From positions 1 to 51,863 of IMG/VR virus record IMGVR_UViG_3300027749_000151: a stretch of DNA of 51,863 bases, one strand, 5' to 3'. Position numbers and translations under genes: made by a program. The stretch's first letter is position 1; the number at the start of each line of letters is the position of its first letter. Below the pieces are notes generated by a model. It did no database searches. It saw nothing but the letters and a program-made list of their open reading frames with translations, and was not told the origin of the DNA. This document shows, one piece after another, positions 1 through 51,863 of this stretch. Source of the DNA: a virus.

Positions 1-2921
1 GTGGTGGAGGTGGTACTCAAACTGGTGGGGGAACTCAAACACAAGGTGTAGGTGGATCAGTATTGCAAGGTGGTACTCCGGGTACTAACTCCTATGGCGG
101 TGGCGGAGGTGGTGGCTATTTTGGTGGTGGTGGAGGTGGCTATAGTGAATCTAATACCATGGCCGGCGGCGGTGGCGGTAGTGGTTATTACAATACTACC
201 ACAGTATTCTTAGCCACTTTATATAGCGGAGTTTCTACAACCCCAGGAAATAGTAGTCATCCATTAAGAGGTACATACGGTGCTGCTGGTGCTGTTGCGA
301 CTACTGGCACCTCAGGTTTAGTTGTTGTTAGATATCTCAGTGCAGTTCAATTAGCAGCAGGTGGTACGATCACTACAGATGGTACTTATTATTATCATAC
401 ATTTACCACTGATGGAGTTCTTACCTATGTAGGACCAGCAGTTCCTGGTAACTCTTTGGTTGATTTATTAATAGTTGCAGGTGGCGGTGGTGGTGGGTCA
501 GACATGGGCGGCGGTGGCGGCGGTGGAGGCGTTATTTCTCCTACATATTACCTGTATCCGGGTTCTTATGCTGTTACAGTTGGTGGCGGTGGAGCAGGAG
601 CATCTGCTGGAGTTAGCCAATCTAGAGGAACTAATGGTGGTGATTCCGCATTCTTAGGTGTTGGATCTCCTAATACACAAACAAGTTATAGTTATACGTT
701 CAATGGTGTTAATGATTATTTGACTGTTCCTACTGGTGCAGCATTCCAATTTGGTACTAATAATTTTACTGCTGAAGCCTGGGTTTATAGATCAGCAGCA
801 TGGACCGCACAAAATATATTTTTTGGACAATGGTCTGGTGCAACCGGTGGTACAACGCTGTCATGGGTTATTATGACCAGCAACGATACAAATGGGTATG
901 CTAGATTTTTACTGTCCAACACAGGAGCGGCTGTACTAACAGATAGTGTATCAAGTACAGTTATACCGTTAAATCAATGGAATCATATTGCATTGGTTAG
1001 AAATAGTAGTACATTTACTTTATACTTAAATGGTAGTTCAGTTGTAACATATTCAAGTGCGTTAGCCCTTTATAGTGCAACAAATGCCATATCTATTGGG
1101 GCATCTAGCGCAGCCACACAACCATTTGTTGGTTATATCAGTAATGTACGTATAGTTAATAATGTTGCAATTTATACAGGTGCATTTACACCACCAACAC
1201 AACTATTAACTACTACCCAAAATTCCGGAACCAACATACAGGCAGTATCAACCGCAAGTTATACATCATTGTTGGCGTGTTCAAGTAGCACAAGAGTAGA
1301 TCTTAGTACTAACAATTTCACAATATCACTAGCCGGTTCTCCAGTTATCACATTATGGAATCCATTCAATACAACTTATGCTGCTATAGGTGGTGGTGGT
1401 GGTGCATCAGAATATGTTAATAATCTTAGCCCTGCACAATCAGGCGGATCGGGCGGTGGTGTTGCTGGTTCAGCCAGTACCAGTTTCGGGTACGGTATAT
1501 TAGGACAAGGATATCAAGGTGGTGCATCTGGAGGTAGTTATTATCCAGGTGGAGGTGGTGGTGCTGGAGGTGCTGGTGCAAATACTCCAGGCAATGGTGG
1601 TGCTGGTATTGCAAATTCATTCTATAATGGAATAACCTACTACTGGGGTGGAGGTGGCGGCGGCGCAGGCTATAGTGCTGCTGCTGGTAACGGTGGTGCT
1701 GGTGGCGGTGGCGGTGGCGCACCATTTGTAAGTGGTGGCGGTTATGGTAACACACAAGGTATAAATTCTGGAACTAATTCAACAGCAGGTACTTTGGTTG
1801 CTCAAACAAACGTACCTGGTGGTAATGCTGGTGCAAATACTGGTGGTGGTGGCGGGGGTGGATCACACTATAACCTAACTAATGCTGGTGGTACAGGCGG
1901 CAGTGGTGCTGTTATTATTAGATACGTTGGAACCCAACGTGCTAGTGGTGGTACAGTTTTTACATATACTACTGCAAGTGTAACCTATACAGCACATGCA
2001 TTTTTATCCAGTGGTGTTTTTGTATTAGGATACAATATTCCCAACTCCCAACAAAATGGAGGCCCCGGAGGTCCATATGGTGGTGGAGGTGGTGGTGCTG
2101 GCGGTTATGGTGATCGTGGTGGTGTTGGCGGCCCAGGTACTGCATTAAACTCTGGGTATCCATCAACTACCGGTGGCGGAGGTGGTGGTGTATCAGTTAC
2201 TACTTCTACCAGCGGTGGCGGCGGTGTAGATATTTACGGTGGCGGCGGTGGTGGCACCGGTGGTGCAGTTAATACACCGGGAACTGCGGGTTCAACATTT
2301 ATATTCAACGGCGGCGGACTTCCGGGTGTTGGCGGCAATGGCGGATTATATGGTGGTGGTGGTTCTGGTGCAGCAGTAGCATCAGTGAATACCGCAACAG
2401 GTAATGGAGCTGCAGGTGCATTGTTGATAGTATTCAATACCACAGCATCTACGTATTCATATCCAAATATTATGCCATTACTATTCAACAATGTAAATAC
2501 TGCCAGTAGTACATTGTTAGTAGTTTCGACTACCACAGGCAGAGTATTAGTGAATCAAATTGATAATATTGTAACTCCATATCAAGGATTAAACTATCAA
2601 AGTATTACAACTAAGGTACCTGTGGTATATAATGTACAGGAGTTAACAGCAACTAAAGAATCACAATCGTTATCTGTACTTGCTAGTAACATTCAAATTA
2701 CAACGTATATTACGGATCACGAAATGATGTTGAAAAATAGTGATCCGCAATTGATTGCTAGTTGGGATCAACCTGGAAATTATCAATTTATACAGGAAAT
2801 TACACCTGCCAATGATCCTAGATTAATTACTGTACGTGTTCAAAATTTCGTTGTTGGTGTAACTGGAAGTGATTCGCAATTTGTTACAGCAGTAACATCA
2901 GGTGGTCAAATGTGGTATTAA
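1..2921 (+). CDS. Giant glycine-rich tail fibre/adhesin with LamG domain (5' truncated)
   Basis: The reading frame is open from base 3, so the gene begins before the window. It alternates Gly-rich sheets (runs of 5-8 Gly) with short beta-rich linkers of the type 'GGT-hhhhTF-G-LLIVAGGG', typical of distal tail-fibre proteins of T4-like phages. Bases about 690-1190 encode one LamG/concanavalin-like domain (FNGVNDYL start, WNHIALVR and LYLNG core, GYISNVRI end). The final 150 residues are not Gly-rich and end in GGQMWY. The protein probably binds the host surface. LamG domains usually bind glycans or proteins, but the ligand here is unknown. The class is confident; the position within the tail is inferred. 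Confidence 0.85.
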   Translation, partial: GGGGTQTGGGTQTQGVGGSVLQGGTPGTNSYGGGGGGGYFGGGGGGYSESNTMAGGGGGSGYYNTTTVFLATLYSGVSTTPGNSSHPLRGTYGAAGAVATTGTSGLVVVRYLSAVQLAAGGTITTDGTYYYHTFTTDGVLTYVGPAVPGNSLVDLLIVAGGGGGGSDMGGGGGGGGVISPTYYLYPGSYAVTVGGGGAGASAGVSQSRGTNGGDSAFLGVGSPNTQTSYSYTFNGVNDYLTVPTGAAFQFGTNNFTAEAWVYRSAAWTAQNIFFGQWSGATGGTTLSWVIMTSNDTNGYARFLLSNTGAAVLTDSVSSTVIPLNQWNHIALVRNSSTFTLYLNGSSVVTYSSALALYSATNAISIGASSAATQPFVGYISNVRIVNNVAIYTGAFTPPTQLLTTTQNSGTNIQAVSTASYTSLLACSSSTRVDLSTNNFTISLAGSPVITLWNPFNTTYAAIGGGGGASEYVNNLSPAQSGGSGGGVAGSASTSFGYGILGQGYQGGASGGSYYPGGGGGAGGAGANTPGNGGAGIANSFYNGITYYWGGGGGGAGYSAAAGNGGAGGGGGGAPFVSGGGYGNTQGINSGTNSTAGTLVAQTNVPGGNAGANTGGGGGGGSHYNLTNAGGTGGSGAVIIRYVGTQRASGGTVFTYTTASVTYTAHAFLSSGVFVLGYNIPNSQQNGGPGGPYGGGGGGAGGYGDRGGVGGPGTALNSGYPSTTGGGGGGVSVTTSTSGGGGVDIYGGGGGGTGGAVNTPGTAGSTFIFNGGGLPGVGGNGGLYGGGGSGAAVASVNTATGNGAAGALLIVFNTTASTYSYPNIMPLLFNNVNTASSTLLVVSTTTGRVLVNQIDNIVTPYQGLNYQSITTKVPVVYNVQELTATKESQSLSVLASNIQITTYITDHEMMLKNSDPQLIASWDQPGNYQFIQEITPANDPRLITVRVQNFVVGVTGSDSQFVTAVTSGGQMWY

Positions 2922-2966
2922 TTATTCAAAAATGTGAATTTAAATATTAACAAATGGATAAATTAC

Positions 2967-2990
2967 AATGTTATAAATAACTATAACATT
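2967..2990 (+). promoter_or_regulatory. T4-type late promoter overlapping a 9-bp hairpin
   Basis: TATAAATA at 2972-2979 matches the T4 late consensus. It sits in a perfect inverted repeat (AATGTTATA 2967-2975, TATAACATT 2982-2990, loop AATAAC). The ribosome-binding site of the next gene (AAGGA, 3001-3005) lies outside the hairpin. Transcription would start near 2985, so the left arm exists only in read-through RNA. Confidence 0.7.
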
Positions 2991-3013
2991 ATTTTATAAT
3001 AAGGAATTTTAAA

Positions 3014-3379
3014 ATGAGTCATTTTGCAAAAGTAGAAAACGGTATAGTTACACAGATAATTGTTATTGAACAAGATGTTCTTAACACTGGATATTGGGGC
3101 GACCCTAGTATGTGGGTACAAACTAGTTATAATACCTACGCTGGAGAACACAGATTAGGCGGAACCCCATTACGTAAAAATTATGCAGGAATTGGTTATT
3201 CATATGATACAGAACGTGATGCCTTCATTCCTCCTAAACCATATGTTAGTTGGGTATTGAATGAAGAAACATGCCAATGGGCGGCGCCAGTCGCTATGCC
3301 AGACGTAGTTGAAGGTAAGTATTATACTTGGGATGAACCTAATCTTGCTTGGGTAGAAAATAATATACCTACTCCATAA
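3014..3379 (+). CDS. Conserved small tail-fibre-linked phage protein
   Basis: 121 residues. The sequence (MSHFAKVENGIVTQ, TGYWGDPSMWVQTSYN, LRKNYAGIGYSYD, RDAFIPPKPY) matches a small protein I recognise from T4-like cyanophage and pelagiphage genomes, where it sits beside tail-fibre genes. It is soluble and rich in Trp and Tyr. It may be a fibre tip, chaperone or structural accessory, but no biochemical role is visible. The start has a clear AAGGA site 9 nt upstream and its own late promoter, so it is a late gene placed between the two giant adhesins. Confidence 0.8.
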   Translation: MSHFAKVENGIVTQIIVIEQDVLNTGYWGDPSMWVQTSYNTYAGEHRLGGTPLRKNYAGIGYSYDTERDAFIPPKPYVSWVLNEETCQWAAPVAMPDVVEGKYYTWDEPNLAWVENNIPTP

Positions 3380-3393
3380 GTTAATCATCGATA

Positions 3394-6300
3394 ATGACAT
3401 TCGACCTTGGTGTAATTAAACGTCAGCGATATACAAGTCCCACCTATTCTGCTATAGGTGGGACTATTTCCTATTACACCAGCGGTGGTGTTGCTTATAC
3501 TGTACATTCTTTTTTATCAACGTATGCTAGCAGTCTTTTAACAATATTTGCTCCAATACAGGCTGATATATTATTAGTAGGTGGCGGTCAAGGCGGAAAC
3601 ACATCATATGGTGGTCAGAATTATGGACCTGGTGGAGGTGCAGGACAAGTACGTACAACCAGCACTACATTATTGTCCGGACAATATATAGTCACGATCG
3701 GAGCCGGCGGCGCCTCCGGACTCGGTGTTGGTGGTGCAAGTTCCATTGTAGGTAGTACCATATCATATGCAACAACTGCTACTGGTGGCTCTGGTAGTAC
3801 AGGCTTAGGTGCCAGTGGAGCATATGGAACTAGTAGTGACCCTACTGGTGGTAACGGTATTACCAATGATTATTTAAATGGTTCTGCCACTTATTATGGT
3901 GGTGGTGGTGGTGGTGTTGTTGGTAGTTACGGCGGCGCAAGATCTGGTGGTCTAGGAGGTGGAGGTAACGGCGGTGGTGCTCCGGGACCAGCGAATCCAA
4001 CTAGCGGAACAGGCGGTACTGGCGGGGGTGGCGGCGGCGCCAACGATCCCAACGTTAACGGCACAGTGTACGGCGGCTTTGGTGGATCTGGTATTATTGT
4101 TATAAGATATCCAACCCCAGTTGTTAGCCTAGTTCCACTAAATGATCCATATTTTAATTATGTTAGTCTTTTACTCAGCAATCAAACAACCAATGTAACC
4201 ACTCCTACACCTATATATTCTAATGCAATACCCAGAGTTGAATATATAGCGGTAGCAGGCGGCGGCGCTGCTGGCCAAATGCAAGGCGGTGGAAATGCTT
4301 ATCACTTCGGTGGAGGAGGTGGCGCAGGCGGCGCTGTCATTGGTACACTTACTAATGTATTACTTTCATCGTCTAATATATTTGTTATTACAGTGGGAGC
4401 AGGTGGCACAGGCTCGTTGACCCAGGGTTCAGGAAATGGGCAAAATTCTTCAATGGTTAATCGATCTATCTGGAATTTTACCACTGCATCTATTATTGCA
4501 TATGGTGGGGGTCAGGGAGGTCAGGGCGCTTCTAGTAATAACCCTAGTGCCACTGTTGGTCTTCCTGGTGGTTCAGGCGGAGGTGGCGGTGGTGATTACG
4601 GTGGCGGCGGCGTTTCTGGTGGGGCTACTACTCAAAGTTCACTAGTGGATGTAAGTAAGGGAAATGCCGGTGGCGCGGGCGGCGGTCGCGGTGCGACTTT
4701 TAACTATGCCATTGGTGGTGGTGGCGCAGGTGCTGGTGGTACAGGCCAAGCAGGCGCTACAGATAGTGGTGGTGCTGGCGGTGCTGGATATGTTTGGCTT
4801 AACGGTAGTACATACGCAGCCGGCGGTGCTAGCAATGGCGCCGGAGTGCCCGGTACTGCTTATACAGGCAATGGTGGTAATGGTAATAGTGTTAGTACAG
4901 CACCTGGACCAAACGGAGGAAGTGGAATTGTTATACTTCGTTATTCTGGAACCAATGTATTGGCCTCAGGTGGAACTATTTCCACAGCATCAAATTATGT
5001 ATATCATACATTTACAGCAAGTTCTGTGCTTACATTCGTCGACGGTGCCTTAGGTGCAGTTACAGGTGCAGGTACTATATCATCACCTATAAAATACCTG
5101 TTAATTGGCGGTGGTGGTAGTGGCGGTACTCCAAATAGTGTCAACGGTGGCGGTGGCGGTGCTGGCGGTCTTATTACAGGTACTTTTACTATAACAAATA
5201 TTAATAATTTGTTAACAATAACTGTAGGCAGTGGTGGTAGCAATGCTAATGGCGGTAATTCTTCAATTATTGGCAATTATGTAACTAAAATAGCCTATGG
5301 TGGCGGACGTGGTGGAAATGGTAGTGACTTTGGTGGTAACGGTACTACCGCAGGTTCTGCAGGTGGTTCAGGTGGTGGTGGTGGCGCTCAATATGCTAGT
5401 ACAGGTCAACCCGGCGGAGCAGCAACACAACCTAGTTCAATTTATGGTGGTTATGGTAATGCAGGTGGTTCAGGTGGAAATAGTGGCGGTGGTGGAGGTG
5501 CGGCCAGTAATGGCGCTGGCGTTTATATTGCTGGCCTTGGATTATTCATCAATACACCAAGTTCTTCATATTCAAAAGGTTATGCGGTTGGCGGTCCAGG
5601 AAATACTGGTGCCGCAACTGCATATACTGGTAATGGTGGCGGCGGCGCAGGTGGTACTGGTGGTTCAGGTATTGCCATACTTTGGGAACCTGCTGTTAAT
5701 ACAATGCCTACATTACTTGGAAATCCTACTATAATTACAACTAGTGGTTATAGGGTTTATGTATATAATAGTTCAGGCGGAATAGTGTTTAATCCATCAT
5801 TGAGCAATAATCTAGTGACAGATAGTAGTGCTAATAGTTATACAGCATCGCCGAGCAATAGCCCTACGCAAGGATCATTTAATCCGTACTCTGCAAATTC
5901 TAGTATGTATTTTAATGGAAGTAGTAATCTAGTAATACCAAATAGTGCATCATACGGCACAACAGGATTAAGTTTAAGCAGTGGTGATTTTACCATTGAA
6001 GGTTGGGTATATTTTAATGATATATCATCTGGACAATTAATAGGACACGCTGGAAGTGCATGGAAAATACAAATTAGTTCTTCTGGTATTTTAGCATATT
6101 ATCTTAGTTCAAATGGCAGTACTTTCAATATAGCCAATGCTGTATCAATAGGTTCAGTTAGTGCTGGAAGATGGTATCATTTTGCATTGTTACGTAGTGG
6201 ATCGACATTCACTTCATATTTAAATGGTGTGGCAGGAACACCCACTACCAATGCATCAAGTTTATATGCATACACTAATAGTTTAACAATAGGTAATGTA

Positions 6301-8457
6301 GATGGCTATTATCTCAACGGATACCTATCAAACATACGTATATTAAAAGGCACAGCCTACTATACAAGTAGTTTTACCCCAGCAATTGCTCCATTACCTA
6401 TAGTAAGTAATACATTACTATTAACTTGTGCTGGTAGTAATTTAATAGATAAAAGTAGTTATAATTGGACAATAAATCAGTCTGGCATACCTGTTGTTAA
6501 GAAATTTTCACCCTTTGCCAATGTTGGTGCATACAATACTACATTGGTTGGTGGTAGTGCATATTTTAATGGATCATCAGATTGGATCGCCATTAACAGT
6601 ACAAGTACTATTAATACACTTACCCCAAATTGGACATATTTACACGATGGCACCACTGACTACACTATAGAAGGGTGGATATATCCTTTAACTACCGCAA
6701 CGACTTTTCAAACATTAATTGGAACATCTGATGCTTTTAGTACTTCTGTTCCGGGTATGCAACTAAAAATGTACGGTAATAGTTTTTACTGGACTTTAAT
6801 AAATGGTAGCGGTTTCTTTAATATTGCTGGTGGTAATTTCCAACCTAATGCGTGGAGTCATATTGCATGTACATTTGTTAGCAGTAACAAAACTGTAAAT
6901 TTATATTTAAATGGTGCTAGAGTAACAACTAATGCAATAACTACAGCAACATTTACTGCTACATCTGCTAGTTATCCTTTGACTATTGGAAAAAGTGCTG
7001 TTTCTGCTACTCCTTATTATTATTCAGGTTACATGTCTAACCTAAGAGTATTAAAAGGTGTTATATCTGATGGTGTTGCTACCACTAACGTTAGTATAGG
7101 TACAACTTTTGAATATCTAATAGTTGCAGGCGGAGGTGGTAATGCTGGCGGTGGTGGTGGATTTAGAACAGGTACTGTTATCACTACGCAATCAGGAGTA
7201 ATTTATGCTATTACTGTGGGAAATGGTGGCTCTTCAGGTGTCAGCGGCGGAAATTCTTCACTAGTAGGTGGAGGTATAAACATAGTATCTGCAGGCGGCG
7301 GCGCTGGAGGCGTTGCTGGTGGATCTGGTGGATCTGGTGCTGCTGGTAATACACCTGCTACCAGTCCTGCTCAGGGATACGACGGAAGTGGCGGTGGCGG
7401 TGGTGGCGCTGGCGTTTCATCGGGACTCAACGGAGGACCTGGAGCATATTCAAACATAGATGGCCTGGGATATTATTATTCAGGCGGTGGCGGCGGCAAT
7501 GGTGGCGGTGGTGGCGGTGGTAATGGTGGTATCGGTGGCGGCGGATACGGTACTGGATTTACCTTTGGTAGTCCCGGTGCTGGTGGCAGAAACGCCGCTA
7601 CAACTGCCGGTGGCACAAATACCGGAGGCGGTGGATCACCAGGCAATGCAGGTGGCTCTGGTTGTGTTATTATACGCTATCTCGGTCCACAGAGGGCAGT
7701 TGGTGGTAATGTAACAACCAATATAAGTGGATATACTGTACACACATTCCTTGCATCTGGAACATTAGTTGATAATATACAAACGTATACAATTCCCACA
7801 GCACCGGTAGTTGCCGATTCAACCACTACTAATTTATTACTTAATTTTACCAATGCTAAAATTGTAGATGCGTCTTTAAACATTGATATGTCTACATCCG
7901 GAGATACTGGTTTAGTATCCGATGTAAAAAAATATAATAATATGAGTATGTTTTTTGACGGAGCAAGTGATATAATAAGTTTAAGCACCAATACTTCAGT
8001 TAGTTTAGGAGGTGGTGATTTTACAGTAGAAATGTGGATGTATCCGACAACAGTATATAATACAGGTAATGCTCCTGCATTGTTAGATGCAAGAACCAGT
8101 GCCGACGGTGCAGGTTTAGTACGTCTAGGATACAATGGAGTAACATTACCCAACGGTGGTGTAATAGGTTGGAAAGAAAATACATCATATGTTGTAACTG
8201 CTACCGTAACAACGAATGCGTGGAATCATGTAGCAGTAGTTAGAAGAAGCGGAATAATGTATATGTACGTTAATGGTGTAGTATCAAACAATACTGCGTC
8301 AAATACTACAGGTTATACAAGCCCGTTCATAACTGTTGGTGGGTCATATGACAATTTATGTTGGAATGGATATATGGATGATTTAAGAATCACTAATGGT
8401 ATTGCACGTTATACTTCTACATTTACCGCACCTACTTATAAACCACAACTCAAATAA
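3394..8457 (+). CDS. Giant glycine-rich tail adhesin with three LamG domains
   Basis: 1687 residues. Four Gly-rich blocks (about 3560-4110, 4230-4950, 5090-5680 and 7110-7680) are interspersed with three LamG/concanavalin-like domains (about 5840-6400, 6540-7060 and 7830-8440). Each LamG copy shows a FNG/FDG start, a 'DFT-EGW/EMW' strand, 'W-H-A' plus 'YLNG/YVNG', and 'GY-(S/D)-(N/D)-LR(I/V)' near its end. The Gly-rich blocks resemble those of the upstream adhesin, suggesting duplication within a fibre family. Likely a distal tail fibre or receptor-binding protein. The start 14 bases after the previous stop lacks a strong ribosome-binding site. The last residues are ordinary, so the C terminus is probably complete. 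Confidence 0.85.
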   Translation: MTFDLGVIKRQRYTSPTYSAIGGTISYYTSGGVAYTVHSFLSTYASSLLTIFAPIQADILLVGGGQGGNTSYGGQNYGPGGGAGQVRTTSTTLLSGQYIVTIGAGGASGLGVGGASSIVGSTISYATTATGGSGSTGLGASGAYGTSSDPTGGNGITNDYLNGSATYYGGGGGGVVGSYGGARSGGLGGGGNGGGAPGPANPTSGTGGTGGGGGGANDPNVNGTVYGGFGGSGIIVIRYPTPVVSLVPLNDPYFNYVSLLLSNQTTNVTTPTPIYSNAIPRVEYIAVAGGGAAGQMQGGGNAYHFGGGGGAGGAVIGTLTNVLLSSSNIFVITVGAGGTGSLTQGSGNGQNSSMVNRSIWNFTTASIIAYGGGQGGQGASSNNPSATVGLPGGSGGGGGGDYGGGGVSGGATTQSSLVDVSKGNAGGAGGGRGATFNYAIGGGGAGAGGTGQAGATDSGGAGGAGYVWLNGSTYAAGGASNGAGVPGTAYTGNGGNGNSVSTAPGPNGGSGIVILRYSGTNVLASGGTISTASNYVYHTFTASSVLTFVDGALGAVTGAGTISSPIKYLLIGGGGSGGTPNSVNGGGGGAGGLITGTFTITNINNLLTITVGSGGSNANGGNSSIIGNYVTKIAYGGGRGGNGSDFGGNGTTAGSAGGSGGGGGAQYASTGQPGGAATQPSSIYGGYGNAGGSGGNSGGGGGAASNGAGVYIAGLGLFINTPSSSYSKGYAVGGPGNTGAATAYTGNGGGGAGGTGGSGIAILWEPAVNTMPTLLGNPTIITTSGYRVYVYNSSGGIVFNPSLSNNLVTDSSANSYTASPSNSPTQGSFNPYSANSSMYFNGSSNLVIPNSASYGTTGLSLSSGDFTIEGWVYFNDISSGQLIGHAGSAWKIQISSSGILAYYLSSNGSTFNIANAVSIGSVSAGRWYHFALLRSGSTFTSYLNGVAGTPTTNASSLYAYTNSLTIGNVDGYYLNGYLSNIRILKGTAYYTSSFTPAIAPLPIVSNTLLLTCAGSNLIDKSSYNWTINQSGIPVVKKFSPFANVGAYNTTLVGGSAYFNGSSDWIAINSTSTINTLTPNWTYLHDGTTDYTIEGWIYPLTTATTFQTLIGTSDAFSTSVPGMQLKMYGNSFYWTLINGSGFFNIAGGNFQPNAWSHIACTFVSSNKTVNLYLNGARVTTNAITTATFTATSASYPLTIGKSAVSATPYYYSGYMSNLRVLKGVISDGVATTNVSIGTTFEYLIVAGGGGNAGGGGGFRTGTVITTQSGVIYAITVGNGGSSGVSGGNSSLVGGGINIVSAGGGAGGVAGGSGGSGAAGNTPATSPAQGYDGSGGGGGGAGVSSGLNGGPGAYSNIDGLGYYYSGGGGGNGGGGGGGNGGIGGGGYGTGFTFGSPGAGGRNAATTAGGTNTGGGGSPGNAGGSGCVIIRYLGPQRAVGGNVTTNISGYTVHTFLASGTLVDNIQTYTIPTAPVVADSTTTNLLLNFTNAKIVDASLNIDMSTSGDTGLVSDVKKYNNMSMFFDGASDIISLSTNTSVSLGGGDFTVEMWMYPTTVYNTGNAPALLDARTSADGAGLVRLGYNGVTLPNGGVIGWKENTSYVVTATVTTNAWNHVAVVRRSGIMYMYVNGVVSNNTASNTTGYTSPFITVGGSYDNLCWNGYMDDLRITNGIARYTSTFTAPTYKPQLK

Positions 8458-8458
8458 T

Positions 8459-8486
8459 TTGACATTGGGATTAAAGAATGTATAAT
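8459..8486 (+). promoter_or_regulatory. Sigma70-like promoter with very short leader
   Basis: TTGACA (8459-8464), 16-bp spacer, TATAAT (8481-8486). The start codon of the next gene is at 8496, so the predicted RNA start leaves only about 2-4 nt of leader. No Shine-Dalgarno can fit, so the mRNA would be leaderless or nearly so. Confidence 0.7.
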
Positions 8487-8495
8487 TAATAGCAT

Positions 8496-11400
8496 ATGAA
8501 ACTTGCTATTATAGATATAATTGGTATACCTTACGATGGTAATACCGTAGATAATCAAGGACTCGGCGGCAGCGAAAGTGCTGTTACCCTAATGGCCAGA
8601 GAACTCAATAACATTGGATTCTCTGTTACCATTTTTAACAACTGCGGAATAGATCATGCTCAAGCGGGTAACTATAACGGAGTAGAGTATCGGTTACTTG
8701 CTGATTTAGCATTAGATCATGAGTTTGATATTATTATCAGTTCTAGAACAATCATTCCATTTACTCGACCAGAAGACTATCATAAATTAGGTGATGGTAG
8801 GGCAATGCCATTCCAAAGCATGAATTTATATGATAGGGTTGTTAGCAAGGCTAAAATGCGTATATTATGGATGCATGATACCTTTTGTCTTGGGGATAAT
8901 CTCATAGAAGAACTTGCTGTGGAAAATCGCATCACGGATATATTCACACTCAGCGATTTCCATCTAACCTATGTGGCCAATTGCCATCACGGACGCAGAC
9001 GTAACTTTGAAGTGCTAAAACGTAAATTGTTTATCACACGTAATGGTGCCCGTAATTATAAAACTGAAGTTGATATAAAAGCCAAAGATCCTAATCTGTT
9101 TGTTTACAATGCTAGTGTGACTAAAGGTATGGTTCCACTTATCAAACAAATATGGCCTCGTGTTAAAGCACATATACCTAGTGCAAGATTAAAAGTCATC
9201 GGCGGCTATTACAGATTCAGTCAAAATTCAGAACCAGATCAACAAGAAAAAGATTGGCGTATTATGGCCGCCGATCCACGTAATCAAGAACTAGGTATAG
9301 AATATACAGGAGTTATACCTCAAAAAGAAATTGCCGATATACTAACAACTGCTAGTTATATGATATATCCTGCACTCTTTCCAGAAACGTTTGGTATATC
9401 ATCATTAGAAAGTCTACTATACAATACTCCTATTATTACTTGTAGATTTGGTGCATTGGAAGAGATTGCATTAGAAGGTGCTTGCTATCTAATTGATTAC
9501 GCTATTGAACCTAATGGGCTATTTCCCGACATCAATACATCTGAACAAATTGATAAGTTTGTAAATTTAACAATACAGGCATATCATAACAAGTATCTAC
9601 ATCAACAAAAACAATACTACTGTAATATTGTCAAAGACATCGCAGGATGGGATAGTGTAGCATTACAGTGGAAACAATTAATGGTACAGCGGTTAGGCAT
9701 GTATTTGCCTAGAGATGAATTCCGTGCAGTATCAAAGATTAATCGCAGAGTACATAAAGTTTGGAATAGAAGATTTACTAATCCAATTGAGTTAGAAAAT
9801 TATAAATCAGGTAACGAACAAAAGATAGCAATAATTAGCCCATTCTATAATTGTGCTAATTATATTGCTCGTTGTATAATTAGTGTAGCATCCCAAGACT
9901 ATGATAATTATCAACACATTCTCATTGATGATGCAAGTACAGATAACACCTTAGAAGTTATACTAGCAACATTAAATTTATTACCTACAGATGTTAAAAA
10001 TAAATTTACTGTTATATCTAATAGTGAAAATTTAGGTGCAGTTAGGAATCAGATACAAAATATTAGATCACTAATTAGCGATGATAGCATAGTGATGTTG
10101 CTTGACGGTGATGATAGTTTAATCAGTGATAATACTGTATTATCCTATTACAATTCCATATATGATGGTACAACAGAATTTACCTATGGGTCATGTTGGA
10201 GTATGGTTGATAGCATTCCTTTAATTAGTCAACCTTATCCGGATAAAGTAAAACAAAATAAATCATACAGAAGCCATCACTTCAATTGGATATTACCCTA
10301 TACACATCTAAGAACATTTAAGAAAAGTCTGCTTAATAATATCGATGATAGTCAATTTCAAGACTCAACAGGTAACTGGTATAAAGCAGGAGGAGATGGC
10401 AGTGTATTTTATGCACTGATAGAATCAGCAGATCCTAATAAAATAAAATGTATACAAGATATAGTATATAATTATAATGATGCAAGTCCATTAAATGATT
10501 ATAAGATCAATGGTGATGAGCAAAATAAAAATGCGAAAGAAATAGTTAACAAAATGAATCAACCTAAAAAAAAGATACTGATAGCAATACCTACTGCTAA
10601 AAACATTGAACCTGATACATTTAAAAGTATATACGATTTAATTGTTCCCGAAGGCTATGAAACTACATTTCAATATTTTTATGGATACAATATAGATCAA
10701 ATACGTAACCTAATTGCCAATTGGGTAGTCAGCGGATATGATTATCTATTTTCTGTAGATAGTGATATCGCATTCACACCCGATACATTAACTAAGATGT
10801 TAGCACATGATAAAGATGTTGTAAGTGGGTTATATATACAGCGTAAACCGGGACAACACATTTTAGAAATATATGAACATACTGCTACAGGTGGGGTTAC
10901 TAATATGCCTTATGGAAAATTAAAAGGTAGACCTTTAGTAGAAGTAGCAGGTTGTGGATTTGGTTGTGCTCTTATCAAAGCAGAAGTTATGCGTAAAATA
11001 GGATATCCTCAATTTAAATATTATAGTGCTATTAGCATGAATGAAACTGTATCAGAAGATGTAGATTTCTGTAGAAAGGCTAAAGACAATGGTTTTAAAA
11101 TTTGGGCAGATCCTAGCGTATTATGCAGACATATAGGAAGTTTTACATTTAATGTGGATAGTACTATACCAGTAATAGAAACAGAAGATGTTGTTATTGA
11201 TATTAAAACAAGATTACGTGAACTAGGCAGTCAAAGATTGATTCCGGCAGATCATGTTAATTATCTTGCAAACTTAAAAAATTCAGGGTTCGAACCAAAG
11301 ATTATATTTGATATTGGTTCGTGTGTATTACATTGGACTAATGAAGCACAACGTATATGGCCAGACTCGGAATATATAGCATTTGAAGCAATGGATAGTT

Positions 11401-11867
11401 GCGAATTCTTATATCAAGAACGCGGTTTAAAATATCACATGGGATTGCTCAGTAACGAAAGCGGTAAAGAAGTAGATTTTTATCAAAATGATAATCACCC
11501 TGGAGGGAATAGTTATTACATAGAAAACGAAATAGTTAATCCTGAAGCACCTCAATATTTTAATGAATCACATCGTAAAAGATTACGTACAATTACATTA
11601 GATGCTATAGTAAATCTTAAACAATATCCACCCCCTGACTTGATTAAAATGGATGTGCAAGGGGCAGAAATGGATGTACTTAAAGGTGCACAGGAAACTA
11701 TCAAAACTGCAAAACATATTATATTAGAATTACAGGTAGTAGAATATAACAAGGGTGCTCCTTTAAAAGATGTTGTTATAGAATATATGGATTCATTGGG
11801 ATATGATTGTTTAGGATTGTTTAGTAACAACGGCCCCGATGGTGATTACCATTTCGTGCGTAGATAA
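8496..11867 (+). CDS. Four-domain glycosyltransferase-FkbM methyltransferase fusion
   Basis: 1123 residues in four modules. Residues 1-410 are a GT4/GT-B glycosyltransferase (GGSE near the N terminus, 'PETFGISSLES' nucleotide-sugar motif). Residues about 440-680 are a GT2/GT-A domain (SPFYNCANYI, LIDDASTDNT, LLDGDDS). Residues about 690-890 are a second GT-A-like domain (IAIPTAKN, FSVDSDIAF as the DxD motif, then VSEDVDFC). Residues about 930-1123 are an FkbM-type SAM methyltransferase (IIFDIGS, IKMDVQGAEMDVLKG). The protein could build and O-methylate a glycan on virion fibres or on the host surface; the substrate is unknown. Domain assignments are confident from motifs. Confidence 0.88.
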   Translation: MKLAIIDIIGIPYDGNTVDNQGLGGSESAVTLMARELNNIGFSVTIFNNCGIDHAQAGNYNGVEYRLLADLALDHEFDIIISSRTIIPFTRPEDYHKLGDGRAMPFQSMNLYDRVVSKAKMRILWMHDTFCLGDNLIEELAVENRITDIFTLSDFHLTYVANCHHGRRRNFEVLKRKLFITRNGARNYKTEVDIKAKDPNLFVYNASVTKGMVPLIKQIWPRVKAHIPSARLKVIGGYYRFSQNSEPDQQEKDWRIMAADPRNQELGIEYTGVIPQKEIADILTTASYMIYPALFPETFGISSLESLLYNTPIITCRFGALEEIALEGACYLIDYAIEPNGLFPDINTSEQIDKFVNLTIQAYHNKYLHQQKQYYCNIVKDIAGWDSVALQWKQLMVQRLGMYLPRDEFRAVSKINRRVHKVWNRRFTNPIELENYKSGNEQKIAIISPFYNCANYIARCIISVASQDYDNYQHILIDDASTDNTLEVILATLNLLPTDVKNKFTVISNSENLGAVRNQIQNIRSLISDDSIVMLLDGDDSLISDNTVLSYYNSIYDGTTEFTYGSCWSMVDSIPLISQPYPDKVKQNKSYRSHHFNWILPYTHLRTFKKSLLNNIDDSQFQDSTGNWYKAGGDGSVFYALIESADPNKIKCIQDIVYNYNDASPLNDYKINGDEQNKNAKEIVNKMNQPKKKILIAIPTAKNIEPDTFKSIYDLIVPEGYETTFQYFYGYNIDQIRNLIANWVVSGYDYLFSVDSDIAFTPDTLTKMLAHDKDVVSGLYIQRKPGQHILEIYEHTATGGVTNMPYGKLKGRPLVEVAGCGFGCALIKAEVMRKIGYPQFKYYSAISMNETVSEDVDFCRKAKDNGFKIWADPSVLCRHIGSFTFNVDSTIPVIETEDVVIDIKTRLRELGSQRLIPADHVNYLANLKNSGFEPKIIFDIGSCVLHWTNEAQRIWPDSEYIAFEAMDSCEFLYQERGLKYHMGLLSNESGKEVDFYQNDNHPGGNSYYIENEIVNPEAPQYFNESHRKRLRTITLDAIVNLKQYPPPDLIKMDVQGAEMDVLKGAQETIKTAKHIILELQVVEYNKGAPLKDVVIEYMDSLGYDCLGLFSNNGPDGDYHFVRR

Positions 11868-11898
11868 TATAAATAATGGTAGTTTAAAGGACTACCAT
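11868..11898 (+). promoter_or_regulatory. Late promoter upstream of a hairpin that hides the SD and start codon
   Basis: TATAAATA at 11868-11875 is followed by an 8-bp perfect stem: ATGGTAGT 11876-11883 and ACTACCAT 11891-11898. The loop TTAAAGG holds the Shine-Dalgarno, and the right arm ends inside the ATG at 11897. RNA from the late promoter would start about 11881-11883 and lose most of the left arm, exposing the site. Confidence 0.7.
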
Positions 11899-12709
11899 GA
11901 AAAAACTATTAACCATTGCTCTGCTATTTGTAGTAGGCTTAGCACAAGCCTGGGACCAGCGTGCCCCACTACAGCCAGGTGCATGTCAAGTACATAGCCC
12001 ATACGGATTTGCTTCTACCCAAAGAGCAGCACAACCTATTTGTCGTGAAGCATACCTAGTAGCATATGATGCACCTGTTAAAATTCCTGTGTATGTAGCA
12101 TACACATTATTGCCACAAAATGCTTTAGGATGCTGGCCACGCACAAATGCTTTTGTTGTAGATCAAAGCATACAGGGCGGCGCTCGTCCAGATGACTATG
12201 CTGGTACAGGATATGATAAAGGACATGCTGCTCCAGACGGCGATCTAAGTTGGTCACAACAAGTGGAGTATGAAAGTTTTTTGATGACAAACATGTATCC
12301 GCAGGCAGGCAGTCTAAATCGTGGGATTTGGAAATTACTGGAAACTTCAGTACGTGGTTGGGCAGTACAACTGAACCAAGGATTTACAATATACGTTGGC
12401 GCTATGTATGGAGGTGGTGACAAAGTAATTGGTAATGGAGTTATCGTTCCGCATGGATATTACAAAATTGTTGTTAATAATGTAACTAAAGAGGTTGCCG
12501 GTTGGAGATTTCCACACGTTGCTCCTTATCCTAATTTAGGTAATGATCTTAAAGTGTTCCGTATACCTGTTTCACAAATTGAAACTGAGGCGGGTGTACA
12601 GTATGCTTTGCCACCTGGTTATAAAGAACTTAATCCTGGACAAGAATGGCCCGTAGATTTTGGAGCATTAACAAACGCAAAACGTGCTAAATGCGGCAAA
12701 GCGGATTAA
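11897..12709 (+). CDS. Secreted DNA/RNA non-specific endonuclease (NUC1/Serratia type)
   Basis: 270 residues. The N terminus MKKLLTIALLFVVGLAQA is a Sec signal peptide, giving a periplasmic or secreted enzyme. Residues 107-110 (DKGH, with H110 as general base) correspond to the DRGH motif of the beta-beta-alpha-metal nuclease family. The downstream 'TNMYPQ' and 'LNRGIWKLLE' supply the conserved Asn (N141) that binds Mg2+ and the helix that follows it. The enzyme should degrade any nucleic acid once exported. Possible roles are clearing extracellular DNA, salvaging nucleotides or attacking competing phage DNA in the periplasm. The gene has its own late promoter and a hairpin over its start. 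Its stop overlaps the convergent methyltransferase gene by four bases. Confidence 0.88.
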   Translation: MKKLLTIALLFVVGLAQAWDQRAPLQPGACQVHSPYGFASTQRAAQPICREAYLVAYDAPVKIPVYVAYTLLPQNALGCWPRTNAFVVDQSIQGGARPDDYAGTGYDKGHAAPDGDLSWSQQVEYESFLMTNMYPQAGSLNRGIWKLLETSVRGWAVQLNQGFTIYVGAMYGGGDKVIGNGVIVPHGYYKIVVNNVTKEVAGWRFPHVAPYPNLGNDLKVFRIPVSQIETEAGVQYALPPGYKELNPGQEWPVDFGALTNAKRAKCGKAD

Positions 12710-13449
12710 AGTTTAGTATACACAAAGTATAATCTATCATTAGCATCACGTTTAAATGTGTCTAATTTTAGATTATATTTTTCGGCAAACTCATTAACTA
12801 CTTCAAATGTCCAAGGAAATATATCAACGTATGGACCAGTTTTATGGGGAATTCCTGGATTGGCTCGTAGAAAGAATTTCCCACCTTCCTTTAGTATATT
12901 AACACAGTGGCTAAAACGGCCTTCAATTTCATCTTTGCTGTTAAAGTTAATACTACCTAATGCAATGATAACATCGTGACTGTTAGATTTTACTTTGTAG
13001 TCTAATATATCTACTTCATAGTCCGCACAGTTATTATAGGGATCAATGCCTATGATATTGTGTATACGTCCTTTAAACGGATGATATCCGCAACCAACAT
13101 CAAGTACTTTAGTAGGATTTAATTTGTTAACTTCATCAGCGAGTTCCCAACCAGTATGTTCATAGTCACCTGTTCTAGGTTTCCAAATCTCACTAAAGAA
13201 ACGTAGAATATAGCGTTCAGATAGATCGTTAACAATCTCTTTTAGTGTGCCTCTGTATTCGCAGGGTAAACTAAGTTCTGCTTCTATAGTATCTTTGAAT
13301 TTAGAATAACGTGCAGGTGTCCAAGGCAATTGATCTACTAGAGTAGATTCATCTATAGAAATTTTACTATACTTGGGTAAATTAAAAGCAAGTTGTAAAT
13401 TTTCTTTGATTAAGTTAAAAATTTTTATGTTCATATAATTTTTCTTCAT
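12706..13449 (-). CDS. Class I SAM-dependent methyltransferase
   Basis: 247 residues on the opposite strand to its neighbours. Motif I is VLDVGCGYHPFKG (about residues 115-127), followed by an acidic motif II (IIGIDPYN) and a motif IV-like DVIIALGSINF, then an 'LKEGGKFFLRANPG' strand. This is the Methyltransf_11/25 type of Rossmann methyltransferase. The substrate cannot be read from sequence, but the neighbourhood of glycan enzymes makes a sugar or small-molecule substrate plausible. An internal Met (MNIKIF, five residues in) is an equally good start, because neither has a strong ribosome-binding site. The 3' end overlaps the end of the nuclease gene. Confidence 0.8.
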   Translation of the reverse strand: MKKNYMNIKIFNLIKENLQLAFNLPKYSKISIDESTLVDQLPWTPARYSKFKDTIEAELSLPCEYRGTLKEIVNDLSERYILRFFSEIWKPRTGDYEHTGWELADEVNKLNPTKVLDVGCGYHPFKGRIHNIIGIDPYNNCADYEVDILDYKVKSNSHDVIIALGSINFNSKDEIEGRFSHCVNILKEGGKFFLRANPGIPHKTGPYVDIFPWTFEVVNEFAEKYNLKLDTFKRDANDRLYFVYTKL

Positions 13450-13475
13450 ATTCTAGCATTTTTTTGTAGTAATAC

Positions 13476-13505
13476 TATAAATATTTGTAGTTGTGAATAT
13501 TTATA
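13476..13505 (+). promoter_or_regulatory. Late promoter forming the left arm of a 10-bp hairpin
   Basis: TATAAATATT (13476-13485) contains the late promoter and pairs perfectly with AATATTTATA (13496-13505) across a 10-nt loop. The Shine-Dalgarno TAGGAG follows directly (13506-13511). Late transcripts start near 13490 and lack the left arm. Confidence 0.7.
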
Positions 13506-13518
13506 TAGGAGATACAAC

Positions 13519-14475
13519 ATGAAGAAGATTTTAGGCATATTATTACTAATACCGGCACTAGCATTTGCTTGGCAACCAAACAAACCCATTACTGTAGTAT
13601 TTCCAAACGGCCCAGGTGCGGGCAACGAAATCAGTTTTCGTATTGTAGCGGATATGATAGAAAAGAATACAGGTGCTAAGTTTGTATCCGAATATAAACC
13701 AGGTGCTGATGGTAATCTGGCCACTAACCATTTTAATACTGTGGCAAATGATGGATATACTATATCAGTACCTGCTTGTAATAGTCAATGGGTAACAGCC
13801 GAAGTATGGTATCCACAAATGATTAAATTTAACATATTTGATTTCGAACCTGTAGCCAATATTGCTAAAAGTCCTTTAGCATTTTGGGCCACTCCTAACA
13901 GTAAAGTAAACACACCTGAAGAATTAATAAATGAAATTAGATCAAAACAACGACAAATTAATTTTGCTATCGGCGGGGGTGGACATAAACTTGCTGTAGA
14001 ATACTTAACCACTAAACTAAATGTGCCGGGTGGAGATCGAGTTGAAACTGCTATGTATAAGGGCCCAGCACAGGCTTTGATGGATGTAATGGGAGGGCAT
14101 GTTGAATTTGGAGTTACACCGGTAGCAGTAGGATATCCACACCTACAAGCAGGTAAACTAAAACTAATCGGAATTGCCGGAGAAGTTCCGTTACGCGGTT
14201 TGGAAAAGGTTCCTTTAATGAAAGATTACATACCGGGATTAAACATATATGGTTGCTGGAATTTAATATTACCCAAAGGAACTCCTAAAGATATACAGGA
14301 ATGGTATAGAACAAACTTTATTCCTGCTATCAATAGCAAAGAAGCAAAAGAAAAGTTTGATGAGAATATGATGTTTATAACTCCTAAAGAGCATACTCCT
14401 GAGGGATTAAATAATAGTATGACAAAATTAAGAAACGATTGGCAACCTATTGCCAGAAAGTTCAAACCAGAATGA
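13519..14475 (+). CDS. Bug/TctC-family periplasmic solute-binding protein
   Basis: 318 residues, full length for the tripartite tricarboxylate transporter substrate-binding (Bug/TctC) family. A Sec signal peptide (MKKILGILLLIPALAFA) is followed by the family's typical opening 'WQPNKPITVVFPNGPGAGNE', matching the 'P-kPI-lvvPf-pGg--D' pattern. A TAMYKGPAQALMDVMGGHVEFG segment matches the family's 'pYkG-apa--dl-gG-v---f' ligand-site region. In bacteria these proteins deliver carboxylates such as citrate, or other small acids, to a membrane permease. No permease gene is in the window, so the phage protein would have to work with a host transporter or act alone. The family is greatly expanded in betaproteobacteria. 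Confidence 0.9.
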   Translation: MKKILGILLLIPALAFAWQPNKPITVVFPNGPGAGNEISFRIVADMIEKNTGAKFVSEYKPGADGNLATNHFNTVANDGYTISVPACNSQWVTAEVWYPQMIKFNIFDFEPVANIAKSPLAFWATPNSKVNTPEELINEIRSKQRQINFAIGGGGHKLAVEYLTTKLNVPGGDRVETAMYKGPAQALMDVMGGHVEFGVTPVAVGYPHLQAGKLKLIGIAGEVPLRGLEKVPLMKDYIPGLNIYGCWNLILPKGTPKDIQEWYRTNFIPAINSKEAKEKFDENMMFITPKEHTPEGLNNSMTKLRNDWQPIARKFKPE

Positions 14476-15101
14476 AATATATATTTGTAGCCGGCGCTCC
14501 AGGAAGTAAATGGTCAAGCGTAGTTAAAAACATCTACTATAGTTCCAGCATTGATCGCAGCGACTACAGTCTTGAACGCACCTATTTTCATGATGCAACT
14601 GGTCGCACAGAACTCATGCACATGGGTGCATACTTTGATCCGGGTATGGAATTCGGCGATTGGTTTTTGAATTATCCAGGACTAGGACAACGTAGTAAAG
14701 AAGAACACGAATTAGAATTTGACCGCCCATTTAGCGGTGAAGGCATTCGCATAATCAAAAGTCATTGGTTCAGTTATACTCAACACATTGAGTTTATAAA
14801 AAAGACCTGGCCCGAATGTCCATTGGTCCTGGTACACAGGCCCGATGACGCTTGTTTAGGCTGGTGGGTAAAATGCGGACATTTTGATATTACCTATCCA
14901 AACTATCAAAATTATCAAAACCTACGTGTCATGGCCAAGATCATTGAAGCACAAAACATCGGTATTGTCAAAGGCACTTTGAACTACCCGGGGCAGCAGC
15001 CACAGACTAATCAACAACTGGCAACAATATTAAACATTGATGCCCCTCCAGATGATTATCAAGATTATATCAAATCAGATATAAGGGTAACAGTAATATG
15101 A
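14472..15101 (+). CDS. Sulfotransferase-like P-loop protein
   Basis: 209 residues. The start at 14472 overlaps the previous stop as ATGA. The N terminus 'MKYIFVAGAPGSKWSS' has the beta-strand plus loop of P-loop/PAPS-binding enzymes. A later 'IIKSHWFSY' and 'CPLVLVHRPDDACLGWW' resemble the second strand-loop of sulfotransferases. I recognise this protein from T4-like cyanophages, where its function is unknown. It may modify sugars made by neighbouring glycosyltransferases. The fold assignment is moderate and the reaction is inference. Confidence 0.6.
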   Translation: MKYIFVAGAPGSKWSSVVKNIYYSSSIDRSDYSLERTYFHDATGRTELMHMGAYFDPGMEFGDWFLNYPGLGQRSKEEHELEFDRPFSGEGIRIIKSHWFSYTQHIEFIKKTWPECPLVLVHRPDDACLGWWVKCGHFDITYPNYQNYQNLRVMAKIIEAQNIGIVKGTLNYPGQQPQTNQQLATILNIDAPPDDYQDYIKSDIRVTVI

Positions 15102-15802
15102 ACAAACAGTCTACCTCACTAGTTATGGCAATATATCCACAATGGAGTGGTGGGAGATTTTTAATAAACTGTTTAGGTATAAGTGATCAAGCATATTTGC
15201 AAGATGTAAAATTAGTTGAAAAACAAATATTAGGTAATCTTACTCCAGAAGCAAAACAAATAGAATTGTTGAATAGACTGGATAAAGTTGGAAATATATG
15301 GAATGATTTAGATTTAGGATGTAGATTTTTATATGGTAACACCCCAGAATCTCCCGAGTCATATCCTGGTACGATTGATAAGATATCAAAAGAAGATAAA
15401 AAGTTTTTTGTAGTTGCACATAATACGTCAATGGTTGATAATTTTTTAAATATTTGGTCTCAACCAAAATTGCTTATATTTAAAAATAATTTTAACTTTG
15501 TTAAATGGAGATGGGGAGCAACCGATATACTCGATCTTAAAAAAAAGTATCCACACTTAAAAGTATTTCCTAATTTTGAAAAACTAAGAGCCTCTGAAAA
15601 AACTCTTTGTGAAAAAATAAATGTATTTTCAAGTTCAAAGTTTGAATGGGATTCAAATGATTTTCTCAATGAAGAGAAGTTTGAATCTTCATTGAGAACT
15701 TGCTATGAATTTGTAGAGTTGGAAAATTATAAATATGATTTAATACGCCCATTCTATCAAAAATATATATCAACATTAGAAAGATTAAAATCATATGTCT
15801 GA
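15098..15802 (+). CDS. Uncharacterised phage protein, possibly sulfotransferase-fold
   Basis: 234 residues, translationally coupled to its neighbour by an ATGA overlap. The N-terminal 'MAIYPQWSGGRFLINCLG' looks like a strand followed by a phosphate-binding-type loop, similar to the previous protein. The rest is charged and helical. I cannot assign a catalytic motif. Base composition is more AT-rich than the flanking genes. Confidence 0.65.
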   Translation: MNKQSTSLVMAIYPQWSGGRFLINCLGISDQAYLQDVKLVEKQILGNLTPEAKQIELLNRLDKVGNIWNDLDLGCRFLYGNTPESPESYPGTIDKISKEDKKFFVVAHNTSMVDNFLNIWSQPKLLIFKNNFNFVKWRWGATDILDLKKKYPHLKVFPNFEKLRASEKTLCEKINVFSSSKFEWDSNDFLNEEKFESSLRTCYEFVELENYKYDLIRPFYQKYISTLERLKSYV

Positions 15803-16454
15803 TTCAAATTGGGAATTAACTAAACAGCGTAGCCAGTATCATTTTGATACAGAACGTTGGAATCCAAAATGGGATAGAGTTGAACGTCTTGGACACATAG
15901 AACCTAACTGGAAAGTAGAACTTGCAGAAGCAATAGAAACTAGTAAACCTGTAACATGGCGTACAAGAGGCAAACCCAACGATGCTAAAGTTCGTAGTAG
16001 TGAAGAACACGATCGCGAAGAATATGATTTAGAATCATACGGCATGAGTAAGGATTATATAGTAACAAATCTAAACTATGAACTAGCACCTGTGTTTCAA
16101 AACATTGCAGATCAATTTGGTCTTGATTCATGTATGGCACGCATACATGTTCAGCATCCGGGACAAGTTTGGAATCTGCACTTAGATAAATTAGAAAAAT
16201 GGATGCCGGAAGATCCTAGCCAAGTGGTACGTTATTTTATACAATTAACAGATTGGCAAATGGGACACTTTTGGAGTTATGGTAATTACATGTGGTCACG
16301 CTGGGAAGCAGGCTCTGTAACTACTTTTGATTGGATGAATGTACCGCATTCTACTGCCAATGCAGGGCATGTACCTAGGGCAACTTTACAGGTCACAGGT
16401 ATATATACTGATAAAACAGAAGAATATTTAAGAACCCACCTTAGGGCACGTTAG
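15795..16454 (+). CDS. 2-oxoglutarate/Fe(II)-dependent oxygenase-like protein
   Basis: 219 residues. A double-stranded beta-helix oxygenase is indicated by H129-x-D131 (NLHLDKLEKW) and a distal H185 (NVPHSTANAGH), followed by R195 (PRATLQVTG), the usual 2-oxoglutarate-binding basic residue. The family resembles aspartyl/asparaginyl hydroxylase-like proteins common in T4-like marine phages. The likely reaction is hydroxylation coupled to decarboxylation of 2-oxoglutarate; the substrate is unknown. The start overlaps the previous gene by 8 bases. Confidence 0.75.
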   Translation: MSDSNWELTKQRSQYHFDTERWNPKWDRVERLGHIEPNWKVELAEAIETSKPVTWRTRGKPNDAKVRSSEEHDREEYDLESYGMSKDYIVTNLNYELAPVFQNIADQFGLDSCMARIHVQHPGQVWNLHLDKLEKWMPEDPSQVVRYFIQLTDWQMGHFWSYGNYMWSRWEAGSVTTFDWMNVPHSTANAGHVPRATLQVTGIYTDKTEEYLRTHLRAR

Positions 16455-16535
16455 TCGTCACGGTTATAGGCGTCCGCGCAATTGAACTGCACCGCGTAGT
16501 GTGCGCCGGATAAAGTCACCGGCACTAAATACAGT

Positions 16536-16940
16536 ATGCAAATTGTTGAGTTATTAGTTGAAGGTAGAGAATCCAAGGCAACATTCGTTGATATGTTCAA
16601 GAAGTTTCTTCCCTTGGCTATGAAAATCTTAGAAATTAACAGATTACCTAAAATGAACTTTGAATCTGAAATAGATTCGGGCGGACAGCCTAGTTTTGGT
16701 ATGTATGTTAATGATGAGAAAACTTTACATGTTGCAATACTTAACCGTCATCCTGTAGATATACTCAGAACTGTTGCTCACGAACTAGTACACTTTAAAC
16801 AAGATATTAGTAATGAATTAAATGATAAAAGTGGTGAAACAGGATCCCCGGAAGAAAATCAAGCGCACGAAATTGCTGGCGTTATTATGCGTCACTTCAA
16901 TAAACAGCATCCTGAATTTCTTCGAAGTAACCCAATTTAA
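16536..16940 (+). CDS. HExxH zincin-like protein with capsid-targeting-like N terminus
   Basis: 134 residues. H82-E83-L-V-H86 (VAHELVHFKQD) is a zinc-metallopeptidase motif, and E112 downstream (AHEIAG) could be the third ligand. The N terminus MQIVELLVE resembles the capsid-targeting sequences of T4 internal head proteins, which are cleaved after Glu by the gp21 protease. The protein could therefore be packaged in the head and enter the cell with the DNA. A short GC-rich spacer with a possible GCCGG/CCGGC hairpin precedes the gene. Peptidase activity is inferred from motif only. Confidence 0.7.
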   Translation: MQIVELLVEGRESKATFVDMFKKFLPLAMKILEINRLPKMNFESEIDSGGQPSFGMYVNDEKTLHVAILNRHPVDILRTVAHELVHFKQDISNELNDKSGETGSPEENQAHEIAGVIMRHFNKQHPEFLRSNPI

Positions 16941-16943
16941 AAA

Positions 16944-17675
16944 ATGGCCTTTAATAATCCCTATCTAGAACAATATTACCCTCATTTTGAAACAGTCCAC
17001 GGATGGTGTTATGATGATATTTTTAACACACTTGACATACTTTCTACACAACCAGTAAACCAAAGGGGCGGCATTGCTGAAATTGGTATACAAGATGGCA
17101 AATTATTTTTACTGTTAAATCAAACTGTAGATGAAAATTTTAAATCGTATGCTATTGATATATTCAACGATCAACATCTTAATGTAGATAAATCAGGTGC
17201 AGGTCAACTAGATGCTTTTAGAAAAAATTTAGAAACTCTTGATAGACACCAAGGACGCAATACACTTATCATACAGGGTGATAGCACCGATTCTAGTTTA
17301 CAATTAACTAAAATGATTCAGCCGGGCTCAATTAAATTCTTTTCAATAGATGGTGGGCATACGCCTATCCATGTAATGAATGATCTAGCACTTGCTAATA
17401 CTATTATTAGTAATGAGGGTGTAGTTATATTAGATGATATAATGAACCACTGGTGGACAGGAGTGCTCGAGGGTTGGGTAAAATTTAACAGTATGAATCC
17501 TACACTTGTACCATTTGCTATGGGACATAATAAATTATATCTTTGTAAAATATCTTACAGAGAATATTATGTTAATTTAATGAGCACTCTTAAAATTGAC
17601 GGTACTGGTGCATTATCTGACTTCTTTGGGTGGAAAATAGTTAAATGGAAATATCATAAACAAATGTCTTGGTAA
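16944..17675 (+). CDS. Methyltransferase (Methyltransf_24-like)
   Basis: 243 residues. The SAM-binding motif is 'GGIAEIGIQDGKLFLLL', with 'SYAIDIF' as motif II, 'IIQGDSTDSS', and 'KFFSIDGGHT' plus 'GVVILDDI' later. This pattern is typical of the CmcI/Methyltransf_24 group found with glycosyltransferases. It probably O-methylates a sugar or small metabolite. It starts four bases after the preceding stop. A related methyltransferase occurs at 29790-30419. Confidence 0.78.
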   Translation: MAFNNPYLEQYYPHFETVHGWCYDDIFNTLDILSTQPVNQRGGIAEIGIQDGKLFLLLNQTVDENFKSYAIDIFNDQHLNVDKSGAGQLDAFRKNLETLDRHQGRNTLIIQGDSTDSSLQLTKMIQPGSIKFFSIDGGHTPIHVMNDLALANTIISNEGVVILDDIMNHWWTGVLEGWVKFNSMNPTLVPFAMGHNKLYLCKISYREYYVNLMSTLKIDGTGALSDFFGWKIVKWKYHKQMSW

Positions 17676-17680
17676 AAAAA

Positions 17681-17703
17681 AGCCCCGATCTAATGCCGGG
17701 GCT
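17681..17703 (-). terminator. Rho-independent terminator (mainly for minus strand)
   Basis: AGCCCCG (17681-17687) pairs with CGGGGCT (17697-17703). On the minus strand the hairpin is followed by a U-run (the A-run at 17674-17680), so it ends the minus cassette. On the plus strand the T-run is very short. Confidence 0.8.
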
Positions 17704-17734
17704 TCTGGACTACGTCCTATATATTTTTTTTATA

Positions 17735-18001
17735 TTATTTCTTTGAAACACTACCAGCATTAACAAATGAATACATCTTTTCTGCTGTTTCTAGAACTTT
17801 ATCAAGTCCTGGGAACTCTGGCATGTCTATCCGGGTAACTACTTGGCCAGTCTTTTCGTCCTTGGCAACTGACATTTCCCAGCCGCGGAACTTAGAGTGA
17901 TATTCCTCACTGACTAGTCCTTTGGCCATGTCTAAAATATCTGTACGGATTTCATAACCGTTCTTGTTGAATTTTACTTCAGGTGCTTTCAATGTTGACA
18001 T
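17735..18001 (-). CDS. Small hypothetical protein of minus cassette
   Basis: 88 residues from MSTLKAPEVKF. I chose the start at 18001 because the strong site AAGGAG lies just upstream; the frame remains open further upstream but that part would overlap the next gene. The protein is soluble, mildly acidic, with alternating helices and a VTRIDMPEFPG turn. No family recognised. It is the last gene of a four-gene minus-strand cassette ending at the terminator. Confidence 0.7.
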   Translation of the reverse strand: MSTLKAPEVKFNKNGYEIRTDILDMAKGLVSEEYHSKFRGWEMSVAKDEKTGQVVTRIDMPEFPGLDKVLETAEKMYSFVNAGSVSKK

Positions 18002-18026
18002 AATTTTCTCCTTGTGTGTGTATGTC

Positions 18027-18308
18027 TTAGGCGGTAGCCGTCTTGCTACGTGTAGTCTTAGCCTCAACTACTTCTTCATTCTTAGGAAACCATTTATCAG
18101 AAATGGCATCCATGGAATATTTTGCGATGTCAGTAAAGTTGTGTGCTAGCATTTTAGCAAATTCAGTCTGAGCATCGATATAATCGTGTGCAGCCTTATT
18201 CAGCGTAGGATCAGTGATGATCTTGTCTGTTAGGCCTCGTTTAGTTTCTTGGAACGCTTCGATGTGTGCTTCAAGCGTTAGGTATGGTGCGAACATTTTA
18301 TTAAACAT
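18027..18308 (-). CDS. Small helical protein, weakly phasin-like
   Basis: 93 residues, mostly amphipathic helix with a central 'YIDAQTEFAKMLAHNFTDIAKYSMD' stretch (about residues 43-67) and a Thr/Ala/Lys-rich tail (AKTTRSKTATA). The helix pattern and tail recall phasins, the small granule-coat proteins common in PHA-making betaproteobacteria. This is only a resemblance. The start has an AGGAG site and a minus-strand late promoter about 48 bases upstream. Confidence 0.68.
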   Translation of the reverse strand: MFNKMFAPYLTLEAHIEAFQETKRGLTDKIITDPTLNKAAHDYIDAQTEFAKMLAHNFTDIAKYSMDAISDKWFPKNEEVVEAKTTRSKTATA

Positions 18309-18355
18309 TTTTATCTCCTGTGTGTTAATGTGTAGCAGTAATTGTACTGCATTAT

Positions 18356-18363
18356 TATTTATA
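18356..18363 (-). promoter_or_regulatory. T4-type late promoter (minus strand)
   Basis: TATAAATA on the minus strand. A 6-bp hairpin (GCAGTA/TACTGC, 18335-18350) lies at the expected RNA start, before the gene that begins at 18308. Confidence 0.65.
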
Positions 18364-18382
18364 TTGCAAATTTAATGAGCAA

Positions 18383-18517
18383 TTAAATCCAGCCTTTAAA
18401 ATCTTCCATCATAAGACGTTTTGCGCCCTTATAATCTCCGCTACGTGCTAAATTTGAAGCAGCATGGGCCTTACCCATCTCGCCTAAAAAGTTATAGATT
18501 GCTTTTACTATTTTCAT
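18383..18517 (-). CDS. 44-residue hypothetical protein
   Basis: Short gene with sequence MKIVKAIYNFLGEMGKAHAA at its start and a C-terminal GWI. It begins two bases after the stop of the upstream small gene and has a GGGGA site. The protein is a basic amphipathic helix. Coupled translation and codon pattern support it as real. No family recognised. Confidence 0.6.
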   Translation of the reverse strand: MKIVKAIYNFLGEMGKAHAASNLARSGDYKGAKRLMMEDFKGWI

Positions 18518-18519
18518 GA

Positions 18520-18693
18520 TTACCATCCCCTACGTGATTGATTTATTTCAAATTGACGGGTTAGACGATCTACATCACAAGAATCTGTGGGTGCGTGTCT
18601 AACAATGTATTCTTCTAATGCGGAACTGTAAGTTTGTGGCTTACTGAAATTCTGAAACATCTTTTGGAAGTATTCAGTGATTGTGTTTAACAT
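18520..18693 (-). CDS. 57-residue protein, weakly DUF3563-like
   Basis: Starts MLNTITEYFQKMFQNF and ends SRRGW. The layout of an N-terminal helix followed by 'LEEYIVRHAPTD--DVDRL-R-FE' recalls DUF3563 proteins of Burkholderiales (short proteins with a 'YL--A-D--DLE-R' core). The resemblance is weak. AAAGGA lies 10 bases upstream and a minus-strand late promoter at 18757-18764 fits as its driver. Confidence 0.62.
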   Translation of the reverse strand: MLNTITEYFQKMFQNFSKPQTYSSALEEYIVRHAPTDSCDVDRLTRQFEINQSRRGW

Positions 18694-18722
18694 ATTTTAT
18701 TTTCCTTTGTATATAACATATT

Positions 18723-18764
18723 CTCAGTAGTCTCTCATGGTTTCTACTGAGTAAAGTATTTATA
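18723..18764 (-). promoter_or_regulatory. Minus-strand late promoter with adjacent hairpin
   Basis: TATAAATA on the minus strand (18757-18764). Downstream on that strand an 8-bp perfect inverted repeat (CTACTGAG 18744-18751, CTCAGTAG 18723-18730) begins at about the expected RNA start. Confidence 0.65.
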
Positions 18765-18855
18765 CATTGTATGCTGCGACCGCACAATTTACAAGTCTTT
18801 ATTTCTCCAAAGTTATATGCTATAATCTACTAAATACCACAACAAGGATAACATC

Positions 18856-19155
18856 TTGAAACGAGCAACCCGTAGTCTGTTAGAAGAACTCAATTCCATA
18901 TCGGAAAAGAAGAATAGTGAAGCCATTATAGAAGCAAGGGCCACACATGTCATTGACAGTGCTATCAATCTACTAGCACTTATCAAAGAAAATTTCTCCC
19001 CAGAGGATGCTTATGAGTTAGAACGTAGACTGCTTAATAGCATCAAAGCATCTGATCCTAACAAGTTTACTCGTGGTATACGCAAACTACGTGATAACAA
19101 AGAAACTGCTAGACACCTTAAAATCATAGAAGGTGATGTCAAAAACGACGATTAA
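18856..19155 (+). CDS. Conserved T4-like phage hypothetical protein (TTG start)
   Basis: 99 residues from a TTG codon with AAGGAT nearby, giving M-KRATRSLLEELNSI. It is all-helical and charged ('ATHVIDSAINLLALIKENF', 'ELERRLLNSIKASDPNKF'). Similar proteins occur near virion genes in T4-like cyanophages, but no function is known to me. A TATAAT (18821-18826) and a CTAAATA late-like box (about 18829) precede it, so the timing of its expression is unclear. Confidence 0.68.
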   Translation: MKRATRSLLEELNSISEKKNSEAIIEARATHVIDSAINLLALIKENFSPEDAYELERRLLNSIKASDPNKFTRGIRKLRDNKETARHLKIIEGDVKNDD

Positions 19156-19186
19156 TAGGGCATTTGGATTAATTTCTTTCAATCGA

Positions 19187-19223
19187 GATAAATAAAAACA
19201 TACTAAGTTTCATGGGGAAACTT
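19187..19223 (+). promoter_or_regulatory. Late promoter variant with 5'-terminal mRNA hairpin
   Basis: GATAAATA at 19187-19194. The predicted transcript begins about 19201, right before a 7-bp perfect stem (AAGTTTC 19205-19211, GAAACTT 19217-19223). A stem at the very 5' end usually protects mRNA from decay. Confidence 0.6.
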
Positions 19224-19249
19224 AAAAACAAGATCAGGAGATATTTAAA

Positions 19250-19678
19250 ATGGCAACATTAACAAAAAAGAATGAAACGGTAGTAGCACCGTTTTACAAG
19301 AACGGCGTAACTTTACAGTTTCTTACTATTACTTTCCCAAGCAGCGACTTGACAGCAATGTTAGATACCGATACAACAACTTATCCAAGTGCATCACGCA
19401 GCCCAATCGCAGTAGCATTGGAAGCAGTTACTCAAGTAGCAACAATTGAACTAATTGGTACACCACAATACAATTTAGGTAGTTCTGGTAACACAATTCT
19501 TGCAATTGCTCTTTCAGCACCAGGCGGCGCATTTGCTGGAACAATCAAGTGGGATGGTACAAACAGCGAGACATTCATTGACTACGTTAAACGTCTAATC
19601 CGCGCTCAAGGTACATGGCAAGGTTTTGACCTTAACACTGTAACTACAGCACTTGGTGTTAACGGCACAACATTCTAA
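19250..19678 (+). CDS. Probable abundant virion protein
   Basis: 142 residues, neutral, Thr/Ala/Gly-rich and beta-rich, without Cys. The gene is monocistronic. It has a late promoter, a 5'-end hairpin, a good AGGAG site and a strong terminator directly after the stop, the arrangement expected for a highly expressed virion component such as a decoration or tube protein. I do not recognise the family, so the structural role is inferred from context and composition. Confidence 0.7.
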   Translation: MATLTKKNETVVAPFYKNGVTLQFLTITFPSSDLTAMLDTDTTTYPSASRSPIAVALEAVTQVATIELIGTPQYNLGSSGNTILAIALSAPGGAFAGTIKWDGTNSETFIDYVKRLIRAQGTWQGFDLNTVTTALGVNGTTF

Positions 19679-19697
19679 TCTAAACTATTAGAAAATG

Positions 19698-19721
19698 AAA
19701 GGGAGTTTTTTAACTCCCTTT
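19698..19721 (+). terminator. Strong Rho-independent terminator
   Basis: 10-bp perfect stem AAAGGGAGTT/AACTCCCTTT with a TTTT loop, then TTCTTTG. Confidence 0.88.
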
Positions 19722-19729
19722 TTCTTTGA

Positions 19730-19737
19730 CATAAATA
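19730..19737 (+). promoter_or_regulatory. Late promoter variant
   Basis: CATAAATA directly after the terminator and 17 bases before the next ATG. It differs from the consensus only at the first base. Confidence 0.5.
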
Positions 19738-19754
19738 TATTATATAGGTATATT

Positions 19755-20180
19755 ATGCAAACAATAGAAATTAAAACTTTAATAGATATCACTGATACAA
19801 AGGTTGCAAGACCTAATCAAGGTACCACATTAGAACATGACCAGTATAGAAATTTTGTTACATTAAAACAATGTATTGAAATTAGATCAATTATATCTTA
19901 TGACTTTGCTCCAGAGATGCAAGTTATTGATATTAAAGATTTAGGGTTTGGAACTAAGTTCAAAGGCAAACATGCCGTATGGACATTTAGATTTAATCCA
20001 GACAGATCCGATGTGTACTCAGATGGTCTACATGAACTAGGATGTTTGTACGAAGATATGCAGGGTGTTCCAATTATTAAAAAGTTAACTGAAACGATAA
20101 ATATCGAGAAGGCCATTTTCGAACTAATAGATGCGTCTTCCAAGAATACAGTCATTAAGGCAATCAAAGGCACAATTTAG
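19755..20180 (+). CDS. Conserved T4-like phage protein near virion genes
   Basis: 141 residues from MQTIEIKTLIDIT. The motifs 'ARPNQGT-LEHDQYRNFVTL', 'EIRS', 'DIKDLGFGTKFKGKHAVWTFRF' and 'GVPIIKKLTETINI' are strongly conserved in T4-like marine phages as I remember them. No enzymatic residues stand out; the beta-rich fold and location suggest a virion or assembly protein. The upstream in-frame extension runs through the terminator, so I reject it as coding. Confidence 0.72.
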   Translation: MQTIEIKTLIDITDTKVARPNQGTTLEHDQYRNFVTLKQCIEIRSIISYDFAPEMQVIDIKDLGFGTKFKGKHAVWTFRFNPDRSDVYSDGLHELGCLYEDMQGVPIIKKLTETINIEKAIFELIDASSKNTVIKAIKGTI

Positions 20181-20223
20181 GCAACTAGTCGGAAATTCGT
20201 ACACCTTAAAGGAGATGACTTAA

Positions 20224-20544
20224 ATGGCTCGAGCAGCACTGGCAACCGTTCCAGAACGTGTTAGCGTACTAGAAACAAAAGTAGATAACATTGAAGAAAA
20301 GATTGACAATCTCAAAACAGATGTCAAAGATATGCATGATTGCCTAGATCGTACTCGTGACAGTATCATGGATCAACTTGCCGTAATGCATCAAACAAAT
20401 GTTGATCAACATAGTGATATGGCGGGAAAGATTAAAGACCTTGAACAATTTAAAACAAAATGGGTATATCTTACAGCAGGTGCGTTAGCAGCAGCAGGAT
20501 GGATTACAGGACATGCCGAAACATTAATTGGTTTGTTAAAATAA
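20224..20544 (+). CDS. Coiled-coil plus single TM protein, holin/XhlA-like
   Basis: 106 residues. A heptad coiled coil (residues about 10-80: RVSVLETKVDNIEEKIDNLK and similar) is followed by a short membrane segment (about 83-103: WVYLTAGALAAAGWITGHAE). The topology resembles XhlA-type hemolysin/holin accessory proteins. It could help membrane lysis or anchor a virion component. The start has a strong AAAGGAG site. Function is inferred from topology only. Confidence 0.65.
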   Translation: MARAALATVPERVSVLETKVDNIEEKIDNLKTDVKDMHDCLDRTRDSIMDQLAVMHQTNVDQHSDMAGKIKDLEQFKTKWVYLTAGALAAAGWITGHAETLIGLLK

Positions 20545-20545
20545 T

Positions 20546-20920
20546 ATGCGTATATCGGAATTAGTCGAAGCAGTAGCACCAGTAGGAACTACAACTGATC
20601 CAGTTAGCCCAGGAGGGTTACCAAAATCAACACCGCCCGGGCAAACTCCGCCACCAACTACTACCGGACAAACACCTCCCCCTGCACCACCCGGACAAAC
20701 ACCTCCACCTGGACAAACACCTCCACCTGCTCCTGGACAACCTGCTCCAACATTAGGCAATCAGCAGCCAGCAGGACAACCAATAGGACAACCTCCCGCA
20801 ATGCAACAAGGTATGAAAGATACAATGACAGACCTTGATAAGATTGCCGCACAGATTGTAGGTCTAAAACAAAAACAACAACAGATGCAGCAGCAGATGC
20901 AGCAACCACCGACAGTATGA
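20546..20920 (+). CDS. Pro-rich low-complexity protein with capsid-targeting-like N terminus
   Basis: 124 residues. The N terminus MRISELVEA resembles T4 capsid-targeting sequences cleaved after Glu. The centre is a repeat of 'PPPG-QT-PP' type (20630-20750), followed by a helix and a Gln-rich end (KQKQQQMQQQMQQ). Extended Pro-rich linkers occur in internal head proteins. It starts two bases after the holin-like gene. Confidence 0.6.
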   Translation: MRISELVEAVAPVGTTTDPVSPGGLPKSTPPGQTPPPTTTGQTPPPAPPGQTPPPGQTPPPAPGQPAPTLGNQQPAGQPIGQPPAMQQGMKDTMTDLDKIAAQIVGLKQKQQQMQQQMQQPPTV

Positions 20921-21129
20921 AAATAGGTCAGTTATTATCGGGGATGCATATTGTTCTCACCAATGAAGAACAATCTTTCCTCCGTAGACATAAAGATAAT
21001 GTATCTATTACTAGTTTAGATGAGCATGATCAATGGCTTGCTCAAAACCTTGTTCGCAAGGGACTTTACGCAATAAGTAATGATAGTACAACTTTAATAA
21101 AACAACTAGATGAAACTACGACCAAATGA
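20917..21129 (+). CDS. Small hypothetical protein
   Basis: 70 residues, ATGA overlap with the gene before and 20-base overlap with the gene after. 'LTNEEQSFLRRH' and 'DQWLAQNLVRKGLYAI' suggest a small helix-turn-helix-like fold resembling winged-helix ends, but no DNA-binding evidence exists. Coupled location suggests expression with virion genes. Confidence 0.65.
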   Translation: MKIGQLLSGMHIVLTNEEQSFLRRHKDNVSITSLDEHDQWLAQNLVRKGLYAISNDSTTLIKQLDETTTK

Positions 21130-21580
21130 CCTCTATTCAAAAATAGAAGAACTAAGTAAAAATTCAAAAGAAAAATTGCTTCAACAAGGAGTAATAATTC
21201 CTGTAAAAAATAACGATGGCACTATTAGTGTAGGACGTTATTACATTAAACGCAAAAAAAACGGATTTTATTGTATATTAGATTTTGAAAAAGATATAAT
21301 TATAGATAATATAAATCTTCCACAAACTGCGGCTGTGCTAGCCAATAGACTAGCATTGGGCAAATTTGTAAATGATGATCTGCTTGAAACCGATACAAAA
21401 TACGGTTATGCATTGTTTGATGAGGAACTACATAACAAACTAGCAGAGAAAAGTTTGGCATCAAAATCATTAGATCGCATGGATATCATGACGGTTAAAT
21501 CTAGAATTTCCAAAGAAAAGAAAGAAGAATATATGAAAACTGTTATGAGAAGTTTTAATAAACTTATTCGATTTAACTAA
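21110..21580 (+). CDS. Hypothetical protein conserved in T4-like phages
   Basis: 156 residues, Lys-rich. It has a beta-rich N-terminal half ('GVIIPVKNNDGTISVGRYYIKR-NGFYCI') and a helical C-terminal half ending RSFNKLIRFN. The N-terminal text resembles virion-associated small proteins. No catalytic motif seen. Confidence 0.65.
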   Translation: MKLRPNDLYSKIEELSKNSKEKLLQQGVIIPVKNNDGTISVGRYYIKRKKNGFYCILDFEKDIIIDNINLPQTAAVLANRLALGKFVNDDLLETDTKYGYALFDEELHNKLAEKSLASKSLDRMDIMTVKSRISKEKKEEYMKTVMRSFNKLIRFN

Positions 21581-21610
21581 ATAATACTATCGATCTTTCT
21601 GGGATTAATT

Positions 21611-22921
21611 ATGAAAACAAATGACTTTACATCTCCGCTAACAAGCAAAAAACTAAACGAAAACATGAACAAGATGTTCGGTGTAAGAGTTAAGTTGGAG
21701 AATTATTCTAGAGAACAACTAGAAGACATGCGTAACAAATTACGTACCCGGGTTTTCCAACAAGAGGGTTCAGCAGGTATCAATGATTTGCTAACCAACG
21801 AAACATATCAAAAAGACAAGGCCATGTTGGACTTGCTTAATACAAGGATTAAAGAAATGCTAGGCGAAGACATCAAAAAACTACGTGACAAAATGGATCA
21901 ACTAAGCGAAGCCAAAAAAGGTGTTCGTGATGTTAAACATACTAAAAAAGCCAAAGGCTCAGGCGACGACAAGACCGGCGATGGTAAGAAAAACTTTGAC
22001 GATGTTCAAGTTGCTCGTATGACAGCAGGAGGTGTTCCTAAAAAGAAGGCTATTGCCAAAGCAACCTCTGATAATATTAAAGAAGTTAAGATGGCTGATC
22101 TACCAAGTAGAACAGTTAAAGGCAGTTCATATGGTAATCAATCTGATTACAAGAAGCCACCGGAAGATGCACGTCGTCCAGCAAAGACAATGCCTGCTAA
22201 AAAAGATAAGAAGCCACTAGGTGAAACAGGTAAACATCCTAAGGGCTGCGATTGCAAAGAGTGCATGGGTACAATGGAAGGCTTAAAAGGCAAGCAGGGT
22301 AAACTTGACGCTGATCATGACGGCAAATTAGAGAAAAGCGATTTTGCAAAACTACGTGCTAAAAAGAAAGTTAAAGAGGCTTTCAATACCTTTAAACACA
22401 ATGTTCAATTTGTTAATGAAAGTTTAGGCTATCTATTAGCGGAAGATGAAGAAGGTAAGGCAAAGGCCATTACAAGCGCAGGTGATATGGTTAATGATTT
22501 CACAAGTTGGATGCAACGTGTTGGCCAATATCAAACTAAAACTATGATTGAATTAGCAGACGCGATTAAAGCAGACTTTGGAGCGCAAGAAGCAGAAGCA
22601 TTTAAAGCCGCAGTTGGTCCGGCACTATCCGCTACACTTGAGACACTAACTCAACAACGTGAAGCGGTGAGTGGAGCAGTTGCAGCATTAGCAGGAGAAG
22701 CCACGCCGGATGCAGCAATGGGTATGGAACCAGAGATGCCTCCAGAACCAGGAATGGATATCGGTGCTCCTGACGCAATGAATCCAGCACCAGGGGGGGA
22801 TGAATTTGGTGCAGCAGATGCAGCAGCAGGTATGGGAACAACTGGACGTGAAATGCGTGAAAACAAGTTTGTTAAAAAACTTAAAGAATCGCATGACATC
22901 ATGGCCTCATTGGCAAAGTAA
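21611..22921 (+). CDS. Probable prohead core/structural protein with EF-hand-like loop
   Basis: 436 residues. Lys/Glu-rich helices at residues about 20-110, a low-complexity basic middle, a Cys pair cluster (GCDCKECMG, about 214-222), an EF-hand-like Ca2+ loop (DADHDGKLEKSDF, about 234-246), a long helical segment, and a Met/Pro/Gly-rich acidic tail (about 370-420) before a final helix. This layout of charged helices and low-complexity linkers fits a scaffold or internal head protein. I cannot name a T4 counterpart. A CTAAATA late-like box lies just upstream. Confidence 0.65.
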   Translation: MKTNDFTSPLTSKKLNENMNKMFGVRVKLENYSREQLEDMRNKLRTRVFQQEGSAGINDLLTNETYQKDKAMLDLLNTRIKEMLGEDIKKLRDKMDQLSEAKKGVRDVKHTKKAKGSGDDKTGDGKKNFDDVQVARMTAGGVPKKKAIAKATSDNIKEVKMADLPSRTVKGSSYGNQSDYKKPPEDARRPAKTMPAKKDKKPLGETGKHPKGCDCKECMGTMEGLKGKQGKLDADHDGKLEKSDFAKLRAKKKVKEAFNTFKHNVQFVNESLGYLLAEDEEGKAKAITSAGDMVNDFTSWMQRVGQYQTKTMIELADAIKADFGAQEAEAFKAAVGPALSATLETLTQQREAVSGAVAALAGEATPDAAMGMEPEMPPEPGMDIGAPDAMNPAPGGDEFGAADAAAGMGTTGREMRENKFVKKLKESHDIMASLAK

Positions 22922-23269
22922 ATGAGATTATTTGAAGTTGATCTAGGATCGGCTAGGGATGTTTTAGCCGTATTACAAGGACAGGCTAATAGAGCCGATC
23001 AACCTTCTTCATTGCCTTTCCCTGTAGTAATGAATATTTTAAAACCCTATGGATTGGGTATAAGCACACCTGATGGTTTGATAGCACTTAAGAATGCAGT
23101 CGATCCAGCAGGTGCTGTTATTTCTGATATATTAGATGACGGTACAGTATTACTTAAAACTAAAACAGAAAATCCAAATAAAGATAAAGCCGCACAAGCA
23201 GGCGGAACAAGTTCAACAGTAGATGCTATGGCATCAAGAAATGCTAAGAATTTAAAGCCAGATATTTGA
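22922..23269 (+). CDS. Small phage protein following structural gene
   Basis: 115 residues beginning MRLFEVDLGSARDVLAVLQG. The ATG directly abuts the previous stop. A compact helix-strand region ('PFPVVMNILKPYGLGISTPDGLIALKNAVDP') is followed by a disordered tail. The N-terminal MRLFEV is similar to, but weaker than, the capsid-targeting-like starts of neighbours. Function unknown. Confidence 0.65.
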   Translation: MRLFEVDLGSARDVLAVLQGQANRADQPSSLPFPVVMNILKPYGLGISTPDGLIALKNAVDPAGAVISDILDDGTVLLKTKTENPNKDKAAQAGGTSSTVDAMASRNAKNLKPDI

Positions 23270-23302
23270 CCTTTGTAATATGTAGTGTTATAATTAACAC
23301 TA
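23266..23302 (+). promoter_or_regulatory. Sigma70-like promoter with palindrome over the -10 box
   Basis: TTGACC (23266-23271), 17-bp spacer, TATAAT (23289-23294). The -10 is embedded in a perfect inverted repeat: TAGTGTTA (23283-23290), TAAT, TAACACTA (23295-23302). The ATG at 23304 is only about 2 nt from the expected RNA start. Confidence 0.7.
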
Positions 23303-23303
23303 T

Positions 23304-24005
23304 ATGACAACCACCTATACTCCTCCTGCGTTCGTTGAACGTTTCCAATATAAAAACTGTGTTCAAATTAACGACCCGGTAACTCGAAAAAGAGTGTATC
23401 GCACACCCGATGGAGAAAAGTTACCTAGCGTAACTACCATCCTAGGTGCTACTAAAGATCAAACTCATCTTAATGCATGGAGAGATCGTGTTGGACACGA
23501 TAAGGCACAACAAATTACTTCTGAAGCGGCGGGAGTTGGAACAGCAATGCATGCCAATTTAGAACGTTTTTTAATTGGTGAACAACGTCAACCCGGCAGC
23601 AATCCAGTACATGTACAGGCTAACAAAATGGCTGACATCATTATTGAAAACGGTCTTAGTAAAATGAGTGAAGTTTGGGCTATGGAACAAAGTCTTTACT
23701 TTCCCGGACTATATAGTGGTACTACTGACCTAATTGGTATACACGAAGGCGAGCCGGCAGTTTGCGACCACAAGCAAACTAATAAACCTAAAAAACTAGA
23801 ATGGGTTGATGACTACTATATACAACTCATGGCCTATATACTAGCACATAATGAAGTATATAAAACCGACATACGCAAGGGTGTTATATTCATGTGTAGC
23901 AGAGATTTACAATATCAACAATTTACACTAGAACCTAAAGACTTTAACAAATGGCAAGATGCTTGGTTAAACAAAGTTGAAGAGTATTACGCCTTAATTA
24001 AGTAA
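23304..24005 (+). CDS. PD-(D/E)XK exonuclease (Cas4/RecB/MGME1-like)
   Basis: 233 residues. Family motifs in order: H83 in 'GTAMHANLERFL', an acidic residue in 'EVWAMEQSLYF' (about E128), D142 in 'YSGTTDLIG', the D155-H-K157 pair in 'AVCDHKQTNK', and Q174 in 'YYIQLMAYILA'. This is the RecB-type nuclease arrangement, with D142 and DHK as metal-binding and catalytic residues. Likely roles are recombination or end processing of phage DNA, or host DNA degradation. The promoter suggests early or middle expression, unlike its virion-gene neighbours. Confidence 0.85.
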   Translation: MTTTYTPPAFVERFQYKNCVQINDPVTRKRVYRTPDGEKLPSVTTILGATKDQTHLNAWRDRVGHDKAQQITSEAAGVGTAMHANLERFLIGEQRQPGSNPVHVQANKMADIIIENGLSKMSEVWAMEQSLYFPGLYSGTTDLIGIHEGEPAVCDHKQTNKPKKLEWVDDYYIQLMAYILAHNEVYKTDIRKGVIFMCSRDLQYQQFTLEPKDFNKWQDAWLNKVEEYYALIK

Positions 24006-24014
24006 TCCAGTTAT

Positions 24015-24040
24015 GATAAATATCCTATATAGGGGATATT
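24015..24040 (+). promoter_or_regulatory. Late promoter variant overlapping an SD-sequestering hairpin
   Basis: GATAAATA (24015-24022) overlaps the left arm AATATCC (24019-24025), which pairs with GGATATT (24034-24040). The Shine-Dalgarno AGGGGA (24031-24036) lies in the loop and right arm. Late RNA starting near 24030 would lack the left arm. Confidence 0.65.
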
Positions 24041-24043
24041 ATT

Positions 24044-25729
24044 ATGGCTGTAGTGGAAATTTCAAGAATTCAAGTCCGTCGTGGGCAAGAAAATCAAACA
24101 GGCGTACCAACATTAGCAGGTGGCGAATTTGGTTGGGCGGCTGACACTGAACATCTATATATAGGTCTACGTAGAGATGACGGCGGGGCAAGAGATGCTA
24201 ATGTTAGAATATTAACAGAGAATGATCTATTCAATGTAGTAACAACAGCCGATTTAGGATATACCTATAGAGGAGACACATCTCCTGCTATTACAGCACC
24301 CTCATTTGGAGGCGTACCTTTTGAAAGACCTATAAACAAAAAGAACGATGATATAGTTAGTATCAGAGACTTTGGTGTTAGAGGAGTAGGCGGAGCCGAG
24401 GTAGTATCTGCTCTTATGCAGGTTGCCATTGATAATTTATTTTTAGATCCTTTAAAAACAACTAGCGATTACGGGAAAAATTCTGCTAAGGTATTACATT
24501 TACCTGCCGGAGTATACAACATAGATACTACTATTTTTATCCCTAAACATACCACAATTATAGGCGAAGGTCCTGATAAAACTATTATAAATCTAATATC
24601 TAATGCTAGTCATGTTTTTCAAACAATTGATGCAGACCCGGACAATGTAAACGACCCAGGTAGAACAACATTTGATAATCTAGCGTTTGGTGGAATAAAT
24701 TCCGGCGGAAGTCAACCAACTGACATTTATATTGAAGGACTAACAATTCGGTATGATAGCAGTCTAACAAATACCTCCACTTCACTGTCTCTTATGAGTT
24801 TAGATTGTGCTGATAATTCTGTAATTAGAAATGTTAAATTTTTAGGAAATCGTGCTCAGGGTGGACAAACTACATCAACATACGTGGGGATTGATATAAG
24901 ATGTTATGGCGGTGACACAGTATCTGCTAGTAATATATTAATTGATGAATGCGAATTTACTGGACTTAGAAATAGTATCCAATCAAATTATGATGTGTAT
25001 TATACCACTATTCAAAATAGCAGATTTTATAATTCACTTTACGGAATTATATTCAATAACCCAAAAAATTCCCAAGCAGATACTGGACCAAAATATGCAA
25101 CAATTGATAATAATCTATTTAAGAATATAGAGTTAGAAGCAATTTATGCAGGTGATGGAACTAGTGATACAAACCATGTTAGTTCAAATAATAAATTTTA
25201 TAATGTAGGTAATTTAGGACAAAGTGAATTGGTTGCTACCGCTCCGGTTATAAATTATAAAACAACCGGAAATCGTACTGTTAATGATTACTTTGATAGA
25301 TTTTATAAACGTAATAACGGAATAGCTGAAGATTTTTATTACCAACCGTTAGTTCAGGGACCAACAATATTAGAACTTCCAGTTCTTAGAGCATCACTTA
25401 CTGACAATACCCTCAACAGAATACTAAGATTACCAACATCATTTGATGCACAACAGATAATTATAAAATATAATATTTTTGCCGCATCGTATGATCCGGT
25501 CACTAAGATACCAACGGCATCTGTTGACAGAATGGGAACTCTAAGAATAACATTACAAACTGGTAATATAGTTGATGATTATTCATTTAATGTAGACCCT
25601 GGACTTGTAATTTGGAGTATGTATGTAGATTATGGAAAAGGCCGTTTTGATATACAATGCACTTACACACCACCAGCAGGATATACTAATGGCGCTAGTA
25701 TGAATATACACCCAATAATAATGCTTTAA
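24044..25729 (+). CDS. Tail fibre/spike with right-handed beta-helix
   Basis: 561 residues. The N-terminal adaptor 'RIQVRRGQENQTGVPTLAGG' and following 'EFGWAADTEHLYIG' is the attachment module common to many phage fibres. Residues about 105-420 form a pectate-lyase-like beta-helix ('VLHLPAGVYNIDTTIFIPKHTTIIGEG', repeated 'SNILIDECEFTGL', 'TIQNSRFYN', 'ATIDNNLFKN' rungs). The C-terminal about 130 residues form a separate beta-rich tip. The beta-helix may carry depolymerase activity against host polysaccharide, but no catalytic residues can be pinned down. Confidence 0.85.
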   Translation: MAVVEISRIQVRRGQENQTGVPTLAGGEFGWAADTEHLYIGLRRDDGGARDANVRILTENDLFNVVTTADLGYTYRGDTSPAITAPSFGGVPFERPINKKNDDIVSIRDFGVRGVGGAEVVSALMQVAIDNLFLDPLKTTSDYGKNSAKVLHLPAGVYNIDTTIFIPKHTTIIGEGPDKTIINLISNASHVFQTIDADPDNVNDPGRTTFDNLAFGGINSGGSQPTDIYIEGLTIRYDSSLTNTSTSLSLMSLDCADNSVIRNVKFLGNRAQGGQTTSTYVGIDIRCYGGDTVSASNILIDECEFTGLRNSIQSNYDVYYTTIQNSRFYNSLYGIIFNNPKNSQADTGPKYATIDNNLFKNIELEAIYAGDGTSDTNHVSSNNKFYNVGNLGQSELVATAPVINYKTTGNRTVNDYFDRFYKRNNGIAEDFYYQPLVQGPTILELPVLRASLTDNTLNRILRLPTSFDAQQIIIKYNIFAASYDPVTKIPTASVDRMGTLRITLQTGNIVDDYSFNVDPGLVIWSMYVDYGKGRFDIQCTYTPPAGYTNGASMNIHPIIML

Positions 25730-25731
25730 TT

Positions 25732-26166
25732 ATGTTTAACCAACCTGTTGATCAAAGACTAACAGAGTGGATCAAACATAGAAAAGAATTGGATAACAGT
25801 TCCGATCCATTGCAGGCAGTTTGGGAATTTTGGCAAACTGCTCCATTCATTCCACATAATAGAAATATCGATCCGTACCATCAAAAAAGTTGGCCTACAC
25901 CCTGGGAGATCATAGAGACTAATCTATACGATGATTTTACTAAAGCATTGATGATTAGTTGGACTTTGAAATTGACAAAAAAATTTAAAGATTCTAAAAT
26001 AGAAATTAAAACAATGGTTGATTCTAATCGGACTAGACAGTACAATGTAATATGTGTTGATAATACTTGGGCTATTAATTATAATGATAATGGTCCGGTT
26101 TCTGTATTAGAAATAAATGACGGATTTAAACTTGAAAATATAATAGAAGTTTTAGGTCCTAGGTAA
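25732..26166 (+). CDS. Hypothetical phage protein after tail spike
   Basis: 144 residues with many Trp and Pro. The N-terminal half is charged and helical ('RLTEWIKHRKELDNSSDPL'), with 'YHQKSWPTPWEIIE' and 'YDDFTKALMISWTL' motifs that I recognise from T4-like marine phages. The C-terminal half is beta-rich. Starts two bases after the spike gene. Function unknown. Confidence 0.7.
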   Translation: MFNQPVDQRLTEWIKHRKELDNSSDPLQAVWEFWQTAPFIPHNRNIDPYHQKSWPTPWEIIETNLYDDFTKALMISWTLKLTKKFKDSKIEIKTMVDSNRTRQYNVICVDNTWAINYNDNGPVSVLEINDGFKLENIIEVLGPR

Positions 26167-26198
26167 ATATCATCTAAGAACAATAAAAAGGTTAGGCA

Positions 26199-28523
26199 AT
26201 GATTACAGTAGTAAAGCGTAATGGGAATCGCGTCCCCATTGATATTGAAAAAATACAAAGACAGGTAGCATACTCTTGTAAGGGTATAGACGGAGTTAGT
26301 CCTAGTATGATCGAAATCAAAGCGCAAATTGAACTACATGATGGTATGACTACTGAAACAATTGATGAACTATTGCTCAAAGCAATGGTAGATTTAGTTG
26401 ATGAAAGTGAAAATCCAGAAATTAATAATGTCAACTATCAATATGTAGCAGGTAGACAACGTGTTAGTATGCTACGTAAAGAAGTATATGGACAATATGA
26501 ACCTCCTAAATTATATAGCATTATACAGAAAAATGTAGAGTTAGGTATGTATACTCCTGAACTACTAGAGTGGTATACAGAAGATGAATGGAATATTATA
26601 GATCTCTTTATTGATCACGATAAAGATGAAACATATACCTATGCTGCTATAGCACAGTTATGTGAAAAGTATCTAGTACAGAATCGTGCCACTGGACAGA
26701 TATTTGAAACTCCTCAGGTACGCTATGCTGTTGCTTCTGCCACAGCATTCCATAATGAATCTAAGGAGGCAAGATTAAAATATGTCAAAGAATATTACGA
26801 ATGTGCTAGCGCGGGTCATTTTACGTTGGCTACACCTGTGCTTGCTGGTCTCGGTACTACTACTAAGCAGTTCAGTAGTTGTGTGCTTATCAGTAGCGAT
26901 GATACTTTGGACAGTATCTTTGCAAGTGGTGAAATGATGGCCAAATATGCCAGTAAACGTGCTGGTATAGGATTAGAGATCGGACGTATTCGTCCATTAG
27001 GTGCCCCAATACGTAATGGTGAAATTAAACACACTGGTATGATTCCGTTCTTGAAGAAATGGTTTGCCGACCTCCGTAGTTGTAGTCAGGGTGGTATTCG
27101 TAATGCTAGTTGTACTGTAACATTTCCTGTGTGGCATTATCAGTTTGAAGATCTTATTGTATTAAAAAACAATCAAGGTACTGACGAAACCCGTGTGCGT
27201 CAAATGGATTACAGCGTAGTGGTCAACGCCATGTTTTGGAATCGTTATAAACGTGGCGAAATGATCACATTGTTTGATCCTGCAGAAGTGCCTGATTTAT
27301 ATGAATCTTATTACAGAGACAGTAAAGAATTTGAAACATTGTATGTAAACTATGAGAAGCATCCGACAATTAAAAAGAAACGCATATCGGCAGATGAGAT
27401 ATTCAAAAATGGTATCCTTAAAGAACGTACTGATACTGGGCGCATCTATCTTGTCAATATCGACAACGTTATCAACCAGGGGCCGTTTGACACTAGGCTT
27501 GACCCAATATATCAATCAAATTTATGCCAAGAAATACTTTTACCCACGAAACCTTTCCAGAGAATTGAAGATCCAGAGGGACGCATTGCTCTTTGTACTC
27601 TTGGGTCCGTAAATTGGGGTGCTTTCCGTAACCCACAAGAAATGCGTAAAGCGTGTCGTGTATTGGTTCGCAGTCTAAGTAACTTGTTACAATATCAAGA
27701 CTTCCTGAGCATACAAAGTAAATTAGCCAACGAAGATTTTGAGCCGCTAGGTGTTGGCATTACAAACTTAGCATACTGGCATGCACGTAAGAGTTTTAAA
27801 TATGGCGAAGCAGATGCATTGGCAGAAGTCAAACGCTGGATGGAACATCAAGCATATTACCTTACCGAAGCAAGTGTGGAACTGGCCCAAGAGCGTGGCC
27901 CATGTAAGCGTAGCGAACACACTTACTACGGTAAGGGAATATTTCCTTGGGAACGTAGAGCAGCAGGTGTTAATGAATTAACTGACTTTACACCTAGTAT
28001 AGATTGGGAACCATTGCGTGAACGTATGAAGAAATATGGCATACGTAATGCTACACTTATGGCAGTTGCTCCCGTTGAATCTAGTAGTGTTGTATTAAAC
28101 AGTACCAATGGTATTGAAATGCCCATGGAACTAATTAGTGTTAAAGAAAGCAAAGCAGGTTCATTTACACAAGTTGTTCCTGAATATAAACGTTTAAAGA
28201 ATCGATATCAACTAATGTGGGAACAATCTGATTGTGTTGACTACTTAAAAACATCAGCAGTATTAGCAGCGTACATCGATCAAAGTCTAAGTACAAATAC
28301 ATTCTACAGTCCTCGACATTTTAGAGACGGAAAAGTTCCGGGCACATTGATTGCCAAAAATTTAATGTTGGCATACAAGTGGGGATTAAAGACTATGTAT
28401 TATAGCCTAATAGATAAAGTAGGTAGTAAGAATATATTAAACACCCAAAGCGAACGACTATTGGCTGTAGAACCTATTACAATATATAGTGATGAAGATG
28501 ACTGCGAGGCGTGCAAATTATGA
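26199..28523 (+). CDS. nrdA: Class Ia ribonucleotide reductase alpha subunit
   Basis: 774 residues, full length. An N-terminal ATP-cone (VKRNGNRVPIDIEKIQRQV) provides the activity-control site. Redox-active and radical cysteines are visible: FSSCVL (about 228), NLCQEI (about 441), CTLGSVNWG (about 465), and a C-terminal CEAC pair that is re-reduced by glutaredoxin. It reduces ribonucleoside diphosphates to deoxyribonucleotides for phage DNA synthesis. It forms an operon with the beta subunit (ATGA overlap), a coiled-coil protein, a methyltransferase and a glutaredoxin. Confidence 0.97.
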   Translation: MITVVKRNGNRVPIDIEKIQRQVAYSCKGIDGVSPSMIEIKAQIELHDGMTTETIDELLLKAMVDLVDESENPEINNVNYQYVAGRQRVSMLRKEVYGQYEPPKLYSIIQKNVELGMYTPELLEWYTEDEWNIIDLFIDHDKDETYTYAAIAQLCEKYLVQNRATGQIFETPQVRYAVASATAFHNESKEARLKYVKEYYECASAGHFTLATPVLAGLGTTTKQFSSCVLISSDDTLDSIFASGEMMAKYASKRAGIGLEIGRIRPLGAPIRNGEIKHTGMIPFLKKWFADLRSCSQGGIRNASCTVTFPVWHYQFEDLIVLKNNQGTDETRVRQMDYSVVVNAMFWNRYKRGEMITLFDPAEVPDLYESYYRDSKEFETLYVNYEKHPTIKKKRISADEIFKNGILKERTDTGRIYLVNIDNVINQGPFDTRLDPIYQSNLCQEILLPTKPFQRIEDPEGRIALCTLGSVNWGAFRNPQEMRKACRVLVRSLSNLLQYQDFLSIQSKLANEDFEPLGVGITNLAYWHARKSFKYGEADALAEVKRWMEHQAYYLTEASVELAQERGPCKRSEHTYYGKGIFPWERRAAGVNELTDFTPSIDWEPLRERMKKYGIRNATLMAVAPVESSSVVLNSTNGIEMPMELISVKESKAGSFTQVVPEYKRLKNRYQLMWEQSDCVDYLKTSAVLAAYIDQSLSTNTFYSPRHFRDGKVPGTLIAKNLMLAYKWGLKTMYYSLIDKVGSKNILNTQSERLLAVEPITIYSDEDDCEACKL

Positions 28524-29623
28524 GTAAAGAACAATACGATTTATCAAAACAAACAAACTATCTCAAACGCAAGATGTTTTTGGACATAGAGGGTCCAGTA
28601 ACCGTCCAGCGTTTTGAAGAAGTCAAATATCCTAAGATCGCTAAGTTTGAAGAATTAGCCCGTGGATTCTTTTGGGTACCAGAAGAAATCAGTTTGACCA
28701 AAGACAAGATGGATCACAAGGATGCCAGTGATGCTGTCAAACATATTTTCACCAGCAATCTATTACGTCAAACAGCATTGGACAGTATACAAGGTCGTGC
28801 TCCAAGTCAAATCTTTAGTCCAGTTATCAGCATACCAGAACTTGAAGCCTTGGTAAGCAATTGGAGTTTCTTTGAAACTAATATACATAGCAAGAGTTAT
28901 AGTCACATCATACGTAATGTATATAGTGTGCCCAAAGAAGAATTTAACAAGATTCACGACACTAAAGAAATTGTAGACATGTCTGCCAGCATTGGACGCT
29001 ACTATGACAAACTGCATGAACTAAATTGTTTTAAAGAACTCAATCCAAAAACAGTAAACGAAAAAAGTCACATCAAGGCCATCTGGTTAGCACTCAATGC
29101 CAGTTACGCACTAGAAGCATTCCGCTTCATGGTATCGTTCGCTACAAGTTTGGCCATGGTAGAGAACAAGATCTATATCGGCAATGGTAATATCATCAGT
29201 TTGATCTTACAGGACGAGTTGTTACATGCAGAGTGGACCGCTTGGTTGATCAACAATGTAGTAAAAGATGATGAACGGTTTGCCGAAGTGGTAGAAGAAT
29301 GCAAGGAAGAAGTGTATGCTATGTATATGGAGGTCATAGCGGAAGAAAAGGCCTGGGCAGATTACTTGTTCAAGAAAGGTCCAGTGATTGGCCTCAATGC
29401 TGCTATCCTTAAAGACTTTGTGGATTATACAGCATTCGTTAGACTAAAAGACATTGGTATCAAATATGCTGAAGAGCATCCACGTTCAAGTCCTATTCCA
29501 TGGTTTAATAAACATGTGAATATAGGTAAGAAGCAAAGTGCATTACAAGAAACCGAAAGCACTAATTATGTAATCGGTGTAATGAGTGATAATGTTAGTT
29601 ATGACGAACTACCGGATCTATAA
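28520..29623 (+). CDS. nrdB: Class Ia ribonucleotide reductase beta subunit
   Basis: 367 residues from MSKEQYDL. The start overlaps the nrdA stop as ATGA. The di-iron and radical region is present: 'FFWVPEEISLTKDK', 'FFETNIHSKSYSHIIRN' (E and H ligands), and 'ILQDELLHAEWTAW' (second E..H set). It generates the tyrosyl radical used by the alpha subunit. The C-terminal acidic tail (YDELPDL) fits the alpha-docking peptide of the family. Confidence 0.95.
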   Translation: MSKEQYDLSKQTNYLKRKMFLDIEGPVTVQRFEEVKYPKIAKFEELARGFFWVPEEISLTKDKMDHKDASDAVKHIFTSNLLRQTALDSIQGRAPSQIFSPVISIPELEALVSNWSFFETNIHSKSYSHIIRNVYSVPKEEFNKIHDTKEIVDMSASIGRYYDKLHELNCFKELNPKTVNEKSHIKAIWLALNASYALEAFRFMVSFATSLAMVENKIYIGNGNIISLILQDELLHAEWTAWLINNVVKDDERFAEVVEECKEEVYAMYMEVIAEEKAWADYLFKKGPVIGLNAAILKDFVDYTAFVRLKDIGIKYAEEHPRSSPIPWFNKHVNIGKKQSALQETESTNYVIGVMSDNVSYDELPDL

Positions 29624-29787
29624 TGTCTACCGAAACTGATAAAATTAAAAAACTTGAACAACATGTTGAACAATTGATTAAACAAAATCAAGAATTAAAT
29701 CAACGTATTGGTTTATTAGAAAGAGAAAACAGTCGCAGACGCAGCGAGGTTAATCAGATAGCCTCGGCAATTAATAGACGAGGATAA
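29623..29787 (+). CDS. 54-residue coiled-coil protein (SlyX-like in appearance)
   Basis: TAATG overlap with nrdB. The protein is almost entirely one heptad coiled coil (KIKKLEQHVEQLIKQNQELN) ending in an Arg-rich SRRRSEV and SAINRRG. It looks like SlyX-type short coiled coils. Function unknown; the operon position suggests co-expression with ribonucleotide reductase. Confidence 0.72.
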   Translation: MSTETDKIKKLEQHVEQLIKQNQELNQRIGLLERENSRRRSEVNQIASAINRRG

Positions 29788-29789
29788 GA

Positions 29790-30419
29790 ATGAGTGATTT
29801 CAAAGCAGGAGAATTTGAAGACGGTTGTGGCGATTATTACATATTGTATGATGCTGCTATGATGGTTAGAGATGTTCCTGGTATTACTTGTGAAATAGGA
29901 TTACGTGCCGGAGGTGGAACAAAACGTATATTAGATGCACTTCAAACAAAAATAGCGCCGCGTACACATATTGCTATAGACCCCTATGGTGAGATTCCAT
30001 ATTTCTGGAAAGAGAATATTATTCCAGCAGAAACAGATTACACAAATAATATGCGTGATAGAATTATGATTTCTATGTCGCAATATTGTATAGAAAATCC
30101 TAACATTAATTTTTATCTGTATCCAATGGAAGATACAGAATTTTTTAAAAGATTTGCAGATGGTGTTCCTGTTTATTTTGATAAGGGTAAGCAGATAATT
30201 AATGAATACTCATTAGTACATTTTGATGGGCCTCATAGTTTAGAGACCACACTTAATGAAACATTATTTTTTGAACCAAGGGCACCTAAAGGAGCAATAT
30301 TTGTTTACGACGATGTTGTAGATTATTATGATCACAATGTCATTAGATCACATCTTTTAAACGCAGGTTGGTCAATGGTTGCATCAACCTATTACAAAGC
30401 ATCATATATAAAAGGATAA
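29790..30419 (+). CDS. Methyltransferase (Methyltransf_24-like)
   Basis: 209 residues. Motif I is 'ITCEIGLRAGGGTKRILDAL', then 'HIAIDPYGEIPYFW', 'SLVHFDGPHS' and 'GAIFVYDDV', the CmcI/Methyltransf_24 pattern seen also at 16944-17675. Probably methylates a sugar or a small acceptor. It lies inside the ribonucleotide reductase operon. Confidence 0.78.
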   Translation: MSDFKAGEFEDGCGDYYILYDAAMMVRDVPGITCEIGLRAGGGTKRILDALQTKIAPRTHIAIDPYGEIPYFWKENIIPAETDYTNNMRDRIMISMSQYCIENPNINFYLYPMEDTEFFKRFADGVPVYFDKGKQIINEYSLVHFDGPHSLETTLNETLFFEPRAPKGAIFVYDDVVDYYDHNVIRSHLLNAGWSMVASTYYKASYIKG

Positions 30420-30421
30420 AA

Positions 30422-30643
30422 ATGAAAGCAATATTATGGAGTAAGTATCACTGCCCTTACTGTGATCAAGCACACGCATTACTAAAGTCTAAAGGTTATC
30501 AAATTGAAGAACGTAAGATTGGTGATGGTTATACAAAAGAAGAACTATTAGAAGCAGTACCTAATGCACGAACTCTTCCTCAAATTTTTATTGAAGAGGC
30601 TCATGTTGGTGGATTTACTGAACTTAGGGAATATCTAAAATGA
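30422..30643 (+). CDS. Glutaredoxin
   Basis: 73 residues with the redox motif CPYC (residues 11-14 region), the cis-Pro in 'ARTLPQIFIE' and a 'VGGFTEL' glutathione-binding loop, all hallmark glutaredoxin features. It is the expected electron donor for the C-terminal Cys pair of the phage ribonucleotide reductase. I took the start at 30422 (MKAILWSKY), two bases after the previous stop; a longer upstream frame overlaps the methyltransferase. Confidence 0.93.
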   Translation: MKAILWSKYHCPYCDQAHALLKSKGYQIEERKIGDGYTKEELLEAVPNARTLPQIFIEEAHVGGFTELREYLK

Positions 30644-31101
30644 GTTCTCCTATCCCCGAAGATATCATAACTATATCCAGTATAGGTGCTGATACTATTA
30701 CATTAGACACAACTAATATACCCTATCTAACTTCTAGTATGATAGGTCCATACCCGCAATACAATGTGGGTGCTGCGGGCAGCAGTGGCGGAACAATTCC
30801 AACTACTAATATGAACGGTACTGTTTTTACCACCAACGGTAGCGGCCTGCCACGTTGGGCATCTATGACTAACAATAATAAACAATCTTCATTACAGGTA
30901 CACGGTGATGCAGAGTTTGAAGGCAAGGTTATGATAAACAAGCGAGACCTTGGCGAGTTTATGGAAGCAATGAGCAAGCGTTTGGCCATACTCGTACCAG
31001 ACCCAGAAAAATTAGAACACTTTGAAGCGTTGAAGAAAGCATACAATCACTATAAGACCTTAGAGGCTTTATGCGAATTACCAAAAGAAGAAAAGGAATA
31101 A
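30640..31101 (+). CDS. Virion-associated hypothetical protein
   Basis: 153 residues, ATGA overlap with glutaredoxin. The first half is a repetitive Ser/Thr/Ile/Gly-rich region; then 'LQVHGDAEFEGKVMINKRDLGEFMEAMSKRLAIL', a motif I recognise from phage baseplate- or fibre-associated small proteins, and a helical end. Likely a minor structural protein. Confidence 0.7.
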   Translation: MSSPIPEDIITISSIGADTITLDTTNIPYLTSSMIGPYPQYNVGAAGSSGGTIPTTNMNGTVFTTNGSGLPRWASMTNNNKQSSLQVHGDAEFEGKVMINKRDLGEFMEAMSKRLAILVPDPEKLEHFEALKKAYNHYKTLEALCELPKEEKE

Positions 31102-31102
31102 A

Positions 31103-31390
31103 ATGTTAATAGAAAGAGGATTTACATCTGCCGATGTTGTTAGTTTAAAACTAATCAACGGTGAGGAACTTATAGCACGTTTTGAAAGCGAAACTGCTGA
31201 TACGGTTAAAATTATTAAACCATTATGTGTTACACTTAATGGTCAAGGTGTTGGACTAATGCCTTGGATGTTTCTCGGCAATGGCAAAGAAGTAACTTTA
31301 AACAAGTCACATATATTTGCCATGATGACTAGCAAGCACGAGGCCGCAGACCAATATAGAGATAGTACCACTGATATTGCCCTACGGTAA
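31103..31390 (+). CDS. Sm-like small phage protein
   Basis: 95 residues. 'DVVSLKLINGEELIARFESETADTVKIIKP' followed by 'EVTLNKSHIFAMM' resembles the two-part Sm fold seen in short phage proteins of T4-like marine phages ('isLklvnGeEiiar'). An RNA-binding role is possible but not shown. It sits between structural genes. Confidence 0.68.
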   Translation: MLIERGFTSADVVSLKLINGEELIARFESETADTVKIIKPLCVTLNGQGVGLMPWMFLGNGKEVTLNKSHIFAMMTSKHEAADQYRDSTTDIALR

Positions 31391-31411
31391 ATATTAGATT
31401 AGGAGAATGGT

Positions 31412-32275
31412 ATGGTAGGATATAAAGCAGTAGGAACCCCACAAGCAATTTATGGCGGTAATGGTGTTGAAGATGTTTATCAAAGTTCAAATGTATTTGT
31501 AAATAATGTTCCTGTAGTACCCTACGGTTCCCCCGGTAGTGCAGGAATTTTCGGAATGGCATCAGTATCAGTTACTGTTACTATTCCCCCAGGTGATCAG
31601 GCAGCGGCTGAAACATTGGTCAATGATACTATTGCTGCTCAAAATGGAGAACCTAATGCGTATTATAAACCTGCGGCTGCTGCCGATGGTGTTAAAGGTA
31701 ACTATGCAGGTACTCCAGAAGTATCCGATCCTGCTTCTGTTCCAGCCGGAACAATAGCAACTGATCCCACTGCATCTGATATCATACCATTCTTAGAAGC
31801 AAGAGTTGCAGAGGCAGGATCCGGTGCATGGAGAGAGACAGGACAAGGTGGTAAACCGAGTAATCCTAAAATTACTAGCATATGGGCCAATCTTGGATAT
31901 CCTTCTGCTAACCCATGGACTACAGATCAAACTGCTTGGTGTATGGGATTTATTAATTTTGCTCTTAAAAACTCAGGTTACAGATATGTTCAAACTGCTA
32001 GTGCTGCACTTATCACTAGTAATCCAGAAAAGTGGGGAGCAGTACAAGTACCTAAAGCCGAAGCAAGACCCGGAGATATTGCATTTTGGAGTTACAGGCA
32101 TGTAAATTTTGTTTATACCGCCGCTAATGGAAAATATAGTTTTGTTGGCGGTAATCAAACTCCTAGTGGTGGTAAGAATAATCCCGACGATGGAGATATA
32201 ACTATTTCTTATCCGGGCGGGACTGCTGCTAGTAATGCAAATTGGGTTAGTTGCTGGCGACCGACAAAAACATAA
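31412..32275 (+). CDS. Spike-associated cell-wall hydrolase (PAAR-like N terminus plus TIGR02594/CHAP-like domain)
   Basis: 287 residues. The N-terminal about 60 residues (AVGTPQAIYGGNGVEDVYQS, then VFVNNVPVVPYGSPGS) resemble PAAR-like tips that cap phage spikes. The C-terminal domain (about 125-287) has a catalytic-type Cys177 (DQTAWCMGF), His230 (WSYRHVNFVY) and Asn248 (VGGNQ), the NlpC/P60-CHAP arrangement of TIGR02594 hydrolases. It would cut peptidoglycan at entry or at lysis. The AGGAG site is good. Confidence 0.78.
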   Translation: MVGYKAVGTPQAIYGGNGVEDVYQSSNVFVNNVPVVPYGSPGSAGIFGMASVSVTVTIPPGDQAAAETLVNDTIAAQNGEPNAYYKPAAAADGVKGNYAGTPEVSDPASVPAGTIATDPTASDIIPFLEARVAEAGSGAWRETGQGGKPSNPKITSIWANLGYPSANPWTTDQTAWCMGFINFALKNSGYRYVQTASAALITSNPEKWGAVQVPKAEARPGDIAFWSYRHVNFVYTAANGKYSFVGGNQTPSGGKNNPDDGDITISYPGGTAASNANWVSCWRPTKT

Positions 32276-32280
32276 GTATT

Positions 32281-32383
32281 ATAGTCTGCAAGGGTATAAT
32301 GCATAGCATTTTGGAAGGTGCAAGTCCGGGAGGCAGGAGAAGCCAATTCTTGCAGATTTCTCCACTTTTTGGTGAAATATCTG
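32281..32383 (+). ncRNA. Candidate structured RNA with cobalamin-riboswitch-like core
   Basis: An 8-bp closing stem (TCTGCAAG 32285-32292, CTTGCAGA 32349-32356) encloses a small hairpin (AATGC/GCATT, 32298-32310). A core follows: GGAAGGTGCAAGTCC (32313-32325) resembles 'GGGAA..GGUGxAAxUCC' of cobalamin riboswitches, and AGGCAGGAGAAGCC (32331-32344) resembles part of the B12 box. The middle P5 element of a classical cobalamin switch is not evident, so this may be a reduced or unrelated RNA. It lies between the hydrolase gene and a consensus promoter, not in an obvious leader. Confidence 0.4.
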
Positions 32384-32412
32384 TTGACAAATAGGTAAAA
32401 CCTTGTTATAAT
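32384..32412 (+). promoter_or_regulatory. Consensus sigma70 promoter
   Basis: TTGACA (32384-32389), 17-bp spacer, TATAAT (32407-32412), exact consensus. It drives three small genes starting at 32442, with an AAAGGAG ribosome-binding site. Confidence 0.85.
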
Positions 32413-32441
32413 TAGTACTTAACAACACAAAGGAGTCTACT

Positions 32442-32588
32442 ATGTACCGTTACACTGTTTGGGTTCGTCTTAATCAATATCAAACTGCTAATGTTGTAGT
32501 CAGTGCCGATAACGATTGGCAAGCCAAAATGATTGCCGAAGCACAGTACGGTTCCGGTATGGTTCTTAACTATTCTCGTATTGACTAA
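32442..32588 (+). CDS. 48-residue small phage protein
   Basis: Sequence MYRYTVWVRLNQYQTANVVV continues to a 'WQAKMIAEAQYGSGMVLNYSRID' end. I recognise this kind of short protein from T4-like marine phages ('A-D---A--iAEAqYG'), where its function is unknown. It has a strong ribosome-binding site and a consensus promoter, suggesting high early expression, as for host-takeover peptides. Confidence 0.78.
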   Translation: MYRYTVWVRLNQYQTANVVVSADNDWQAKMIAEAQYGSGMVLNYSRID

Positions 32589-32603
32589 TTAGGAAATATC
32601 ATT

Positions 32604-32708
32604 ATGCCAAGCCCCCGTAGAGTAAGTCAGATCCTTAAAGGTAAAAAACCACCTAAGCCAAAAACTGTAAAGAATATGGCTAAACGAGCCGCTAAGAAGA
32701 AAAAATAA
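32604..32708 (+). CDS. 34-residue very basic peptide
   Basis: MPSPRRVSQILKGKKPPKPK continued by a Lys/Arg-rich end. About half of the residues are basic, typical of nucleic-acid- or ribosome-binding peptides. GGAAA lies upstream. Placed between two other small genes in one operon. Function inferred from composition only. Confidence 0.6.
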   Translation: MPSPRRVSQILKGKKPPKPKTVKNMAKRAAKKKK

Positions 32709-32710
32709 TC

Positions 32711-33142
32711 ATGTTGGACTGTTTAATTCTAGGTGATAGCATAGCCGTAGGTACAGCCAAATATAGACCAGAATGTGTAGCCTATGCTCGTGGCGGTATC
32801 AATAGCCAACAATGGCGTAAGAAATATCTCGAAAGTGATCAAGGTGCCTTGCCTGTTGCCAAGACTGTAATCATCAGTTTGGGTTCTAACGATCACACAG
32901 GTGTAAGAACTATTTTAGAACTACAACAGATACGCAAGGCTGTTAAAGCCGATCGTGTATTTTGGATACTTCCGCACGGTAACAATCCATCTAGTAGTTT
33001 AGAAATAGATTGGATACAAAGTTTTGTTAAAGTAGTTGCTGGTGAAAATGGTGATATAGTATTACCAATTACCCGTGTGCAAACAGATAATATTCATCCA
33101 AGTTGGGCTGGATATAAAGAACTTGCAGACGCTACAAAATAA
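32711..33142 (+). CDS. SGNH/GDSL-type hydrolase
   Basis: 143 residues with the SGNH blocks in order: GDS (S10 as nucleophile) in 'LILGDSIAVG', a Gly in 'ARGGI', GSND (N60) in 'IISLGSND', and D126..H129 in 'TDNIHPSW'. The family hydrolyses esters, for example acetyl groups on polysaccharides or lipids. No signal peptide, so it acts in the cytoplasm or on the virion. It directly precedes the tmRNA gene. Confidence 0.85.
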   Translation: MLDCLILGDSIAVGTAKYRPECVAYARGGINSQQWRKKYLESDQGALPVAKTVIISLGSNDHTGVRTILELQQIRKAVKADRVFWILPHGNNPSSSLEIDWIQSFVKVVAGENGDIVLPITRVQTDNIHPSWAGYKELADATK

Positions 33143-33222
33143 ATATATACTGTAAGTTAATAGTTGTAATCCCTTCAAAGAGGATGTGTTCAAGACGCCG
33201 GTTCGAATCCGGCCAGGTCCAC

Positions 33223-33305
33223 CATAAACACATAGACCGTGCATTATCGTCATTTGACGGTGGTAAACAGAATGACGTAACTGGAACCCTTGTTATGTGT
33301 TTATG
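33223..33305 (+). other. tmRNA intervening segment closed by a 12-bp stem
   Basis: CATAAACACATA (33223-33234) pairs perfectly with TATGTGTTTATG (33294-33305). An inner stem CGTCATT (33248-33254)/AATGACG (33271-33277) lies inside. The stem joins the CCA end to the 5' end of the coding piece and should be removed by RNase P and 3'-end processing enzymes. Confidence 0.75.
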
Positions 33306-33393
33306 ATGGGCCTGCTCTGGTAATCGATTGGGCAAATAGTCAGCGACGGCAACTCGGTAGATGACGACCGTTAATCGCATAAAATCAATAACT

Positions 33394-33426
33394 GCAAACG
33401 ACGAGTTATATTCCATGGCCGCTTAG
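33394..33426 (+). other. tmRNA tag reading frame ANDELYSMAA-stop
   Basis: GCA AAC GAC GAG, then TTA TAT TCC, then ATG GCC GCT TAG. The start AND is typical of proteobacterial tags, and the end (hydrophobic-Ala-Ala) fits ClpX/ClpA degron rules, with Met instead of the usual Leu. Confidence 0.88.
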
Positions 33427-33468
33427 GCTTTGGTGAGGTAGGAAATACCTTATTACCAAAACAACCAG

Positions 33469-33486
33469 AACCCGCTTCGGCGGGTT
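33469..33486 (+). terminator. tmRNA terminator
   Basis: AACCCGC (33469-33475), TTCG tetraloop, GCGGGTT (33480-33486), then a T-rich tail. Confidence 0.88.
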
Positions 33487-33535
33487 TCTTTTTGATTCTT
33501 GTAAACTTTTTATCAGGCTACCGCGTTATATATAT

Positions 33536-33703
33536 ATGCAAGACAAAAAACAACTTGACTACGATGAAGCGAAGAAGGATAAAACCGAACCGTTTTTGGA
33601 ACAGTATTTGCCTACTAGTTATGATTGGAGATTATCCAATTGTGATGAAAGACGATCTGGACCATGTAAGAAGGTTGATAATGTCAAGCATAAATTTCAT
33701 TAA
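33536..33703 (+). CDS. 55-residue hypothetical protein
   Basis: Reads MQDKKQLDYDEAKKDKTEPF and ends KKVDNVKHKFH. No Shine-Dalgarno is visible; an AT-rich TTATATATAT run sits directly before the ATG and could be a -10 region, which would give a leaderless mRNA. Charged, soluble, two Cys. It fills most of the 230-base gap between the tmRNA terminator and the next gene. Support is moderate. Confidence 0.5.
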   Translation: MQDKKQLDYDEAKKDKTEPFLEQYLPTSYDWRLSNCDERRSGPCKKVDNVKHKFH

Positions 33704-33722
33704 CTTTAAAAGGAAACTTCAA

Positions 33723-33995
33723 ATGAAAACTATCGCTACTCTTATCGCTACTTTGGTAGCAACCGCTGCTTTCGCTACTGAGCCTGCTAAGACTGCAACA
33801 CCTGCTGCTACTGCAACACCTGCTGCTACTGCAACACCTGCTGCTACTGCAACACCTGCTGCACCTGCAAAAAAGGTAGAAAAGAAAGTTGAACATAAAA
33901 AGGCTGATCACAAGAAGGTAGAAGTGACGCCTGTCAAAAGTGAAGCACCTGCTACCCCGGCCGCAACAAAGGCTGTTGAGCCAGCTAAGAAGTAA
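33723..33995 (+). CDS. Exported Ala/Thr/Pro/Lys-rich small protein
   Basis: 90 residues from MKTIATLIATLVATAAFA, a Sec signal peptide with AKRGA-type spacing upstream (AAAGGAAA). The mature part has four TATPAA repeats, then Lys/Val/Glu-rich text and a second Ala/Pro block. Short proteins of this kind are common in Burkholderiales periplasms; their role is unknown. It may have been acquired from the host. Confidence 0.72.
   Translation: MKTIATLIATLVATAAFATEPAKTATPAATATPAATATPAATATPAAPAKKVEKKVEHKKADHKKVEVTPVKSEAPATPAATKAVEPAKK
33792..33863 (+). repeat. 18-bp tandem repeat, four copies
   Basis: Unit ACTGCAACACCTGCTGCT, copies 1-3 identical, copy 4 with one change at the last base. It encodes TATPAA and would allow copy-number change in frame. 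Confidence 0.9.
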
Positions 33996-34203
33996 TCCAT
34001 CTGAATTAGACGACGACGATGATGATGACTTCGATGACTTTCCAGATATCCAAGTTTCTTATCGTCGTCCAACTCTAATTGCATGTGATGATAAATGTCA
34101 TAATCAAGATGAATTATCAGACCACGTATTAGTAAGATTGGCTATTGCTCGTGCAAAGGCCATGGATCGTTATCGTGAGATAAACACCGAGGAAAAAGGC
34201 TAG
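33976..34203 (+). CDS. Acidic small protein overlapping previous gene
   Basis: The frame continues a run of seven Asp ('LDDDDDDDFDDFPD') and then 'VSYRRPTLIACDDKCHNQDELSDH'. The frame is open upstream from a GTG at 33940. I prefer TTG at 33976, which has AAAGG before it, but the start is uncertain. It overlaps the exported protein in a different frame. Its stop falls inside the terminator at 34193-34218. A similar C-terminal part ('RLAIARAKAMDRYREI') looks helical. Possible DNA-mimic-like acidity, otherwise unknown. Confidence 0.55.
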   Translation: MSQLRSNPSELDDDDDDDFDDFPDIQVSYRRPTLIACDDKCHNQDELSDHVLVRLAIARAKAMDRYREINTEEKG

Positions 34204-34218
34204 TTCAATAGCCTTTTT
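34193..34218 (+). terminator. Rho-independent terminator
   Basis: AAAAAGGCTA (34193-34202), loop GTTCAA, TAGCCTTTTT (34209-34218), then TC. Confidence 0.88.
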
Positions 34219-34220
34219 TC

Positions 34221-34249
34221 TTGACCTCTGTCTAAAAGAGATATATAAT
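34221..34249 (+). promoter_or_regulatory. Sigma70-like promoter for porin gene
   Basis: TTGACC (34221-34226), 17-bp spacer, TATAAT (34244-34249). It lies directly after a terminator. Confidence 0.82.
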
Positions 34250-34293
34250 ATAGTATGGTCGTAAGACTGTATAAAACTAAAGGAAATTTAAAT

Positions 34294-35181
34294 ATGAAAA
34301 AACTTGCAATATTTGCATTATCAATCGGTCTAATGGGATTCGCCCAAGCCGATGTCTCCGTTTATGGAATGGCTCGTGTCTATGAAGAATCATCTACTGT
34401 TGGCACAGCAGCATCTGTAACATCTTTAACCAATGACAAAAGCCGTATCGGTTTTAAAGCCTCTGACGCTATTGGCAATGGTTTGACAGCGTTTGCCGTT
34501 GTTGAAACCAACGTTGGTGTTGATGCTCCAGCAGCCAGCACATTAGGAGATCGTACCGCTCTTGTTGGCCTAACACACCAGCTGGGATCAATTGGTTTTG
34601 GCCGTGACAAAACTGCGTTAACCAAATCATTGGATTCGTTCGATGCTATGGGCGGTGATTTGTTTGGATCTAGTGCGGCCGCTATTCACTCCTATCAAGG
34701 AACACGTTTGAGCAATACAGCATTTGTATCTGCAACACTTGTTCAAGGACTTACTGGTAAAGTTGAATTAGCCAACAGCGAAGTTGCTGGTACTCCAAAT
34801 CCACAAGTTTATAGCCTAGTATATTCTACTGGTCCAATCTCTGCTACCTATGCTCGTTTTGACAATGGAACAACCAGCGTAAGCGATGCAGTTGGTGCCA
34901 AGTTTGAAATTGCCAAAACAGGTACAACTGTTTTTGGTCTATACTCTGACAACAAAGTAGCCAATGTAACCAGTCAAGGTAAGAGCATGGGTGTTACTCA
35001 AACTGTAACTCCGACTCTATCTGCTATGGCCAGTTATGGTGAGAACGGTGGTCTTAAGGCTTATAACTTAGGTGCTAACTATGCTTTGGGTAAAAATACT
35101 AAAGTATTGGCTCGTTACTTGAAAGAGACAGCAGCCACAGATACCACACGTTATGGTGCTGGTCTAGAATACAGTTTCTAA
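34294..35181 (+). CDS. Gram-negative outer-membrane porin (Porin_4/OmpC-like)
   Basis: 295 residues. The signal peptide MKKLAIFALSIGLMGFAQA is followed by 'DVSVYGMARVYEES', the usual first strand of Neisseria/Burkholderiales porins. Family landmarks follow: 'SRIGFKASDAIGNGLTAFAVVET', 'RTALVGLTHQLGSIGFGRD', an L3-like region and the C-terminal Phe in 'YGAGLEYSF', needed for BAM recognition. At about 295 residues it is shorter than typical family members (330-400). It is transcribed from its own promoter and terminated by a strong hairpin. The start at 34294 has AAAGGAAA; the longer upstream frame lacks a signal peptide. Confidence 0.92.
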   Translation: MKKLAIFALSIGLMGFAQADVSVYGMARVYEESSTVGTAASVTSLTNDKSRIGFKASDAIGNGLTAFAVVETNVGVDAPAASTLGDRTALVGLTHQLGSIGFGRDKTALTKSLDSFDAMGGDLFGSSAAAIHSYQGTRLSNTAFVSATLVQGLTGKVELANSEVAGTPNPQVYSLVYSTGPISATYARFDNGTTSVSDAVGAKFEIAKTGTTVFGLYSDNKVANVTSQGKSMGVTQTVTPTLSAMASYGENGGLKAYNLGANYALGKNTKVLARYLKETAATDTTRYGAGLEYSF

Positions 35182-35202
35182 TCCAAAATTAGATTTGTAA
35201 GT

Positions 35203-35220
35203 AAGGCCCTTCGGGGCCTT
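35203..35220 (+). terminator. Rho-independent terminator after porin
   Basis: AAGGCCC (35203-35209), TTCG, GGGCCTT (35214-35220), then TTCTTTT. Confidence 0.9.
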
Positions 35221-35241
35221 TTCTTTTGGTAAAAATTAACA

Positions 35242-35270
35242 TTGACAAACTGGTAAAAAGTAGTTATAAT
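35242..35270 (+). promoter_or_regulatory. Consensus sigma70 promoter
   Basis: TTGACA (35242-35247), 17-bp spacer, TATAAT (35265-35270), exact consensus, with the gene at 35293. Confidence 0.85.
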
Positions 35271-35292
35271 TATTGCATAGGAGATTAACTTT

Positions 35293-35604
35293 ATGAATGC
35301 TGAAACTACTCTACTTAACGTAAAACAATATTGTTTATCCGATTCCAAAGACTTCCAAATCTGGACAAACAAAGGTACTACCTATCATTGGAATCGAGGC
35401 AAGGATACTGCTAATGGTTTGATCAATGGTGTAGTTCGTAAACTAGCAGGTATTGACCCAAGCGGGCACCAAATCTGGGTTGTTGCTGGTTCTCTTAAGA
35501 TTAGTCCCAATGGAACAATTCTGCGTTGGACTGGTATGCCTCGCAAACTACAAGTTACGTTTGAATCTGTTAATTCAATTATTTTTGATAAAGAGATAGC
35601 ATAA
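35293..35604 (+). CDS. Hypothetical early phage protein
   Basis: 103 residues, soluble, with 'FQIWTNKGTTYHWNRGKD', 'NGLINGVVRKLAGIDPSGHQIWVVAGSLKI'. The 'LNGVVR-L----' element also appears in the protein at 42721-43074 ('LNGVVRSLLLRARFNP'), so the two may be distant paralogues. It has a consensus promoter and leads an operon with two other genes. Function unknown. Confidence 0.7.
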   Translation: MNAETTLLNVKQYCLSDSKDFQIWTNKGTTYHWNRGKDTANGLINGVVRKLAGIDPSGHQIWVVAGSLKISPNGTILRWTGMPRKLQVTFESVNSIIFDKEIA

Positions 35605-35996
35605 TGTCCATGCATCTATGTGGGCCTGCCCTTACCACGACTGGAAAGAAAAAAGGCAAGATTAAATTCCGTAATGCCGCCGAGGCTCGACGTGCTCGTG
35701 AACTTGATTCAGCATGGAAAGAACTTCTTAAACGACAAGGCGTTGAACAAGAAGAACGAAAAAGAAAACGTGCTATGGCTGCTGAGCCGTTGGTATATAA
35801 ACTTGAGACACCGGTAGGTCGTACTAATACCAAACATATACCGAGTCTTAATACAGTTGGTGGGGTAGCAACCTTGGCACCTGCTAAAGTATATACTGGC
35901 ACCAAAGTTAAAGGCATTGCTACTATGCATAAGAGCAATGCTGTGCCTGTTTTTAGTGATGAAGAAGCAATTGACATTTCTAAGATGAGGAGATAA
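35604..35996 (+). CDS. Conserved basic T4-like phage protein (MSMHLCGPAL family)
   Basis: 130 residues, TAATG overlap with its neighbour. It opens MSMHLCGPALTTTGKKKGK and has 'AEARRARELDSAWKELLKR', a start I recognise as widely conserved in marine T4-like phages without a known role. The N-terminal half is a basic helix; the C-terminal half is disordered. A transcription- or DNA-binding role is possible. Confidence 0.75.
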   Translation: MSMHLCGPALTTTGKKKGKIKFRNAAEARRARELDSAWKELLKRQGVEQEERKRKRAMAAEPLVYKLETPVGRTNTKHIPSLNTVGGVATLAPAKVYTGTKVKGIATMHKSNAVPVFSDEEAIDISKMRR

Positions 35997-35997
35997 T

Positions 35998-36426
35998 ATG
36001 TCTAAATCAGGTGATTGGTATAAAAAATTAAGAGAAGAAGATCCTATAGCATATCGAAAACTTATGGACGAGAAATATGATCGTCGAGTTAAACAGACTA
36101 ATTCAGATCCAACTAAGTTTGCTCAGATGAAATATTCTAAACAAAAGGCCGGCGCACTAAGTCGAGGATATGATTGGAATCTAACTGAAGACGATGTACA
36201 TAAATTAATTAAAGAAACTAAAACTTGTCAATTATCAGGAAGAGAATTAGTTCTAGAAATCAATCATAGAGACGGGCCGAGTTTAGATAGAATAGATAAT
36301 AACAACGGATATAGTATGAAGAATGTACAAGTAGTTAGCCAGCAAATTAACAAGGCAAGAGGAGAAATGTCTGTTGATGAATTTATTCAAATGTGCTGTG
36401 AGATTGCCGACTATTCTCGACTATAA
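35998..36426 (+). CDS. HNH/His-Me-finger-like endonuclease candidate
   Basis: 142 residues. A basic helical N-terminal region is followed by 'TCQLSGRELVLEINHRDG', where H is a candidate catalytic residue, and 'SLDRIDNNNGYSMKNVQVVSQQINKARG', a conserved signature of HNH homing-type nucleases ('sldRidn--GY---N---v---in--k'). It might be a free-standing homing endonuclease or a phage-competition nuclease. It starts directly after the previous gene. Confidence 0.7.
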   Translation: MSKSGDWYKKLREEDPIAYRKLMDEKYDRRVKQTNSDPTKFAQMKYSKQKAGALSRGYDWNLTEDDVHKLIKETKTCQLSGRELVLEINHRDGPSLDRIDNNNGYSMKNVQVVSQQINKARGEMSVDEFIQMCCEIADYSRL

Positions 36427-36429
36427 ATA
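36422..36429 (+). promoter_or_regulatory. Late promoter box adjoining an ATG
   Basis: TATAAATA overlaps the stop codon of the previous gene; the next ATG is only 5 bases further (36435). The transcript would be leaderless, or the box may be chance. Confidence 0.45.
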
Positions 36430-36434
36430 TTCTT

Positions 36435-37790
36435 ATGAAACCCACATTAAATGAAAAATTTATAGCATACCTTGCACTACTAAGCGGTCTAAGTATATCA
36501 GCGGTGGCTGTTTACTATAGCGTAGTAGGGCTTACTGCTATATTCGCAGCCGCAGTTGTTCCCATCATCATCATGGGAACTACATTAGAAATTAGCAAGT
36601 TGGTAGCCACAGTATGGCTTAAACAAAATTGGAAGACTGCTCCACTGCTAATTAAAACATATCTCTTTGCTGCTATTGTAGTATTAATGATTATTACCAG
36701 CATGGGTATATTTGGATTCCTAAGTAAAGCACATATGGATCAAAATTTAGTTAGTGGTGATGTTCAAAGTAAAATTGCTGTATATGATGAAAAGATCAAA
36801 ACCGAGAAAGAGAATATTGAAGCAAACCGTAAGGCACTTAAACAGATGGATGAGGGAGTGGACCAAGTACTGGGCCGCTCAACAGATGAAAAAGGTGCCG
36901 ACAAGGCTGTGGCTCTGCGTAAAGCCCAGCAGAAAGAACGTGTTAGACTTCAAGATGAAATATCACAGTCGCAGAAGTCTATCGCGGGACTTAACGATGA
37001 ACGTGCGCCTATTGCCGCCGAGGTTAGAAAAGTGGAGGCAGAGGTTGGACCGATAAAATATATAGCGGCCTTCTTCTATGGTAGCACTGATGAAACTATT
37101 TTAGAAAAAGCAGTCACATGGGTGATCATTACATTGATTGTTGTATTTGATCCATTAGCAGTTATCCTATTATTAGCAAGCCAAATAAGTTTTCAAGAGT
37201 TCAGAGAACGTGAAGGCAAACCAGGTGTACTTAAAGATAGTGATGGTACTATTATTGGACTTAGGATGCCTAAGAAAGATGAACCTATAGTGGAGGGTAA
37301 CAGCCCCAGAGAGACCACCGATGTCATAGACACAAAGCCGCCCACTGTCACTGAATTAGCAGAGGATAACATTCCTACTACAATAATTCCCGAGCCTATT
37401 GGTGGTATTCCTATACCTGGATACGAGCCTGAATATGTTAAATGGCCAGGAGGCCAGTCTCCTCTTTTCTGTAATAAATGCGGAACTGAATTAGTCGATG
37501 CTCAGGGTATTGGACTAGTGTGTCCTAGTCTAGAATGTGGTGTAATCAAAGAACTAGATGAACACATACCAGAACCAGTGGTAGACGGCTATGTTCAAAA
37601 TGAAGAACAAAAAGAAAGCAACGTTTGGACTAATACAATTACACAAACTGAGTACAACGAAGTTAGTGAAACTGCCGAGCATAGAAGTGAGGTACTCGTA
37701 AATCAATGGGCCAATCTTATAAGAACAAAGCAGGCAAGAATGTCCGATGTCCCACAACATTTAATATTAGCGGTAAGGGCTAAAGTATGA
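36435..37790 (+). CDS. Multi-domain membrane protein with coiled coil and zinc-ribbon
   Basis: 451 residues. Three or four membrane helices lie in the first 95 residues (about 11-28, 30-50, 70-93), then a charged coiled-coil region (about 105-200), two more hydrophobic segments (about 205-250, AVTWVIITLIVVFDPLAVILLLA), an acidic Pro-rich linker, and a four-Cys zinc-ribbon (CNKCG at about 346 and CPSLECG at about 361). Similar large membrane proteins occur in T4-like marine phages. Possible superinfection exclusion or membrane remodelling role; the evidence is topology only. Confidence 0.72.
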   Translation: MKPTLNEKFIAYLALLSGLSISAVAVYYSVVGLTAIFAAAVVPIIIMGTTLEISKLVATVWLKQNWKTAPLLIKTYLFAAIVVLMIITSMGIFGFLSKAHMDQNLVSGDVQSKIAVYDEKIKTEKENIEANRKALKQMDEGVDQVLGRSTDEKGADKAVALRKAQQKERVRLQDEISQSQKSIAGLNDERAPIAAEVRKVEAEVGPIKYIAAFFYGSTDETILEKAVTWVIITLIVVFDPLAVILLLASQISFQEFREREGKPGVLKDSDGTIIGLRMPKKDEPIVEGNSPRETTDVIDTKPPTVTELAEDNIPTTIIPEPIGGIPIPGYEPEYVKWPGGQSPLFCNKCGTELVDAQGIGLVCPSLECGVIKELDEHIPEPVVDGYVQNEEQKESNVWTNTITQTEYNEVSETAEHRSEVLVNQWANLIRTKQARMSDVPQHLILAVRAKV

Positions 37791-38185
37791 TGGAAGGCAA
37801 ACTTACACTTATCACGCCTCCTGACATTTTTGAAAATGAATCATACAGTATATTGTTTGTTCATTTAAATGATGAAGATCAAGAAAAAGTTAGTCAATGG
37901 TTCGCTAATTCTGAAATAAAAGAAAATGTAAACATTTATTTTTATTCGGGCGAAGTTGATATACCTTGGTTTTTTCACGCCATGGCCCGTTCTGAATATA
38001 AGTACATTGATTTAGATAATTTGAATAATATAACCTCAGCGTTGAGTGGTTATATGTTAGGTAAAAAAAATACCTATTACAAAACAAATGATGAAAATAC
38101 TTCAGCCGTGTTCCATTATATAAATCAAAATAGAATAACTAATATAGAAAACTTTTTACAAAGAGCATTTAATGACAAAAATTAA
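37787..38185 (+). CDS. Hypothetical phage protein upstream of clpX
   Basis: 132 residues; start overlaps the previous stop (ATGATG). 'YSILFVHLNDEDQEKVSQWF' and 'VNIYFYSGEVDIPWFFHAMARSEYKYID' are distinct. The sequence resembles a small protein I recall from T4-like marine phages. No catalytic motif. Its 3' end overlaps clpX by 14 bases, so it is co-translated with it. Confidence 0.7.
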   Translation: MMEGKLTLITPPDIFENESYSILFVHLNDEDQEKVSQWFANSEIKENVNIYFYSGEVDIPWFFHAMARSEYKYIDLDNLNNITSALSGYMLGKKNTYYKTNDENTSAVFHYINQNRITNIENFLQRAFNDKN

Positions 38186-39404
38186 TAACACACATGTCTG
38201 CGATTTCTGTGGTAAGAGCAAAGAAGATGTAGAAAAACTTATTGTAGGAGAAAATGCAGCCGTATGTAACGATTGCGTTGAACTATGTGTCGATATATTA
38301 AAAGACGAAAAAATAAAACAATTTCCCAAAGAAGCCAAATTATTAAATCCCGTTAAGATCAAAGAGTATTTAGATCTATATGTTATAGGTCAAGACAATG
38401 CTAAAATTGCATTAAGTGTAGCAGTTAGTCAGCATTTTAAACGTATTAATAATCCAACAACAGAATTAGAAATTGAAAAAACTAATGTATTAATGTTAGG
38501 TCCAACCGGGTGTGGCAAAACTATGATGGCACGTAAAATTGCCGATTACTTGGATCTCCCATTTGCTATTTGCGATGCTACTGGTATCACCGAAGCGGGA
38601 TATGTTGGTGATGATGTAGAAAGTATTCTTACTCGTTTAATTAACGAGGCAGATGGAGATCTTGAAAAAGCCAGCATGGGAATCGTATATATTGACGAAA
38701 TTGATAAGATTGCCAGGAAAGGTGAAAGTGCCAGTATTACCAGAGATGTTAGTGGTGAAGGTGTACAACAGGCGTTATTAAAAATGATTGAGGGATCTAT
38801 TATGCGTATCCCTTCATCCAGTAAACGCAAACATCCCGGTAGTGAAATGCAAGAAATTGATACCAGAGGTATATTGTTTATTTGCGGTGGAGCATTTGTA
38901 GGTATTGATAAAATTATTCAACATCGTACAGAAGCCAAGTCAGTTGGATTTCATGCTAACGTAGCAAATGATACTGATACAAATAAAGTATATCAAGATC
39001 TTACCACTAAAGATTTAATTAAATTTGGATTGATACCTGAATTTGTCGGGCGGTTTGGACTATGTATAAATGTTGAGGAATTAACTGTTAACCAATTAGT
39101 TAGTGTTCTTAAAGAACCAAAGAATAGTTTAATAAAACAATACCAATACCTTTTTGAATTAGATGGAATTAAACTTAATTTTGATGATGATGCATTAACT
39201 GAAGTTGCTAGTAGGGCTAAAGAACTTAAAACAAATGCTCGAGGGTTAAAAAACATTATAGAAAAAGCACTATTGCCCTATCAATTCGATGCTGTTGATC
39301 TTGTAGAACGTGGGTTGAAATCAATACGGATAAGTAAAGATACGATAATCGGCAAACCGGCCGTAATGATTTTTGATAAAAAGAAAAATGAGCAAAAACA
39401 ATAA
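38172..39404 (+). CDS. clpX: AAA+ unfoldase ClpX
   Basis: 410 residues, nearly full length and similar to bacterial ClpX across its whole length. The N-terminal zinc-binding domain has C10, C13, C32 and C35. Walker A is GPTGCGKT (about 110-117), the pore loop GYVG (about 144), Walker [10 protein letters not shown] (about 173), the RKH loop (about 218), and the ClpP-contacting IGF loop is VGF (about 258). The C-terminal region matches the family ('LIPEFVGRF', '[13 protein letters not shown]'). It unfolds tagged substrates and feeds them to a ClpP peptidase. No clpP is present, so the host ClpP would be used. Near the phage tmRNA and bS21 genes. Confidence 0.95.
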
Positions 39405-39621
39405 AGTATTTGGAAATAAAGTTATAGTTGGTGATCTTCCATTATCAGTAGCACTTCGTAAATTTAAACAAAAAGTAGAAGATTCTGGGCTTCTTGAGGA
39501 TGTCAAAGCCAAAATGTTTTACGAAAAGCCTACCACAACCCGTAAACGTGCCAAAGGTGCCGCCAAAGCACGTTGGAAAAAGAAACTTCAAGACCAGCAA
39601 CTACCCAAAAAAATGTATTGA
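39388..39621 (+). CDS. rpsU: Ribosomal protein bS21
   Basis: 77 residues, basic. The core '[22 protein letters not shown]' and '[19 protein letters not shown]' matches bacterial bS21 (E. coli: 'PFDVALRRFKRSCEKAG', 'FYEKPTTERKRAKA'). It has about 8 additional N-terminal residues (MSKNNKVF). bS21 binds the 30S platform next to the anti-Shine-Dalgarno of 16S rRNA and helps initiation. The gene overlaps the end of clpX by 17 bases. bS21 genes are known from several lineages of uncultivated phages. Confidence 0.95.
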
Positions 39622-39646
39622 CAAGTTGATATTTGTGTGTTATAAT
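39618..39646 (+). promoter_or_regulatory. Consensus sigma70 promoter for R-M-like pair
   Basis: TTGACA (39618-39623), 17-bp spacer, TATAAT (39641-39646), overlapping the end of the bS21 gene by four bases. AAGGA precedes the ATG at 39675. Confidence 0.85.
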
Positions 39647-39674
39647 ATGTACTTGTACAACAAGGATCATCTAA

Positions 39675-40289
39675 ATGTCTGCTACTAAAGTTGCTAATTA
39701 TAATAAATCTAATGTAGATTGGAATAAATTTTTCTCTGCTGTTACTACAGTTGGCGATACAATGAATAGTCAAAAAGATCGTTTTGATAAAAGCGACCTT
39801 ATTGAAAAAGCACTTGCCCATTACAGTAACGGTGCCATTGAATATACTAATTTAGATGGTGTTGATCATGTACTTACTAATTTAAATAATACTACTCAAG
39901 AGTTTAAATTTGGTAGTAGTATGTTTTATGGGATACGTGTCACGCAACGTAAAACTAAAAATCGTCCACAGATTAAAGAATTAACTAAATTAGGCAATTC
40001 CGTAACTGTTAAACTAACTAATTCACACGGTGAGAATAAACGCACAGCACTGCCTGCTACCTATGCCAAATACCTAATGGTCGCGGATAACTATAGTGCC
40101 TATGTAATTGCAGTAGAAGATCTTACACCTTATCTTGCAATCGGTGGGGATGGCATTGAAGCAAAGAATGTCCCAGCAAATTTATTTACTGAAGTAGTCA
40201 ATCCAGATGAATATACTGTTACTTCACATGTATCAAACTACAAGGAAAAGAAAAACAAGATGCAGGAAGATTTCCTGAATCAATTTTAA
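39675..40289 (+). CDS. Candidate restriction endonuclease (PD-(D/E)XK-like)
   Basis: 204 residues. The motif 'LDGVDHVLTNLNNTTQEFKFG' provides D61 or D64 followed by E76-x-K78, the spacing of a PD-(D/E)XK catalytic core in type II restriction enzymes. A further basic block 'RVTQRKTKNRP' follows. The gene lies one base before a DNA methyltransferase gene in the same operon with a consensus promoter. The pairing suggests restriction-modification, but the enzyme family is not one I can name. It may instead be a nuclease used against host or competing phage DNA. Confidence 0.55.
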   Translation: MSATKVANYNKSNVDWNKFFSAVTTVGDTMNSQKDRFDKSDLIEKALAHYSNGAIEYTNLDGVDHVLTNLNNTTQEFKFGSSMFYGIRVTQRKTKNRPQIKELTKLGNSVTVKLTNSHGENKRTALPATYAKYLMVADNYSAYVIAVEDLTPYLAIGGDGIEAKNVPANLFTEVVNPDEYTVTSHVSNYKEKKNKMQEDFLNQF

Positions 40290-40290
40290 T

Positions 40291-41139
40291 ATGAGTTATA
40301 GAGTTTATAATCAATCATGTATTGAAGGCATGCGTGAGCATGTTACTGATGACTCTGTTGATTTAATATTTACAGATCCCCCCTACGGTATTGATGGGGA
40401 CACATTAGATGTACTATATCATAGAGACGAAGGTAATGTTGTTCCTGGATATATAGATGTACCATTAAAAAATTACGCAAAATTTAGCAAAGACTGGATT
40501 AATGAATGTGCCCGTGTACTGCGCCCGGGTGGTAGTTTATATATTGTTAGTGGATATACTAACTTGCACCATATACTAAACGCATTGCATGACTCCGAAC
40601 TTGAAGAAGTAAATCATATTATTGCCAAATATACATTTGGAGTAAACGCAACTAAGAAATGGGTTAGTAGTCACTATCATGTATTGTTTTGGGAGAAGCC
40701 TAGTAAGGGTAAACAAAAACGTACATTCAATAATTCATACAAATACACAGACAACAAGGATAGTTACAATGACAGACTCAGTGTTCAAGACATGCCTCGA
40801 GATTATAAACCAGGGCAAATTAAAAATAAAAATCAACTTTCAGAAGATTTTATTGAAAAATTCATTAGGTACAGTTCAAATCGCGGAGACACTGTCCTTG
40901 ATTGTTTTGGTGGTGGCCTCACTACTGGCCGTACTGCTCTTCGTTGGGGCCGCAATTTCATCGGATTCGAACTTAACACTCATGCATATGATGCTTTCGT
41001 CCCCACGCTAGATGAAGTTGTTGAAGTGCCAGATCCTGCTCCTATTGCACCCGATGCTAAAGAATTAGCCAAACGTGATAAGATGCGTGAAGGTTGGCGG
41101 CAAGATAGATTAAAAAAGAAATTAGCAAACAATTCTTAA
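40291..41139 (+). CDS. DNA N4-cytosine/N6-adenine methyltransferase (beta class)
   Basis: 282 residues. The catalytic motif DPPYG is at about 29-33 ('DLIFTDPPYGID'), ahead of the SAM-binding 'DTVLDCFGGGLTTGRTAL' at about 200-217 and 'NFIGFELN', the order of beta-class amino-methyltransferases. It would methylate phage or host DNA at a specific site and protect it from its paired nuclease. A C-terminal helical tail rich in Asp, Pro and Lys follows. An unrelated frame inside the gene at 40679 is noise. Confidence 0.88.
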   Translation: MSYRVYNQSCIEGMREHVTDDSVDLIFTDPPYGIDGDTLDVLYHRDEGNVVPGYIDVPLKNYAKFSKDWINECARVLRPGGSLYIVSGYTNLHHILNALHDSELEEVNHIIAKYTFGVNATKKWVSSHYHVLFWEKPSKGKQKRTFNNSYKYTDNKDSYNDRLSVQDMPRDYKPGQIKNKNQLSEDFIEKFIRYSSNRGDTVLDCFGGGLTTGRTALRWGRNFIGFELNTHAYDAFVPTLDEVVEVPDPAPIAPDAKELAKRDKMREGWRQDRLKKKLANNS

Positions 41140-41152
41140 TAGAAAGATAATT

Positions 41153-41683
41153 ATGGCAAAACACATGATGGTGGACTTGGAAACAATGGCGGTTTCACCT
41201 AGTGCTGTTGTACTAACACTAGGTGCAGTACACTTCAATCCCTATGGAACAGGCTACTCAGATAAAATTTATTTCCGTATAAACATCGATGATCAAGATG
41301 TATTAAATAGAGAAATAGATCCATCTACCATTGATTGGTGGTCTAAGCAAGATCCTGCCATTATGGAAGAAGCGTTTAGTTCAGATAATCGTGTTCCTCT
41401 TGTAGACGCAATTGATCAGTTCCATAAGTTTGCTTGGGGTTGTAGTGCTTTTTGGAGTCATGGTAGTGTATTTGATATTGTAATATTGGAAAATATATAT
41501 CGTCAACTAGGCAAGCCCGTCCCTTGGCAATATTGGCAAATACGTGATACACGTACTTTGTTCGACTTAGGATTTGATCCAGACATGCCAACGGCATCTA
41601 AACATAATGCACTAGAAGATGCTATCCGTCAAGCAGTAGGTGTACAAAATATGTACCGTAAACTTAATATAAGAGAGAGGTGA
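41153..41683 (+). CDS. DnaQ-like 3'-5' exonuclease (DEDD)
   Basis: 176 residues. ExoI motif 'MVDLETMAV' (D8, E10), ExoII-type Asp in 'VFDIVILENIYRQ' and ExoIII 'KHNALEDAIRQA' with the catalytic His and Asp. This is the DEDDh layout of small exonucleases such as ExoX or T4 DexA. It probably trims 3' ends in replication or repair, or destroys host DNA or RNA. Confidence 0.85.
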   Translation: MAKHMMVDLETMAVSPSAVVLTLGAVHFNPYGTGYSDKIYFRINIDDQDVLNREIDPSTIDWWSKQDPAIMEEAFSSDNRVPLVDAIDQFHKFAWGCSAFWSHGSVFDIVILENIYRQLGKPVPWQYWQIRDTRTLFDLGFDPDMPTASKHNALEDAIRQAVGVQNMYRKLNIRER

Positions 41684-41684
41684 T

Positions 41685-41879
41685 ATGAAAATTGATAGAG
41701 CCAGCGAACAACTACACGCACATCAACTTGCTCACATTCAAAGGTTGAAACAACAAGAGTTTGAATACCAACAACTTGTGGAAAAAAAGAAAGACGACCT
41801 TAAGATGCAAGAAACTAGAACTGAACGTGCTAAACGTTTAGACCTAAATAAAGGCCGTAATGTGGATGTTGAATGTTAA
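41685..41879 (+). CDS. 64-residue helical protein
   Basis: Starts one base after the exonuclease. One long charged helix ('IQRLKQQEFEYQQLVEKKKDDLK') with Arg/Lys-rich end. No family recognised. Confidence 0.65.
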   Translation: MKIDRASEQLHAHQLAHIQRLKQQEFEYQQLVEKKKDDLKMQETRTERAKRLDLNKGRNVDVEC

Positions 41880-41881
41880 TT

Positions 41882-41995
41882 ATGAAATATATTACTAACA
41901 AATATGGCAGTGTTATATTGCCAAATGAGCCAGGTATGCTGGAATGGCTAAATGAGAATTATCCATTTAGTCAATATCGTATTATAGAAAGGTAA
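41882..41995 (+). CDS. 37-residue hypothetical protein
   Basis: MKYITNKYGSVILPNEPGML then 'EWLNENYPFSQYRIIER'. It has only two bases between it and the previous stop and three to the next start. Coding potential is supported by packing rather than by similarity. Confidence 0.55.
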   Translation: MKYITNKYGSVILPNEPGMLEWLNENYPFSQYRIIER

Positions 41996-41998
41996 ATC

Positions 41999-42235
41999 AT
42001 GAGCAAGTATAAAACCGTATATACCGAGGTAGAAGTTGAGGTCGATCTTACAGATTTTGACACAGAAGATCTGATTGAAGAATTAGAAGATCGTGGGGAG
42101 TTACCTGCTACAACTAGTGGGCCATACGATTGTACAGAATTAGTAGAGCAAATTTGGATGAGACGCAGAAACGGTCAAGATTATAATTATCCATTGGATC
42201 AATTGATCTATGCTGTGACTGGCCGTATTATTTAA
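41999..42235 (+). CDS. Small acidic phage protein
   Basis: 78 residues, with 'EVEVEVDLTDFDTEDLIEELEDRGELP' acidic N-terminal part and a C-terminal helix 'ELVEQIWMRRRNGQDYNYPLDQLIYAV', a pattern I recall from small proteins of T4-like marine phages. Its 3' end overlaps the convergent DUF454 gene by 8 bases. Confidence 0.7.
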   Translation: MSKYKTVYTEVEVEVDLTDFDTEDLIEELEDRGELPATTSGPYDCTELVEQIWMRRRNGQDYNYPLDQLIYAVTGRII

Positions 42236-42647
42236 ACCAGCCTAGTTTTTCTCCGGCTGCTTGGCGGCGGTCGGATTCTTCTCTACTACCCGGCAAGCGG
42301 CTTGCCCAAAGTATAATTAGTGCAAAGAATATGCCCATGCCCATGGTGGCTTTCCAATTCTGTGTGGCAAACCAAAAGATAACCAAACTAACATCCATAC
42401 TTAAAAACATGAACCATTTGGCCTTAGCGGGAAATACGCTACCTGCTTGCCAATCTTTAATAAATGGTCCAAACAACTTATGATTTAACATATAGTCATG
42501 GAACCGTTTACTGCTACGGGAAAAGCAGTAGGTTGCAATCAAACTAGGAGTAGACCATGGAATTCCGGGTACAATTATTCCAATATATGCTATTCCTAAA
42601 AACAAAATACCAGCGGTAAACCAAAGTGCTTTTTTAATCTTTTCCAT
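42228..42647 (-). CDS. DUF454/YbaN-family inner-membrane protein
   Basis: 139 residues from MEKIKKALW. An AAAGGA site 6 bases upstream supports this start. Family signature: 'GIAYIGIIVPGIPWSTPSLIATYCFSRSSKRFHDYMLNHKLFGPFIKDWQ', then two membrane spans. DUF454 proteins are found in many proteobacteria and have no clear function. The gene is isolated on the minus strand among plus-strand genes, consistent with acquisition from a host. Confidence 0.85.
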   Translation of the reverse strand: MEKIKKALWFTAGILFLGIAYIGIIVPGIPWSTPSLIATYCFSRSSKRFHDYMLNHKLFGPFIKDWQAGSVFPAKAKWFMFLSMDVSLVIFWFATQNWKATMGMGIFFALIILWASRLPGSREESDRRQAAGEKLGWFK

Positions 42648-42685
42648 AATCAATCCTTTTGACTATTTAATGGAGTTATAACCAC

Positions 42686-42714
42686 TTGACAAATTTACCA
42701 GTTTAGTGTATAAT
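42686..42714 (+). promoter_or_regulatory. Sigma70 promoter with -10 directly before the ATG
   Basis: TTGACA (42686-42691), 17-bp spacer, TATAAT (42709-42714). The start codon begins at 42721, the expected transcription start itself. The mRNA should be leaderless. Confidence 0.8.
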
Positions 42715-42720
42715 ATCAGT

Positions 42721-43074
42721 ATGGCAACGAAAAACGCATTTATCTTCAGTTGGGATAATTTGGGCATTGAATCCATTATTCCTATCTCCCAATATGAGTT
42801 TCACGAGCAAGAAAATACCATACGGTTGTTAAGGGATCAAAAAAGAATTAATAATCCACTTAACGGTGTTGTGCGTAGTTTGTTGTTGAGGGCTAGATTT
42901 AATCCACAACGTCATTATGAAATCTATGCTATCGATTGTACTGAAGATATGGATGAAGCGTTTTGGAGAGAACAGTGGGAGGAACACCCACAATTTACAG
43001 CAGAATTGATCAGAGAACGTGGACATAAATTATATAGTGATCGAATAGAAACACACAAGGTTAAGATAACATGA
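42721..43074 (+). CDS. Hypothetical protein from a leaderless mRNA
   Basis: 117 residues from MATKNAFIFSWDNLGIES. An in-frame ATG upstream (42706) would lie inside the -10 box region and is rejected. 'NPLNGVVRSLLLRARFNPQRHYEIYAIDCTEDMDEAFWREQW' is distinctive and shares 'LNGVVR' with the 35293 protein. Overlaps the next gene as ATGA. Function unknown. Confidence 0.7.
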   Translation: MATKNAFIFSWDNLGIESIIPISQYEFHEQENTIRLLRDQKRINNPLNGVVRSLLLRARFNPQRHYEIYAIDCTEDMDEAFWREQWEEHPQFTAELIRERGHKLYSDRIETHKVKIT

Positions 43075-43886
43075 AAATTAGTTTAGTATCAGATCTACAT
43101 TTAGAATTCGGCTACCAAGAATTACCTGGTGGCGAAGTACTAATTTTGGCTGGAGATATTGCTGAGGCTCGTAGTATCCGCAAGCATCACCATAGCACTA
43201 AACTTATACAAGATACTCCAGACACGTTCTATCGTTGTTCAGAGTTCTTCAAATGGGAGTGTGAGAAATATGATCAAGTGTTTATGGTTATGGGAAATCA
43301 TGAACACTATCACGGGAGATTTGATAAGACCTATAATGAACTAAAAAGCATTCTACCTAAGAATGTAACCTTGTTAGAAAACGAAGTTGTTAATTACAAA
43401 GGTGTTATGTTTATGGGTGCTACACTATGGACTGACCTTAACAAGGGCGACAGTATTACAGCCTTTACTCTCAAGCAGTTCATGAATGATTACAAACTTA
43501 TAACTACTCATTATCCTGCTAAAGATGTGTATCATAAACTAACACCTGAGCATACTGCTGGAGTGCATTTTAAGACTAAACAATACTTTAAAACCGTATT
43601 GGAAATGAATCGTGACAAACCCTTTGTTGTCATTACTCATCACGGTCCTAGTTATGCAAGTATCAATGACAAATACAAGAACGATCAAACTATGAATGGG
43701 GGATACACCAGTGATCTAAGTGAATTGATTTTAGATTTTCCTAACATCAAAACTTGGGTACATGGCCATATGCATGATCCAGTTGATTACATGATTGGTG
43801 ATACCCGTGTGGTTAGTAATCCGCGTGGCTATATTGGTCATGAGGATACCAGTGGTTTTAATCCTGATTTCTACTTTGAAGTGTGA
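43071..43886 (+). CDS. Calcineurin-like metallophosphoesterase
   Basis: 271 residues. Metal-binding motifs in order: D8-x-H10 ('VSDLHLEF'), 'LAGDIAE', 'MGNHEHYHG', 'VITHHGPS' and 'WVHGHMHDP'. These give the two-metal centre of phosphoesterases. Substrate unknown; relatives in phages act on phosphodiesters or nucleotides. Placed in the operon started by the leaderless gene. Confidence 0.88.
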   Translation: MKISLVSDLHLEFGYQELPGGEVLILAGDIAEARSIRKHHHSTKLIQDTPDTFYRCSEFFKWECEKYDQVFMVMGNHEHYHGRFDKTYNELKSILPKNVTLLENEVVNYKGVMFMGATLWTDLNKGDSITAFTLKQFMNDYKLITTHYPAKDVYHKLTPEHTAGVHFKTKQYFKTVLEMNRDKPFVVITHHGPSYASINDKYKNDQTMNGGYTSDLSELILDFPNIKTWVHGHMHDPVDYMIGDTRVVSNPRGYIGHEDTSGFNPDFYFEV

Positions 43887-43887
43887 T

Positions 43888-44235
43888 ATGGTAACACAAA
43901 CTGATCAGTTCCTGCAAAGAGATGCACACTTGCCTAAGCCTAAGTACAACTATGGGGATAGAGTTTTTGCTCGACTAAACAAAGTCCCCGTAGTTGGAAT
44001 GGTTATAAGGCAAGTTGAAGATACTGTACTTGTACATTCTGATCTACCTCTTAGAGTAGAAGAACAAATTAGATATATTGTGTCAGTACCAATGAAAGGA
44101 ATGACCCGATTATTGGATATGAGTGGGACTTGCCATTGTGGTCGTACTTTAGATCCAAATGGTGATTGTGATACTAGTCATTCATTAACTGAAGAGCAAT
44201 ATCAAAAAATGCTCAAACGTAGGAAAAAGAAATGA
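43888..44235 (+). CDS. Hypothetical protein with Cys/His pair
   Basis: 115 residues from MVTQTDQFLQRDAHLPK. A beta-rich middle ('YGDRVFARLNKVPVVGMVIRQVEDTVLVHSD') looks like a small SH3-like barrel, followed by 'GTCHCGRTLDPNGDCD' that could bind zinc, then a basic end. The longer frame starting upstream overlaps the phosphoesterase and is rejected. Confidence 0.65.
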   Translation: MVTQTDQFLQRDAHLPKPKYNYGDRVFARLNKVPVVGMVIRQVEDTVLVHSDLPLRVEEQIRYIVSVPMKGMTRLLDMSGTCHCGRTLDPNGDCDTSHSLTEEQYQKMLKRRKKK

Positions 44236-44333
44236 CCTGGGATTTATTTTTTGGATTTTTAATTGGATATATTGTAGGAGTACTATATATGTGTTATCGC
44301 TCTAATGAAGATTCTAGGAGATATATAGAATGA
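44232..44333 (+). CDS. 33-residue single-pass membrane peptide
   Basis: MTWDLFFGFLIGYIVGVLYM then 'CYRSNEDSRRYIE'. One transmembrane helix of about 17-18 residues and a basic/acidic cytoplasmic tail. Overlaps both neighbours as ATGA. Such tiny membrane peptides are common in phages and may affect the host membrane. Confidence 0.6.
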   Translation: MTWDLFFGFLIGYIVGVLYMCYRSNEDSRRYIE

Positions 44334-44536
44334 ACAATTTAATCAAAGAACTTGAGCCCCAATGTTGGGAACACAATGAATTTGGACTTAATTTCAATTA
44401 CGAAAAGTTTGCCAAGTTGATTATACAAGAAGCTGGGGAAGCATTCTGGAGTGAGGCGTGTAATGTCAGTGATTTGGCCTACGAAGAATACTATCGTAAT
44501 AGAAAAAAGATTAAACAACATTTCGGAGTTGAATAA
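44330..44536 (+). CDS. 68-residue conserved phage protein
   Basis: MNNLIKELEPQCWEHNEFG and 'NYEKFAKLIIQEAGEAFWSEACN', a pattern recognised from several marine T4-like phages. One helix-rich domain, one Trp-rich stretch. Function unknown; ATGA overlap with the peptide upstream. Confidence 0.7.
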   Translation: MNNLIKELEPQCWEHNEFGLNFNYEKFAKLIIQEAGEAFWSEACNVSDLAYEEYYRNRKKIKQHFGVE

Positions 44537-44790
44537 TGTCAAGTACCGTACGCATAGCATGGGGTCCTAAATTCGACGAGAGTCAACAGTGGAATGAGGT
44601 ATGTGCTTGGGCCGTTGAACGTTTTGGCCTGCCTGGGGATAGATTCCAAAGTCACGCCAATATCAATTATATGGACTTTGTTTTCAAAAACAACAAAGAT
44701 GCATTAATGATGGCCCTGATGTTCAATGCTCCCATTGTGCCCGACGATGATCTCACCGTAGAACACGTTGGGCGTCTGTTCAATGCTTAA
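44536..44790 (+). CDS. Member 1 of small-protein array (divergent TMFxLKW family)
   Basis: 84 residues, starting at the last base of the previous stop (TAATG). 'WGPKFDESQQWNEVCAWAVERFGLPGDRFQSHANINYMDFVFKNNKDALMMALMF' keeps the general pattern of a Trp/Phe-rich domain ending in an 'F-F---KDAL-ALM' strand, related to the C-terminal strand of the following genes. First and most diverged of six. Confidence 0.68.
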   Translation: MSSTVRIAWGPKFDESQQWNEVCAWAVERFGLPGDRFQSHANINYMDFVFKNNKDALMMALMFNAPIVPDDDLTVEHVGRLFNA

Positions 44791-45085
44791 GAAACGTGCT
44801 ATGGCTAACGCAAAATGGGTATCCGAATTAGCAGAACAATGGATCAATGAAATCAACGTGAAACGCCTTGAAACTGGTTACGCTGACAATCAACCTAAAT
44901 GGCCCTATTGGGTCCGACCATACAACTATGGTATCGGGGAGTGGCAGGATATGAATCAGTGGATGTTCAACACAATGGGTGATAATAATTGGCTTACAGA
45001 AAATGCTCGTTGGGTGGGCAGTAATTCAAAGTACTGGTTCCGTGATGAACGTGATCGCACTATGTTTATTTTGAAGTGGTCATGA
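44783..45085 (+). CDS. Member 2 of TMFxLKW small-protein array
   Basis: 100 residues from MLKKRAMANAKW (alternate start MANAK at 44801). 'VGSNSKYWFRDERDRTMFILKWS' at the end is the array signature. Trp-rich (8 Trp). Overlaps the next gene as ATGA. Confidence 0.7.
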   Translation: MLKKRAMANAKWVSELAEQWINEINVKRLETGYADNQPKWPYWVRPYNYGIGEWQDMNQWMFNTMGDNNWLTENARWVGSNSKYWFRDERDRTMFILKWS

Positions 45086-45300
45086 TGAAAACTCCATTTT
45101 ATAAATTAAATGATCTTCCAAGGCTGGAAAGGCAATTAGCACCATTTGTTTATAAAATGATGGAATTACCAGCAGAGGATCGAAGAGCAGAATCACATAA
45201 AATATTGGATAAATTTAATATATCAGTTGATAATGACATGGAATGGTGCATTTGGAAAACTGATAAAGATTATACAATGTTTGTTTTGAAGTGGTTATGA
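45082..45300 (+). CDS. Member 3 of TMFxLKW small-protein array
   Basis: 72 residues, with 'WKTDKDYTMFVLKWL' at the end. The N-terminal part differs from member 2 ('MMKTPFYKLNDLPRLERQL'), so only the C-terminal signature is shared. ATGATG junction with the previous gene. Confidence 0.68.
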   Translation: MMKTPFYKLNDLPRLERQLAPFVYKMMELPAEDRRAESHKILDKFNISVDNDMEWCIWKTDKDYTMFVLKWL

Positions 45301-45593
45301 GTAATATAGAAGATCAAATCTTAACTAAGATTGCTAAACGAATGCAAAAAGATATTGATGAGCAGGTTATGTCAAAGTGGATGAATAAACCAAGTATTAA
45401 AATACACGACCAAAGTACGGTCGATGGTGAGACTTGGTATACCATCGGATGCTATGATGATACATCAAAATGGTTGCGATCACAGAATCGAGAATTGTGG
45501 CACGAACACGTCGAACACATATGGGCTGGATATCATAACACATTTGACATACACGAAAAACTTTATACTATGATAGCATTGAAATGGTCGTAA
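45297..45593 (+). CDS. Member 4 of TMFxLKW small-protein array
   Basis: 98 residues from MSNIEDQILTKIAKRM. 'HEKLYTMIALKWS' at the end keeps the signature. A Trp/His-rich middle ('WLRSQNRELWHEHVEHIWAGY') distinguishes it. ATGA junction. Confidence 0.68.
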   Translation: MSNIEDQILTKIAKRMQKDIDEQVMSKWMNKPSIKIHDQSTVDGETWYTIGCYDDTSKWLRSQNRELWHEHVEHIWAGYHNTFDIHEKLYTMIALKWS

Positions 45594-45811
45594 AAAATCC
45601 TACATTAATCATTGATTACGGTCTCCGAAGAGTCCGACTGACTCATAGCACTCCAGCGGCTCATGCGCTCACACCCGACCGTGAGTTGTGGGATCAAAGC
45701 CAATGGTGTTCGGAAACTTTCAAATCTGAACATTGTGTCTATCACGACGGTAGGTGGTATTTTAAACGACCGCGGGACAAGACTATGTTTATTTTAAAGT
45801 GGAGTTCATAA
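45584..45811 (+). CDS. Member 5 of TMFxLKW small-protein array
   Basis: 75 residues. 'YHDGRWYFKRPRDKTMFILKWSS' at the end. Its ATG lies inside the sequence encoding the LKWS end of the previous protein, so the two genes are interlocked. Confidence 0.68.
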   Translation: MVVKNPTLIIDYGLRRVRLTHSTPAAHALTPDRELWDQSQWCSETFKSEHCVYHDGRWYFKRPRDKTMFILKWSS

Positions 45812-46107
45812 TGGCAACAACAATACCCGGCTTTCCTAATATTAGTACAAGCGTGTTCAATGGAACAACATTTGAACCAGAACTTTCGCCAATGAGTAAG
45901 GGCAAGGCTAAAAGTTGGCTTGGAGAATTTCATTGGGTATCCCTGCCTGTTACTGATAAAAACAAGTACGACGATACCACGACTCCTGCGCTAGCATGGT
46001 GTCAAGAACACTTTGGCAAGAGTGGAGCACGTTGGTTTGAGAAAGATAAAAAATTCTATTTCAAAGATGAACGAGATGTTACTATGTTTATATTAAGATT
46101 TTCGTAA
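45811..46107 (+). CDS. Member 6 of TMFxLKW small-protein array
   Basis: 98 residues from MATTIPGFPNIST. 'KKFYFKDERDVTMFILRFS' at the end. TAATG overlap with member 5. A longer in-frame start upstream lies within the previous gene and is rejected. Confidence 0.7.
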   Translation: MATTIPGFPNISTSVFNGTTFEPELSPMSKGKAKSWLGEFHWVSLPVTDKNKYDDTTTPALAWCQEHFGKSGARWFEKDKKFYFKDERDVTMFILRFS

Positions 46108-46116
46108 ATATAGTCA

Positions 46117-46395
46117 ATGAGAAAACATGAAAATGAAACTATAGAATCATGGGCGGCTAGAGTAGAGATGTTTGAAAAAGGCCGTGCTATGCAACGCATT
46201 GCCAAGGGTGACAATGTAGGAGAAGTTATGGAAGAAATGAGCCGACGAATCAAAGATAAGATCTTACACCCTATTTTAGATACAATTCATAATTCCATAA
46301 CTTATACACATAATATAGAAAACAGCAGAAATGAATATAATAAAAAAATGAAAAATGTAGGAAAAGCAGCCGATCATGTTGACGCAGATACTTAA
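46117..46395 (+). CDS. Small helical phage protein with GluTR-tail-like motif
   Basis: 92 residues. 'VGEVMEEMSRRIKDKILHPILDTIHNSI' resembles the dimerisation end of glutamyl-tRNA reductase ('L-r-ltnKLLH-P') and similar short phage proteins. It lacks the enzyme's active-site domains, so it is not a reductase. Charged helices throughout. Confidence 0.62.
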   Translation: MRKHENETIESWAARVEMFEKGRAMQRIAKGDNVGEVMEEMSRRIKDKILHPILDTIHNSITYTHNIENSRNEYNKKMKNVGKAADHVDADT

Positions 46396-46486
46396 TTCAT
46401 TTATAATAAATAAATGCGTAGATGACCTAATGGCATTTACGTAGGGCATAGAGCCCAAATGATTCTTACTTATAAAGGAGAAAATT
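46396..46486 (+). promoter_or_regulatory. Structured leader of hsp20
   Basis: 91-nt region with an AATAAATA box (about 46407), an inverted repeat TAAATGC/GCATTTA, a GGGC/GCCC hairpin (about 46444-46454) and an AAAGGAG site before the ATG. The pairing could make translation temperature-dependent, but no standard ROSE or fourU motif is evident. A transcription start within it is uncertain. Confidence 0.4.
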
Positions 46487-46921
46487 ATGAATCAAATAGT
46501 ACGTTTCGACACCAACGCTCTAAACAGAGCACTTCTAGGTTTTGATACAATGTTTAACGATTTTGAAAGTCGTTTTGCAAATCAACTCAAAGACAACTAC
46601 CCCCCTTACAATATCGTTAAACACAATGACGACTCTTACGAGTTAGAAATTGCTGTAACAGGATTTGCTAAGGATGAAGTTACAGTTGAGATCGATCAAA
46701 ATCAATTGATTGTTAAGGGTGTTCGCAATAAGAACAATGATATAACTTCGGAATTTCTACATCGTGGATTAGCATTCCGAGACTTTACTCGTTCATGGAC
46801 ACTTGCTGAACATATGGAAGTAGGTGAAGGGATCATCAAGAATGGTGTGCTTACAATTGAATTAAAGCGTATTGTTCCTGATGCGTTAAAACCTCGAGTC
46901 CTTAAACTTAAGGGCGAATAA
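46487..46921 (+). CDS. hsp20: Small heat-shock protein (Hsp20/alpha-crystallin, IbpA-like)
   Basis: 144 residues. The IbpA-type start ('NALNRALLGFDTMFNDF') is followed by the alpha-crystallin domain ('YNIVKHNDDSYELEIAVTGFAKDEVTVEI', 'LIVKGVRNK', 'FLHRGLAFRDFTRSWTL') and the closing 'IKNGVLTIELKRIVP' strand. It holds unfolded proteins, and such genes occur in many cyanophages and pelagiphages, where it probably protects assembly. It precedes ClpS. Confidence 0.95.
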   Translation: MNQIVRFDTNALNRALLGFDTMFNDFESRFANQLKDNYPPYNIVKHNDDSYELEIAVTGFAKDEVTVEIDQNQLIVKGVRNKNNDITSEFLHRGLAFRDFTRSWTLAEHMEVGEGIIKNGVLTIELKRIVPDALKPRVLKLKGE

Positions 46922-46926
46922 AACCC

Positions 46927-46942
46927 GGGGGCTCAGGCCCCC
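46927..46942 (+). terminator. Terminator-like hairpin after hsp20
   Basis: GGGGGC (46927-46932), loop TCAG, GCCCCC (46937-46942), followed by TCTTATT. The T-run is weak, so it may attenuate rather than stop. Confidence 0.65.
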
Positions 46943-46959
46943 TCTTATTAAATAATATT

Positions 46960-47268
46960 ATGAGCACCGATACCCCTGTGATTGAAAAGAAAAAAGTAAC
47001 ATCCCGTTTGGTTAAAGAACCTGGGAAATTTAAAGTTATTGTTTGCAATGATGATGTTACTCCTATGGAGTTTGTTATTGCCATGTTGGTTAGTGTGTTT
47101 AGACATGATGAAAAAAATGCAATGAAATTAACATTAGAGGTACATCATAAAGGAAGTGCTGTAGTAGGTGTATATAGTTATGAAATTGCAGAACAAAAAG
47201 CAGTTGACGGAGTCAATTTAGCAAGGGCACATGGATATCCTTTGATAATTAAGATAGAAGAAGAATAA
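46960..47268 (+). CDS. clpS: N-degron adaptor ClpS
   Basis: 102 residues. Pocket residues of E. coli ClpS are kept: N30-D31-D32 ('VCNDDVTPMEFV'), M36 and H62 ('EVHHKGSAVVGV'). The C-terminal 'EIAEQKAVDGVNLARAHGYPLIIKIEEE' matches the family. ClpS presents proteins with N-terminal Leu, Phe, Tyr or Trp to ClpAP. No clpA is present in the window, so it would redirect the host ClpAP. Confidence 0.95.
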   Translation: MSTDTPVIEKKKVTSRLVKEPGKFKVIVCNDDVTPMEFVIAMLVSVFRHDEKNAMKLTLEVHHKGSAVVGVYSYEIAEQKAVDGVNLARAHGYPLIIKIEEE

Positions 47269-47277
47269 GAGATTACA

Positions 47278-47823
47278 ATGAGTTTAAAAGAACTAACCGC
47301 TGATAGACATCAACAAGCGGAAGATACCCTTTTTATGAAGGCAGTTTTTGCAAAAACTCTGCCCTTTGATTTGTGGGTAGATTTTACTTATCAAAAACAA
47401 CTTTGGTACAAAGAAATTGAACATGCTGCTCGAGAAGCAGGGCTATTAAATGCAATGCCGCCGGGCTTTGAACGTGCAGGATTAATCATGGATGACTACG
47501 AAGCCATGGATAAACCTGTAGGAAGTTTTAATACCTATAAAGAACAGACCAAAGAGTATGTTAGTTATATACGAACATTAGGTGATCCTACTCGTATTAT
47601 GGCACATCTTTATACTTGGCACATGGGTGACCTACATGGTGGTCAAATGATTAAGAAGATTGTGGAAGCCCCACACTCACATTTAGAGTTTGAAGATCGT
47701 GCCGAGTTAATTAAAACTGTACGTACTATGCTGTCAGACGATATGGCCGTTGAAGCCAACATAGCCTTTGAATGGGCAATTAAAATAATGGAATCATATG
47801 ACAGCAGTTTGGGACAAAATTGA
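47278..47823 (+). CDS. Heme oxygenase
   Basis: 181 residues. The proximal heme ligand is H11 in 'DRHQQAEDT' (HO family: 'H--AE'). The distal helix has 'MGDLHGGQMIKK' (about 117-128), matching the 'GDLSGG' signature of heme oxygenases. The enzyme opens heme to biliverdin, releasing iron and CO, with electrons from ferredoxin or a reductase. It overlaps the bilin-reductase gene by 26 bases, a strong pathway coupling. Confidence 0.9.
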   Translation: MSLKELTADRHQQAEDTLFMKAVFAKTLPFDLWVDFTYQKQLWYKEIEHAAREAGLLNAMPPGFERAGLIMDDYEAMDKPVGSFNTYKEQTKEYVSYIRTLGDPTRIMAHLYTWHMGDLHGGQMIKKIVEAPHSHLEFEDRAELIKTVRTMLSDDMAVEANIAFEWAIKIMESYDSSLGQN

Positions 47824-48463
47824 AGAATTAGCCAAGAAGTTTGAAGATCGATTCAATGCTACCGGCGAACCAATAACTGGTAATTTAGATTACGAGTGGC
47901 ATAATCAACTTTGGTCAAGCCCTAGATATCGTAGAGCACACGTAGAAATCGTGGACAATAGAGAAAGTCACAATATATACATTTTACATTGTACAGTATT
48001 TCCACATTTCAACGATCCTAGTCCTATTTTTGGGTTTGATGCTGTATGCGGTCCAAACAAAATTACAGGTGCATTCTGTGATTATAGTTCAGCAGGCGAT
48101 AGCACACATCCTATGATGCGTTGGTTTGCTAACGAAGGACTATATTATAATTGGGAAAAAAATAGAAACCTGCCTGAGTGGGCAAGTAGTATATTCAGCC
48201 CTGCAATGGTTGCCGCAGGTAATGTAAGAATAGGCGAAGAATTAGACAATTTATGTGAATTAGCACTACGTACATTGGATTATTATCTAAAAAACGTGGG
48301 AAATACGCAGCAAGATCTAGCAGATTATCACATGGCACAGAATCGTTATTGTCACTATCAAAAGCAGAATCCACACGTTATACGCAGTATGGTTAGTATG
48401 GGTGTAGAAGAATCTAAAATGAAACGTTTTGTCAGCGAAGTCCTGTTTCCAGAAGTAGTATAA
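47798..48463 (+). CDS. Ferredoxin-dependent bilin reductase (PcyX/PebS/PcyA family)
   Basis: 221 residues. Family motifs: 'YRRAHVEIVDN', 'SPIFGFDAVCGPNKITGAFCDYS' with the catalytic-type Asp81 (PcyA D105 equivalent), a His64 17 residues before it (spacing of the PcyA His88-Asp105 pair), 'WASSIFSPAM' and a C-terminal 'YCHYQKQNPH-IRSM' followed by 'SEVLFP' as in PcyA and PebS. It reduces biliverdin with electrons from ferredoxin; the product could be phycocyanobilin, phycoerythrobilin or another bilin. Cyanophages encode PebS and other phages encode PcyX, so the product must be tested. Confidence 0.88.
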   Translation: MTAVWDKIEELAKKFEDRFNATGEPITGNLDYEWHNQLWSSPRYRRAHVEIVDNRESHNIYILHCTVFPHFNDPSPIFGFDAVCGPNKITGAFCDYSSAGDSTHPMMRWFANEGLYYNWEKNRNLPEWASSIFSPAMVAAGNVRIGEELDNLCELALRTLDYYLKNVGNTQQDLADYHMAQNRYCHYQKQNPHVIRSMVSMGVEESKMKRFVSEVLFPEVV

Positions 48464-48466
48464 ATA
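48459..48466 (+). promoter_or_regulatory. Late promoter box before a virion-type gene
   Basis: TATAAATA overlaps a 7-bp inverted repeat TAGTATA/TATACTA (48456-48471) and lies only 7 bases before the ATG at 48474. The transcript would have almost no leader. Confidence 0.5.
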
Positions 48467-48473
48467 TACTATT

Positions 48474-50126
48474 ATGCGAGCAAGAGAATTCTTACCACTG
48501 TTAGTTGAAGGTGTTGGCCTGGCTCGACGAAAGCCCGGCGAGGTTTTTAAAAATCAACAAGGTGAAACTCTAGTATTTCAAGGCCTGGAATTTTTCCCCA
48601 ACGTTGGAAAATACCCCACACCCGCTGATATGGATACTGCAAAAACACAGGCAACTAACGGAAAAAACATTACCTGGGTCAATGCACCCGGAAATAATTT
48701 ATTAGCATTCGGTCTTGCATCATTTAAAGATAATAAAAATGCCGATGTTGTATTAGGAAAATATTTTAAAGATATTAAGGCTAATAGAAACGATAACGAT
48801 TTTCCACACTCTGCTATACCCGGTGGATACAAATATAATACCAAAGAAGGTATTAAAGAAAATGCTGGATATAAACCTAGCGAAGTTTTAACAAATTTTG
48901 ATGGACAAACTCCACAATCAATAGTTGATCAAATAGTATCTAAATTTGGTCAGGGAAGTGACGAAGCAGTAGCAGCACAAACGTTTTTGGCCGCTAGTAA
49001 TTTTCCAGTAAAAGTACCTAAAGGTGCTATGAATTTTGAAGCATTCAAAATTTATTTTTGTGAAATGTTACAACCTATTGCATTAGTTAAAGGAATGAAA
49101 CTTTCAGGGAATGCACAGGATGCTGTTAATATGTTTTTCGGACCAGGTGCCTCATTAACCAACTGTTCAATTAAGTTCAATGATAATCAAGGTGGGGCAT
49201 TGAGTGATAGTGTATTAGTTACACCCGACGGTAAAGAATTAAAAATCTCCACTAAAGATGCTGTCGGCGGCGGTGCTAAAGCCAGTGCTCAGAATTTTCT
49301 TAGAATTATAGATGAATTAGAACAAACTGATAAAGGTCGATTAATAATTAAAAAACATCAAAATGTAATGCAAATTATTAATGCTTTCAAAGGCAATGAA
49401 AAGAAAAACAAACCCGGAGAATTTGATGGTAAGACACATTTTTCGGCTCCTTTAGATATAGCGGTCCAAACTAAATTGATTACCCCAGAAGAAAAAGAGC
49501 AGGTAATGAACTTAAAAAATATGAATCTCGATCTTGGAGATACACCAATCGGGAAAAATATTATTAGTGCTAAACTTGAAGAATGGTATAATAATTATCT
49601 TAAAAATTGGAAAAAACCAGTAGTACCAATTCATACCATGATGCTAATCATAGCATTTAAAGTGACCAAGCATGTTAATGAAAATACTAATTTTAGCGCC
49701 AGTGCTTCGGATATATTAAACAATAGTGCATTGATACAAGTTTATAATGACGTTATTCCAAGTGATAAAGATTTTCTTATTCGTGGAATGCATGCCGTGT
49801 ATCCATCACAGGCAGTTACAGGTGTGAAATTAACTACAGAAAAAGCCTATTGGACAACTGGGGCACAAGGCAACATGACTTTCCATATTCTGTATAATGG
49901 AGAATCTGGCGGAGTTAGTAGCAGTGACGCACCAGCACCAGAAACTAGTGCGCTGGCTCAAAAGTCTGTACCTGCTCCACAAGCAACACCGGCACAACAA
50001 CCTGTAACACCGTTACCTGTACAGCAGGAGCCTGCACCAGTTCCAGCCAGCATACAAAATCAAACAAAACAAATTGGTGCTAAAATACCAATGGGTCAAG
50101 AACCTATTACACCACAAGGCGTATAA
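48474..50126 (+). CDS. Large capsid-targeted phage protein, possible PD-(D/E)XK-like nuclease
   Basis: 550 residues. The N terminus MRAREFLPLLVEG is of the T4 capsid-targeting type with a cleavable Glu. Residues about 245-270 read 'LSDSVLVTPDGKELKISTKD' and then 'GGGAKAS', an arrangement of Asp followed by E-L-K that resembles PD-(D/E)XK cores with a trailing Gly-rich loop. The C-terminal 80 residues are Pro/Gln/Ala-rich and disordered. The protein is likely packaged in the head and may enter the host with DNA. Nuclease identity is inference. Confidence 0.62.
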   Translation: MRAREFLPLLVEGVGLARRKPGEVFKNQQGETLVFQGLEFFPNVGKYPTPADMDTAKTQATNGKNITWVNAPGNNLLAFGLASFKDNKNADVVLGKYFKDIKANRNDNDFPHSAIPGGYKYNTKEGIKENAGYKPSEVLTNFDGQTPQSIVDQIVSKFGQGSDEAVAAQTFLAASNFPVKVPKGAMNFEAFKIYFCEMLQPIALVKGMKLSGNAQDAVNMFFGPGASLTNCSIKFNDNQGGALSDSVLVTPDGKELKISTKDAVGGGAKASAQNFLRIIDELEQTDKGRLIIKKHQNVMQIINAFKGNEKKNKPGEFDGKTHFSAPLDIAVQTKLITPEEKEQVMNLKNMNLDLGDTPIGKNIISAKLEEWYNNYLKNWKKPVVPIHTMMLIIAFKVTKHVNENTNFSASASDILNNSALIQVYNDVIPSDKDFLIRGMHAVYPSQAVTGVKLTTEKAYWTTGAQGNMTFHILYNGESGGVSSSDAPAPETSALAQKSVPAPQATPAQQPVTPLPVQQEPAPVPASIQNQTKQIGAKIPMGQEPITPQGV

Positions 50127-50440
50127 TGAAAAAATTAATCACTATACTAATTGCCGCATTATTAACAACTGCGGCAATACCACAATCTACCTCCGTTGAA
50201 AGAAAAAAGAACGTTATTTGTGATGATACTAAAAAAATGTATAACGAATTAGTCAATGGAGAATATGCTGAAAGACCAGTGTGGGGTGGTGAAGGTGAAA
50301 ACACTAAATTTGTTTTACTTGTTAATAAAACTACAGGCACATGGACACTTATAGAATTTCTTAAAGATACATCATGTGTATTAGGAGTCGGCGAAGGCTC
50401 TGTTATATTAGACCTTGAGAAGAAAAAACAAAGTCTGTAA
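50126..50440 (+). CDS. Small exported protein with Cys residues
   Basis: 104 residues. Sec signal peptide MKKLITILIAALLTTAAIPQ, then a mature domain with two Cys (about C33 and C84: 'NVICDDTKKM', 'DTSCVLGVGEG') that could form a disulfide. 'KFVLLVNKTTGTWTLIEFLKDTSCVLGVGEG' resembles small periplasmic host-type proteins. Function unknown. TAATG junction with the previous gene. Confidence 0.7.
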   Translation: MKKLITILIAALLTTAAIPQSTSVERKKNVICDDTKKMYNELVNGEYAERPVWGGEGENTKFVLLVNKTTGTWTLIEFLKDTSCVLGVGEGSVILDLEKKKQSL

Positions 50441-50445
50441 TATTA

Positions 50446-50470
50446 GTGTAATATTAAAAAAATATTACAC
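50446..50470 (+). terminator. 10-bp hairpin, terminator-like
   Basis: GTGTAATATT (50446-50455), loop AAAAA, AATATTACAC (50461-50470). No T-run follows, so it may stop transcription weakly or protect mRNA ends. Confidence 0.5.
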
Positions 50471-50484
50471 CAATAAATATTGGT

Positions 50485-51354
50485 ATGAAGACATACCGAT
50501 CCATCTTCGTCAGTGACGTTCATCTCGGTACTAGGGATTGTCAGGCTGATAAGTTAAACAACTTCCTCAAACACAATTCCTGCGACACTTTATACCTTGT
50601 AGGAGATATAATAGATGCATGGAGAATTCAACAAAACAAATGGCGATGGAAACAGAGCCACACTAATGTGGTCCGTCGTGTTCTCGGCCATGCTAAACGT
50701 GGTACTCGTGTCATTTATATTGCAGGAAATCACGACGAATTCTTGCGTCCTATGATACCATACGGGTTCAGTTTTGGACTCGTTGAGATACATAATCAAA
50801 TAGAACATATAGGCGCAGACGGCAAACACTATCTAGTAGTACATGGAGATATGTTTGACGGCATAACCAGACTAGCGCCCTGGATAAGTTTTTTAGGAGA
50901 CAAGGCATATGATGTCATTTTATCGATCAATAGCAGATTCAATTGGGTACGCCATCGCTTTGGTTTTGGGTACTTTAGTCTTAGTCAATATCTCAAAACA
51001 AGAGTAAAAAAGGCAGTGGATTTTATATTCCACTTTGAAAAGAATCTAGCCGCATACTGTAAGAAACGCGGTTTCGACGGAGTAATATGTGGTCACATCC
51101 ATCATGCTGAGATCAAAGACATAGACGGTATTAAATATATGAACGATGGCGACTGGGTTGAAAGTTGTACAGCACTTGTAGAACATCATGACGGACGTTG
51201 GGAAATAATAACCTGGACCAAAGAGCAAGACCATGTGGATGTTAATAATAATAGCAATGAACATAAACAATCCAAACGATCAACCGGGAAGGGTAACGAT
51301 AGAATTTCCTACCCTCCAGGAATGCGAGCGAGCATTAGCATCAATGAAGTATGA
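50485..51354 (+). CDS. LpxH-like UDP-2,3-diacylglucosamine diphosphatase/metallophosphoesterase
   Basis: 289 residues. Motifs: D10-x-H12 ('FVSDVHLGTRDCQADKL'), 'LVGDIIDAWRI', 'IAGNHDEFLR', 'VVHGDMFD' and 'ICGHIHHAEI', matching the LpxH branch of calcineurin-like enzymes (the 'GD--D-W' step). LpxH makes lipid X in lipid A synthesis, so the phage could alter host LPS production. The last 40 residues (Asn/Ser/Lys-rich) are not typical for the family and overlap another frame. ATG follows an imperfect promoter-like TAAATATTGG. Confidence 0.8.
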   Translation: MKTYRSIFVSDVHLGTRDCQADKLNNFLKHNSCDTLYLVGDIIDAWRIQQNKWRWKQSHTNVVRRVLGHAKRGTRVIYIAGNHDEFLRPMIPYGFSFGLVEIHNQIEHIGADGKHYLVVHGDMFDGITRLAPWISFLGDKAYDVILSINSRFNWVRHRFGFGYFSLSQYLKTRVKKAVDFIFHFEKNLAAYCKKRGFDGVICGHIHHAEIKDIDGIKYMNDGDWVESCTALVEHHDGRWEIITWTKEQDHVDVNNNSNEHKQSKRSTGKGNDRISYPPGMRASISINEV

Positions 51355-51403
51355 ATTAAAGTTTAAAAGTTTTAAGGTAGAAGGCCAATGCAAGAAGCAA
51401 TGA
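51257..51403 (+). CDS. 48-residue protein nested between two genes (tentative)
   Basis: Reads MNINNPNDQPGRVTIEFPTL and continues 'ALASMKYELKFKSFKVEGQCKKQ'. It overlaps the C-terminal tail of the LpxH-like gene by 98 bases and the glycosyltransferase start by 16. The protein looks regular (beta-alpha-beta), whereas the LpxH tail it overlaps is irregular. Either frame could be the real one in the overlap. Confidence 0.45.
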   Translation: MNINNPNDQPGRVTIEFPTLQECERALASMKYELKFKSFKVEGQCKKQ

Positions 51404-51863
51404 TATTCAGTGATAAAATCACTATTGTGATTCCTTGCAAGAATGAGGAAAACTATATTCCGTATCTATTGACACACTTACGCAATCAAATGATAGGCAG
51501 TACTAGAATTATTATTGCAGATTGTTCTACAGATAATACCCGTGAAGTTATTCAATTGATGAAGGGTAACTTAAATGTTGAAGTTATTGAAGGCGGGCCT
51601 GTAAGTATTGCTAAGAATAATGGAGCACGATTAGCCACTACTCCATACATCTTATTCATTGATGCCGATGTTCGTTTTTTTAATGATACTGTTATTCGTG
51701 ATGCAGTTCGTGAGATTGAATCCAAGAACTTAGATTTAATAGGACTAAACATCAAGTGTTATGACAATGACAAAAGAGCAATGCTTGGGTTTATGATTTT
51801 TAATGGCATCAATCATATATTAAAATTTGTTTCTCCTTTTGCAGTTGGAGCATTTATGCTAAC
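51388..51863 (+). CDS. GT2-family glycosyltransferase (3' truncated)
   Basis: 158 residues to the edge of the window. 'KITIVIPCKNEENYIPYLLTHL', 'IIIADCSTDNT' and 'YILFIDADVRFFNDT' are the GT-A/GT2 core with the DxD motif. It is the second glycosyltransferase system in the window, near the LpxH-like gene, so it may also modify host surface lipids or glycans. Confidence 0.85.
   Translation, partial: MQEAMIFSDKITIVIPCKNEENYIPYLLTHLRNQMIGSTRIIIADCSTDNTREVIQLMKGNLNVEVIEGGPVSIAKNNGARLATTPYILFIDADVRFFNDTVIRDAVREIESKNLDLIGLNIKCYDNDKRAMLGFMIFNGINHILKFVSPFAVGAFML

Follow-up and report, generated by a model that had tools for sequence, protein, structure and literature searches.

A predicted phage pathway from heme to phycocyanobilin in a probable betaproteobacterial host

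The 51,863-nt virus record IMGVR_UViG_3300027749_000151, analysed over its full length (the window), carries a gene for a heme oxygenase (HO) that runs into a gene for a ferredoxin-dependent bilin reductase (FDBR), behind genes for a small chaperone and a ClpS adaptor. The features of this locus are as follows.

46487..46921, + strand: Hsp20/alpha-crystallin small chaperone (PF00011, E 9.2e-15)
46927..46942, + strand: GC-rich terminator-like hairpin in the gap between hsp20 and clpS
46960..47268, + strand: ClpS adaptor (PF02617, E 1.1e-27), 9 nt upstream of the HO start
47278..47823, + strand: HO, 181 aa (PF01126, E 2.5e-13), with His11 as proximal ligand, Asp118 and GGQ at 121-123
47798..47823, + strand: 26-bp stretch shared by the 3′ end of HO and the 5′ end of FDBR
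47798..48463, + strand: FDBR, 221 aa (PF05996, E 3.7e-20), with His48/Glu50/His64/Asp81

The matches to Heme_oxygenase (HO) and Fe_bilin_red (FDBR) have E-values that pass the curated Pfam cut-offs. The motifs read by the initial annotation (GDLHGGQ and His11 in HO; His64, FGFDAV with Asp81, and SEVLFP in FDBR) are all present in the two ORFs, whose coordinates also give exactly the 26-bp overlap that it described. Glu50, the hsp20 and clpS genes just before HO and a tmRNA elsewhere in the window come in addition to what that annotation noted. The overlap has the same length in the closest relatives (L002-L006) and is 20 bp in many others; overall, 102 of 123 distinct HO-FDBR pairs show an overlap, which is an upper bound given that ORF starts were set mechanically. 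We infer that this overlap couples the translation of the two genes. Comparison with relatives gives HO a dN/dS of 0.04-0.16 and FDBR one of 0.07-0.16, and both are therefore maintained: they are intact proteins under purifying selection, not chance ORFs.

Active sites, phylogeny and predicted product

The AlphaFold model of HO (pLDDT 94.9) matches rat HO-1 with Z 22.1 and an rmsd of 2.5 over 179 residues. His11, Gly117, Asp118, Gly121, Gly122 and Gln123 are conserved, and the catalytic columns are near-invariant among 58 phage HOs. The protein thus has the Pfam family, the fold, the proximal His and the distal Gly/Asp motif of the HO-1 type, and we predict from sequence and model that it is a heme oxygenase of this type that would cleave heme at the alpha position to give biliverdin.

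The FDBR model (pLDDT 93.5) has the PcyA/PcyX fold. Its best structural match is PcyA bound to biliverdin (2d1e; Z 24.4, rmsd 2.5, 214 residues), and it aligns with PcyX (5owg) with Z 22.6 and rmsd 1.5 over 172 residues. The comparison of His and Asp residues that the initial annotation had proposed places His48/Glu50/His64/Asp81 on H74/E76/H88/D105 of Synechocystis PcyA. The counterpart of Glu50 in PcyX is the residue numbered Asp55 in the literature, at the product-deciding position (chain residue 63 in the 5owg alignment, with an inferred offset of 8). The Pfam domain, the fold and the central Asp place the protein in the FDBR family. Within it, Glu50, His64 and Asp81 reproduce the Glu76, His88 and Asp105 of PcyA; the Asp that PcyX has at the Glu76 site is lacking, and His64 stands where PebS has Asn in place of His88. 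An alignment of 138 distinct FDBR rows shows barely any variation at sites 48, 64 and 81 (Asp81 is present in all 138). At site 50, by contrast, 73 rows have Asp, 46 have Glu and 11 have Ser; most of the remainder have Asn, Gln, His or Lys.

Rockwell et al. describe Glu76 as a residue that only PcyA has, that reduction of the 18-vinyl group requires and that PcyX lacks (PMC10151467), and the FDBR of the freshwater phage CB_2, which is without Asp55, gave phycocyanobilin in vitro (Wegner et al. 2024, PMC11480375).

A tree of FDBRs, built with site 50 excluded from the alignment, places the window protein within a Glu-type phage clade (25 rows, support 100/99) nested in a larger Glu clade (33 rows, 96/86). 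An all-Asp clade (26 rows, 99/99) contains the proven PcyX together with the FDBR of the Pelagibacter phage Mosig and excludes the window FDBR, and a quick tree of the 138 rows likewise parts it from PcyX. PcyA of cyanobacteria and cyanophages forms a separate branch, the branching order of the deeper phage branches is weak, and P-SSM2 PebS does not cluster with the window protein, PebS being placed as an outgroup joined by a very long branch only. Because FDBR lies outside the clade of proven PcyX and carries the Glu of PcyA and not the Asp of PcyX, we predict that its product is most likely phycocyanobilin, a better prediction than phycoerythrobilin; the step from Glu50 to this product draws on analogy with cyanobacterial PcyA. 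The suggestion that its relatives are PcyX holds for the wider phage and alphaproteobacterial branch, but the Glu and the separate clade speak against it for the protein itself, and as a statement about product the PcyX label is probably wrong.

In L192 (IMGVR_UViG_3300009159_004776), two overlapping tandem FDBR genes lie 3′ of HO at positions 4515-5856; the first is Asp-type and falls in the PcyX clade, and the second is Glu-type and falls in the window's clade. The phage FDBRs form a series of natural variants at a single catalytic site, and the L192 genome combines both main states. Within-clade conservation of the product-deciding residue suggests that the bilin itself may also matter. It is possible, if doubtful, that betaproteobacterial phages share an hsp20-clpS-HO-FDBR cassette with repeated single-residue switches (Glu, Asp, Ser, Asn, Gln, His), such that different phages, and L192 alone with its two reductases, make different bilins in phycobilisome-free hosts. 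If true, selection would act on the bilin itself and not on iron alone.

A proposed pathway and its purpose

We propose that HO and FDBR probably constitute one small phage pathway that leads from heme to phycocyanobilin in a probable betaproteobacterial host. HO would open host heme with O2 and electrons, yielding biliverdin IXalpha, CO and Fe2+; FDBR would then take electrons from a host [2Fe-2S] ferredoxin for a four-electron reduction of biliverdin, with PcyA-like chemistry in which the 18-vinyl group of the D-ring is reduced first, via Glu50, and the A-ring second, most likely giving phycocyanobilin. The flux from heme through biliverdin to a reduced bilin that the initial annotation suggested is well supported, as a predicted activity, by the families, folds and catalytic residues of the two proteins. 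Bacterial relatives of FDBR amount to just two contigs from metagenome-assembled genomes (MAGs), L079 and L080 (labelled Neomarinimicrobiota and Rickettsiales), with the gene order hsp20-clpS-HO-FDBR; these loci are probably phage DNA in MAG bins. FDBR was found on no plasmid, and a sample of 397 other genomes from the phylum of the Rickettsiales MAG yielded none either. Given its absence from these 397 genomes, the host probably owes the bilin step to the phage, and the electrons must come from host ferredoxin.

Pairs of HO with PcyA or PcyX in phages of non-cyanobacteria, including the bog phage CB_2 that makes phycocyanobilin, were published in 2024 (PMC11480375); the view that host context and use are both open therefore still stands for the use, but such pairs in phages of non-phototrophs, and phycocyanobilin from one of them, had already been described. 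Likened by its published description and not by sequence, CB_2 (vHemO/vPcyA with valaS) resembles the window in having HO with a four-electron FDBR without Asp55 and a proposed non-cyanobacterial host, but its alaS is a broken cassette and its proposed host is alphaproteobacterial (PMC11480375). The hemO-pcyA-alaS island of Bradyrhizobium ORS278, likened by published description only, also combines HO with a phycocyanobilin-forming PcyA in a proteobacterium, but is chromosomal and adjoins a phytochrome gene (PMC11480375). Mosig has an overlapping HO-FDBR pair with 38% FDBR identity to the window; upstream, however, are ferrochelatase and 2OG-Fe(II) oxygenases and not hsp20-clpS. PcyX_EBK42635 (5owg) shares the FDBR fold but has Asp at the product-deciding site and lies in a separate clade. 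PcyA of cyanobacteria and cyanophages has the full H74/E76/H88/D105 set and includes the best structural match, but is only 23-29% identical and sits on its own branch, and the window pair is without phycobilisome context. The purpose of reduced bilins in phages of non-phototrophic bacteria is a question that the field itself has posed (PMC11480375). To this the window adds a lead to a betaproteobacterial host and a clade with an equivalent of PcyA Glu76, beyond the published marine PcyX. In the searchable papers we did not find the Glu-type clade, the site-50 series, the hsp20-clpS context, the link to a betaproteobacterial tmRNA or the tandem Asp/Glu reductases.

Tentatively, our first choice of purpose is iron release with clearance of biliverdin. 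Rapid turnover of heme during infection would provide free iron, for example for the phage's class Ia ribonucleotide reductase, whose NrdA and NrdB genes are present in the window, and FDBR would serve to remove biliverdin from HO. Iron as a purpose fails on its own to account for the conserved FDBR, because the release of Fe2+ needs HO only.

A possible but rather less likely purpose is the supply of a chromophore or signal: a phytochrome of the host, or some other protein that binds bilins, would take up the pigment, and the host's light or redox signalling would be reprogrammed. The adjacent Asp-type and Glu-type reductases of L192, which look as though two bilins were wanted, are consistent with this; against it, bacteriophytochromes normally use biliverdin itself, and a phytochrome was not found among the scanned window genes. 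The HO and PcyA of CB_2 did assemble a working Cph1 phytochrome (PMC11480375), which argues for such a role. Which bilin is made, and what for, is directly testable with a few purified enzymes.

The predicted product has an alternative of its own, in which FDBR is a true PcyX. As in marine phages, 15,16-dihydrobiliverdin would then be the intermediate and phycoerythrobilin the product, with Glu50 making no difference to the outcome. We consider this unlikely. The best match of FDBR in the PDB by sequence is indeed PcyX_EBK42635 (5owg, E 4.5e-50) and not PcyA, and HO is paired with FDBR as in Mosig; set against these are the Glu where PcyX has its specific Asp55, the published tie of that Glu to PcyA chemistry (PMC10151467) and the well-supported separate clade.

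The hsp20-clpS neighbourhood

The order hsp20, clpS, HO, FDBR is found in 31 of 31 window-type relatives (L002-L031 and L071, found via the FDBR search), with hsp20 in the same place in each. The hairpin between hsp20 and clpS, identified by a terminator scan and by single-sequence folds of the gap across loci, keeps its position in most loci while its stem sequence changes. ClpS residues N30, D31, T34, P35 and H62 are retained in 92-99% of 100 phage ClpS proteins. Mosig and the other Asp-type contigs from the FDBR search are without nearby hsp20 and clpS, with the exception of L027; Asp-type FDBRs also occur 3′ of clpS, as seen in a clpS-only search and in the HO search. The clpS-only search returned 52 distinct phage clpS genes, with hsp20 upstream in 48 of the 50 that could be judged and HO nearby in 31 of the 52, a count biased by a clpS query taken from an HO-bearing phage. 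At loci without HO, the hsp20-hairpin-clpS stretch is followed by genes for an IMP dehydrogenase, a fatty acid desaturase or a weakly sialyltransferase-like protein. Because clpS also precedes these other metabolic genes, the arrangement looks like a fixed hsp20-clpS pair with a slot for metabolic cargo, of which HO-FDBR is a frequent occupant.

A different reading gives ClpS a part in heme control: phage ClpS would speed or block the Clp-dependent turnover of the host's glutamyl-tRNA reductase while HO and FDBR drain heme, resetting the whole tetrapyrrole flux. The single gene order in the 31 relatives and the proximity of HO to so many phage clpS genes favour it, as do the alaS genes in 13 of 36 related records (no alaS turned up in the closest relatives of the window, among them a 112.9-kb record); Clp-dependent turnover of this reductase is also known, via ClpS in plants (PMC6597238). 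The other cargo downstream of clpS weakens the idea of ClpS as a dedicated heme gene, however, the hairpin parts hsp20 from clpS, and the query bias affects the count, which together make this reading quite improbable. Our literature search found no paper on heme oxygenase in connection with ClpS or Hsp20 of phages. A T4-type late promoter was also considered; the motif TATAAATA occurs 9 times in the window against 9.6 expected, which is chance frequency. Elsewhere in the window (38172-39404), this ClpS-encoding phage has a gene for a ClpX-like AAA ATPase with a zinc finger (PF06689, PF07724).

The host

A clue to the host lies upstream of the locus in the window.

33110..33489, + strand: permuted betaproteobacterial-type tmRNA (RF01850 beta_tmRNA, E 9.9e-43, the best of its clan; ARAGORN), tag ANDELYSMAA

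The beta_tmRNA model scores above its cut-off in at least 14 of 50 related records. Genes for psbA and a Fer2 [2Fe-2S] ferredoxin were found in none of 49 related records, absences that are soft in that these records are fragments; both were detected in the cyanophage control P-SSM2. The initial annotation had proposed a non-cyanobacterial, betaproteobacterial host on the strength of a porin and a Bug-type substrate-binding protein. Both genes are real (porin, 34255-35181, PF13609; Bug/TctC binding protein, 13519-14475, PF03401), and its proposal now has stronger support from the tmRNA and from the lack of psbA and Fer2 genes among the 49 related records. As a host clue the porin was uninformative, with no phage match, one weak plasmid match (Cupriavidus) and other genomes at low identity; the TctC protein has its best plasmid match in Comamonas, yet many taxa match, which makes it a weak clue. 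A porin together with a TctC-type substrate-binding protein is unusual cargo for a phage.

We infer that the phage most likely infects a betaproteobacterium that lacks phycobilisomes, although the phage tmRNA may stem from an earlier host. That the two genes are a cyanophage pair serving phycobilisomes is very improbable, and we rejected a cyanophage origin: FDBR genes of this kind are best known in cyanophages, but the window FDBR is merely 24-29% identical to cyanophage FDBRs, the tmRNA fits the betaproteobacterial and not the cyanobacterial Rfam model, and no psbA or ferredoxin gene was found in the 49 related records.

A profile search of the relatives for pmoC (PF04896) had no match, and the controls were likewise unmatched. 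More than 20 tRNA genes form an array in the closest long relative (L252-L253, 112.9 kb). The row of small ORFs that the window has at 44768-46107 (starting at 44768, 45076, 45291, 45584 and 45799) is a tandem gene family, with the similar tails MFILKWS, MFVLKWL, MIALKWS and MFILRFS.
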